Shown: positions 1 to 41,615 of the stretch, piece by piece | Position numbering within the stretch: the first letter of the stretch is position 1 | Layout: the number at the start of each line of letters is the position of its first letter | Virus record (IMG/VR): IMGVR_UViG_3300043426_000449 | Location: 1 to 41,615 of that record | DNA from: a virus | Direction: 5' to 3' (one strand) | DNA length: 41,615 nt | The notes under the pieces: generated by a model | What the model saw: only the letters and a program-made list of their open reading frames with translations | Told to the model about the DNA's origin: nothing | The model's database searches: none | Position numbers and translations under genes: made by a program

Positions 1-759
1 ATGAGTGGCTTATTGGATAATCTGTGTATTGTCATGGTGCAAACCTCGCATCCTGGCAATATTGGCGCGGCGGCGCGCGCGATGAAAACCATGGGTGTCA
101 GCGATTTACGCCTCATTAATCCCAAAGATTTTAACTCTCCGCAAACCAAAGCGATGGCGTCAGGTGCTGATGGCATCTTAGCGTCGGCTAAGATCGTGAG
201 TACTTTGAGTGAGGCATTAGCCGATTGCCAAATCGTGATTGGGACAAGTGCGCGTTCAGAGCGTTCTTTGCCTTGGCCACAAGTGAGCGCTCGTGAATGT
301 GGTGAGCTTGTAGCGCAAAAATTGTCAGGGCAAAAAATAGCCTTAGTCTTTGGACGCGAGCGAACGGGTCTAACGAATGAGGAATTAGCTCAGTGCCAGT
401 ACTTAACACATATTCCGATGGCGGCAGATTACTACTCACTCAATATAGCCGCCGCGATTCAATTGTATTGTTATGAGTGTGCCATGACGGTCAATAGTGT
501 TAGTACTTTGCCTAAAGTACTTGAGCATGATGAGGCTTTGGGTGAGCCATTGGCTACGAGTGCGCAATTAGAAGGGTTTTATGAGCATTTAGAGCAGACG
601 TTGGTCGAGGTGCGTTATCTTGATCCTGAGAATCCAAGATTACTCATGCGCCGTCTGAGACGTTTATTTGGGCGCACTAATCTGACTCAAAGTGAGTTGA
701 ATGTACTGCGTGGGATGTTGTCAGCGTTCCAAGGACGAAAATTCCGACCAAGGGCGTAA
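1..759 (+). CDS. trmJ: tRNA (cytidine/uridine-32-2'-O)-methyltransferase TrmJ
   Basis: SPOUT-class enzyme that uses S-adenosylmethionine to methylate the 2'-OH of nucleotide 32 in the anticodon loop of several tRNAs; cytoplasmic. The 252-residue protein has the family signatures in order: HPGNIGAAARAM near residues 17-28, FGRERTGLTNEE at 117-128 (cofactor-binding trefoil knot), and YYSLNIAAAIQ at 144-154. The tail past about 170 matches the C-terminal extension of bacterial TrmJ. The ATG is the first base of the window, so I cannot see its ribosome site or exclude a start further upstream, but length and N-terminus fit the family. This is the host chromosome side of the junction. It reads toward the tRNA gene 47 bases downstream, which has its own promoter. 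Confidence 0.95.
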   Translation: MSGLLDNLCIVMVQTSHPGNIGAAARAMKTMGVSDLRLINPKDFNSPQTKAMASGADGILASAKIVSTLSEALADCQIVIGTSARSERSLPWPQVSARECGELVAQKLSGQKIALVFGRERTGLTNEELAQCQYLTHIPMAADYYSLNIAAAIQLYCYECAMTVNSVSTLPKVLEHDEALGEPLATSAQLEGFYEHLEQTLVEVRYLDPENPRLLMRRLRRLFGRTNLTQSELNVLRGMLSAFQGRKFRPRA

Positions 760-766
760 AAAATGC

Positions 767-795
767 TTGACGCTTTCTAAAACGATCTATATTAT
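767..795 (+). promoter_or_regulatory. sigma70-type promoter of the tRNA-Thr gene
   Basis: TTGACG at 767-772 and TATTAT at 790-795 are separated by exactly 17 bases. The -10 box ends 11 bases before the mature tRNA 5' end. The bases after the -10 box are GC-rich (GCGTC), as is common for stable-RNA promoters. Seen directly; transcription is inferred. Confidence 0.75.
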
Positions 796-806
796 GCGTC
801 TCCATT

Positions 807-882
<76 letters not shown>

Positions 883-890
883 TATAAGAC

Positions 891-925
891 AAAGGGTTAC
901 AGCCAAAGCTGTGACCCTTTTTCAT
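891..925 (+). terminator. Rho-independent terminator after tRNA-Thr
   Basis: A 13-bp stem at 891-903 and 908-920 (AAAGGGTTACAGC with GCTGTGACCCTTT, one G-U pair) encloses a CAAA loop and is followed by a run of T. It lies 8 bases past the tRNA CCA and ends the host transcript. It is the last element I would give to the tRNA unit before the prophage. Confidence 0.9.
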
Positions 926-996
926 ATGAGATTAGCCCAGTTCTACGCTGGTGCTACGGAAGCATAAGGGTATTCACGTCGTTTTAAGCCCTATAT

Positions 997-1110
997 AAAC
1001 ACCGGAATAACGTTCACAATGTACTCAACGTTCACCAACCGCACCAGATTGCGGTTTCTAGCTGTGAACATTGTAAAATCTAACGTTCACCTTTGAGTAC
1101 CAACGTTCAC
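997..1110 (+). repeat. Cluster of AACGTTCAC / GTGAACATT repeats and hairpin upstream of the FinO-like gene
   Basis: Five 9-bp units lie within about 100 bases: AACGTTCAC at 1009-1017, 1027-1035, 1082-1090 and 1102-1110, and the inverted form GTGAACATT at 1064-1072. Between the second unit and the inverted one sits a perfect 7-bp hairpin, AACCGCA (1037-1043) and TGCGGTT (1050-1056) with a 6-base loop; the flanking units can pair as its outer stem (8 of 9). The stretch 997-1038 recurs in inverted orientation in the right-hand cluster (36603-36632 and 36689-36719). The last unit abuts the ATG at 1111, so these could be operators, iterons or a structured mRNA leader. A weak -10-like TAAAAT is at 1074-1079 and another, TATATA, at 992-997. 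Confidence 0.8.
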
Positions 1111-1551
1111 ATGGAAGAAAAACCCAAAACCCTAACCATCAAAAGAAAAACCCTAGTGGTAGTAAAACGCCAAGAGGTAGAACCTGCACGTCTAGCCAAA
1201 ACCAAAGCACCCCCTGCACCGCCAAAGCGTAAGAAGCCATCAGAAAAACACCTAAAAATCCTAGATGAACTATTAAGACGCAAGTGCAGGGTATGGCGCG
1301 ATTACAAGCCACTAATGAACGGTTTTAGACATATTATGTTTAAAATAGGAGGAGAGGCTTGCGTACATCACTCAAAGCGTATGGTCAACGCACTTTATGA
1401 AAAGCACTGCACGGACAAACGTTATTTAAAAAATCTAATAGATAGTCAATACAGACTAGATGAGAAGGGTAATGAGACTGACCCCATTACCGCACAGGAT
1501 AAGCAATTAGCTGCCGAGAAACTAGCCAAGTTGCAGAGCATTAAACGCTAA
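1111..1551 (+). CDS. FinO/ProQ-family RNA chaperone
   Basis: This family binds RNA stem-loops with single-stranded 3' tails and promotes pairing of antisense RNAs with their targets (plasmid FinO, chromosomal ProQ). The 146-residue product has a basic, disordered N-terminus with KTLTIKRKTLVVVKR, resembling the LTLKRKT stretch of plasmid FinO, a Lys/Pro-rich linker, and then the folded domain from about residue 45. The domain keeps the SKRMVNALYEKHCTDKRYL helix pattern, the YRLDEKG turn and the closing DPITAQDKQLAAEKL helix. An in-frame TTG at 1093 could extend it by six residues, but I prefer the ATG. No good Shine-Dalgarno sequence is visible because repeat units fill the leader. It converges on the late operon: its TAA at 1549-1551 touches the next gene's stop codon. 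Function in the phage is unknown; control of lysis-lysogeny or copy number by RNA is inference. Confidence 0.85.
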   Translation: MEEKPKTLTIKRKTLVVVKRQEVEPARLAKTKAPPAPPKRKKPSEKHLKILDELLRRKCRVWRDYKPLMNGFRHIMFKIGGEACVHHSKRMVNALYEKHCTDKRYLKNLIDSQYRLDEKGNETDPITAQDKQLAAEKLAKLQSIKR

Positions 1552-2301
1552 TTACGCTGCTTGCTCTAACTCAAAATCACCATAGCTAGCAACCTCACAA
1601 TCAATGCTAGATTTATCTAAAAAGGGAATATTGATCAAATGAATATTCCCCGACGCATGACAGCCCTGAATACCATTTTTAGGACGATTTTTTATTAACA
1701 GAGTAGGGGATTGGTTTCGTAATCCAATAATAGACACATCACCCCCCCCTAAAACACTATCACTTAAATTATTAGCATTGAGCCAATAATCACCACCAGT
1801 AATAATACTTAAACGTTGAGTACCTATATTAATATTCCGGTACTGGCATAACTCAGACAGCATTACACAGTTAGCATCTGGTATATCTGCATAGCTCTCA
1901 AATGACCTAATAGCAATATTTTCAATTACTCCATCCGTATCGATTTCCCAACCATTCGCTTTAACGGCATACGCTTGCCCCCCTGTATCCATATGCCATT
2001 GTTCGTAGGTGAAACGCTTTTGAAAACCATGTACTAGATAGCGATCTATATCAATGTTCGATGTCCTGAAGTTATGAGCATCACCCCAAATTCCAAAAGC
2101 ATGATATTCTTCAATAATTAAACGCTGACAACGTAGTGCAATCAACGGCACGCGCGTATTCAGCACATTAGCCCGCCCAATCATCACCACCTGGTCTGGT
2201 GCATCAATCACCAAACCATCACAATCATTTACTGACGAGTCACCATAAAGATCAATATACGGATAATACCCACCTTCAGTAATACGCTTTAATTCCGGCA
2301 T
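1552..2301 (-). CDS. Beta-helix-like protein, last gene of the late operon
   Basis: A 249-residue protein with no family I can name with certainty. Its body reads as short strands ending in Ile/Val pairs separated by Asn/Asp/Gly turns (VVMIGRANVLN, LIIEEYHAFGIWGD, NIDIDRYLVHGF, DVSIIGLRN, GNIHLINIPFL). That is the pattern of a right-handed parallel beta-helix, as in pectate lyases and phage tailspikes. There is no signal peptide or membrane segment. Its ATG at 2301 directly follows the stop of the 2831-residue gene, with a GGGG stretch upstream as a weak ribosome site, so it is translated with the virion genes. A receptor-binding or polysaccharide-processing virion part is the most likely role; the small size would suit an accessory spike. 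No catalytic residues can be assigned. Confidence 0.6.
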   Translation of the reverse strand: MPELKRITEGGYYPYIDLYGDSSVNDCDGLVIDAPDQVVMIGRANVLNTRVPLIALRCQRLIIEEYHAFGIWGDAHNFRTSNIDIDRYLVHGFQKRFTYEQWHMDTGGQAYAVKANGWEIDTDGVIENIAIRSFESYADIPDANCVMLSELCQYRNINIGTQRLSIITGGDYWLNANNLSDSVLGGGDVSIIGLRNQSPTLLIKNRPKNGIQGCHASGNIHLINIPFLDKSSIDCEVASYGDFELEQAA

Positions 2302-5300
2302 TTACTTATACCCCAATGCCTCTAGCTGTTGTTGATACTTTTTACTAATCAACACACCAGAGTGCTCAGCCTTATTAGCCCTGTTCTTTTCTGTAGTTTT
2401 TAGAGTACGTTTTAAATCTTCGGGAGAAATACTTAAATAAGGATTTTTACCATTCCAACGATTAATTTCACTCTGAATCTCTTTTAAATCACCCTTACCA
2501 TCTAAAACAGCACGCTTATAACGATTAACCAAACCATTACGCCGCCGCTCTAATTGCACCTTAGCCGTTTCAATAACGCTTCGCTCATCATACACTTGGG
2601 TAACATCATCAGGAGCAAAGCCCATAGCCTGATTAGCCAATTCCCACGCATTAAACTCATCAGCCCCTAATAATTCCTCACCTTTACGACCTGTTAAACC
2701 ATCAGTGGCATAACGTTGTGTTTTGGATATATCCCGCAAAAACTTAGGCAGCCATTTTTCCATGCCTTTTTGTATTTCACCTTGAGACATTAAATCAGCA
2801 CCATCCGCCATACTTTTAGCTAAAGAGTAATTAGCTCCTAATAATTGTTCCGCCAATTGATTAACCCAATCACCCCCTTGATCATTATGTATCGAGGCTT
2901 CACGATACAGCAGGCTATTAATCCCAATGCGTGAGGATAGGTCTATATCTGTAGTAGCATTGACAATCCCACGATTAACGGCACGTTCGCCAAAGTCACC
3001 CAAGTACTCGCGTAGGAATTGTGTCCACATCGCTTCAGGGTCAAACGGTTCATCAGGATCACCCATGAGCGGAGCAAGCACCATCGCTGCGATCAGGAAT
3101 AACGCAGTAGCCCCCGCAGCTTTACCTCCAAACTTATAACCCACCGCCGTTGATAACGCCGCAGTACCCATCCAAGCCCCACCCACCCCCGCAGCCCCAG
3201 CCAACAGCGCCGTAGTACCCATGACTCGTAACAACTCACCCGCCGCCAATTTTTTAACTTCAGGGTCAGTCTCTTGACTAATCACGTCTTTCATACGAGT
3301 GAGTAAAAACTCAGTTGTCATAATGCTGTAGTTCTTCATAGGTAACAGTATCTTGGCTGCATTACCCTTGATCATCAGCGCACGGTTAGCATGACCATAG
3401 TTATAGTGAGTGCGGGTAGTAATCCAACGCGCAAAATCTTTAGCACCTATACCATTACTTCCTTGTCTATCCAATTTTTGTTGAGTAGGTTTATCTACCG
3501 CTTGGTATAAACGATAAGCCGCCAATTGAGTGACTTGACGATTAAAAATTTCAGCATTGTGGAAAAAGAACCCCAGATAAGCCGCCGCCTTAGACATCTT
3601 CAACGCAAACTTACCCACATTAGCTAAACCATCCCCCGATGCAGTACGAGCCAGCGAATTAGCTTGTGTAGTAGAAGTAATACCTTCCAGCTCAAACGTT
3701 CCTAATAACTCCCGCTCCTCTGAAGTAAGGTGTTGAGCCGATGAAGTACTAAAAATGCCTTGTCGTACATCAAACTTACCATCAGTAGTCCGCCCCAACT
3801 TAGTAGCTTTCATTACATCCGCAGCCGCCTTAAAGAGTTCCTCATTAGCTTTTACATCCCCAAAGCGCGCGGCAAGGGCAGGGTAGGTAATCTGAGCAAT
3901 TTGCATCAGATTAAGCAATCCCGCCGCTGGAGAACCCGCCAATAACATAAAGAAAGCGGCATTACTCATAAAAGCAGCCAAAGCATTCGTATTAGGTGAC
4001 ATCATCGCGTCAATCTGCTTACGCATAACGTTAAGTACACGCCCCGCTTGCACGCGGTCAGCTTCATCAATCAAGATACTTTGCTCAGCCGCATCCTTAA
4101 CTAAAGGCTTATCATCATACCGTCCTGCCACCAAATCCTCTTGGAGCTTAATTTGCTCAGCCATATGACTCATAGCACGTTGGATTTTATGCCCAAATAG
4201 AATACGCCCTAAGTCATGCCCCCCATGCAACATGGCATTCGCAAAACTACGCTCCATATCACCGGACGCACCCGCCACAAAGTGCCGCCGCATTTCTGCT
4301 TTACGAGCGCTCAAATCCGGTAATTGATCTAACACAAACGCATTCAGAGTGCGCTTTTGGTCATCCGTTAAACCTTGTACATCATTCAAAGCAGAGAGGA
4401 GTTTACCCGCAATCCCCGGCGCATCTTTCGGGTGATTGAGCAATTCCACCTTTTTACTTACCAGCACCTTAGCTTTAGGCTCATCTTTTTTAATAGCATC
4501 AGCAAACTCATTCGCTTCGAATTCAGACTCAAAGTGATACCGCGCATATTCACCTAATGAGCGCACTTGCACCACATAATCACCATAACGCTTAAGCGGG
4601 AAGTAAGGCCCCAGTTGCAATTGCTTCCGGTACTGGAGACGCAACCCCTTGACCGTATCCATAGCCGCTTGAGCTGCATTAGCATCCAGCTTATTTTCCT
4701 GCACAATATCCGCAATATGCTTCTCTAATGATTCAGTTTGTTTTTCCCATAACGTATTAAGCTGTTTTTTAAAGTCTTGATAAACTGCTTGCTGGTCAGT
4801 ACTTAAGGACTGCCATTGTTTAACTAATTCAGGTTGTGCTTTAAAACGCTTAGTTTCAAAGTCCATTTTCTTTTGCAGTAAAGCCAAGCCCGTTTGAGCC
4901 TTTTTAGTAGCACGGGTACGTTCATCAGGTGTATAAGCTTGATTATGCCGAGCTTTGCGCTCATCCGCCGCCAGATTACGCAACTCATTCTCAAACTGAG
5001 TTTTCTTGCCTCTAGCCCACTTCATATTTAGACTTGGCGTATAGTCTTGGTCAGGATGTACATTGTTGAGGGTAGCATTGAGCATCATATCCATGACACC
5101 TTGACGCTCAGGAGCCGACAAGCGCATAAGCGCATCATGCGATTTTTCAAACCGATTCGCCCAATGCTGCATCACTGCCTGCATCCCTTGATTAAGATGC
5201 TCAATAGCAGTTAAAGGATTTTCAGCAAACTTATTAAAAATCTTTTTATTACGATCAATAATCGTCTGCAACGTCATCGTATGCAGTACTAAATCACTAG

Positions 5301-8300
5301 GATTTTTATGAGACCAAGCCTTTTTAATACCACGCTCAACACTAGCAAGCCCTTGCTTTAATAATTGTTTAGCTTTAGTAGGATTAGATAAATCTCTTAC
5401 ATTAAATTCTTGCTTTCCATGATTAAAACGTATTGTCTGTAAATGCCTAGGCACATCCTCCGTGATTTCTACAGGAGTATTTACCCTTTGTTGAGCATTG
5501 AGTTTCTGCCGAGCTTGTACATTTCGCGCCTCAACTTCTCCCGCTAAACGCTCATATTGCTGATAGGCTGTTACTAACGTAGGATTATTCTGCAAGTGTT
5601 CACGGCGCATAAATAAATCAAGATATGTTTTATCTTCAGGATAAGTTTTTAATTCATCCAAAATCCCAAAATAATCCTTAGCTTCATTACTAGGAACATT
5701 ATCCCAATTGAGACCGCGTTGTATTTTTCCATTACGCTCTCTACTAGTACCATACTTATCTTGGATACTGATAAACATTCGATTCGCTTTACGACGCAAA
5801 TCACCATATTCTGAGTTGCTAAACATTAAGTCTTGAATTTCATCACTTAATTTCGCGATTTCAGTTTTATTGTCATCATATTTATCTACAAACTCATTGG
5901 CTGCCCCACCTGTTGCAAACCCCTCTAAACGCTGAATAGCGTGCTGTACTTCGTGGATTAGAGCCGAATCTTGAGAATATTTACCTAAACGTATTAACCA
6001 CTCCCCACTAGACAACACATTAAAAGATGCTGACGAGCCAGTGCTATCTTTATCTACCATTACTAAAATATTTTTTAATTCTGGGTATGCTGCGAATAAC
6101 TCAGGGTGAATTATCGCCTGATCAAGAGGCAATACATTAGCCCCCTTGAATTGCTGATTAACATCTTTTAAATAAAATCCATCCTCTATATCAATATCAT
6201 CACTATAAGGCTCAGGCATTCCCTCGTGTTTTTTTATAGACTCTAACAAGCTAGCAGGCAATAACTCCTCTAAAAGCTCAATATTAGCACCCTCGATTTT
6301 AATAATATCAGATGTCTTTTTGGCATCCGTAGGTACTAGTTTTACATCATAACTATTCTGTTCATTAGGTCGATACGTTACCGTTTTAATAGTTGATGAT
6401 TTATGCCCACCCTCTGCAATTAATTTAAATAACGGTGTTAATTTAAACTGACTATCATCAATTTCAAAACGCGCCTTGTCATCTGCTCCTATAAACCAGT
6501 CTTTAGCCTGATCAGCCGTTTTAGCACGCTCCCCAGCAAAGGTATATTTAGTACTGGACAAGGTACTAGCTGTTTTACCACTAGCCCAACTTTTCGCCGC
6601 ACGCTCAGCCAAATAGGCTATATCCTTAGGATTAATAGCCCTCTCAATCCCCAGCTTTTTAAGTACTTTCTGAACAAAACGCCGCACCGCAGCAATCACC
6701 CGACTACCCACAGGGTTCAGCCGTCCACCCGCAATCACTCCTTGCGCCAAATACGCCAGCCGCTCAGAGTCAATATGTTCCGCAGGGGTAGAGGCAGGTA
6801 CACGCTCAGCCGCTTTGATAGCGTCAGGATTGCCCTTTTCTAAAAGCTGGTTAAATTGCTTTACTAAATCAGCGTACTCATTACCCAACATAGTAGACAG
6901 TGCAGCATGTTCACCTGCCTCATGCACGAATACAGCCCACGCTTGACCCACTGGTATATTCTGAGGATAAAGCGTGACCACGCCATTATCATAAACACCC
7001 GCCACATTCGGAGGTGCATTATCACTAATCACCAAACGACCCGATTGCACCAGCTTATTAAAAGTACTAGCACCTAATTTATTAATTAGCTCATTGCGGA
7101 TTTTAGGCAATACAGCATTATAATCTTGTTGAGGCAGAGCTTCAGCCTTAGAGTACTGAGCACCACCTACTGAACTGGTAGCGCTTGCCGTAGCGCCTTC
7201 AGCAACTGAGGATTGTTCTGTAGTTGCCGGATTAATTCCCTGATCTTGGTTTGGTCCAGTGCGTCTTGATTCTGCACTGGTGCTGGTGTTGCGTTCGGTT
7301 TCTTGGGTGTTGGCTTGTTCAATGGCATTATTAATCACCTCACTGGATGCGGGAGGATTATCACCAAATAACCCCGCCTGTTTAGGATTACCCGCTTGCT
7401 TTACCCCTTCCGCATAACGTTGCAAAAAGTCACGCAGAGTTGCAGGTTTTCGCGCTTTCTGATCTAAAAAGTTTAATAATTGTTTTATTTCAATAGGCGT
7501 ATCATTAAACGCATCTAATTGATTTAACCACTCTTGCACGTCAATATTCTGCGATCGGAGCCGAGTGAAAATTTCTACCGTATCATTAAACGCATCTAAT
7601 TGATTTAACCACTCTTGCACGTCAATATTCTGCGATCGGAGCCGAGTGAAAATTTCTACCGTATCAATTAAATGTGGAACAATATTCAGATGAGGATGAG
7701 CAATACCTTGCTTCACATTATCCCGCAACTCAGCCAATGCAGGAGCAGCCCCATTTAGGGCATTGAGCACGTTTCGGCTAGTATTATCAGTACGCTCAAC
7801 CAAACGCTGTAAAGCCGGACTATCCCCATAAGCTAAATGTAGTACTGCGTTTTGGATGCGCCTTAAACCCGCTTGACTAATACCCCCTTCAGCATCCATC
7901 AACTCATTGTGCTGATTAATAGGTGTTTTCGCTAAAATGCGCCTTACTAAATTACGCGCAGCAGGTAGTGTAATATTTCCAGAGTCATCAAATTCTAAAT
8001 CATGTAATGACCCCACACGCTCAGCATCCACTCGTGCTTGCTCCAGTGGTGACATACGCGCAGCTCCACCCTCATTACTCATCACTGCCATATCACGAGT
8101 ATTGACCGCATTTTTAAAGCGCCTCACCAGTACCGGATACTTCATCCCTTGTACACGAGCTGAATCAATCCCTAAACGCCCCGCATCTTCTATCAACTTA
8201 GCCTTATATTGAGCACCTTTACCCGTTTTATACGCTTCCTGAATGCCAGACATGCGCCCATTGCCAGCAACAATCTGCCCTGATTGATTAAGTACCGGAG

Positions 8301-10797
8301 CGCCAAAGTCCATCACAGGCGATTGTCCGACTAGCTCATATTGCAGGTCATTACCAATAGACTGCACTTGTTGTGTTAAGGCGGCACGATTACGATCACG
8401 ATACTGATTATCCGCTTGCTCAATTGTAGGATTTAAACGTGCTGCATCTAGTACTTCATAGTCTACCGCGTGCCACTGACCATCCTCTGAGCGTATCTTG
8501 CTAGATTGCCCTATAATTCTTTCGCCTTGATAGGTGTCTTGTGGCGTTGTTTCTGCGGTTTGAACGGGAGCCGATTCTAGCGCATCAGGATTAGGGGTAT
8601 CTTGCGGTATTGCTTCACTAGAGATCGTGGATTCTGGCGCGTTTTGTGCGTTCGCATTTTGTTCTGTATTAGTTAAATCATCACTAGCAGGTAGTGATTC
8701 AGGTACTAAATCATCAAACAAGCCATCATTAGGAGTACTTTGCTCAATCTCAGCTTGATAACTATCCCATTCATTAGTAGCCGCCTCTACTTCAGAGTCA
8801 AATTCACTATCTAAATTAGAGTCGTCAAAATCATCAGACAATGCCACAGGCTCAGCATCAGACAAAGCACTGGCTAAATCATCTCCTAGCAATGGATTGT
8901 TAAAATCACCCTGCATAATGACAGGCTCAGGCGTACGTACTGGAACAGGGTTAGTCAGCGTACTATTAGCTGATTGCACAGGGGCTACACTACCTTGATT
9001 TGTGCTAATCGGATTTGGAGCAATAGACGAGCTGGTACTTGCACTATTGACCATAGCCCCTAAGCTCTGCCGATAAGCTGTATTTGAGTCCACCCCTTTA
9101 GCAACCAAAGCGGCGTACTGTTCTCGCGCATTTTGTAACCCTGTGCCAAACCGCTCAGCACTAATAGAGGCAGCATTCCCCCCTTTACCCTCATGATAGC
9201 TTCTACCCGTTTCGGGATTGGCTACGCTTGCAAATTCCATTGACCCCGCTTTTACAGCCGCACGAATATCACTAGACTTACCCGTAATATAGTCGCGTAA
9301 ATCAGGACGTTTATCCTTAGCAATATAATCAGCAAAAATACGCTCTTGCAGCTCAGGCGTTACCTTTTCATCTAAAGATATTCCCAGCTTTTGTACACTT
9401 TCTGCAAAAGTAGTTGGGGTGGCTTGATATTTTCCCGCAGCAAAAATACGATTAGGATTGCCTTTAGGTAGTGATTGCCGAGCCATTAACTCGCCTACAG
9501 TCATCTGACTAAAATCAATTTTATCTCGACTATCCCCAGCAATACCCTTGTTATAAGAATTATAATCCCCCTCACCAGAGGCAATAATCCCCGACAGGCT
9601 ATCGGTAGTATCGGGTGCAGGTGCAGTCACATCTTTCTTAGACGTTAGCTTATCCTTTACCATACTTCCCACAGAGCCAACACTTTGCATCCCACCCGAC
9701 ATAATGGCAGTTTGCAACGCATGTTGTCGCCATGCGTCAGGTATACCGAGTTCTTCTTTGGTTAAATTAGCGCTTCTTTCAGCGTGATTTTGCCCCAGCG
9801 CCGTCATAGTTTCAGTGACTTGTTCTGACCCCATGCCCCCTAAAAATCCTTTAATGCCTTTACCCACCCCCCGCAACATAATCAAATTACTAACGGCTTC
9901 GGGTATGGCTTCCCATGCCCCGTATTCATTAGCGGCGGCATTGTACTGATCAACAGTTTGTGTCCACTCTTCTTGAGTCAAAGGCTTACCAGTCTCCACT
10001 GCTTTAGCTTTTAACTGCTCAAGTACTCTATCTAAAAACTCATCTTTTGACGCACGAAACGAGACAGTACCTGATGCCCCCATTCCCGCAACCGCACCGA
10101 CGGCAGGGCTAGCGAGCATACTGGCAGGCACACCCACGCCTAAACCAGCCCCCATATTAGTCAGACTATAGCCCAATGATTTACCAATACCCTGTAAACT
10201 GGCATAGTTGGGATCAACCTCTATTAATTCCCCCTTCTCATTTTTCTTGGGTTGTATAGTAGTGGATTGGATGAGCTGATCTAACCAAGTATTTTCAACA
10301 CTATCATCTCCCCCTCTTATCGAGCGCAGCACCGTATTGGCAGCAGAGGGCAAAATATCAGGTGATTGATCCAGCACTACGCCTGCACCTTCGATTAAAG
10401 AGGGTACAGAAGCACGACCTTCAGGATTTAAAATAGGGCGATGTCCTCCTGCATTTTCGTAAACTTGGTCAAGAGGAATCTTTTTATCGTTGGCAATACT
10501 TCTAGCTACAACCTCATTCATCGCCTTTTCGCGATTGCCACCAAAGAAACCCAACACTTGATCAGTTAAGCTAGGCTCCCAAGGCTTAGCAATAGCTACT
10601 CCTTTCGGTAATGGTTTATCTTCAAAAGAGGCAGGCATCGCGCCTGCCCCACCGCTAGGAGGAACTAAATCATCAAATAAACCATCAGAGGGAGGAGGTT
10701 CAACTAATTCAAATTGACTCCAATCAACATTATTAGCTGCTGGTTTAGCAGGAGGAGGTTCAACTAATTCAAATTGACTCCAATCAACAGTTGCCAT
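2302..10797 (-). CDS. Giant polyvalent internal virion protein (lysozyme-like, ddrB-ParB-like, two zincins, LPD38-like)
   Basis: A 2831-residue protein, probably packaged and ejected with the DNA. Rough layout: tandem VDWSQFELVEPPP motifs at 5-40; a lysozyme-like domain at about 405-575 opening with GEGDYNSYNKG, for crossing peptidoglycan; a ddrB-like ParB-superfamily domain at about 755-960 with AGNGRMSGIQEAY; a metallopeptidase-type HEAGEH near 1295; a second zincin motif HEVQHAIQ near 1617; a long helical region; and an LPD38-like segment with hydrophobic stretches at about 2280-2300 and 2530-2580. This domain mixture is known from the polyvalent proteins of phages and conjugative elements. 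The motif GLFDDLVP occurs near 41 and again near 690. I place the start at the ATG at 10797, preceded by AGGTGG, rather than the GTG nine bases earlier. It follows the three other internal-protein genes. Three domains could act on host protein or DNA after entry; that is inference. Confidence 0.8.
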   Translation of the reverse strand: MATVDWSQFELVEPPPAKPAANNVDWSQFELVEPPPSDGLFDDLVPPSGGAGAMPASFEDKPLPKGVAIAKPWEPSLTDQVLGFFGGNREKAMNEVVARSIANDKKIPLDQVYENAGGHRPILNPEGRASVPSLIEGAGVVLDQSPDILPSAANTVLRSIRGGDDSVENTWLDQLIQSTTIQPKKNEKGELIEVDPNYASLQGIGKSLGYSLTNMGAGLGVGVPASMLASPAVGAVAGMGASGTVSFRASKDEFLDRVLEQLKAKAVETGKPLTQEEWTQTVDQYNAAANEYGAWEAIPEAVSNLIMLRGVGKGIKGFLGGMGSEQVTETMTALGQNHAERSANLTKEELGIPDAWRQHALQTAIMSGGMQSVGSVGSMVKDKLTSKKDVTAPAPDTTDSLSGIIASGEGDYNSYNKGIAGDSRDKIDFSQMTVGELMARQSLPKGNPNRIFAAGKYQATPTTFAESVQKLGISLDEKVTPELQERIFADYIAKDKRPDLRDYITGKSSDIRAAVKAGSMEFASVANPETGRSYHEGKGGNAASISAERFGTGLQNAREQYAALVAKGVDSNTAYRQSLGAMVNSASTSSSIAPNPISTNQGSVAPVQSANSTLTNPVPVRTPEPVIMQGDFNNPLLGDDLASALSDAEPVALSDDFDDSNLDSEFDSEVEAATNEWDSYQAEIEQSTPNDGLFDDLVPESLPASDDLTNTEQNANAQNAPESTISSEAIPQDTPNPDALESAPVQTAETTPQDTYQGERIIGQSSKIRSEDGQWHAVDYEVLDAARLNPTIEQADNQYRDRNRAALTQQVQSIGNDLQYELVGQSPVMDFGAPVLNQSGQIVAGNGRMSGIQEAYKTGKGAQYKAKLIEDAGRLGIDSARVQGMKYPVLVRRFKNAVNTRDMAVMSNEGGAARMSPLEQARVDAERVGSLHDLEFDDSGNITLPAARNLVRRILAKTPINQHNELMDAEGGISQAGLRRIQNAVLHLAYGDSPALQRLVERTDNTSRNVLNALNGAAPALAELRDNVKQGIAHPHLNIVPHLIDTVEIFTRLRSQNIDVQEWLNQLDAFNDTVEIFTRLRSQNIDVQEWLNQLDAFNDTPIEIKQLLNFLDQKARKPATLRDFLQRYAEGVKQAGNPKQAGLFGDNPPASSEVINNAIEQANTQETERNTSTSAESRRTGPNQDQGINPATTEQSSVAEGATASATSSVGGAQYSKAEALPQQDYNAVLPKIRNELINKLGASTFNKLVQSGRLVISDNAPPNVAGVYDNGVVTLYPQNIPVGQAWAVFVHEAGEHAALSTMLGNEYADLVKQFNQLLEKGNPDAIKAAERVPASTPAEHIDSERLAYLAQGVIAGGRLNPVGSRVIAAVRRFVQKVLKKLGIERAINPKDIAYLAERAAKSWASGKTASTLSSTKYTFAGERAKTADQAKDWFIGADDKARFEIDDSQFKLTPLFKLIAEGGHKSSTIKTVTYRPNEQNSYDVKLVPTDAKKTSDIIKIEGANIELLEELLPASLLESIKKHEGMPEPYSDDIDIEDGFYLKDVNQQFKGANVLPLDQAIIHPELFAAYPELKNILVMVDKDSTGSSASFNVLSSGEWLIRLGKYSQDSALIHEVQHAIQRLEGFATGGAANEFVDKYDDNKTEIAKLSDEIQDLMFSNSEYGDLRRKANRMFISIQDKYGTSRERNGKIQRGLNWDNVPSNEAKDYFGILDELKTYPEDKTYLDLFMRREHLQNNPTLVTAYQQYERLAGEVEARNVQARQKLNAQQRVNTPVEITEDVPRHLQTIRFNHGKQEFNVRDLSNPTKAKQLLKQGLASVERGIKKAWSHKNPSDLVLHTMTLQTIIDRNKKIFNKFAENPLTAIEHLNQGMQAVMQHWANRFEKSHDALMRLSAPERQGVMDMMLNATLNNVHPDQDYTPSLNMKWARGKKTQFENELRNLAADERKARHNQAYTPDERTRATKKAQTGLALLQKKMDFETKRFKAQPELVKQWQSLSTDQQAVYQDFKKQLNTLWEKQTESLEKHIADIVQENKLDANAAQAAMDTVKGLRLQYRKQLQLGPYFPLKRYGDYVVQVRSLGEYARYHFESEFEANEFADAIKKDEPKAKVLVSKKVELLNHPKDAPGIAGKLLSALNDVQGLTDDQKRTLNAFVLDQLPDLSARKAEMRRHFVAGASGDMERSFANAMLHGGHDLGRILFGHKIQRAMSHMAEQIKLQEDLVAGRYDDKPLVKDAAEQSILIDEADRVQAGRVLNVMRKQIDAMMSPNTNALAAFMSNAAFFMLLAGSPAAGLLNLMQIAQITYPALAARFGDVKANEELFKAAADVMKATKLGRTTDGKFDVRQGIFSTSSAQHLTSEERELLGTFELEGITSTTQANSLARTASGDGLANVGKFALKMSKAAAYLGFFFHNAEIFNRQVTQLAAYRLYQAVDKPTQQKLDRQGSNGIGAKDFARWITTRTHYNYGHANRALMIKGNAAKILLPMKNYSIMTTEFLLTRMKDVISQETDPEVKKLAAGELLRVMGTTALLAGAAGVGGAWMGTAALSTAVGYKFGGKAAGATALFLIAAMVLAPLMGDPDEPFDPEAMWTQFLREYLGDFGERAVNRGIVNATTDIDLSSRIGINSLLYREASIHNDQGGDWVNQLAEQLLGANYSLAKSMADGADLMSQGEIQKGMEKWLPKFLRDISKTQRYATDGLTGRKGEELLGADEFNAWELANQAMGFAPDDVTQVYDERSVIETAKVQLERRRNGLVNRYKRAVLDGKGDLKEIQSEINRWNGKNPYLSISPEDLKRTLKTTEKNRANKAEHSGVLISKKYQQQLEALGYK
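7499..7665 (-). repeat. Exact 81-bp in-frame tandem duplication
   Basis: Bases 7499-7579 are repeated without change at 7580-7660, and identity continues for six bases into a third copy. The result is a 27-residue duplication (DTVEIFTRLRSQNIDVQEWL plus seven residues) within the ddrB-like part of the giant virion protein. Perfect identity, including third positions, means a recent event. Confidence 0.95.
10691..10789 (-). repeat. 39-bp direct repeat encoding tandem VDWSQFELVEPP motifs
   Basis: Bases 10691-10729 and 10751-10789 are identical, with a 60-bp period in frame. They encode two copies of VDWSQFELVEPPP at the very N-terminus of the giant protein, separated by a short Pro/Ala linker. 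A repeated short motif at the exposed end of a virion protein may be a docking or packaging tag; that function is inference. Confidence 0.93.
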
Positions 10798-10798
10798 A

Positions 10799-11992
10799 CT
10801 AACCACCTACTGCCACAGGTTGACCATTAACAACCCGATATTGCCGCCCATCTTTGCCGCGTATCAATGCGCCATCTGGAAAAGGAGCACCGCTGGAAGG
10901 TGCAGCCCCACCAGCACTTAGAAGCGTATTAAGCTGATCTTGCAAACTCATACGCTGTTGTAACAAGCGCTGTTTTTCAGTACCAGCTTCATAATTACCC
11001 CGACCCCATATCAGCGGCTTATTGGGTTCTTCTTGAGATAATTGACTATCTAAATCCTGTATTTGCGCTAATACATTAGCCACCACAGGATTTTCTAATA
11101 ATTTTGATTGATCGGCTTGACGTAACTTTTCTGCTTGAGCTTTATTTCTATCAACAATAGATTGTTGTACGGCTGGAGTGCTTGCAGCCAATTGATGATT
11201 ACGGGTAGCCAGCCCCATTTGATTAGCGGTTTGAGCCGCTTTTAATTGTTGTTCTAAGGGCATTAATGCCTGCACTTCACCGGCACGAGCATTATTCAAC
11301 CCAGCCGCAGCATCATATTGACGACCTTGTGCCATACGTGCGAAGGCTTGTGCTAACATCGCCTCCTGCTTAGGAGCAATTAAGCTATTTACTTCACCGG
11401 CACGAGCATTATTCAACCCAGCCGCAGCATCATATTGACGACCTTGTGCCATACGTGCGAAGGCTTGTGCTAACATCGCCTCCTGTTTAGGTTTAATTAA
11501 ACTATTTACATCCCTAGCTCTAGCCTCATCAAACAAAGCCTTAGCTACTTCCACTCGTTCCCGCTCATTCAATAGCCCACGTTCAGTCTCAGCTTTGGAT
11601 CGATAATAATCGCCTTGCAAACTTTGATTAGCAGCTTCAGCTCCTTTGAGCTTCAGAAAGGCTTGAGCAATACCATTCCCTATATCTACTTCACCCGTAT
11701 TTTTATTAAAGACCGCACCCTGATTAGTCACATCAAATGAAGTACGACCATGCCCACCATACAAACTATTAACATTAGCCGCTTGCCAATTACCCGCTAG
11801 ACCCGCAGTAATAGCATCGGCAATAGATTTATACTGTTGCTCATCCAATGCAGCCTTAGCCTTACGTTCACGAATCTGAGTACCCACCAACTGACCTTGA
11901 GCATAATCCTTTTGCCCCATGCCACCGCCAAACATCTGACCCAGTAAAGTACCAAGACCTTGTGCCGTTTGAGCACCTACTGTAAAGCTCAT
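10799..11992 (-). CDS. Internal virion-type protein with tandem repeats
   Basis: A 397-residue protein, Ala/Gln/Leu-rich and largely helical, with no family I recognise. A 39-residue unit built around KQEAMLAQAFARMAQGRQYD is present twice in tandem and a degenerate third part precedes it (the DVNSLIKP segment). The C-terminus is Gly/Pro-rich and ends in a short strand-forming tail (GALIRGKDGRQYRVVNGQPV). The ATG at 11992 has GGAGG five bases upstream. Its stop lies one base before the next ATG, so the giant protein is translationally coupled. Position after the gp10-like gene and before the polyvalent protein matches the ejection-protein genes of short-tailed phages; role inferred from position and composition. 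Confidence 0.65.
   Translation of the reverse strand: MSFTVGAQTAQGLGTLLGQMFGGGMGQKDYAQGQLVGTQIRERKAKAALDEQQYKSIADAITAGLAGNWQAANVNSLYGGHGRTSFDVTNQGAVFNKNTGEVDIGNGIAQAFLKLKGAEAANQSLQGDYYRSKAETERGLLNERERVEVAKALFDEARARDVNSLIKPKQEAMLAQAFARMAQGRQYDAAAGLNNARAGEVNSLIAPKQEAMLAQAFARMAQGRQYDAAAGLNNARAGEVQALMPLEQQLKAAQTANQMGLATRNHQLAASTPAVQQSIVDRNKAQAEKLRQADQSKLLENPVVANVLAQIQDLDSQLSQEEPNKPLIWGRGNYEAGTEKQRLLQQRMSLQDQLNTLLSAGGAAPSSGAPFPDGALIRGKDGRQYRVVNGQPVAVGG
11274..11507 (-). repeat. 117-bp in-frame tandem repeat
   Basis: Two units, 11274-11390 and 11391-11507, nearly identical over about their first 96 bases and diverged at the end. They encode the 39-residue repeat in the internal virion protein. The divergence at one edge suggests an older event than the exact 81-bp duplication in the neighbouring gene. 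Confidence 0.9.
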
Positions 11993-12004
11993 ATCAACCT
12001 CCGA

Positions 12005-12625
12005 CTACCATTGAAAGCCACCCGCCCCACCCACACCAGACATACCCTTACCCAAACTAGACATACCGTAGCTAGATAAAGCACCCCCCGCCATCGAGAG
12101 CCAGGGATTCACCTTCCCTGCTTGCTGGGCTTTCTGTTGATCTATGAGCATCTGCATTTGTGCATCTTGCCCAATGAGCAACCCTTTATTCTCAGCCGCC
12201 GCCAATCCCTTAGCCTCATTCCTAAATAGATCAGCATGAGCCGTACTACGTCCTAACAATCCCGCTAATTTATACGCGCGATTCTGACTATCCGCCGTAG
12301 CCGTAGCTCGCGCCAGATCATAATCTTGTCCGGTACTACCTTCCGTAGCCTTAGCCAATTGCGCATGTTCCGGTTGAGCTTGTATCAGCTTAATCAAATT
12401 ATCAGTGGCAGATTGTTGTGCTTCCTCGTACTTTTGCGTGCGATCTTCAGGTTTATATTGCTGAATAGCATCCATTAGCGTCTGATTCTGTTCGCGTTTC
12501 GCGCTAAACTGATTCTGACGCATTTGGTTAATAGCGTTTTGTTGCTGTTGAGCTGCACGCTGTTGAGCATAGTTATTAACAGCAGCACCCGCCGCCACTG
12601 CCAAAAGGGGAGCTAAGAAGTACAT
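12005..12625 (-). CDS. Small internal virion-type protein
   Basis: A 206-residue protein that I cannot assign to a named family. The N-terminus is hydrophobic (FLAPLLAVAAGAAVNNYA) and could be a membrane-interacting helix. It is followed by Gln-rich helices (AAQQQQNAINQMRQNQ) and a Gly/Ser/Met-rich tail (GGALSSYGMSSLGKGMSGVG) ending in Trp. This architecture is typical of small phage ejection proteins that assemble inside the portal and enter the envelope. The stop of this gene is 12 bases before the next ATG, and the gene starts 2 bases after the stop of its upstream neighbour. Role is inferred from composition and gene order. Confidence 0.6.
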   Translation of the reverse strand: MYFLAPLLAVAAGAAVNNYAQQRAAQQQQNAINQMRQNQFSAKREQNQTLMDAIQQYKPEDRTQKYEEAQQSATDNLIKLIQAQPEHAQLAKATEGSTGQDYDLARATATADSQNRAYKLAGLLGRSTAHADLFRNEAKGLAAAENKGLLIGQDAQMQMLIDQQKAQQAGKVNPWLSMAGGALSSYGMSSLGKGMSGVGGAGGFQW

Positions 12626-12627
12626 GA

Positions 12628-13260
12628 TTATCGCCCTTGATAGGTTTTACGAGTAGATACACCTGTAGGCAAATTACTAGGAGTCGTTTGACCCATACCT
12701 GTATTAACCCCCTGATTATAACGGCTCAGCGCATAGGTATCGGCAAACTGTTGGAATAACCCACCTAAGGTCTGATCACTACCTGCATTTTGTCGTGCTT
12801 GATTCGCAGCACTCAATTGTGCTTGAGCACTGGCAGCATTAAAGGCTTGCGGGTCAACTGATACCTGTTTAATGAGGTTATTACGTAAATCTTCATCGGT
12901 CTGCATCCACTCAGCCTTGAGACGCTCGCCCCGTTGTCCCGCACGTAGCAGCCCTTCATTGTAGGTATTCAGTAAAGCTTTATTGCGATCAACTTCTTGC
13001 GACCCGCCCGCTAAACTTTGCCGCGCTAAAGCAAAGCGATTCATGCGTTCCGTATCAGCACGATTTTCATCCAAATACAATTTGTCCAAATTAAACGCAT
13101 TAGCCGCTGCTTGATCATATAGAGCATTGCGCGATGTACCACCTGCATCAAAGATATTATTGATTTCTGTTATACGTGCAGCCACCTCGGCCTTACGTTG
13201 TTCTTCAGCTCTACGTAAGTCTTCAACGCCGCCGTCACCACCATCTTTACCACCACCCAT
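12628..13260 (-). CDS. Internal virion-type structural protein
   Basis: A 210-residue protein of unknown family. It starts with a Gly/Asp-rich stretch (MGGGKDGGDGG) and continues with charged helices (EDLRRAEEQRKAEVAARITE, QEVDRNKALLNTYNEGLLRA), likely coiled coil, then an Ala/Gln-rich part. No signal peptide or membrane segment is seen. Its ATG overlaps the stop of the GNAT gene by one base (TAATG), so translation is coupled. It sits with two other helical proteins between the tail/connector genes and the polyvalent protein, which suggests a virion part used in DNA ejection; this is positional inference only. Confidence 0.6.
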   Translation of the reverse strand: MGGGKDGGDGGVEDLRRAEEQRKAEVAARITEINNIFDAGGTSRNALYDQAAANAFNLDKLYLDENRADTERMNRFALARQSLAGGSQEVDRNKALLNTYNEGLLRAGQRGERLKAEWMQTDEDLRNNLIKQVSVDPQAFNAASAQAQLSAANQARQNAGSDQTLGGLFQQFADTYALSRYNQGVNTGMGQTTPSNLPTGVSTRKTYQGR

Positions 13261-13730
13261 TATTCCAACTCCATAACGTTGACCATGCCAATCACATCAA
13301 ATCCTAGACGCTGATAAAACTGAGCAGTACGCCCCGGATTGATACCGGAAATAGAGCTTAAAAACACTGCACGCGCATCGTGTGCTTTAGCCCAACCAGC
13401 AAAGGCAGTGACTAACTTTTTAGCCCCCAACGCACCACGTCGATCTTGCCGTACTACCACCATCAAATCTTCAGCCACAATCGCATAACTAAACCAAGTC
13501 GTTTGTATTTTGCCAATCAAAACACCCACCACCTGCTCATTTTCAATTAAGGCAAACACACAAAAGTGATCACTTGCAACAAAATGCAAAATCGAATGCA
13601 GTGCTTTATCTTTATCCGGTGCATGACCATAGTTCAACGTAGTCTCTTGGGCGTAATGCCATAGCATCGTAAAAGCTTGATTAATGTAATCCTCATCATC
13701 TAAGGTTAATTCTTTGATAGTAGTACTCAT
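13260..13730 (-). CDS. GNAT-family N-acetyltransferase
   Basis: A 156-residue protein with the GNAT fold pattern. Motif A, the acetyl-CoA pyrophosphate loop, is RQDRRGALG at about residues 94-102 after the strand DLMVVV, followed by the helix AKKLVTAFAGWAKAHD. The motif B region FYQRLGF is near the C-terminus. GNAT genes of this size occur inside the structural operons of several short-tailed phages, and their substrate is not established. It overlaps its upstream neighbour by four bases (ATGA) and its downstream neighbour by one, so it is made with virion proteins. It could acetylate a virion or host protein; no target can be read from the sequence. Confidence 0.85.
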   Translation of the reverse strand: MSTTIKELTLDDEDYINQAFTMLWHYAQETTLNYGHAPDKDKALHSILHFVASDHFCVFALIENEQVVGVLIGKIQTTWFSYAIVAEDLMVVVRQDRRGALGAKKLVTAFAGWAKAHDARAVFLSSISGINPGRTAQFYQRLGFDVIGMVNVMELE

Positions 13731-15094
13731 CGTACCCCCGCCGTGTCGTAATAAAAGGTAATTAAATCGACTTGGAACGGCTGATCATGTTGCGCTCTAA
13801 AGCGTGGCGCGAATGCCGTGCCGTGTAGTTCAATCGGTAAAGTATCAAACGGACGACTCTCACCCGTTAAAAGCACAGATTCAATCTCATCCGTAATATG
13901 GGACTCATCAAAGCCAATGCTAAACGCACACTCACCCTTAATAACGACATCCATACCTAACAAACGCTTGAGCATCCCCGGTTGTTTGAGAGCCATGTAA
14001 CCCATCTCAGCCCGACACTCAAACACCACTCCATCATCCGTATAGCTATTAGTATCCAGCTTATAGAGCACGTTATTAGCCCGTAGATACGTAATACCGG
14101 ACATATCCACCGCAGCCTCAACCACATGAGGCAGCACCCAGCGCGACCATGCAGCAAGACTCGCAGACTTGGATAAGGAGTACACCAGTACTTCACGCCC
14201 AACAAATAACAGCAACTTACCCAGTGCTTGCGAATAATGCCCAAACACCCGTGCTCCAGCATTGCGGTTAAGTACTGGTGTCACCAGCAGATCAATAGCC
14301 GAGCCAATATCCATATCCGCTAAATTGCCCGTTGTAGCTTGTTGACTAAGCGAACGTACTCCACCATGACCTAAAAAGATCACATCACCGGATACAGAAG
14401 TAATGGAGTAGGGGTAATTCGTACCAATGCCGTGAGTCATATCAATGAGGGCATGTTGAGCAGGGTCAGGGTCAACCCGCCAAATCTGCACATTGACAGA
14501 AGTAAATACCGCCAAGAAACCGCGATACACCGCAAGAGCAACCACATATCCACCCCCATGATGCGACACCGGTAAAAAGCCAGCATCATCAGCAGTAGAC
14601 CAATCAGTCGGTTTATTGGTAGCACTAAAGCGCACGGTAGCGCCGTCATTAGAGGCAGCAAATACCTTACCCTGAAGGGTTACCACTTGTTTAGAGTGAG
14701 GACAATTAGCATCCACCACCTTATTAGCATCAAAGCCCATGCCCTCACTAAAATAGCAATGAGCTACTTTAGCCTGACCTTGATCAAGGTACTCCAATAC
14801 AGCGTACAGCTTACCCCCTACAATCAATGCACTGTGCAAGGCAACTAATCGACTCGCAGCCCCAAACACATCAGCACTTAATAAGGATTTAATCTCATTG
14901 CCCAACACAAACAGCCCCACACTATCAGCAGGTACTGGATTAAGACGATTCAGCCCCGGACGCTTAGCAATAGCAAAACCTGTTGTTATGTCACAGTTTA
15001 AGAGTTCCATCATGCGGTTAGCGTCCGTGACAGAATGCCCCTTACGCAGATCAATCCCTGCATCGAATCGGTCAAATGTGATACTACGCGGCAT
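13727..15094 (-). CDS. P22 gp10-like tail / DNA-stabilisation protein
   Basis: A 455-residue protein rich in beta strands. Regular blocks such as GKLYAVLEY, GKVFAASNDGATVRFSA, YRGFLAVFTSVNVQIWRVDP, GDVIFLGHGGVRSLS and LGKLLLFVGREVLVYSL read as propeller blades. The opening PRSITFDRFDAGIDLRKG resembles proteins that seal the packaged head in podoviruses (P22 gp10 type). I choose the ATG at 15094, just after the stop of the gp4-like gene, rather than a TTG at 15100. It sits directly after the gp4-like gene, as in P22-type gene order, which supports the call. Similarity is by pattern and context, not by alignment. Confidence 0.65.
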   Translation of the reverse strand: MPRSITFDRFDAGIDLRKGHSVTDANRMMELLNCDITTGFAIAKRPGLNRLNPVPADSVGLFVLGNEIKSLLSADVFGAASRLVALHSALIVGGKLYAVLEYLDQGQAKVAHCYFSEGMGFDANKVVDANCPHSKQVVTLQGKVFAASNDGATVRFSATNKPTDWSTADDAGFLPVSHHGGGYVVALAVYRGFLAVFTSVNVQIWRVDPDPAQHALIDMTHGIGTNYPYSITSVSGDVIFLGHGGVRSLSQQATTGNLADMDIGSAIDLLVTPVLNRNAGARVFGHYSQALGKLLLFVGREVLVYSLSKSASLAAWSRWVLPHVVEAAVDMSGITYLRANNVLYKLDTNSYTDDGVVFECRAEMGYMALKQPGMLKRLLGMDVVIKGECAFSIGFDESHITDEIESVLLTGESRPFDTLPIELHGTAFAPRFRAQHDQPFQVDLITFYYDTAGVR

Positions 15095-15096
15095 GA

Positions 15097-15765
15097 TCAA
15101 CCCCGTCGCACATAACGCACATCATCATTCACAGCACTAGCACGCAAGCGCTTAAGTACTCGTTCAAACAATTGCGCCACTTGCCCGACATCAGGTTGTT
15201 GGTAGTGCGCCTTAGCTTCAGCCAGCGCCAATAAAAACACTGGCTCATAGGGCAATAATAAAGAGTCACTATCATTCACCAGAGCGGGTAATCGCGTGCA
15301 ATAGTGAATACGTAAAGTACCCTTAGCAGCACTAGCATCCGCCACAGGCGATAGTAAGAACTGTTGATGAGTGATGGAGTAAAAACGAGGAGTGCCACCT
15401 TGTAGACCCAGTTGCCACGGAGTATCAGTGGGAACAGGAGCATTAGAGTCACAAGTACTAGCCCCCGATAACGAAAATAAATCCCGCGACTGTAAGGTAC
15501 TAACACCCTGCACCCCACAATATAAGAATTGATGAGGTTTATTAGGTTCAAAGTCTTCGGGCAAATTATAAAGTTCTTGCCCAATACCTACTGGCAAAGT
15601 GGTTATTTTATAAAATAAATGAGCAGGTAAATCTTGATAAAGCACGTATTGAGCCGTGCGAATAAAAGAATCTAAAATGGGTCGTTGACGTTGAGACACA
15701 TCACCTTGAGTCGTGAATCCCAACCGTGTAGCCAAGTCATAACGCAATGCGCCTAGTGTCGTCAT
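15097..15765 (-). CDS. P22 gp4-like head-completion / tail accessory protein
   Basis: A 222-residue protein that starts MTTLGALRYDLATRLGF, an N-terminus typical of podoviral connector adaptors, with helices (ILDSFIRTAQYVLYQDLP) that would form a ring under the portal. Family members join the portal to the tail after packaging. The ATG lies 29 bases inside the preceding peptidase gene, so the two are coupled. It is followed at once by the gp10-like gene. The C-terminal helix (VAQLFERVLKRLRAS) is basic. The call rests on the N-terminal pattern, length and gene order. Confidence 0.65.
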   Translation of the reverse strand: MTTLGALRYDLATRLGFTTQGDVSQRQRPILDSFIRTAQYVLYQDLPAHLFYKITTLPVGIGQELYNLPEDFEPNKPHQFLYCGVQGVSTLQSRDLFSLSGASTCDSNAPVPTDTPWQLGLQGGTPRFYSITHQQFLLSPVADASAAKGTLRIHYCTRLPALVNDSDSLLLPYEPVFLLALAEAKAHYQQPDVGQVAQLFERVLKRLRASAVNDDVRYVRRG

Positions 15766-16186
15766 AACTCACCTTATTGTAATCAGTCAACACATTGTAA
15801 AGTAAAGCAGGTGAATACCGCCAAGATTCGGACAACCCCAACGCCTCAGCACACCATTCCGAGCAAAAATAAGCGCCTTCTCGGTGTGCGTTAGCCGCCA
15901 ATGCTTGCCCCACGATAGCGCCTACAAAGTCATAGGGATTGCTTTGTGTACGTTCAAAAAACTGCTTAATACGCGGATAATCAGCCCACGGCAGCGGGAC
16001 TAATTCCCAATCCTCAGGTAACAGCTCAAGTACCTTAGCGCGTACTCCCCCATCACGAGGACTAGAGGAGTAACACAACCCATTAGGCGCTACTAGCTCC
16101 ACATGAGAGTAAAGTGATACCGTGCGAAACCGTATCACCCGATCAACCCAATCGCCTTTTTTACGATAAAAAGCGGCTTGAATCAT
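15737..16186 (-). CDS. Permuted papain-like (NlpC/P60-related) cysteine peptidase
   Basis: A 149-residue protein with the circularly permuted order of the YiiX-type branch of the NlpC/P60 superfamily: a His early (YSHVEL, His28) and the nucleophile late (FCSEWCAEALG, Cys108, with a second Cys at 112). The GDWVDRVIRF start and YDFVGAIVG segment are also usual for the phage members. The family cleaves amide bonds in peptides or lipids; in phages the substrate is mostly unknown, with peptidoglycan peptides a likely one. It is cytosolic by sequence and encoded between fibre and connector genes, so it may be a virion-associated envelope enzyme. It overlaps the next gene by 29 bases. Confidence 0.75.
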   Translation of the reverse strand: MIQAAFYRKKGDWVDRVIRFRTVSLYSHVELVAPNGLCYSSSPRDGGVRAKVLELLPEDWELVPLPWADYPRIKQFFERTQSNPYDFVGAIVGQALAANAHREGAYFCSEWCAEALGLSESWRYSPALLYNVLTDYNKVSYDDTRRIAL

Positions 16187-16188
16187 AG

Positions 16189-16608
16189 TTAGGCAACTTC
16201 AGGCACAGGGAAGAATTGAGCGCGGAATGGCTCCCACGTTGCTTGGAAAGCATCAATATTATCAGCAGTTAGAATCAAGCTATTGCCATTCGCAAACTTG
16301 AAATTAACGGGCGTAAACGGTTTATTTGATATTTTGCAGGCTATGTAGCGCGTTAGCATAACGCCTAATCCGTTTTGATCAGCTTCTGTTGCCGAGCACA
16401 TTACCCCCTGAAACTCGACGCCTTTAAGCTGCTCCGCTTTGCGCTCAGCTTGCTTTTCAGTATCATCCAACTCAATCAGGTACTTTTGATTCTTACTGAC
16501 AGCGTTACCTGTTTCATCAAGATAAGTGTCGTAAAACTCCACACCCTCAAAATCTGCTTGAGCACCAAAAAACTCTACAATACCCGTAGTAGTATTAATT
16601 AATTTCAT
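16189..16608 (-). CDS. DUF4376-like tail-fibre-associated protein
   Basis: A 139-residue protein. The C-terminal half (KGVEFQGVMCSATEADQNGL, then NFKFANGNSLILTADN) fits the DUF4376 pattern found at the end of, or next to, phage tail-fibre genes, often taken as fibre-assembly or host-interaction modules. The N-terminal half (MKLINTTTGIVEFFG) is a short beta domain. The ORF could begin 30 bases earlier, but the ATG at 16608 has GAGGTG eight bases upstream and forms a TAATG overlap with the preceding stop, so I use it. It directly follows the fibre-tip candidate, which suits a partner or chaperone role. Confidence 0.65.
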   Translation of the reverse strand: MKLINTTTGIVEFFGAQADFEGVEFYDTYLDETGNAVSKNQKYLIELDDTEKQAERKAEQLKGVEFQGVMCSATEADQNGLGVMLTRYIACKISNKPFTPVNFKFANGNSLILTADNIDAFQATWEPFRAQFFPVPEVA

Positions 16609-17363
16609 TATTTCACCTCGCCATGATAGACAAACCAAGCGCCTTTAATCCAAATAGGTTGATTACCCAAGTTAATTAAGCGGATATAGGTATTACCAAA
16701 TATACGGGGCATTGCCACATTCTCAGCTAAGGCAAATAAATCATTGAAATTAGTAGTACCCCAATTTTGCCCATGCAAATTTAAGGATCGATATTTAGCA
16801 TCGTTCAAAAAATAGCGAGGCTCTCTGTAGTTAGGTGTAGGGTTTCCTGTTGTTACGAGTTGATGATGACTGCCAATACTATTAGCTAATAGGGCTATGC
16901 GCGTCTGAGCACCGTATTTACCAAGGTTGGCAGGGTCTTCTTGCCCACCATGTCTTGTCCCTACTGCTATATTGGCATATAGCGATACCACTCCAGTGAG
17001 CTGCTTAGAGGATTGATAACTATCATTGGCATAAGGACTTATTGTGCTTAAATAGTTTTTGCCCACTATCCCTGGTATTTTACGCCGCAAATCCACAAAG
17101 CAATTCTCAGGCGCGTAGTCCTCTGCCGCCGAAAACTCAAAATCCACGGCATTTTGATAACTAGCAAATCGTGGCTCTAACTTAATAGGGGTAGCACTAG
17201 CATCCCATAACGTGTCGACTAAACCAAACCCTGAATTAATCTCTGCCATACGGTCACGAACTAATTTCTCTAAGGCTGCCACCCTCGACTCAGCATCGGG
17301 CAACATACCCTTTACAGTCTTTTCTAAATTTTGCACCGCCAATGCGGTTTCTGCACAACTCAT
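16608..17363 (-). CDS. Fibre tip-like structural protein
   Basis: A 251-residue protein not matching a family I can name. The first 45 residues are a short heptad-like helix (VQNLEKTVKGMLPDAE, VAALEKLVRDRMAEI) suited to trimerisation. The remainder is Asn/Gly/Tyr/aromatic-rich beta sequence (ISPYANDSYQSS, VSLYANIAVGTRH, NLHGQNWGTTNF) ending in IWIKGAWFVYHGEVK. A trimeric fibre end or receptor-binding part is likely. It lies between the 733-residue fibre gene and the DUF4376-like gene; spacing to the former is 4 bases. Role is inferred from architecture and neighbours. Confidence 0.6.
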   Translation of the reverse strand: MSCAETALAVQNLEKTVKGMLPDAESRVAALEKLVRDRMAEINSGFGLVDTLWDASATPIKLEPRFASYQNAVDFEFSAAEDYAPENCFVDLRRKIPGIVGKNYLSTISPYANDSYQSSKQLTGVVSLYANIAVGTRHGGQEDPANLGKYGAQTRIALLANSIGSHHQLVTTGNPTPNYREPRYFLNDAKYRSLNLHGQNWGTTNFNDLFALAENVAMPRIFGNTYIRLINLGNQPIWIKGAWFVYHGEVK

Positions 17364-17367
17364 AAAT

Positions 17368-19569
17368 TTATGCTCCTATGGTTTTCTCTAAATCTAATAA
17401 ACGTTTTTCATGCTTTAAACTTTCTGTTACTTGATTAATAGCTAAAGCATTCCAGCTACATTGCTCACGCTGCATAGCTTCACTGGTGGCTTGAGCGTAA
17501 GAACCTTCGTAAAATGAAAAGGGGATGGGGTAGCGCACTCTAAATGCGCCTACATTCGGTATATGGGGTAAGATAATGGGCACGCCCGATGTAGTATGTT
17601 TACGAGCTATGCCATCAGCGCAGCGCACCCAGCGATAATTAGCGGCAGTATCTGCCGCATCCGCTGCCGACTTAGTGCCACTTTCATATAGCTCTATAGG
17701 GGTACAATAAAAATTAAGAGTGGGGTGATAACCCTCTAACGGGTTATTTTCGGCATAACCTTTACTGGTACTATAAGTACTAGCTTTGTTGATAGGGCGT
17801 GCTCTCCACTTATGCAGTGGAGTCAGAATCACCACCTCCAGTGGTATCATTTTAGTAAAGCGTAATTCCTCAGTACCTACAATGACGGGGGATACTTCTG
17901 GGCGCGTTGTTTTGGCAACCCATAAGGTAGGGTCGTTATAGCCACGCTTTGCACCACTGCGATTGCTTGCATCAAGATACTGTGCGCTATAAAAACGGTT
18001 GTAATAGGCTGCATTTAAAGGCTTGGCAGAGCTAAATTCTGTTAAACGATCTTGTAGACCATATTGGTCATATTGCTCAGTTAAATAAGCTCCATCACCA
18101 TCCAGTCCACAGATTTTGCTAAACATCTCATCAATTAAATCAGGCTGATAAATATTGCCATTGCTATCAGCTACACGAGATTTAATTCTAAACCGCGCAT
18201 GTGCGGTTTGCTCTAACTGTGACTGACTTAAGCCTAAACGTTGGCGCATCAAAATATCATCAACACTCTCTAGTGTTGTGGCTAATGGGTAGTCAACCAA
18301 ATTACCCACTGGCATCAAACACACGCGACTTTTACGCACCGCAATGTGGGACTTGCCTTTCGCATCGACCCGTTTTACAAAAGCATGCCAGTACGCAATG
18401 TTTTCTAACCTGTCTTTATGACCGCCTTCGTTATAGTAACGCACATGATTCAGCAGTTCGGTCATCGTCGAGGCATTGATTTTATGTCGACCGGACGTAA
18501 ACGTATCAACAATGTTTTGTGTTAATACCTCATCCCACATTTCCTCGTAAGCGATGCACACTTTAAACGCATTGGCAAAGTCGGCTACATCACTAGCTGG
18601 ACGCTTACCCACCGCTACCTCAAAGTACTCACGCATTTTGGCAATTTGTAACTCAACTGTAGGCTGTGCTAACACATCAGGCGGTACATCCGGAGTTTGC
18701 ACCGGTTGAGTGGCTAACCAATTTGACCCTACAGGGGCAGGCATTCTAGGCTCGTAATCTGTATGGCGACGACCAATAGGTTTCCCGTCGACAATTGCCT
18801 TCCCTTCTGCCATGCCCAATAGCATACGCTCTTCGCCAAAATCACTATGGTCGTGGATACCCAAAGCAGAGTAGTTATTGGTAAAAGGGCGATTAAACGC
18901 AAACTGCCCGCCGTAAGTATATTGCCGCCCTAGCAAGAAGCCGGATTGCCCCATGCTTCTCAGTACTTCAGCAAAGTACTCCTCTTGATCAGCCGATACT
19001 AAGGCGATATTTTCAAGATCTTGCTGGACTACACCTAAGTTATGCTCAGTGTTACTGAAGTCTTTTCTAAGCAAAATCAGTCGCTTTAATAAGCTATCTA
19101 CTTGTTCATCTAGTACAGCTAAATGATTTTGAGCCTCTAACTCAGCTTTATAACGTTGCAAATTTTCCGTAACGTTATCAATTGCTAAAGCCAGCACGGC
19201 TTCTAACTGCGACCAATCTTCCGGCAGCCAGCCTTCATCTAGTTTGCCGTTAGCATCGGCAATCGGCACATTACCCGGAGTAGGAGTAACGCTATACCCA
19301 CCGCCAAACACCACTGCCTCAGCATCATTGAGCAGCTTGACTACATCCGTATATTTAGCATCAATCGTTTGCTTCAGCGTCTGTACTTGCTGTAAGAGCT
19401 TACGAGTATCATCTTCAGATGATTGAGCATTGTTTGCAGCCGTTTCAGAGCGTTCTACTGAGGTATTGAGCCGCGACTTAATCAGTAGGCATTGTTCTAA
19501 TAGCTCAGTGGTTTCTTGGGTTAGGCGCGAGAGTTCTTCATAGGCTCGCTGGATAGGAGTATCAGTCAT
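17368..19569 (-). CDS. Large fibre-like protein with N-terminal coiled coil
   Basis: A 733-residue protein of unknown family. Residues 1-85 and about 125-200 are coiled coil (Asn/Gln/Leu heptads), separated by a Gly/Pro segment, GGGYSVTPTPGNVPIADANG, of a sort often seen next to fibre anchors. From about 205 on it is a mixed alpha/beta body with no recognised motif. The C-terminus returns to a helix (SLKHEKRLLDLEKTIG). Its ATG overlaps the upstream coiled-coil gene by four bases (ATGA). Together with genes on both sides it forms a fibre cassette placed between the capsid and connector genes. No enzyme motif is seen, and no diversity-generating repeat. Confidence 0.6.
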   Translation of the reverse strand: MTDTPIQRAYEELSRLTQETTELLEQCLLIKSRLNTSVERSETAANNAQSSEDDTRKLLQQVQTLKQTIDAKYTDVVKLLNDAEAVVFGGGYSVTPTPGNVPIADANGKLDEGWLPEDWSQLEAVLALAIDNVTENLQRYKAELEAQNHLAVLDEQVDSLLKRLILLRKDFSNTEHNLGVVQQDLENIALVSADQEEYFAEVLRSMGQSGFLLGRQYTYGGQFAFNRPFTNNYSALGIHDHSDFGEERMLLGMAEGKAIVDGKPIGRRHTDYEPRMPAPVGSNWLATQPVQTPDVPPDVLAQPTVELQIAKMREYFEVAVGKRPASDVADFANAFKVCIAYEEMWDEVLTQNIVDTFTSGRHKINASTMTELLNHVRYYNEGGHKDRLENIAYWHAFVKRVDAKGKSHIAVRKSRVCLMPVGNLVDYPLATTLESVDDILMRQRLGLSQSQLEQTAHARFRIKSRVADSNGNIYQPDLIDEMFSKICGLDGDGAYLTEQYDQYGLQDRLTEFSSAKPLNAAYYNRFYSAQYLDASNRSGAKRGYNDPTLWVAKTTRPEVSPVIVGTEELRFTKMIPLEVVILTPLHKWRARPINKASTYSTSKGYAENNPLEGYHPTLNFYCTPIELYESGTKSAADAADTAANYRWVRCADGIARKHTTSGVPIILPHIPNVGAFRVRYPIPFSFYEGSYAQATSEAMQREQCSWNALAINQVTESLKHEKRLLDLEKTIGA

Positions 19570-20942
19570 GCGAGTACATGCTCCATCATAATGAGGCGTT
19601 GGGTTTTAATCAGGGAGGCAGCATTAGAAAGCACACCAGAAAACGCCACCCAGATCATAGATTCGTATTGAGTTTCGACTCGTTGAGCAGAGGCTTCAGC
19701 GTTAATGGCATAACGTGCAGAATCGTTTTTAGCAGCAATGGATTGTGCTTGAGCGGCACTACTTTGTTGTGCAGATTGCCCCGCACTGGCTGCCGCTTGT
19801 TGTGCCACTTGAGCAGATTGTTCGGCACGATTAGCCGAGTACCTAGCATCAGTACTGGCAGTAAAGGCAATATCAGATGCTTGCTGTGCAGATTTTTGAG
19901 CCTCTTGCGTTTGAGCTGCAAGTACTTGCACCTGACTCAAACTAACACTAGCCTCGTTAGCAAAACCCGCCGCTTTAATATGGTGATACTCAGCCGCCCG
20001 TGCAGATAAACACGCATCACCTGCATTATTAACCGCTTTAGTTGCAGCACTAGTAGCCGCATTAGCAGCATTGCGAGTTTCACATGCTGCCAAATCAGCC
20101 TGTAATTCAGAGTTCTTAGCAGCAAAGGCACTGACTACAGCTTGATCACGCGCTGTCATTAGCTCACGACCCAAACGCTCTATCTCACTAATTTTAGTAA
20201 TCAGTGTTTGATACGATTGCTTAATACCTTTTTCAGCAGCAACTACTTGATCTGTGAGTTGTCGTACCTGTGCTAATAAGCCGCGCACTTCATTACGTTG
20301 CAACTCCACTGCATAATTAGATTGCAGTACTTTATTAGCAGCCTCCTCAGCTTTACGTCTGCACTCACACGCAGATCGTGCCCGTTCAGTCGCTTCTAAT
20401 GAGGCAGTTTCAGCAACGCCTACCAATGCCCGTACTTGTTCTTGTACTTGCTTGGCACGCTCTACTTGTACCTGCACGCCCTTTTCAGTAGTTGCCACTT
20501 GTTGCGCATGAGTAGCCGAAGAACGCTCTAATGATTCGGTATTTTGTTGAGCGCGTAACGTTTTAGTTAATGCAGCTTGAGCCGATTGATTCAGTACACC
20601 CGTGTCTTGAGCTAATTGTTTCATTAGCTCATACCAGCGTTGCAACTCGTTTTCGTTATTTAAGACACGTTGTAAGTCATCTGCACTACGTTGAGCGTAA
20701 GACTGTATTTCTTTATACAGTGGCTCTAGTTCGTTGCGTACTTCTACTGCAAGATGAGCAATAGTTTCTGCATGCAGTGCATGACGCTTGACAATACCGT
20801 CTTGCAATTGCCCGTCATCACGCACCACCGCGCCAAGCTTTTGATTGACGCGACCAAATTCTTGGCTAACTCCATCCAGTTCACGATCAAGTTGCACACC
20901 GGAGACAGTAGTACTAAAGGCATATTGACGGGTATAAGTCAT
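19566..20942 (-). CDS. Coiled-coil fibre shaft protein
   Basis: A 458-residue protein, almost wholly Ala/Gln/Glu/Ser heptad helices from about residue 60 to 440, such as SAQQASDIAFTASTDARYSA. The N-terminus (QLDRELDGVSQEFGRVNQ, then VRDDGQLQDGIV) resembles the virion-anchoring start of many tail-fibre proteins, where an RDDG-L-NG-V pattern is common. The probable role is a long trimeric shaft carrying the larger fibre protein made from the next gene. The low sequence complexity produces long open frames on the other strand, which I treat as shadows. It is 2 bases from its upstream neighbour and overlaps the downstream gene by four bases. Confidence 0.65.
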   Translation of the reverse strand: MTYTRQYAFSTTVSGVQLDRELDGVSQEFGRVNQKLGAVVRDDGQLQDGIVKRHALHAETIAHLAVEVRNELEPLYKEIQSYAQRSADDLQRVLNNENELQRWYELMKQLAQDTGVLNQSAQAALTKTLRAQQNTESLERSSATHAQQVATTEKGVQVQVERAKQVQEQVRALVGVAETASLEATERARSACECRRKAEEAANKVLQSNYAVELQRNEVRGLLAQVRQLTDQVVAAEKGIKQSYQTLITKISEIERLGRELMTARDQAVVSAFAAKNSELQADLAACETRNAANAATSAATKAVNNAGDACLSARAAEYHHIKAAGFANEASVSLSQVQVLAAQTQEAQKSAQQASDIAFTASTDARYSANRAEQSAQVAQQAAASAGQSAQQSSAAQAQSIAAKNDSARYAINAEASAQRVETQYESMIWVAFSGVLSNAASLIKTQRLIMMEHVLA

Positions 20943-20944
20943 AG

Positions 20945-21268
20945 TTACACCACTTTATCTTCGGTTGATTTGTCAATCTCAGACTCTTTAGTAACTTTAG
21001 CTTTTTTCTTAATCAACCCTTTTAGTTTGTTATCAGCAGGTAAACCATAGGCAGACTCAACCGCAGCAGCACCATATTTCATAACTAAGCGCGAGTACTC
21101 ATTTGACTCATCAATCGGTAGTTCTCGCACCTCATCACTATCCGCTACTAATTCAGTCTCGTTATGCACCGCCTGCAATAACTTAACCTCATGCTCAGGC
21201 ACACGAACTTCTAACGTATTCATGCTATCCATTACGATAGCAACGACAACAGTATTTACAGCAACCAT
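20945..21268 (-). CDS. Small unknown protein after the capsid gene
   Basis: A 107-residue protein that I do not recognise. The N-terminal part is beta-like (VNTVVVAIVMDSMNTLEVRV), the middle is acidic, and the C-terminus is Lys/Glu-rich and likely disordered. A strong AAGGAG ribosome site lies eight bases before the ATG at 21268, suggesting high expression. The position directly after the major capsid gene fits a head decoration or fibre-assembly factor, but nothing in the sequence proves either. Confidence 0.6.
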   Translation of the reverse strand: MVAVNTVVVAIVMDSMNTLEVRVPEHEVKLLQAVHNETELVADSDEVRELPIDESNEYSRLVMKYGAAAVESAYGLPADNKLKGLIKKKAKVTKESEIDKSTEDKVV

Positions 21269-21280
21269 AATGACTACTCC

Positions 21281-22321
21281 TTAGCTAATCGTGATAAGCG
21301 CATGAGCATTCATACGATTCACTGTGAGCGCACTTTTGCCAGTAATAGCAAAGCTATGTACATAGGTTTTCTTGTCGCGGCTAGGAGTGCGAGGCAACAT
21401 CCAGTGACCATCAATAGTACGCAAACGGAGATGATTCATATTGAGCATGTAGCAGCGCTTAGACCACGCCGGACTAGGGCAATCCATCGCATCTAAATCA
21501 TCAAAAGCAGGATCCCAAACTAAAGGAATACCTTTAAAGGTCATTTCACTAATGCCACCCTCAATCGCCATCGTGCGACCCGCCATGACCTCAATATGCG
21601 CAAACTCACGCACAGCAGCCGCATAAGCATCCAGAAAATCTTGACCCACTATAATAAAGTCAGGCTTACCACCATTGCGGATACAGGCACGCCAAACTTT
21701 TTCCATCGTAGAGAGCAGGTTAGATTTAGTAAGATTCAACGCGATATGATTACGCCACCACGGTTTCGTTGCCCGATCAATCCCACCGATCACACCTGTG
21801 GTAGGATTAACAGAAATCAGACCATCCAATCCGACTAAAGCTTCTGGGGATGCAGTACCATCTTGATGTAATGCGAGGTCTAGTTTTTGTTCTAAGCCCA
21901 GCCCCAGCACTTCCATCTTTTCATTAAATAAATTAACGAGCTGGACCTTTTCACCCTCACTGGCAGTCGGTGGATTTTTGCGCTTCTCATCCGTGAGAAT
22001 AATACCGTTTTGCACCATCTCATCTTCGCAAACTTCAAATCCATCATGAAAGGAGCGCCACGGGAAATTAGCATGAGCTAGCGTATTACGCTTGTTGTAC
22101 GTGACTTCTTTATCGCAGTTATACCACTGGAAGTTAGAGCCGTAATTGGTACGCAATTGTTCAACAATAAACTGCTTGCCCCCCGGAAATGGCTTTTTCT
22201 TTTCGAGTAGTTTTTTTAATAACGGGCGCTCAGTAGCAATTTGATCGACGGGAGTATTTTTTAGATAGTAATCGAGACTGGCGTAACCAGCCTCCTTAAT
22301 TTGATCGGAACTAAAGGGCAT
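21281..22321 (-). CDS. Major capsid protein
   Basis: A 346-residue protein encoded directly after portal and scaffold, the standard place for the major head protein. Features consistent with a coat subunit are the basic segment LLKKLLEKKKPFPGGKQFIV near the N-terminus, the long domain with the strand-turn KPWWRNHIALNLTKSN, and KPDFIIVGQDFLDAYAA, a pattern common in phage capsid P-domains. Its ATG has GAGGAC five bases upstream. The unusually long 194-bp gap upstream holds an exact 20-bp direct repeat and an operator-like site, so capsid synthesis may have its own control. Identification is by context and pattern; fold type (HK97-like) is assumed. Confidence 0.8.
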   Translation of the reverse strand: MPFSSDQIKEAGYASLDYYLKNTPVDQIATERPLLKKLLEKKKPFPGGKQFIVEQLRTNYGSNFQWYNCDKEVTYNKRNTLAHANFPWRSFHDGFEVCEDEMVQNGIILTDEKRKNPPTASEGEKVQLVNLFNEKMEVLGLGLEQKLDLALHQDGTASPEALVGLDGLISVNPTTGVIGGIDRATKPWWRNHIALNLTKSNLLSTMEKVWRACIRNGGKPDFIIVGQDFLDAYAAAVREFAHIEVMAGRTMAIEGGISEMTFKGIPLVWDPAFDDLDAMDCPSPAWSKRCYMLNMNHLRLRTIDGHWMLPRTPSRDKKTYVHSFAITGKSALTVNRMNAHALITIS

Positions 22322-22390
22322 GATGTCCTCGGACGTAATAAATAAAATCAGTTAGTTATTACCGTCTTTGAACATCATCGATGCACAGGA

Positions 22391-22458
22391 CGCGACCCCT
22401 GTTACTGCGTTGACGGGTAGATTTAACCCATGCCAGACCGCGACCCCTGTTACTGCGT
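22391..22458 (-). repeat. Exact 20-bp direct repeat in the capsid gene leader
   Basis: CGCGACCCCTGTTACTGCGT occurs at 22391-22410 and again at 22439-22458, 48 bases apart. Between and beside the copies, TAGATTTAACCC (22418-22429) is partly mirrored by GTTAAATCTAACCC (22466-22479). On the coding (-) strand the block lies 70-140 bases before the capsid ATG, in the only sizeable gap of the late operon. It could be a duplicated leader element, a processing site or a promoter part. Seen directly; function unknown. Confidence 0.85.
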
Positions 22459-22495
22459 AAATGCGTTAAATCTAACCCATTATAATTAAATGAGC

Positions 22496-22512
22496 GTACC
22501 TAGTGCGGTACA
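22496..22512 (-). promoter_or_regulatory. Operator-like site GTACCTAGTGCGGTACA, copy A
   Basis: The 17-bp sequence matches copy B at 29602-29618 in 16 of 17 positions. GTACC and GGTAC form inverted arms. It lies just past the scaffold stop and at the start of the capsid leader. Occurrence before two separate late genes suggests a shared regulator binding site. Confidence 0.5.
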
Positions 22513-22515
22513 ACC

Positions 22516-23478
22516 TTACCAACCTAGTGCAGCACCAATAGCAGCCTCCAACGATTTAGGCTCAGCAGGTTTGGATTTACCACCCGCACCCGCAGGACGT
22601 AAATGCGACTGAGGTTTCTTAGTGCTCGCAGGCATACTCAAATTCTGGTACAACATAGCCACCACACCAGCCCATTGGCTAGGTTGATACTGTTGACCAA
22701 TGTTACTAATTTGCCCCGCTAAACGTTGCATCTTAGCCTTGTAATCGGGATCAGTACGCGCCCACTCAGCTTCCAACTGCTGTACTTGTTGTACTGCCAC
22801 CTCTACAGCTTGTTGATACTGTTGCAACTCTTGAGAGTTACGTTGCTCATGTGCTTGCTGTTGACGATACTCAGACTCCAACTTACGCGCCCGAGCTAGT
22901 TCTAAAGCCCGTTCAGGTGTTAAATTAAATTCCTCCACCTCTTGCTTAAGGTCGGGAAAATCATCTAAGACATCTTTTTGAGGTACAGACTTAATACCCC
23001 CTCTCAGTACTAGATCATTCCGTACTCTATCTAACATCTCAACCGCTTGTTGAAACTGTCCGTTACGTACCGCCCTGCTAAAATCCAGTAGTTGCACAAA
23101 CTCAGCGGGACTACTCACGCTGTCATCTAATAGAGCACGTAACGATTCAAACTTACCCGCTCGTTCAGATAGGTCCTGGAAACGCTGTTGAGCACGAGGC
23201 GCTAAACCCGCCTTAATTTGCTCATCAGTCAGTGGCGTATCATCGGCTTCTTTTTTCTTGTCTGAGGATAAACTTTCCTTTCCTTGTTCACCCTCATACT
23301 CCTCTTCAGATTCAGAGCTATCCTGTTCCTCCTCTACTTCCTGTTCTTCAACATCTTCAGAGACATCATCCTGTTCTACTGCTTCTACAGGTGCAGCTTC
23401 AGGCTCATCCGTTGATGCAGGCGCTAATGCCTCATTCACAGCACCCAACATTCCTTCAATCATTTTTTCATCAGACAT
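22516..23478 (-). CDS. Scaffolding protein
   Basis: A 320-residue protein between portal and capsid genes. The first 80 residues are extremely acidic (VSEDVEEQEVEEEQDSSESE), followed by helical, Gln/Glu-rich coiled coil to about 265, and the tail is basic (ASTKKPQSHLRPAG, GKSKPAEPKS). An acidic N-terminus, coiled-coil body and basic coat-binding C-terminus are typical of internal scaffolds of P22- and HK97-like heads, which guide procapsid assembly and leave or are cleaved. AGGAG stands seven bases before the ATG at 23478. No protease motif is present, so it is not a fused maturation protease. Confidence 0.8.
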   Translation of the reverse strand: MSDEKMIEGMLGAVNEALAPASTDEPEAAPVEAVEQDDVSEDVEEQEVEEEQDSSESEEEYEGEQGKESLSSDKKKEADDTPLTDEQIKAGLAPRAQQRFQDLSERAGKFESLRALLDDSVSSPAEFVQLLDFSRAVRNGQFQQAVEMLDRVRNDLVLRGGIKSVPQKDVLDDFPDLKQEVEEFNLTPERALELARARKLESEYRQQQAHEQRNSQELQQYQQAVEVAVQQVQQLEAEWARTDPDYKAKMQRLAGQISNIGQQYQPSQWAGVVAMLYQNLSMPASTKKPQSHLRPAGAGGKSKPAEPKSLEAAIGAALGW

Positions 23479-23488
23479 GGTAAAACTC

Positions 23489-25351
23489 CTAGTTCACAGG
23501 CAAAGACTGCCCTTGTTGTGCTAATAACTGCATGGCTTCAGGTGGTAGAGCCTGTTGCATAGTATTTTGTGGTGTAGGTTGCATAGATAACTTAGGCAGT
23601 AAACGATCAACATCAAAGCGCTCATCCAAACGTCGTAAGGTTTCAGCCAACAACTCCCGTTGAGCGTTTGCTAGTTCAGGCATACCCACTTGTTCCGCTT
23701 GCATTACAGATTGCATAAGTTGCATAGCTAGCGGAACCACTTGCGCCCAGTTGCGTTGTTCTTGGCTTTTATTAGGTTTGCCTGACGTACCAGAACGCAC
23801 ACTCACACGCACAAAACGATAAATGGTTTCCTTATCCATCTCAGGCCACACTGCCCCACGTCCTGCAATGCGCTCCACCTCAGGCTTAGTCATCACCCAA
23901 AGCGCCAGCTCAGCCCCAGCCGTAGCAATTTGCTCAATCCAATCCTCAATCGTGTCTTGCATTTCAGTGACGCGGGAGGTTAAACCCGATTGCATTACCT
24001 CCGCTTCAGTCGCGGTCTTAGGTCGTGCAATAGCACCCCGTTGAGCGTCCTGTAATCCGCTCATCATTTCAACGTCAAAGCGTATAGCGGACGTGTCATA
24101 CAGTGAGCCATCAATAGGTGGATACGGGATAAAGCCTAATTCATTCTGCACCGGTTTACCGTCAGGTGATCCTTCCAATCTCACCATTTCTAACAGTTCG
24201 CCTTCATTAATTTTCCTAGCATCTTCAGGCAAGACTGCATCTTTTCTGACACCCATCATAGGTATAGCCCGTTTACGATGAAGTGCGTACTTCTCGCGTG
24301 TCTCCAAGTACTCACTCTGCAAAGGTTCTAGCAACTCAGTTACAGAGAACGGATAAACCCGACTATCCGTAATCTCAAACGCTAAAGGATAAAACGGATA
24401 CCAGTCCTCACTTACAATTTCAGGCTGATAGGGTTCACGAACATAATCCACGGCTTCATCCGACAAGGTGTAAACTGTCATAGTCGTTTTGTCCCACACC
24501 TCCCAAATCTTCACCATACGTTCATTAGCACGTATGCGTTCATTGTTTTGTAAAGAGGTAGGTGCCGCTAGAGTGACCGGACGCGCTTCATCATTAATGG
24601 CAGTAGCACTAAAAGATGCATCAGGATATTGAGCCTTAGCTGTTTCAAGTGGCAAAAGCACTTGATGGATGATATAACGTGACTTATCCCAGTCTTCAAG
24701 ACTGGTAATGGTAGGGTCTAAAATTACATCTTCAGCTCGTAGATTATCAATGACTAACCCATCCGCTACTACAATTTCCACTGCATCTTCTAATGATTTT
24801 TGTAATTGATGTAGCTCCTCCAACTTAGCTTCATGAGTACTGGTATCTTGCCCTTGCAGTTCAGTAATTAAACGTTGAAGCTGTAAAATATTATCTTGAG
24901 TATCGGCAATCCGATTTAAAATAATCGGGTCTTGCTTAATATCACGTTGCCAACCTACCTTAGCCCACGTAATGCCCTCACTAAAAACCCGCCGCGTGGC
25001 TGATTTTGCAATACGTTTGAGTTTCGCAGCCTCCAGCAGTTCATTGAGTACAATCTCTAGCGTAGTCGCAAACGAGCGCAACATTTCATACTCGCTCTTA
25101 TCCATACTCTCTTTCGGCTGGATAGCTATTTCTGGCAATCGCGCATAAACATGAGGCAACAAACCCTTAATAGTCGAGTGGATTAAATTAACACGCTTAG
25201 TCTTATCACTAGGATTATCAACATCCAAAGCACCCACTAATGCTCGCATATGCTCAACGCGCTTAAAGTCCTTATCCCAATAGGATAAAGCCTCTTTAAT
25301 TCGAGTTTTCCAGCGTGCCGCTAACGCACTGCTATCCGTATCTTGTGACAT
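23489..25351 (-). CDS. Portal protein
   Basis: A 620-residue protein encoded just after the large terminase. The N-terminal half has the portal pattern of P22-type phages: a long first helix region (WKTRIKEALSYWDKDFKRVE), RVNLIHSTIKGLLPHVYARL, and FSEGITWAKVGWQRD. The C-terminal barrel part is Gln/Met-rich (MQLMQSVMQAEQVGMPEL). The portal forms the 12-mer DNA channel at one vertex and docks the terminase. The open frame continues 21 bases upstream to a GTG, but the ATG at 25351 has AGAGAGG at good spacing and shares a TAATG overlap with the terminase stop, so I use it. Confidence 0.85.
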   Translation of the reverse strand: MSQDTDSSALAARWKTRIKEALSYWDKDFKRVEHMRALVGALDVDNPSDKTKRVNLIHSTIKGLLPHVYARLPEIAIQPKESMDKSEYEMLRSFATTLEIVLNELLEAAKLKRIAKSATRRVFSEGITWAKVGWQRDIKQDPIILNRIADTQDNILQLQRLITELQGQDTSTHEAKLEELHQLQKSLEDAVEIVVADGLVIDNLRAEDVILDPTITSLEDWDKSRYIIHQVLLPLETAKAQYPDASFSATAINDEARPVTLAAPTSLQNNERIRANERMVKIWEVWDKTTMTVYTLSDEAVDYVREPYQPEIVSEDWYPFYPLAFEITDSRVYPFSVTELLEPLQSEYLETREKYALHRKRAIPMMGVRKDAVLPEDARKINEGELLEMVRLEGSPDGKPVQNELGFIPYPPIDGSLYDTSAIRFDVEMMSGLQDAQRGAIARPKTATEAEVMQSGLTSRVTEMQDTIEDWIEQIATAGAELALWVMTKPEVERIAGRGAVWPEMDKETIYRFVRVSVRSGTSGKPNKSQEQRNWAQVVPLAMQLMQSVMQAEQVGMPELANAQRELLAETLRRLDERFDVDRLLPKLSMQPTPQNTMQQALPPEAMQLLAQQGQSLPVN

Positions 25352-26739
25352 TAACCAAACCTCTCTAACCACATCTCAGCCTCAGCCGAGCTTGACTTAT
25401 CAGGAGCCAACGCTTTACGCCGCCTCAAACCATATCGCAGCGCATCCCACGCATGGTCCTCAGCGTTAGTATCCACATCTTCAGGATTCGTTGGACTATG
25501 CGGAATAGCACTAATCGTTCTAACCGTATGGACACACGTTTTAAAAAAGTATAACGAACCATTACGCAGCCGCCGCACAATCTCTTGAGCGCCTTGCACC
25601 CTTGAGCCAGCACCCGTCTCAGCCTTTTGCCAAATACAACGCGCTTTCCTAAAATGCTCCTCAATACTCAATTCAGTACCGTTCTTAGCCCAAATAGCAG
25701 GGTCAGCCACATTACCGCGTATTTCAATACCGCGCTTAATCTCAGCCGCTTCTAACTCAAGTACTTTAGTCCCCACCGCCTCGGCAGATTCACGAGTACC
25801 GACGTTAGGTTTGACGATTCCTGATGAGTCATACTCCACGCCGTAAGCCTCACGGTACACATACACATTGCCCTGTTCGTCTTGAGCAAACCAGAGTACA
25901 CAGTAAGGTCTACTACTGCCCCAGTCCATAGCACGCCAACGTGTCCAGTGGGCAGGGATAGTAAATGGTTCAACCACATGCGTAGACGTATCAAAGAGTT
26001 CACCCAAAAATGCACCCGCAATAATATTCCAGTCGCCTTTTTGCCATGCCTTCACCAGTGCTGGACTACCTAAGTCTGCCAGCGTTGCCATGTATTCGAC
26101 TTGATCTAAATGCGGGTTATCATCCAGTACGGAAGGTATAAAGACACGTTGCTTGCCGCTAGTTTGATCTTTAATCAGCGTCATCGGTGGAGCTGCATCA
26201 ATAAAGCGAGCCTTAACCCAACTATGCCCCACCCCGCCGGGGTTACCAGTCATGCGTAAGCAACACGGTACTCCAGCACTACTACGCAAAGTTGCCCGCA
26301 TTTTATTAATTTCAGTGGGGTCAGCCCAATTGGTAATTTCCTCAAGATAAATTCGTGTGTACTCATGCCCCTGATAATTATCAGCATCACCGCGTTTATC
26401 TAAAAAGCGGAATTTAAGAGTTGCGCCAGAAGGAAAAATAAAAGTTTTTTTCTGCTCGCGGTACTGAGCACCTATTAAAGTAAAGATACTTTTGGCTCGC
26501 TCAATAACCTGTTCTAACTGTGGCAAAGTCCGCCGGAAAAAAACGCCTTTAGCATACTGATTATATTTAGCTTGATGTAATAACCAATCTCCCAACATAC
26601 CCTCAGTCTTACCACCTCCACGCGCACCCCCGAAAAATACTTCAAATACCGGACAATTGACTAATGCGGTTTGAGGACCAGCATTAGGCATCCATAAAAC
26701 TTGAGGGGTAATTAAAGTATGCGGTAATTGAATCGACAT
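25351..26739 (-). CDS. Terminase large subunit (TerL)
   Basis: ATP-driven DNA packaging motor with nuclease. In the 462-residue protein the ATPase Walker A is FGGARGGGKT at residues 36-45, Walker B is RIYLEEI at 129-135 with the catalytic Glu, and the coupling motif is TGNPGG near 164. The RNase H-like nuclease starts with MDWG at about 271, with further acidic sites at NVADPAIW and EDHAWDALRYG. All expected motifs are intact, so packaging should be functional. It overlaps the small subunit stop by one base and the portal start by one base (TAATG at both ends), giving tight translational coupling. Confidence 0.95.
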   Translation of the reverse strand: MSIQLPHTLITPQVLWMPNAGPQTALVNCPVFEVFFGGARGGGKTEGMLGDWLLHQAKYNQYAKGVFFRRTLPQLEQVIERAKSIFTLIGAQYREQKKTFIFPSGATLKFRFLDKRGDADNYQGHEYTRIYLEEITNWADPTEINKMRATLRSSAGVPCCLRMTGNPGGVGHSWVKARFIDAAPPMTLIKDQTSGKQRVFIPSVLDDNPHLDQVEYMATLADLGSPALVKAWQKGDWNIIAGAFLGELFDTSTHVVEPFTIPAHWTRWRAMDWGSSRPYCVLWFAQDEQGNVYVYREAYGVEYDSSGIVKPNVGTRESAEAVGTKVLELEAAEIKRGIEIRGNVADPAIWAKNGTELSIEEHFRKARCIWQKAETGAGSRVQGAQEIVRRLRNGSLYFFKTCVHTVRTISAIPHSPTNPEDVDTNAEDHAWDALRYGLRRRKALAPDKSSSAEAEMWLERFG

Positions 26740-27344
26740 TAAGACGCGCCGTACTGTTTAACCCACTCGTCAGGACTAATATCGGGATTAGCGGATATAA
26801 TTAAGGTGGATTGTTGCGTAGTAGTATCAGTTTTATTATCTAAAAGCCCCACGGCTTTACCCATTTTCTCTAAAACTTTTTCAGCCACGTCAGGTTTAAT
26901 AATATATTCTTCTCGCGCCGCAGGCTTGTTAGTCTTAGGATCAATAACCGCCTCACCTTTATCATCAACTATGGGTAACACCACTGGCTTTAGTCCCATA
27001 GTCATATCTAACAGTGAGCGCCATCCTCCCATTACCTCAGCATGAGTAGCTAACGCACTACCAAACAGTACTCGCTTAGCTCGCTCCATTTCTGCCAATA
27101 CAATAGGATGATGTTTGTATTGACTCGCCATTGATGCGGCAGAGCGTTTATTCTTGCCTAACCCCGCTTTTAATGCAGCATCCGTATTATCCTTGACCTC
27201 ATCGCCCGTCACTGGATCAATACGCATCACTAAGGCTTGGGCAAAGTGGCGCAACTTAGCAAAAAAAACATCACACTCACGAGTTTTACTAATTTCAACT
27301 GCGGGTGCAATTTGATCTAATCCCAGTTGTTGCACTACCTTCAC
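26739..27344 (-). CDS. Terminase small subunit-like protein
   Basis: A 201-residue protein directly before terL. It is helical, with a middle section (ALKAGLGKNKRSAASMASQY) that looks like the N-terminal DNA-binding helices of small terminases, and a C-terminal part (KPDVAEKVLEKMGKAVGLLD) that fits the TerL-contact region. Small subunits recognise the packaging site and stimulate TerL. The start is a GTG at 27344; a second GTG three codons on is also possible, and neither has an ideal ribosome site. Identification rests mainly on position and size. Confidence 0.7.
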   Translation of the reverse strand: MKVVQQLGLDQIAPAVEISKTRECDVFFAKLRHFAQALVMRIDPVTGDEVKDNTDAALKAGLGKNKRSAASMASQYKHHPIVLAEMERAKRVLFGSALATHAEVMGGWRSLLDMTMGLKPVVLPIVDDKGEAVIDPKTNKPAAREEYIIKPDVAEKVLEKMGKAVGLLDNKTDTTTQQSTLIISANPDISPDEWVKQYGAS

Positions 27345-27357
27345 CCACCCTTAATAA

Positions 27358-27603
27358 TTAAAAGATCATTTTTTTTAAAAGTTCTACGATACCAACAGAT
27401 TGAGCAACAATAACAATTATCCCACCAAATAAAGTTGCTTTAATCGTATTAATCGAGTGCAGAATATTATTAAGGGTTGCACCCTGATTTTTAATATCCT
27501 GCCCCTGTACTTTGAGTTGCTCTGCGTTATCTTTTATTTGATAACGAATTTCGTGCATTTCAGTTTCTAAGGCGCGAACCCGCTTTTCTAAGTCCGCATC
27601 CAT
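27358..27603 (-). CDS. XhlA-like lysis-associated membrane protein
   Basis: An 81-residue protein with an N-terminal coiled coil (LEKRVRALETEMHEIRYQIK, then LKVQGQDIKNQG) and one membrane segment near the C-terminus (LFGGIIVIVAQSVGIVELL, about 58-76). This is the layout of the XhlA family, which works with holins and endolysins in host lysis. The ATG overlaps the endolysin stop by one base (TAATG). Together with the preceding gene it forms a lysis cassette placed before the terminase genes, not after the tail genes as in many phages. Confidence 0.7.
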   Translation of the reverse strand: MDADLEKRVRALETEMHEIRYQIKDNAEQLKVQGQDIKNQGATLNNILHSINTIKATLFGGIIVIVAQSVGIVELLKKMIF

Positions 27604-28373
27604 TACGCACCTACATCATTACGAATACCCGCTCGAATAAAGATAATACCTAACCCTTCCGTAATTAATTGCCCGGCTTGCGCTGGGTCAAAACCCGGCA
27701 CTTGATAACCTGCTAAATTAGCAACTCCCACACCTACCATGACTAAACCTGTTGCGAACGTTTTACGACCACGCAAAAATTGAAACATAGATAAATCTCC
27801 TAAAGTACTTTGTTGTTGAGCAGGCTTATAAGCAGACTGCGCCATTTTTATACTAATTGCAGACACCCGCTGCACCCTATGCCCCCAACCTCGACCAAAC
27901 ACCACCCAATGTTTTAACGATTGCAGAAAGCTCAAGCGAGCTTCTGTATATTGGGTAATAAAGTTTTCAAGAGCAGGAGCAGTAACCAACCTTTTTTTTA
28001 AAGCAGATAGCGTTTCATCACCCACGACACCATCAATACTTACTTGTAAAAGCGTTTGAAGCTGTTTAATAGCCCGCGAGCAACCCGAATTAACAGCATA
28101 GTCCAACACCACATAATCAACCCCAATAGGCAAACTATCGCCTTTTATGACATCCCAGTAATGCGCTTTATAAATCGCCTTAGCTTCATCTAGCGTTAGA
28201 TACCGCACTTCCTTTTTATCAAGCTGGAAATACGGTTTAATCCCGCGCCAATCAGCTAACGTTTTGCGTGTGATACCGTATTTAGTAGCACTGCCCGGAT
28301 CATTAGGATGGTCGACATATTTAGTTCCTTCCGCTTGAATTAAGAGTGGGAACAACTCATCAAAGCGAGCCAC
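27603..28373 (-). CDS. GH108-family endolysin with hydrophobic C-terminal tail
   Basis: Peptidoglycan-cleaving muramidase of the glycosyl hydrolase 108 family. The signature QAEGTKYVDHPNDPGSATK begins near residue 13, with Glu15 as the expected catalytic acid, and YGIT follows. Residues about 115-180 fit the companion peptidoglycan-binding domain (GCSRAIKQLQTLLQVSIDGV). Past residue 200 come two hydrophobic stretches (TGLVMVGVGVANLAGYQV; LITEGLGIIFIRAGI) that a plain endolysin lacks; they may anchor the enzyme or act as a holin-like part. The start is GTG at 28373 with a strong AGGAGGG six bases upstream, inside the end of the previous gene (14-base overlap). Confidence 0.88.
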   Translation of the reverse strand: MARFDELFPLLIQAEGTKYVDHPNDPGSATKYGITRKTLADWRGIKPYFQLDKKEVRYLTLDEAKAIYKAHYWDVIKGDSLPIGVDYVVLDYAVNSGCSRAIKQLQTLLQVSIDGVVGDETLSALKKRLVTAPALENFITQYTEARLSFLQSLKHWVVFGRGWGHRVQRVSAISIKMAQSAYKPAQQQSTLGDLSMFQFLRGRKTFATGLVMVGVGVANLAGYQVPGFDPAQAGQLITEGLGIIFIRAGIRNDVGA

Positions 28374-28809
28374 TGCTACCCTCCTGATAAACCGTTACGC
28401 CTGCGCTACCTAGTATGTCATTGCCTAAGTTCAGACCATTAACGCCACCGGCTGAATTCATTTTATTCAGCAATTCATGCAACGTTGCTAAGTCAGTAGC
28501 CGACAACGCATAACCCGATACCATGTCATAGTGATATTGACCTAAGCCCAATTGACGCTTGAGCCGTTCGCTATAAGTAATCCCAAATGCGCCAGAACGA
28601 GCGTCAAATCTCAACACATACCAGCCCAAATCAGGGTCATGTTGAGAGACTTGATTAGCCCAATCCAGCGCATTGGTGAGCACTTCCTCTCTAGTCGCCT
28701 GTGAATTTTCCCGCACCGTCAAAAATAGCCCGTTGTGGCGAATCGTGTAATTCACCACCACGTCATTAGTGCTAGGGAGTTCAGCCGGATTAACTAGAGA
28801 CTCAGCCAT
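28360..28809 (-). CDS. Unknown protein before the endolysin
   Basis: A 149-residue protein that I do not recognise. It opens with Asn/Thr/Val-rich beta sequence (NDVVVNYTIRHNGLFLTV), followed by a helix with WANQVSQHDPDLGWYVLRFD, and ends Gly/Asn-rich (GGVNGLNLGNDILG). No signal peptide or membrane segment. It starts two bases after the stop of the upstream gene and ends 14 bases into the endolysin gene, whose ribosome site lies in its coding end, so endolysin output depends on its translation. Possibly a minor virion or lysis-timing protein; there is no direct evidence. Confidence 0.55.
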   Translation of the reverse strand: MAESLVNPAELPSTNDVVVNYTIRHNGLFLTVRENSQATREEVLTNALDWANQVSQHDPDLGWYVLRFDARSGAFGITYSERLKRQLGLGQYHYDMVSGYALSATDLATLHELLNKMNSAGGVNGLNLGNDILGSAGVTVYQEGSSGSL

Positions 28810-28811
28810 GA

Positions 28812-29540
28812 TTAGATGCTACCCGCGTTACCGACCACACCGTCGTTATTGAGGTCAGTAGTAGTACTAGTACCCCCACAAGCTACCAATCCACCTAGAT
28901 CAAACACCAGATTAGTTGCTTCTTTTAGATCATAATCGACCGAAGTAATATTGACCCCAAACGCGACTAAGACAGTCGGATATTTAGTAAACTTTCCGTA
29001 GAACTCCACACTCGCACCCGTGCCGTTAAAATCAGACACCGTTGCGGTATAGATCGCTTCAGTCGCAGTAGATTCATTGCTTAGCTCAAGGTCAAATGTA
29101 GCCACCGAACCGTTAGTTAAGGTCAGTACGGCATTAAGCAATTCAGTACCTTCAGCATTGCGATTAAACGTCCACTTGCCGCCCTCAACAGCATCCAGTA
29201 CCGCTTCTACAACAGAGGATAATTTGACCGATTGACCATTGACCGTAATACACATCTGACCAATGATATTTTGCATACCTTCAGTTTCGACAAACTTGGC
29301 AAATGCTTCTTCAATTTGACCTAACTCAAAATCCTCAAGAATTTCAGCTTTTTGCAAAGCGTCTGTAACTTTTTGATTGAGTTGATGGACTTCATTAGTG
29401 AACTTTGCATCTAAGTTCTGATTGGCAGTTTCAGCAGCCGTCACTACTTGCTGGATGACCGATAAGGCAGAGCCTTTATTCAGGTGATCCAGCATAGCAA
29501 CGACTGGAATGGCAGTAGAGATAACGTTTTTAGTACTCAT
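28812..29540 (-). CDS. Unknown first gene of the late operon, C-terminal EF-hand-like loop
   Basis: A 242-residue protein without a named family. Residues 1-90 are helical with heptads (AKFTNEVHQLNQKVTDALQK), 95-200 are beta-rich (CITVNGQSVKLSSVVEAV, GSVATFDLELSN), and the end reads DLNNDGVVGNAGS, a calcium-binding loop of the EF-hand/dockerin kind in a single copy. A coiled coil plus beta body suggests a fibre or head-associated virion protein. As the first gene of the late operon it follows a 102-bp leader with an operator-like GTAC site (29602-29618). The ATG at 29540 has only a weak ribosome site. Confidence 0.6.
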   Translation of the reverse strand: MSTKNVISTAIPVVAMLDHLNKGSALSVIQQVVTAAETANQNLDAKFTNEVHQLNQKVTDALQKAEILEDFELGQIEEAFAKFVETEGMQNIIGQMCITVNGQSVKLSSVVEAVLDAVEGGKWTFNRNAEGTELLNAVLTLTNGSVATFDLELSNESTATEAIYTATVSDFNGTGASVEFYGKFTKYPTVLVAFGVNITSVDYDLKEATNLVFDLGGLVACGGTSTTTDLNNDGVVGNAGSI

Positions 29541-29601
29541 ATTGATGCTCAGTTAATGGGAAAAATTAGTTAAAATACCCAAACATAATGACTAAAAACG
29601 T

Positions 29602-29618
29602 GTACCTAGTGGGGTACA
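29602..29618 (-). promoter_or_regulatory. Operator-like site GTACCTAGTGGGGTACA, copy B, in the late-operon leader
   Basis: Matches copy A at 22496-22512 in 16 of 17 positions. Four GTAC cores start at 29602, 29614, 29627 and 29638, about one helical turn apart, upstream of the first late gene and just past the stop of the small HTH gene. This layout fits cooperative binding of a dimeric regulator on one DNA face. The regulator is not identified; the HTH protein is the obvious candidate. Confidence 0.5.
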
Positions 29619-29642
29619 TTAATCACGTACAAGCAACGTACA

Positions 29643-29864
29643 CTAACAACGGGGCAAGTGATCTCTACCAACCTTAAGAGCACCACAATAAAAATTGATA
29701 AATTCGTCACCAGTAGAGTACAAAGGTTCACGCCCTAAGTTTTGCCATCCAGAAAGAGTAGTAAAGGGAATACCAGAAGCGCGTGCCACCCTGCGCAGTG
29801 ATAACCCTTTAGACCGGAGATTCAATAACATCGTTGCCCAATCAATACGCCGCCCTGTTTGCAT
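29643..29864 (-). CDS. Small helix-turn-helix regulator
   Basis: A 73-residue protein whose centre, LSLRRVARASGIPFTTLSGW (about 21-40), is a clear helix-turn-helix, with the second helix positioned to read DNA. The C-terminal part (DEFINFYCGALKVGRDHL) may dimerise. It has AGGAG before the ATG at 29864. It lies just upstream of the late operon and of the GTAC operator array, so it is a candidate late-gene activator or Cro-like repressor. At 73 residues it is too small to be a cleavable CI repressor. Which target it binds is inference. Confidence 0.7.
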   Translation of the reverse strand: MQTGRRIDWATMLLNLRSKGLSLRRVARASGIPFTTLSGWQNLGREPLYSTGDEFINFYCGALKVGRDHLPRC

Positions 29865-29937
29865 ACGGATGCTCCTATCATTATTTTATTAATTATAACA
29901 AACAAGTACTTAAGTCTTTTTGATCATTTCAGATCAT

Positions 29938-30165
29938 TCAAATTAATAACGACAGACCCCCTATGACACTACTCACGATACCTACTAACAGCGGTTTATT
30001 GGATTGATCAAATAAAGATACGCGCCACTCCCATCCTCCACATATGGCCCACCCTCCAAAACACAGCGCAAGTACCGGAAACCATTTGAGGGTAGGTATT
30101 AACAAACAACCAACCAGCATAATGAAAAACCCCAGCATGACCCTCACCAAGTGCCACATTAACAT
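29938..30165 (-). CDS. Small membrane protein (two to three TM segments)
   Basis: A 75-residue, very hydrophobic protein: VMLGFFIMLVGCLLIPTL, WFPVLALCFGGWAICGG, and LLVGIVSSVIGGLSLL, separated by short polar turns. Size and layout would suit a holin or a superinfection-exclusion protein, but it is outside the lysis cassette. It stands alone between a terminator (30207-30235) and the HTH gene, with AAGG before the ATG, so it probably has its own promoter. No family recognised. Confidence 0.5.
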   Translation of the reverse strand: MLMWHLVRVMLGFFIMLVGCLLIPTLKWFPVLALCFGGWAICGGWEWRVSLFDQSNKPLLVGIVSSVIGGLSLLI

Positions 30166-30206
30166 AAAATACCTTTTTAAATCATATACTTATATTTATT
30201 AATGCA

Positions 30207-30235
30207 CAAAAAAAAGCGGGAGTAAAGCTCCCGCT
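30207..30235 (-). terminator. Rho-independent terminator of the early leftward operon
   Basis: The perfect 8-bp stem AGCGGGAG (30215-30222) and CTCCCGCT (30228-30235) has a 5-base loop. On the minus strand it is followed by a run of eight T (30207-30214). It lies 72 bases past the stop of the 401-residue membrane protein gene and closes the operon that begins near 33950. Confidence 0.9.
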
Positions 30236-30306
30236 GAATGACGTTTACCCACAGGGCGAAAGAGGTAATTGTCTGTGAACTAACCACCAAAGTCAGTTAG
30301 CCTACT

Positions 30307-31512
30307 TTACACCATCTTGCGAACGTACTTAGGTACATTTTTGCCTTCTTTAAAATCAGGATTGACTATCATCACACCCTCTTGATAAGCACGCTCCATC
30401 CACTGACTAATCAACGCCTGTATATCCTCAATCTTTTTATGTACTTGATAGTGTGCTAGTTGCTGAGATAACCAAGTCTTTTGAGGTCTAAAGGTAGTGG
30501 GTAAGGTCGATTCAGCCACATAATTCTGATAAACCTTTTCTAATACCTGCGCTTCCGTTTCAGAGGTTGATGCGGAATAATCTACACCTACTGGTACTTG
30601 ACTAGCTGTTGAAGTAACAGGGACAGCAGATTCATGTGCTAGTGAGTTGCCCTTAGTATCAAAGCCTTTCAAGCGCAACGCATACTCAATACAATTCATC
30701 AACCAACCTAAAAACATAAAAGCGCCTGTAAAAGTCACAATCAATAAACCCATCAACAAAAACGAGGCAGACTGATGACTAACCCCGCCCTTCTCAGCCA
30801 CCAGTTTAATACCTGCGTTATACATCTCATCCTGATGACTTAAATCTTGAGCTTTATCAATCAGCTTAGTTTTAGCCTCTACTGCCAGTGCCGCTGCTGA
30901 TTGTTCTTGTTGTTGTAATGTAGTAATAGAGGCTTCCGCCGCTTTTACATTACCCGTCTCGATACGTACACAACGTACACGCTGATCTTCATTTTTATAA
31001 CGACTGCAAACCGATAACTCATACTCAGCTTTAGCTTTGCGTGAGTGGGCCTGTTCTAAACCATTATTAGAGCTGACTACCACAGGTTGATTAATCTGAT
31101 TGACCGTAGCCTGATACACTGCACTACTTTCAGATCGAGCACGGACGGTCACATCCTCACGCTCCATCATATTAAAAATCTCAGTGGATAAATTAAACGA
31201 GATCAGTACTGCCTTGAGTAACAGTATCCAGGGATTTAAGACACCAGAGCGATACAGAAAGTACTCCCCTGCGGTAATCGCCACACAGCCCAATACTGCA
31301 AACGTCACCCCCGCCCAATCATTCACCGTCCATAATGACCAATCCCAACGCCCACCAATAGAAATATTAAGCACAAAAAACAACGACGCTAAAAAAGATG
31401 CCACCGCCGCTACCGGATAAAAAAACGATAACTCTTTAAAATCCTTTACCAACTGATCTTTATGTTTATTATTTGCCAGTCGAGTACCTTCACGAATCAC
31501 TAAATCACTCAT
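30307..31512 (-). CDS. Multi-pass membrane protein with central coiled-coil domain
   Basis: A 401-residue protein of unknown family. Three membrane segments lie at about 30-50, 65-85 and 90-110. A polar, helical domain follows (about 115-240), with two cysteines in VCSRYKNEDQRVRCVRIE and Ala/Gln heptads. A fourth membrane segment is at about 252-278 (LLMGLLIVTFTGAFMFLGWL). The last 120 residues are polar and contain a helix-rich end (WLSQQLAHYQVHKKIEDIQA) that could bind a partner or nucleic acid. It is the last gene of the replication operon, 15 bases after a small three-TM protein. AAGGG precedes the ATG. A membrane-linked replication, exclusion or defence role is possible; none is shown. 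Confidence 0.6.
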   Translation of the reverse strand: MSDLVIREGTRLANNKHKDQLVKDFKELSFFYPVAAVASFLASLFFVLNISIGGRWDWSLWTVNDWAGVTFAVLGCVAITAGEYFLYRSGVLNPWILLLKAVLISFNLSTEIFNMMEREDVTVRARSESSAVYQATVNQINQPVVVSSNNGLEQAHSRKAKAEYELSVCSRYKNEDQRVRCVRIETGNVKAAEASITTLQQQEQSAAALAVEAKTKLIDKAQDLSHQDEMYNAGIKLVAEKGGVSHQSASFLLMGLLIVTFTGAFMFLGWLMNCIEYALRLKGFDTKGNSLAHESAVPVTSTASQVPVGVDYSASTSETEAQVLEKVYQNYVAESTLPTTFRPQKTWLSQQLAHYQVHKKIEDIQALISQWMERAYQEGVMIVNPDFKEGKNVPKYVRKMV

Positions 31513-31527
31513 AATCGTTTGCCCTTT

Positions 31528-31803
31528 TCAAAACCAATACATTAACCCTAGTGACACGCACCACACCCAGAGAAAGCCCAGATTAAAATCATACTTGGCT
31601 AGTAGATGTTGAGTACCGATGAACACCAATCCAATCAATACCACCGGAACGCTCAACATCATGTACGTACTCAAGGGCAACATCACAAACGGATAAAGTA
31701 CTTGGGACACGTACATGATGATCGAAAACAGCCACAACACCGGACGCAATACCTCAGCCCAAAGCCAAGCAACATCAATTTCCTGTGTAAGCTGTACGCG
31801 CAT
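31528..31803 (-). CDS. Small membrane protein (three TM segments)
   Basis: A 91-residue protein with an amphipathic start (MRVQLTQEIDVAWLWAEVL) and three hydrophobic helices: VLWLFSIIMYVSQVLYPFV, YMMLSVPVVLIGLVFIG and LGFLWVWCVSLGLMYWF. Its ATG directly follows the stop of the tail-anchored protein gene, and the large membrane protein gene follows 15 bases on. The three are likely translated together and may form one membrane complex. No family recognised. Confidence 0.55.
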   Translation of the reverse strand: MRVQLTQEIDVAWLWAEVLRPVLWLFSIIMYVSQVLYPFVMLPLSTYMMLSVPVVLIGLVFIGTQHLLAKYDFNLGFLWVWCVSLGLMYWF

Positions 31804-32133
31804 CTACCACAATCCTATTAATAAAATGATTAAAACCGCCGCCACTCGTAGCCAAAACGCTACTTGGTCTGGGGATAAGCGCCACACCATGTACGTATCA
31901 GCGCTATCAGCGTGTACGCGCACAGACTGATCGTGTACGCGTACAGAGTTTGTACCTAAATCAGCCACTGGAGCCGTAAAAACAGGCGCAGCCGGAAGAG
32001 GGTAGTAATAGTTAATCCAGAACATCGCACGCTCAGGATCATGTGCATATTCGGTTAGGCATGTCTGAATCCATTGAATATCATCGGATTCAGTCACTCC
32101 ACGTTCAGCACAAATCTCAGTGAGTGACAGCAT
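31804..32133 (-). CDS. Tail-anchored membrane protein
   Basis: A 109-residue protein with a cytosolic helical part (LTEICAERGVTESDDIQWIQ), a Pro/Tyr segment, a doubled motif VRVHDQS / VRVHADS, and one C-terminal membrane helix (FWLRVAAVLIILLIGLW). The frame is open to 32187, but AGAGGTG lies six bases before the ATG at 32133, so I start there. The doubled motif is encoded by repeats of GTGTACGCG. It overlaps the preceding small gene by 17 bases. No homologue recognised. Confidence 0.55.
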   Translation of the reverse strand: MLSLTEICAERGVTESDDIQWIQTCLTEYAHDPERAMFWINYYYPLPAAPVFTAPVADLGTNSVRVHDQSVRVHADSADTYMVWRLSPDQVAFWLRVAAVLIILLIGLW

Positions 32134-32296
32134 GACGCACCTCTTGTATCCAATAAATCTTAATCGTGTGTTGACCCGCGCCAACACCCAGCACCTCTAC
32201 AGAGTACCCGTGTGTGAGTAGGGTAGTGGTCATCATTGCAAGCTGTTGAGAAGAAATAGTGACTCTTTCCAAGATAGAGTGAAGTACTTTAGTCAT
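32117..32296 (-). CDS. Short unknown protein (59 aa)
   Basis: A 59-residue protein (starts MTKVLHSILERV) with a Gly/Val beta-like stretch (YSVEVLGVGAGQHTIKIYWI). The longer open frame up to 32377 is ignored because the ATG at 32296 has GAGGAG seven bases upstream and fits the overlap chain of this operon: it overlaps the 99-residue gene by 8 bases and the next gene by 17. Too short for a functional guess. Confidence 0.5.
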   Translation of the reverse strand: MTKVLHSILERVTISSQQLAMMTTTLLTHGYSVEVLGVGAGQHTIKIYWIQEVRHAVTH

Positions 32297-32588
32297 GGCT
32301 GCACTCCTCAAGTAATTCAAACTCAGGCAAAGCAACGTCAAATACTTTGACAAAAGTAGGAAACATAGACTTTTCAAATGATAGCTTTATCGAATAACTC
32401 CCATTAGTTACTTCAAAATCCCAAGACTGCCAATTGGGAATTATACGAGCCATTAATCCACTCTCATGTTCCTCCCATGTGTTATCAATGCTTTTAACCC
32501 CAAAAACAAAACCAGGAGATGCTTTTTTAACAATTGGCTTAGGTTCCGGTATTTGATACGCTGGTTTGAATAGGTCTAATTGACTCAT
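32289..32588 (-). CDS. Unknown 99-residue early protein
   Basis: Opens MSQLDLFKPAYQIPEPKPIV, a start seen in many small phage early proteins, and continues as a compact, Trp-containing beta/alpha sequence (NWQSWDFEVTNGSYSIKLSF) with an acidic end. The ATG overlaps the stop of the RepO-like gene by four bases. Small, soluble and co-expressed with the initiator; perhaps an accessory replication or host-modifying factor, but no family is recognised. Confidence 0.55.
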   Translation of the reverse strand: MSQLDLFKPAYQIPEPKPIVKKASPGFVFGVKSIDNTWEEHESGLMARIIPNWQSWDFEVTNGSYSIKLSFEKSMFPTFVKVFDVALPEFELLEECSHD

Positions 32589-33547
32589 GCCGCTACCTCC
32601 TCACTTACATGGGGCAACAATTCAGGAGCCATCATTTCCGCTGTCTCACGTACACTCTTACCCAAAGCCTTAGCCATATTGCCCAACCAAACTAGGCTAT
32701 TGGCTAGATTCACTCGCTCTACCACCTTTGGCACAGGAGCAGGAACTACAGGCACGGGAGCAGGTAGGGTAGTGGGTAGCGGTACTGGAGCACTCAACCC
32801 GGACTTATCCAATAAACCCGCATTAGCGCGTTTGACCAATTCCGCCAAGTACCCTAAGCGAGTTTTCACCTTACCCGCTTGCACACCTTGCTTCACGATC
32901 TGCAATACCGCCTCACGATCACTAGCGGGGCAGGCTTTCAACAACACCTCAGCTTGCTTGCAATCCTGATCTTCAAACACCAGAGCGATAGCCTCACGAC
33001 TCACCACGACCTCAGGGTGTGCGTTGTCTGTCGTAGTGTGTGGTGTAATAGTTTTTGGTGTAGTAGTTATAGGTGTATGTAACCAATTTTCGGGAGCAGA
33101 TTCCCCAGCTTTTGGGTGTACGTCTCCCAATGTTTGGTTATTTTCATCCCTAATCTTGGGAAGGATAGACGTGCGAAATGCCATAAATGCCCTAAACTCG
33201 GTTTCTAGTTCGGGGTCAATGGCAGGCTCAGTACTAGATGGAGTACTCGCTTTAGCCTCATCCATTAACCATGACTTGCAACCAGCACTCCAATGCTCAT
33301 CAGGAATCCGGCAAATCAAACCATACCTACCATCGAATACCTCAATCAACCCTTTAGCAATCAAGCCCTTTAAGGCGGTACTTAAATGATCGGAACGTAA
33401 ACAGGTAGCATTAAAAAACTGTGACTTGGAAATATCATCCTCTTGCTTACGATAACCAATCGTTTTCTCCATGATGAAATCCAGTACTTTCATTTCAGTC
33501 TTGGATAAATCCGCCGCACGACGGGCTTGCATGTATTCAACGTACAT
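32585..33547 (-). CDS. Replication protein O-like initiator
   Basis: A 320-residue protein whose N-terminus (DLSKTEMKVLDFIMEKTIGY, then RKQEDDISKSQF) matches the winged-helix domain of phage O-type replication proteins, which bind origin iterons and recruit helicase. The second helix pair (LRSDHLSTALKGLIAKGLIE) completes the wing. The middle is Thr/Pro-rich, and a repetitive PVPxP linker (residues about 255-280) leads to a C-terminal helical domain. A GGGGGTG ribosome site lies before the ATG at 33547; the ATG five codons in is possible. I do not see clear iterons inside the gene. The element also has a separate primase and helicase, so this protein may load them. Confidence 0.75.
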   Translation of the reverse strand: MYVEYMQARRAADLSKTEMKVLDFIMEKTIGYRKQEDDISKSQFFNATCLRSDHLSTALKGLIAKGLIEVFDGRYGLICRIPDEHWSAGCKSWLMDEAKASTPSSTEPAIDPELETEFRAFMAFRTSILPKIRDENNQTLGDVHPKAGESAPENWLHTPITTTPKTITPHTTTDNAHPEVVVSREAIALVFEDQDCKQAEVLLKACPASDREAVLQIVKQGVQAGKVKTRLGYLAELVKRANAGLLDKSGLSAPVPLPTTLPAPVPVVPAPVPKVVERVNLANSLVWLGNMAKALGKSVRETAEMMAPELLPHVSEEVAA

Positions 33548-33950
33548 GGTTCACCCCCGCAAAATGATCACGTAAAAAGGCTTTAGCTTGTGACTCTAGG
33601 AGTTCGTACAGATCATGTATGCCCATGACTGGAGTGAGGGTAGGTTCTTCAAAAGTATTGGTGTCGATAAAGCGTGAACGCTTGACCGTGGATAAAAACG
33701 CAACATCCACGTACACGCTCATCAGGTCTTTGTTTTCGGCTTGACCGTAATGTACGCCACGATACAGCCAGCACACCGGAGCTTTATTCAGGTAGCCGAT
33801 GAGGGAGTGTTGATTAGCGCGTTCAAAGATTAAAGGGGAGGGTACAGCTTTAGGCGTACTAGGACGAGTATTGAGGGAGGAGTGTAGGGATGGGATACCG
33901 CCGATGAGGAATTGCTCACCAGCGGAAGTAATCTCAGTAGAGCTTAACAT
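33537..33950 (-). CDS. Unknown first gene of the early leftward operon
   Basis: A 137-residue protein with a Ser/Thr/Pro-rich N-terminus and a compact middle (SLIGYLNKAPVCWLYRGVHY, then MSVYVDVAFLSTVKRSRFID). The C-terminus is a helix (DLYELLESQAKAFLRDHF). It has GAGGT five bases before the ATG at 33950 and overlaps the RepO-like gene by 11 bases. As the first gene after the control region it might be regulatory (Cro-like position), but no helix-turn-helix is apparent. Confidence 0.55.
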   Translation of the reverse strand: MLSSTEITSAGEQFLIGGIPSLHSSLNTRPSTPKAVPSPLIFERANQHSLIGYLNKAPVCWLYRGVHYGQAENKDLMSVYVDVAFLSTVKRSRFIDTNTFEEPTLTPVMGIHDLYELLESQAKAFLRDHFAGVNHVR

Positions 33951-33969
33951 AGCTACCTCGTGATATTCT

Positions 33970-34000
33970 AATGCGATATAAACACATCGGACATCGCATT
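33970..34000. promoter_or_regulatory. Inverted repeat AATGCGAT / ATCGCATT, operator candidate
   Basis: Perfect 8-bp arms at 33970-33977 and 33993-34000 with a 15-base spacer, 20 bases upstream of the first early leftward gene and downstream of a -10-like box for that gene. Position and symmetry fit a repressor operator controlling the RepO operon. Confidence 0.5.
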
Positions 34001-34162
34001 CGCCTCACGAAAAGCGTGTGGAATTTTGGTTTTATCCTATTGCATAGTCCACATGCCCGACGCATGTATTATACCAATAGCAACAGGGAAACCGTGTTAA
34101 GACTACGTGAGAGGGAATGCAATCCCGACAACTTTGTTAGCTTGCGCCGCTCACGCGGTTAG
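33971..34162 (+). CDS. Possible small basic protein opposite the early operon (63 aa)
   Basis: A 63-residue frame in the otherwise non-coding control region. It is basic, and the end (NPDNFVSLRRSRG) looks like genuine protein sequence rather than chance, as do RLTKSVWNFGFILLHS and ARRMYYTNSNRE. However, there is no good ribosome site and the ATG lies within the operator-like inverted repeat. It would be divergent from the RepO operon, where phages often place a regulator. Uncertain; may be spurious. Confidence 0.35.
   Translation: MRYKHIGHRIRLTKSVWNFGFILLHSPHARRMYYTNSNRETVLRLRERECNPDNFVSLRRSRG
34068..34073 (-). promoter_or_regulatory. -10 box (TATAAT) for the early leftward operon
   Basis: A perfect TATAAT on the minus strand, about 118 bases before the first gene of the operon (ATG at 33950). 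No -35 box at ideal spacing is clear, so the promoter may need an activator. The inverted repeat at 33970-34000 lies downstream, within the leader. Confidence 0.45.
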
Positions 34163-34212
34163 GAAGCTGTAGATAGAATAATCCCAAAATTTGGGTAGAG
34201 TCAATAGGGTAC

Positions 34213-34599
34213 TTAGCGTTGCCTATATTCATACTCGTAATCGCTAACATTGGAATCAGCATCAGAATAGCGCTGTTGCAACCCAATGAAGATAACCATA
34301 GCCATAAAGAAGAAAAGTGCAAAGAGCTTATCTGCTAATTCAGAATTATAAAAATCCATCAAAGGCTTTTTCTCAAGTTTCCTAACCTCGATTTCAATGA
34401 AAGCCTCTGATTTATTTTCACCCTTCAAATTACTTTCCAAGAATCGCCGTCGTTCGCCTAAATCAGCCGATTGAGCCAACCAAGCCGCACAAAACCGCAA
34501 CCCAAAGAACAAAGGAATCAGCAACACCAACGCTAAAAACTGCACCAGTGGAGTGAGGGACAACCCAAACACCACAGCAAAAGCGATGAAATACCACAT
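34213..34599 (-). CDS. Membrane protein (128 aa)
   Basis: Two N-terminal membrane helices (FIAFAVVFGLSLTPLVQFLA; LALVLLIPLFFGLRFCAAWL, overlapping loop), a polar charged middle (LGERRRFLESNLKGENKSEA), a third membrane helix (LFALFFFMAMVIFIGLQQ) and an acidic tail (SDADSNVSDYEYEYRQR). AAGGTTG lies before the ATG at 34599. It follows the secreted protein gene by 21 bases and may be co-transcribed with it. A perfect-arm palindrome CCCAAA/TTTGGG lies 18-30 bases past its stop. Possibly a lysogenic-conversion or exclusion protein; no family recognised. Confidence 0.55.
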   Translation of the reverse strand: MWYFIAFAVVFGLSLTPLVQFLALVLLIPLFFGLRFCAAWLAQSADLGERRRFLESNLKGENKSEAFIEIEVRKLEKKPLMDFYNSELADKLFALFFFMAMVIFIGLQQRYSDADSNVSDYEYEYRQR

Positions 34600-34620
34600 A
34601 ATGACAACCTTAAAAACTTG

Positions 34621-35109
34621 TTACCTCAAACTTGCCCCAGCTATACAAATAGTTTCCGCAATTAAAGAAGCAACATTTCCTGAACCAAAGGCAAAATCAT
34701 TCTGCTGTACTAAATTACCGCTCAAGTCATAAGCTTTTAGTACACCAACACCATTATTGCAGTTACTGATTGGAACAATTTCTCTAGATATAACGATACC
34801 TTTTGTTAGTGGGTTATGAGATTTAGATATTATTGAATAATGAGAGGTAGTTCTTTGGAGTGAACCAGCTTTTCCATAAAATGAAACGGGATTATATCCA
34901 TCCGATGTAGTTATATACACCCATCCAGAAGAAGTTGCTGGTTGCGGAGTAGGTCGTTGCGGTGAACCATGACTATGATTTACCCCAGTACTCGGCAACA
35001 CATGGGTATGAGAACGACCACCATGCTTATGAGTAACAGGAGCATCAGCCCAAGCCAGCGCAGAAAATACAATAGAAAACACCAAACCGAATACAACGAT
35101 TGATTTCAT
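34621..35109 (-). CDS. Secreted His-rich protein
   Basis: A 162-residue protein with a standard Sec signal peptide (hydrophobic core FGLVFSIVFSALA, cleavage expected around AWA-DA, residue 21-22). A short His-rich segment follows (HKHGGRSHTHVLPSTGVNHS) that could bind metal, then a beta-rich domain (SSGWVYITTSDGYNPVSFYG) with two cysteines (NCNNG and ETICIAG) suited to a disulfide. The C-terminal part resembles small periplasmic domains that many proteobacteria encode. It is exported, not a virion part by context: it is in the accessory region, divergent from the gp49-family gene. A fitness (conversion) gene expressed in the lysogen is plausible. Confidence 0.65.
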   Translation of the reverse strand: MKSIVVFGLVFSIVFSALAWADAPVTHKHGGRSHTHVLPSTGVNHSHGSPQRPTPQPATSSGWVYITTSDGYNPVSFYGKAGSLQRTTSHYSIISKSHNPLTKGIVISREIVPISNCNNGVGVLKAYDLSGNLVQQNDFAFGSGNVASLIAETICIAGASLR

Positions 35110-35255
35110 ATTTTTAGCCTTTAGTAAACATCACAGACAATTATTAATTATTCACCGTAAAGACTACCCAAACTCAACCCCATAATCACGCTTTTTACGG
35201 TCAACCCTCCCCAACTCCCTACCATAAAGACTTCAACAATCATTGGAGTCTAATA

Positions 35256-35582
35256 ATGACTAATGAAATAAAAGCTGTTACCCCACTAAATGACAGCCAA
35301 GCAGAAGACCTAATTCAACAAAAGAATTTAACTGCCCCACGATTAACACCCGACTACATACGCTCAGTAATAAAATCTGAGCAATACCATCGCTTTGAAA
35401 ATACTACGCTTACGGTTTGCTGTCTGACCTTGCAAAATGGCTATACAGTCACAGGAGAATCAGCTTGTCTCTCACCTGAAAACTATGACGAAGAAATAGG
35501 GAAAGGTATTGCAAAAGAAGAAGCTATTCAAAAAATCTGGATGTTAGAAGGTTACTTGCAAAAGCAGAAAATGAGCCAATAA
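35256..35582 (+). CDS. Phage gp49-family protein
   Basis: A 108-residue protein with the family signature CCLTLQNGYTVTGESACLSP followed by ENYDEEIGKGIAKEEAIQKI and WMLEGYL. Proteins of this kind are frequent in the early regions of tailed phages; their biochemical role is not established. GGAG precedes the ATG at 35256. It begins a rightward three-gene unit (with an exported peptide and an exonuclease) divergent from the secreted protein gene. Confidence 0.8.
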   Translation: MTNEIKAVTPLNDSQAEDLIQQKNLTAPRLTPDYIRSVIKSEQYHRFENTTLTVCCLTLQNGYTVTGESACLSPENYDEEIGKGIAKEEAIQKIWMLEGYLQKQKMSQ

Positions 35583-35625
35583 CTAAACCAATACTCATTT
35601 ATAAAAATACAAACAGGGGCAACTT

Positions 35626-35859
35626 ATGAAACGGTTATTACTCATAGCGTTATTAATCAACACTAATGCAATAGCAGCATCCAGCAAAAACAGGGAAATA
35701 AACCTACCCAACATTATCGATAGTTTTTGCATAGAAAAGCCAAAAGGCAAAGTCTGCCTAATCACCTACGAAAACGGCAAACGCGACCAAATAACCTATG
35801 ACCGAAAAGGCAATATTATTTCCATTCAACCCTCAACCCGAACAGGAATACCATTATGA
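35626..35859 (+). CDS. Small exported protein (77 aa)
   Basis: Starts with a short Sec signal peptide (MKRLLLIALLINTNAIAASS, cleavage expected after AIA at residue 17), leaving about 60 residues with two cysteines (SFCIE and KVCLITY) that can pair, and a beta-like end (GKRDQITYDRKGNIIS). A GGGGC stretch precedes the ATG. It overlaps the exonuclease gene by four bases (ATGA), an odd pairing of an exported protein with a cytosolic nuclease. No family recognised. Confidence 0.6.
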   Translation: MKRLLLIALLINTNAIAASSKNREINLPNIIDSFCIEKPKGKVCLITYENGKRDQITYDRKGNIISIQPSTRTGIPL

Positions 35860-36500
35860 AACCCAGCTACCTTATTTACGACTGCGAAATTATCAAAGCT
35901 ATTCCACCCAAACCCAATGAACCTCATTATGAAGATATTGACTATTGCGAAGGCTGGAAAGACTTTGCAGGTATGGGAATCAGCGTCATTGGTGCATACA
36001 GTTCTATCACCGAACTACACGTCTTTTGTGCTGACAACTTCCATATCTTTCAAGGCAGGTTAGACCAGCATGATGTAATCGTTGACTTCAACGGTCACAA
36101 CTTCGACCGCAACCTACTAGCCGCCAATGACATCACCATTGATGACTACAAACACTTTGACATCCTACGCGCCATCTGGAAAGCACAAGGCTTAGACCCT
36201 GATGAGTTCAACCCCAGAACACACGGCGGCTATGGACTGGACGCAATGGCAAGAGCCAACCTAGAGAACCTTACCAAGAGTGGTAACGGAGCATTAGCCC
36301 CAGTACTTTGGCAACGCGGACAAGTAGGGGAGGTAATAGATTATTGCCTGAACGATGTACACATTACCCATGAGCTGTTTCAAAGATTGCTGGGAATGTC
36401 CGGTATGTTGGTAAACCCAAAAATACCACGACCAGAAACTAATATTGAGCTACTGGATGAAGACCTAGACCGCATTCGCGACTTCATGCCCCGTTTCTAA
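35856..36500 (+). CDS. DEDDy-type 3'-5' exonuclease
   Basis: A 214-residue RNase H-fold exonuclease of the DnaQ-like class. Exo I is YDCE (Asp9, Glu11), Exo II is NGHNFD (Asp84, residues 79-84), and Exo III is YCLNDV (Tyr163, Asp167), giving the four acidic residues plus the Tyr of the DEDDy group. It lacks a polymerase domain. It could process recombination or replication ends, or RNA. The gene ends directly at the right-hand GTGAAC repeat cluster: one unit overlaps its stop codon (36499-36507). No terminator is obvious downstream, so its transcript may run into the repeats. Confidence 0.8.
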   Translation: MKPSYLIYDCEIIKAIPPKPNEPHYEDIDYCEGWKDFAGMGISVIGAYSSITELHVFCADNFHIFQGRLDQHDVIVDFNGHNFDRNLLAANDITIDDYKHFDILRAIWKAQGLDPDEFNPRTHGGYGLDAMARANLENLTKSGNGALAPVLWQRGQVGEVIDYCLNDVHITHELFQRLLGMSGMLVNPKIPRPETNIELLDEDLDRIRDFMPRF

Positions 36501-36719
36501 CGTTCACACTCATGATCTTAACGCTCATTCCGTGAAACATTAACGAAATGAGCGCCTTACCCCTGTTTTTCCCCAACTGTTAAACCTAATCAAGCTCATT
36601 CCTTTGTGAACGTTGAGAACATTGTGAACATTACAAAAAACTCAATGTTCACACCTAAAACACTGAATAAACAGTCTTTTTTAAGGCATGAGAACGTTGT
36701 GAACATTGTTCCGGTGTTT
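36499..36719 (+). repeat. Right-hand cluster of GTGAAC[A/G]TT repeats, inverted copies of the left-end element
   Basis: Units lie at 36499-36507 (AACGTTCAC), 36606-36614, 36624-36632, 36644-36652 (AATGTTCAC) and 36699-36707, with a variant GAGAACGTT at 36690-36698. Read on the minus strand, 36603-36632 matches the left cluster at 1009-1038 in 27 of 30 bases, and 36689-36719 matches 997-1027 in 27 of 31. GTGAACATT at 36624 and AATGTTCAC at 36644 form a perfect 9-bp hairpin with an 11-base loop. These lie in the gap between the exonuclease gene and the convergent helicase gene. Origin iterons, operators or a trans-acting RNA are all possible. Confidence 0.8.
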
Positions 36720-36722
36720 TAA

Positions 36723-36800
36723 GAACTAAAAAGATAAAAAGAATATAAGAATAAGAAGGTACTTATAAAAACTAGAAGAAAGGAAGGGGGGAGGGGGGAA
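36723..36800 (+). other. Polypurine / G-rich tract in the non-coding gap 36501-36864
   Basis: After the repeats this 364-base gap is mostly A and G on the plus strand. Bases 36774-36800 are purines without a break and end in GGAAGGGGGGAGGGGGG. Such tracts can form triplex or G-quadruplex structures, or mark an origin next to an AT-rich region (36723-36773 is nearly all A/T with some G). Seen directly; role unknown. Confidence 0.7.
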
Positions 36801-36807
36801 CGCAAGG

Positions 36808-36836
36808 CAAAAAAAAGCCACTACAACGAGTGGCAC
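36808..36836 (-). terminator. Rho-independent terminator of the helicase operon
   Basis: The 6-bp stem GCCACT (36817-36822) and AGTGGC (36829-36834) has the loop ACAACG. On the minus strand it is followed by a run of eight T (36809-36816), 28 bases past the helicase stop. It ends the AlpA-primase-helicase operon. Confidence 0.85.
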
Positions 36837-36864
36837 AAAATCCCAAAACAAAACCAAGTCAGTA

Positions 36865-38886
36865 CTAAACCCCGTCCTCAGCCTCCAACAGCTTCAGTAA
36901 ACTAGGACAATCATACTCCTGTCGTACTGTCTCACCATGAGCCTTAGCCCGTTTAATATCCGCCTGAATCAACGCCAATAGCTTAGGCTTATCGGCTTGG
37001 ATACCCTGCTCAAACTCACGCACCAGTGCCTCATCAGCACTCTCAAAACGTAATAGCTTGCCACCATACAACACACTGATCTTTAAATCAGACGCATACA
37101 ACGCCGTCAACCAATCGCTTAAATCCCGCTTATCCGTATCAGGTACAGGTACTGGAGTAGGTGCAGACTCAGGTACAGGAGCAGACTGAACTTGACTAAT
37201 CTTCACCCGCCAACCATCCCGCGATTTTTCATGTTCCACCATAATCCCGCGCACTCTCAACGCTGGCGCTAACCGCCGCAAAGTACCGCCTAATCCTTTT
37301 GGTGATCGTGGCCAGCCTTGCTTGTCATAAAAAATAGGGCGGTGATTATTAGTCAAGTCCGTTAATAACGCCGCCGTCGTATCATAATAGCTAGGTACTT
37401 TATCCATCAGGCTCACAATCGCTTGCGCCACAGGTGACGACTCAATCGCCCGATTAACAACACGATTCCGATTCCGTGTAAACACCTCAATAAAATCCCG
37501 CGCATCCCCAATCCCTACCAACATCGACTGCCCCAAATGAGCAAAGTCAGCCAAACGCGGAGGATTAGGCACAACAGTACTCGACAGCTTAGCCAGTGTT
37601 TGACTCATACGCGCATACAAACCACCCAAAATCGCCGGATAATCCCTAGCCCAAGCATCTTCCAACCCTTGCTCCTGCTTGTATGTTTTAATAATAGGCA
37701 GTTCTACCGCAATCACCCGATCAGCCAAATCCGCTTGAGTCGCCAATTCACTAATGCCACCAATAATCACTGGACGTTTAGCATCCCACATTTCCTCCTC
37801 ACTGGTAGTATGGAGTCGCCGTGTAGCAAAGCCACCCCCAGTAGACATGGTACACAAAGCATCCTGTTCACCCGCCGTAAGATTGCTCATATTGTCATAA
37901 CAAAGCACATGATTATGTCGAGCCGACACAAAGTAGTCCGCAATCTCCTTAGGTTCACGCCGCAGCATCACCTTAGCGGGATCAATCAAGGCGCAAATCC
38001 GCTTTTGAAACGTCGACTTAGCCGAACCTTGTTCACCGGATACCTCCAGTACCGGAAACGGGAAATCGCCCCGCATAGCCTCTAATAGCCACGCCTCCAC
38101 CAGTACTCGTGTCTCATCATCCACCGGATTAATATGCTCCCACAGCGTCCCCAGTTCGCCCGACTCAACAGGGTAGGGTAATGCTCTAGCATTACGCGAC
38201 TTACGAAACCGTACCGGACTATCAGCCGCCGCAATAACATTCCAACCTTTAGCCGTAATCTTTACCACCCGTGCCAAATCATCATGCAACGCCACATAAA
38301 CCTCGTTTTCGTGCATCGCATAGCGCAAGTACACCGACCTACACTCACCCTCAGCAGCAAAGCCCTCCAGCGTTTCTAGCGCATCCTTAAACGCACTATC
38401 CCCCGGACTACTTTCATAAATATTAAAAAATTCTCTCGAAGCCCAACGCCTAAAATCCACCCCACGCAACAGGTACGTTTCATTATGCGACCCCTCACCG
38501 CTGGGGTTATCACAAGGACAAGTTGCATAAAACTCATCATCATCATCCCTAAACAACTCAGCCTTACTATTGACCAACGCCACCAATAAATCGGCTTTGG
38601 TTTGCATCCCCCCACCACCCGCAGGTAAAGGAGCCGTGATTTTAAAAAGCCTCAGTATGACGGCATGAGGGATAGTCTTTGCAGCCCGCCAATCCGCATC
38701 CAGTCGTAAATAATAATTCTCATCAACCTCGCGCAGCTTGCGAAATGCCGCCAATGCCACATCTTCAAACAAGGCAGATGGTAAACCGCCCTTAGCTCGT
38801 TCAATTGCTTTATCAATAATGGCATTAGTAGCGTCATCAATCAGAGCACTACCGGAAATAGCCTCCAATACAGCATCACTCATCAT
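36865..38886 (-). CDS. SF3-like replicative helicase / ATPase
   Basis: A 673-residue protein with a P-loop GEQGSAKST (encoded near 38013-38040), a Walker B-type CYDNMSN (37885-37905), and the downstream block CTMSTGGGFATRRLHTTSEE and RPVIIGGISELATQADLADR. These mark a phage helicase family related to superfamily 3, usually encoded beside a TOPRIM primase. The N-terminal 250 residues have a small Cys/Asp-rich section (ATCPCDNPSGEG). The C-terminus carries a PVP-rich linker, like the RepO-like protein, and a final helical domain. I start at ATG 38886 (MMSD), with AAGGAT before it; the ATG at 38883 is equally possible. It follows the primase gene by eight bases. Confidence 0.82.
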   Translation of the reverse strand: MMSDAVLEAISGSALIDDATNAIIDKAIERAKGGLPSALFEDVALAAFRKLREVDENYYLRLDADWRAAKTIPHAVILRLFKITAPLPAGGGGMQTKADLLVALVNSKAELFRDDDDEFYATCPCDNPSGEGSHNETYLLRGVDFRRWASREFFNIYESSPGDSAFKDALETLEGFAAEGECRSVYLRYAMHENEVYVALHDDLARVVKITAKGWNVIAAADSPVRFRKSRNARALPYPVESGELGTLWEHINPVDDETRVLVEAWLLEAMRGDFPFPVLEVSGEQGSAKSTFQKRICALIDPAKVMLRREPKEIADYFVSARHNHVLCYDNMSNLTAGEQDALCTMSTGGGFATRRLHTTSEEEMWDAKRPVIIGGISELATQADLADRVIAVELPIIKTYKQEQGLEDAWARDYPAILGGLYARMSQTLAKLSSTVVPNPPRLADFAHLGQSMLVGIGDARDFIEVFTRNRNRVVNRAIESSPVAQAIVSLMDKVPSYYDTTAALLTDLTNNHRPIFYDKQGWPRSPKGLGGTLRRLAPALRVRGIMVEHEKSRDGWRVKISQVQSAPVPESAPTPVPVPDTDKRDLSDWLTALYASDLKISVLYGGKLLRFESADEALVREFEQGIQADKPKLLALIQADIKRAKAHGETVRQEYDCPSLLKLLEAEDGV

Positions 38887-38894
38887 AGTTATCC

Positions 38895-39878
38895 TTATTG
38901 AGTCGAGCCTTGAACCGCCTGCAAGCACATCAAATCATTAAAATCCGATAGTTCAATAGGGGCATTAGCAGGAAAGGCAGGAATAAAAATAGACACATTA
39001 AAGGGCAGAGCAGAGCGTACTGCCTTAGCAGCGGTCACTCCTGGATTGCCTTGTGTTTTACGATCATTATCAGCAATCAATGTAATAGATAAATAAGGAT
39101 AAGACTGCACCAACGCTTGAGCCACAGGCAGCAAATTACCACAATCAAACGCCGACACAGTGAGCTTGCCACGTTCAGCAAACACACTAGCCGCCGTAGC
39201 CACACCCTCGCATAAGTCAACCTCAATAGCCCCAGATAGCTTGCCCCCAAACGCGAAAAAGCACCCTTTCTTTTGAGTACCTTGCAAGAAACGCTTTAAA
39301 CCATTGTGATCAATCAACTGTACAGATCGCAATTGACCCTTACCCTGTTGCAAGCTAAACATCGGCACTAAAAGCACAGACTGAGTACTATCAATTAAAG
39401 CTCGCATCTTATATTTAGCTAAAATACCCTCCAGCACTGCACCTTCAATCACCTTTACTGCTGGCAAAAGTACCTGCTTACGCACCGCATAAGGATGATC
39501 ATCCACACCCTCAAAGCTTGCGGCTTGCAGCAGCTCATGGGCTACCTTTTGCGCTCGTATTGCCAGTGAGAGCAACCGCTCCTCCTCCTGCCGTCTACGC
39601 TCAGCTTGCTCCTTTAATAACGCCTGACGCTCATCAGGTGAGAGTTTTACCAAGCCCGTGCCATAAGACCACTTCTCGCTAACACTACCCCGCCAAGACC
39701 CGAAAGCCCCCGCAGGATAATCCCCCTCGTGCAATACATACCAACCCGATGAGTCAGTACGTTTTTCACCAAACCTATGTATACGACCATCCGCTACCAA
39801 CGCTCGAGGCGCAAAGCCTAAACGATCAGCAATAGCTGCCTTAAATGCCGCTTCAACCTCATGCCTCACGATAAGCAT
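38895..39878 (-). CDS. TOPRIM-domain DNA primase
   Basis: A 327-residue protein with the TOPRIM signature: the catalytic Glu in VDLCEGVATAASVF (near 39190-39225) and the metal-binding LIADNDRK (near 39055-39085). The N-terminal half starts with HEVEAAFKAAIADRLGF and ADGRIHRFGEK, resembling the substrate-reading part of phage and plasmid primases; a long charged helix (LLKEQAERRRQEEERLLSLA) joins the halves. No zinc ribbon is seen. The start is uncertain: ATG at 39917, ATG at 39878 or GTG at 39869 are all in frame, the last with the best ribosome spacing to GGGGG. It overlaps the AlpA-like gene and makes primers for the helicase encoded next. Confidence 0.78.
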   Translation of the reverse strand: MLIVRHEVEAAFKAAIADRLGFAPRALVADGRIHRFGEKRTDSSGWYVLHEGDYPAGAFGSWRGSVSEKWSYGTGLVKLSPDERQALLKEQAERRRQEEERLLSLAIRAQKVAHELLQAASFEGVDDHPYAVRKQVLLPAVKVIEGAVLEGILAKYKMRALIDSTQSVLLVPMFSLQQGKGQLRSVQLIDHNGLKRFLQGTQKKGCFFAFGGKLSGAIEVDLCEGVATAASVFAERGKLTVSAFDCGNLLPVAQALVQSYPYLSITLIADNDRKTQGNPGVTAAKAVRSALPFNVSIFIPAFPANAPIELSDFNDLMCLQAVQGSTQ

Positions 39879-40113
39879 CCCCCGCTGATTCAATAGCAGT
39901 GTTTGCCAAAAACGCATCTAAATCTTCGGGCAAGTAATAGATACGGGAGCCAACCTTGTGATACCTGGGTTGTTTAGTACCAATAGGTAATTCCGAATAT
40001 CGCCATCTATTCAACGTGGCTTTACCAATACCCATGTAAGCAGCAGCCTGTTCGATAGATAAACGTCGTTCAGTAAAGCTAGAGACCGCTTTTAAAGCCC
40101 TGTTAGTGATCAT
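39859..40113 (-). CDS. AlpA / excisionase-like helix-turn-helix protein
   Basis: An 84-residue DNA-binding protein of the MerR/AlpA kind: LSIEQAAAYMGIGKATLNRW (about 18-37) is the helix-turn-helix, and RYHKVGSRIYYLPEDLDAFL is the wing and closing helix. AAGGAG lies nine bases before the ATG at 40113. Proteins of this type regulate integrase genes or act as directionality factors; here it heads the primase-helicase operon, next to the integrase region. It may link excision with replication. Confidence 0.82.
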   Translation of the reverse strand: MITNRALKAVSSFTERRLSIEQAAAYMGIGKATLNRWRYSELPIGTKQPRYHKVGSRIYYLPEDLDAFLANTAIESAGDAYREA

Positions 40114-40146
40114 AATGTGCTACTCCTTAACAACCTATCAACGCTA

Positions 40147-40164
40147 ATGATCAAAATTGATTAT
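40147..40164. promoter_or_regulatory. Near-palindrome upstream of the AlpA-like gene
   Basis: ATGATCAAAATTGATTAT has arms ATRATCAA and TTGATYAT with one G-T type mismatch, 34 bases before the ATG at 40113. The surrounding 40 bases are very AT-rich. A binding site for the AlpA-like protein or another repressor is plausible. Confidence 0.45.
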
Positions 40165-40198
40165 TAACGGTTCATATTGATATTAGATTATTAAATAG

Positions 40199-40215
40199 CG
40201 GGAGTTGACCCCCGC
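40199..40215 (-). terminator. Weak hairpin after the 135-aa gene
   Basis: GCGGG (40199-40203) pairs with CCCGC (40211-40215) across seven bases, 16 bases past the stop at 40231. On the minus strand it is followed by TATTTAATAAT, only a broken T run, so termination would be partial and could feed the AlpA operon. Confidence 0.45.
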
Positions 40216-40230
40216 AATAATCACATTTGA

Positions 40231-40638
40231 TTAAATATAAACAGAGTGATTATTGGGAATAGACTTAATAAATTTAATACCCTCAAGATGAAGCAAAGAA
40301 AAAGCCAAAGGTCTAGCAGTTTCAAAGTAACGCTTTTTTAAATTCACCGAATCATAAGGCCAAAGCACATTAGCAATAAGCTCCCCACTCAATTTTAAAG
40401 AGTGCTGTTCTGACCAAATTAATAAATCAAGAATATCAATAGACTTAAAAAATCTGATTTTTTTCAATGAGGTAGAAAACTTATAAAGAGACAGGGGTTG
40501 AGCAGGCAACAACAGGCTTAAACTAGGAGATAACGATATACAACTAGAGCAATTTTCTAAAAAGCACCCAAAATCAAACAAACTAATAGAATATAAATGA
40601 CGTTTAGCAGGATACCAATCAGGCAGATAGATTTTCAC
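40231..40638 (-). CDS. Unknown 135-aa protein next to the integrase
   Basis: Not recognised. Rich in Leu, Ser, Lys and aromatic residues (SLSLLLPAQPLSLYKFSTSL; IRFFKSIDILDLLIWSEQ) with two close cysteines (FLENCSSCISL). It is noticeably more AT-rich than its neighbours, which suggests a separate origin (moron-like). The start is GTG at 40638 with AAAGGTC upstream. It lies between the integrase and the AlpA operon on the same strand, 98 bases after the integrase stop. Confidence 0.5.
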   Translation of the reverse strand: MKIYLPDWYPAKRHLYSISLFDFGCFLENCSSCISLSPSLSLLLPAQPLSLYKFSTSLKKIRFFKSIDILDLLIWSEQHSLKLSGELIANVLWPYDSVNLKKRYFETARPLAFSLLHLEGIKFIKSIPNNHSVYI

Positions 40639-40736
40639 AATGCGACCTTTTATATCGTTATGACATTAAAAATAATAATAGTGTCGACTTTACAGACCGC
40701 AAAAAGGTAATTAATTCACTTAATCGCTGTGAAATG

Positions 40737-41615
40737 CTAACTAGGTGATTTAATCTTGCTCAATTTGAGCATAGTTTCAATTGTATCCTCCATAGCCTCC
40801 CGCACCGTCTCAATATCTAACCGCGCATAAACAGCCGTGGAAGCAGGGGAGGAATGATGCAATGTTTTACCAATCGTAACCAAACTATACCCCTTCTTAG
40901 CTTGCCAACTCCCCATCGAGCGCCGCAAATCATGCAACCGTAAATCCTCCAATTGGGCACGCTTTAACAACCTATCCCACCCCCGTTTAGGCTCAGTCAA
41001 ATGCCCCTGTTTAGCCCCCAAACGTGCCGGAAATACCCACTCACCCTCTACATTTTGTCGCCGTACCTGTAATAACTCATAAGCAGTCGATACCAAAGGC
41101 ACAATCTGAGACTTACCGCTTTTAGCGTTTTCCGGCTTAATAGACCACGTTTTATCCAGCCAATTAATCTCATCCCAACGCATCTTGAGTACTGCGGTGC
41201 GTCTCACCCCTGTAAACAACAACATCAAAAAGTAATCACGAATAGTCGTATTAGATTCATCATTCAATGCCCTAAAAAAGCGCACCAACTCATCCGACTG
41301 TAAAAAACGTTCCCGCGCCACTTCCTCAAATTTTTCCGTAGCACTACAAGGATTAGAGCCTAACAACAAATCCCAATCTCTAGCTTTCTCAAACATCGAT
41401 TTCAGCAATGCCAACACCCGATTAGCTTGATAATGCCCATGCTTATCCCCCAATGTCTGGTGTAATTCCGTTACTTCCAGCTTAGTAATACCGTCAATAG
41501 GACGCTTAGCCCAATGCTGCAAATACACTCGATATTGGCGCTCATCCTCAGCCCACGTCTTTTTACGTGGCTTAGCGTGTAGCTCCAAGTACTTAGCAAA
41601 TAACTCACCAAAACT
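40737..41615 (-). CDS. int: Tyrosine integrase, 5' end cut by the window
   Basis: Site-specific recombinase that inserts and excises the prophage. The frame is open to the last base of the window, reading SFGELFAKYLELHAKPRKK at the cut end, which is the start of the core-binding (SAM-like) domain; the arm-binding N-terminus lies outside. Catalytic residues are all present: Arg in FTGVRRTAVLKM, Lys in KSGKSQIVPL, HDLRR (His-x-x-Arg), His in LHHSS and the nucleophile Tyr in VYARL. The pattern fits P4-type integrases, which commonly use tRNA 3' ends. It reads leftward, so its 5' end faces the unseen right attachment site. Confidence 0.93.
   Translation of the reverse strand, partial: SFGELFAKYLELHAKPRKKTWAEDERQYRVYLQHWAKRPIDGITKLEVTELHQTLGDKHGHYQANRVLALLKSMFEKARDWDLLLGSNPCSATEKFEEVARERFLQSDELVRFFRALNDESNTTIRDYFLMLLFTGVRRTAVLKMRWDEINWLDKTWSIKPENAKSGKSQIVPLVSTAYELLQVRRQNVEGEWVFPARLGAKQGHLTEPKRGWDRLLKRAQLEDLRLHDLRRSMGSWQAKKGYSLVTIGKTLHHSSPASTAVYARLDIETVREAMEDTIETMLKLSKIKSPS

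Follow-up and report, generated by a model that had tools for sequence, protein, structure and literature searches.

A divergent FinO/ProQ-family gene at the edge of a temperate prophage, and the integrase linkage of its relatives in Thiotrichales

The known roles of FinO/ProQ proteins are the regulation of plasmids, in both transfer and replication, of competence, and of RNA networks on a global scale. FinO of the F-like plasmids works with FinP and traJ, and chromosomal ProQ, RocC and NMB1681 are host genes. The IncI-plasmid proteins FopA and PcnR, also of the FinO family, regulate the replicon that encodes them by way of an antisense RNA or of a stem-loop in a leader; in passages of a 2023 review covering phage- and plasmid-encoded homologues, FopA is described as stabilising Inc and promoting its pairing with repZ mRNA, while the stem-loop bound by PcnR lies within the leader ORF that precedes repA (PMC9977716). 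Excerpts from other sources list a FinO/ProQ protein in a table of E. coli islands (PMC6174562) and describe episomal phage satellites that carry a FinO-like gene alongside plasmid-type parA/repA maintenance, with no adjoining integrase mentioned in those excerpts (PMC13230959, 2026); the excerpted part of PMC8545117 has no bearing on prophages. Phage proteins of this family are encoded by Sinorhizobium phiM9, Salmonella phage 7-11, Escherichia vB_EcoP_SU7 and Aeromonas 4_4572. Phage-borne FinO proteins are thus already known, and the new part of the locus described here is its genomic context.

We analysed an IMG/VR virus record (IMGVR_UViG_3300043426_000449) over its full 41,615 bases, hereafter the window, in which a sequence-only reading had proposed a FinO/ProQ-type protein with a KTLTIKRKT N-terminus. 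The gene lies as follows.

1111..1551, plus strand: FinO/ProQ-domain gene (proQ; product P0001, 146 aa), from a PF04352 profile match and a fold match
1093..1110, plus strand: possible 5' extension of the proQ ORF, for which an in-frame TTG at 1093 could serve as start (ORF listing)

The ORF runs from ATG to TAA without an internal stop, and the antisense reading in the same register contains many stops. Single-sequence searches with P0001 were weak or empty: PHROGs returned weak matches to unnamed families only, NCBIfam gave no match, plasmids gave three weak matches, and no close homologue was found among 50,697 phage records or in two contig collections. We therefore based the family assignment on profile and fold. 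The PF04352 profile matched P0001 above its cut-off (33.9 bits, E 3.4e-8; Pfam cut-off 27), aligning residues 65-142 with profile positions 25-100 of 109, and P0001 was the sole match in the record. An AlphaFold2 model built from eight sequences had a mean pLDDT of 79.6, with the domain mostly >90 and the N-terminus disordered. The top 26 chains retrieved with this model by Foldseek were all FinO/ProQ entries, and a second structural aligner gave Z scores of 13.9 to NMB1681, 12.9 to RocC and 10.3 to FinO (1dvo), the next unrelated row standing at 3.7. From sequence alone, a profile of P0001 relatives recovered NMB1681, ProQ, RocC and FinO. The proposed assignment is borne out by this match and fold: P0001 is a FinO/ProQ-family member, and its gene is a new, divergent one.

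With FinO, P0001 shares domain, fold, location on a mobile element and a basic N-terminal tail, presumably akin to the N-terminus of F-plasmid FinO. The KTLTIKRKT string was indeed present, at residues 6-14, and resembles an N-terminal motif that ProQ proteins of Thiotrichales have in common, in most cases K[KR]TL[ST][IL].RK. One row of the alignment behind this motif (A1), L036:1-3, is meaningless, and A1 fed no later model. R115 is invariant in our alignment A5 and aligns with the Arg in GATRVDLDG of ProQ, presumably R80 of the E. coli protein, on the RNA-binding face. The chromosomal proteins have the same fold as P0001 but are host genes, and where P0001 has H99, a His in most Thiotrichales relatives, E. 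coli ProQ has a Tyr in LRLYTS, which we take to be the conserved Y70. FinO likewise departs from ProQ at this position, so we did not treat the Tyr as family-defining. The four phage proteins named above share the fold of P0001, a structural likeness at 12-19% identity found in a phage structure library. We infer that P0001 binds RNA.

The 5' end of the window is host DNA, where a trmJ-like gene is 83% identical to the Thiofilum flexile copy. The integration site and the genes at the far end are listed here.

807..882, plus strand: tRNA-Thr (TGT), integration target (ARAGORN, Rfam)
838..882, plus strand: 45-bp attL core; the attR of a second record, G001, is identical (record comparison)
884..927, plus strand: inverted repeat, T-rich on its 3' side and terminator-like by eye, just inside attL (repeat search)
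36865..38928, minus strand: 687-aa ORF, in which GEQGSAKST looks Walker-A-like by eye
38895..39917, minus strand: primase-like protein (phrog_2249, 2e-46)
39859..40113, minus strand: AlpA/excisionase-like HTH protein (PF12728, phrog_66)
40737..41615, minus strand: tyrosine integrase, running off the window end (PF00589, 3.2e-24)

G001 is 100% identical to window positions 3250-41615 and extends beyond the right end of the window, supplying the remainder of the integrase gene (int), which starts ~300 bases past the window end, and attR at 42117-42161 in continued coordinates. In attL and attR alike, the repeated 45 bp are the 3' half of tRNA-Thr, and the provirus measures 41,279 bp from attL to attR. 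G001 is missing proQ because it stops at window position 3250; we rejected it as a proQ-less version of the prophage on these grounds. Past attR, G001 (as L034, 1-11225) carries terminase-, FtsK- and primase-like ORFs identified by eye, which may mark a second mobile element, so that two would stand in tandem at tRNA-Thr.

The window also encodes terminase, portal and capsid proteins, an adaptor of the SU10 type and a polyvalent internal protein of 2,833 aa. The integrase, AlpA/excisionase-like, primase, terminase, portal and capsid genes together with attL/attR show that the element is a temperate prophage, and its host is Thiofilum-like; its earlier description as lytic-type was wrong. The accompanying term podovirus-like fared better, since the adaptor and the 2,833-aa protein make a short-tailed phage plausible. 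The 687-aa ORF had no reliable family match, and a consensus promoter/terminator scan did not call the inverted repeat at 884..927 and gave no signal above shuffles. Short tandem duplications, showing up as double matches in the record comparison, occur in the late genes (window 7498-7672, 10691-10789 and 11274-11512; matches of ~94, 39 and 122 bp). The partners of FinO did not turn up in this prophage: neither traJ or other transfer genes nor FinP was found in the scanned window ORFs (PHROGs 31, Pfam 21), a scan that small antisense RNAs could escape, and Rfam at gathering score found tRNA only.

Inside attL, proQ comes first and is transcribed inward; inside attR, int comes last, also inward. 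In the excised circle these coordinates make the two genes divergent, ~0.5 kb apart across attP, whereas FopA and PcnR are carried on plasmid replicons. The proQ gene also runs against the direction of the neighbouring late genes and lies at the extreme edge of the element, as would suit a lysogenic-conversion ('moron') gene in an accessory-gene spot on the attL side, whose product, expressed from the prophage, rivals or mimics host ProQ and alters host RNA networks. T. flexile, the closest named relative, does have a separate chromosomal ProQ with a similar N-terminal motif. We nevertheless regard this explanation as unlikely: edge accessory genes leave unexplained the two further element types with proQ beside int that are described below, and the excess of integrases near proQ over a control family.

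The proQ leader contains repeats of a motif, GTGAACRTT, which has 11 exact matches across the 42,175 bp of window plus flank, where 0.85 would be expected. All 11 fall in three clusters; the AACGTTCAC form was also counted.

1009..1110, no strand assigned: GTGAACRTT in five exact copies, directly before proQ
1037..1056, plus strand: hairpin AACCGCA/TGCGGTT in the proQ leader (sequence, fold)
36499..36707, no strand assigned: GTGAACRTT in five exact copies, in the gap between convergent genes next to the primase/Walker-A ORF pair
~41902 (continued coordinates): single GTGAACRTT site in the first codons of int

The two arrays have a 28-bp block in common at 92.9% identity. Folding of the proQ leader was better than that of shuffles (z -2.4), which inverted repeats alone would produce. 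The clusters suggest sites for one element-encoded factor, for example a replication protein, an excisionase or an integrase (arm sites), and an origin or operator system is possible. The repeats may instead be simple DNA sites without relation to P0001. An antisense RNA pair formed by the 36.6-kb repeats and the proQ leader is a possibility, DNA sites being the simpler account.

Presumably these arrays resemble the iterons of P4 alpha. Were they origin iterons, the initiator might control proQ, and P0001 might act on RNA of the replication region in the manner of FopA or PcnR. The placement of the second array, with convergent genes on either side and the primase and Walker-A ORF close by, would agree with such replication control, as would the recurrence of its 28-bp block in the proQ leader and, in the excerpted report, the combination of parA, repA and a ProQ/FinO-like regulator in episomal satellites (PMC13230959). 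The iteron role is putative, though, no antisense RNA was seen, and the same site also stands at the int start; we consider this explanation distinctly unlikely.

We searched 63 Thiotrichales genomes for PF04352 and found 66 places in 30 genomes (29 above cut-off), with a maximum of six per genome. A tyrosine-integrase ORF, detected by a profile made in this analysis, lay ≤650 bp from 25 of the 66, on the same strand every time: 20 with int upstream of proQ, four with proQ upstream of int and one in-frame fusion remnant (L120). An integrase was within 3 kb at 28 of 66 places. The 66 include G042, for which no flanking sequence entered the count, and G045:C12:106896 was left out of the 25, its integrase at 107743 being just past the flank examined. 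Several int-proQ elements have 16-71 bp between int stop and proQ start, a spacing consistent with an operon. The background density was 184 PF00589 matches in ~85 Mb (21 of the surveyed genomes). In seven chosen genomes an integrase was near 14 of 24 PF04352 places compared with 1 of 15 ParE-toxin places (Fisher p 0.0018), with distances for the ParE control taken by eye and its lone near place adjoining the L120 remnant; many int-proQ elements are closely related, so the PF04352 places are not independent events. That Thiotrichales mobile elements repeatedly pair proQ with int suggests a role in mobility control.

The L120 locus (G060:C4:4235071-4235907) holds an integrase remnant and a ProQ domain in frame, in a 278-aa open frame that probably arose by deletion between int and proQ. 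Adjacent int-proQ copies occur within one genome at L121:7495-11189 (G058) and at L037/L038 (G006:C10), which suggests that related elements have integrated more than once.

When 369 genomes sampled across the class were searched, 18 PF04352 matches lay outside the order, and none of the 18 had an integrase in its 1.5 kb flank (one match sits at a contig end). The link is therefore lineage-bound, and inheritance of cargo could explain it: proQ would be functionless in the window element, and its int linkage in relatives would reflect descent within few element families. The int-upstream proQ genes do make few tree groups. The window ORF, however, is intact, its product still has the fold and the N-terminal motif although it sits on a long branch, and many mobile proQ copies have a covarying leader. 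Functionless cargo thus strikes us as improbable. A link between FinO/ProQ proteins and integrases was not found in the open-access papers searched; the main text of PMC9977716 is without the whole word 'integrase'.

Among IMG/VR relatives, int was beside proQ or ≤0.8 kb from it in 7 of 7. A scan with proteins of the type with int upstream retrieved six records, all with int upstream of proQ (two small ORFs separate them in one record) and all with a P2-type major capsid gene. A closed-genome example has the order tRNA-Gly, int, proQ, capsid genes, rep gene over ~11 kb; its genes were named by eye from the IMG/VR relatives, and this example appears satellite-like, although its far end was not located. 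The elements with int upstream, as distinct from the window prophage, are candidates for capsid-forming phage satellites, a class with its own capsid genes and integrase but no tail genes. The corresponding scan with proQ upstream of int retrieved one record, which has a Mu-type portal and a large terminase. Together with the window prophage, there are three element types with proQ. In a quickly built tree with long branches, ProQ proteins encoded downstream and upstream of int formed separate groups, that is, those with int upstream apart from those with int downstream. P0001 fell within the Thiotrichales set (SH-aLRT 86), on a long branch paired with another long branch; it was placed in neither int-linked group, and its membership in them is unsupported.

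Many mobile proQ genes are preceded by a structured motif that reads AUACAACACC, hairpin 1, GGAAAA.CUUGC, hairpin 2, GCGAGU and then the ATG, with the 3' arm of hairpin 2 immediately before the start codon. In 17 leaders, picked by eye out of 66, aligned by sequence and with the structure drawn on the alignment by hand, 89.8% of pair cells were standard (74.9 +/- 2.1 shuffled) and the covariation score was 0.379 (0.151 +/- 0.024 shuffled; slid versions ≤0.109); 0 of 500 shuffles matched the pairing or the covariation value. A covariance model, R1, found 22 places in the 63 genomes, 15 of them training sequences and one of the other seven identical to a training leader. All 22 stand directly before a FinO/ProQ ORF (20 by coordinates, one at a contig end and one before a truncated ORF, by eye), which makes it likely that the R1 leader is a cis-acting element belonging to mobile proQ genes. 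It is probably autoregulatory. Where tried, comparison of the motif with Rfam gave no match. The single R1 match outside the order in the class sample (G245, 28.1 bits) has no ProQ ORF downstream and was set aside as chance.

The window leader itself was rejected as an R1 carrier: an unfiltered whole-window search gave no match there (best 8.5 bits, elsewhere), and the GTGAACRTT repeats occupy the leader instead. We also rejected identity of the proQ leader with the int-alpA RNA (RF02996), to which the L070 leader had no match at E up to 1; a GGGAAACC-like string common to both is near only 2 of 29 int-alpA places, and the window has no RF02996 at gathering score. The int-alpA RNA occurs in 18 of the 63 genomes (17 above cut-off), with six copies ≤~7 kb from proQ (L129:13464-13536, L169, L181, L186, L189 and L193). 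A second, L121-like leader type of proQ genes was recognised by eye.

We tentatively favour, as a possible reading of the window locus, that P0001 regulates, at the RNA level, the integration/replication switch of the element that carries it. Profile and fold show P0001 to be a FinO/ProQ-fold protein of the temperate prophage, and by prediction an RNA chaperone; the sequence places its gene first inside attL and makes it the divergent neighbour of int across attP in the excised form. P0001 might bind structured RNAs of its own element, most likely attP/int or replication-region transcripts, and so tune staying integrated against excising and replicating, by analogy with FinO, FopA and PcnR, each of which adjusts either the transfer or the replication of its plasmid. 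The presence of GTGAACRTT at the proQ leader, the int start and the replication genes suggests that one element-encoded factor could act at all three. RNA-level control by P0001 is plausible, although no RNA target was found; the surroundings of the gene speak for a putative role in integration/replication of the element itself more than for one in the ProQ network of the host.

A broader proposal, which we hold to be somewhat doubtful, is that unrelated integrating elements of Thiotrichales independently coupled a FinO/ProQ chaperone to a tyrosine integrase for RNA-level control of integration and excision, with an autoregulatory leader RNA. The integrase linkage and the leader in Thiotrichales are the interesting part, more than the gene itself. 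Recurrent integrase coupling would add integration and excision of phages and satellites to the roles of FinO/ProQ proteins and, if true, would represent a FinO-type system serving integrases, not conjugation or plasmid copy number. The int-proQ operon with its compact structured leader would offer a system of few parts in which to ask what the ligands of mobile FinO proteins are.
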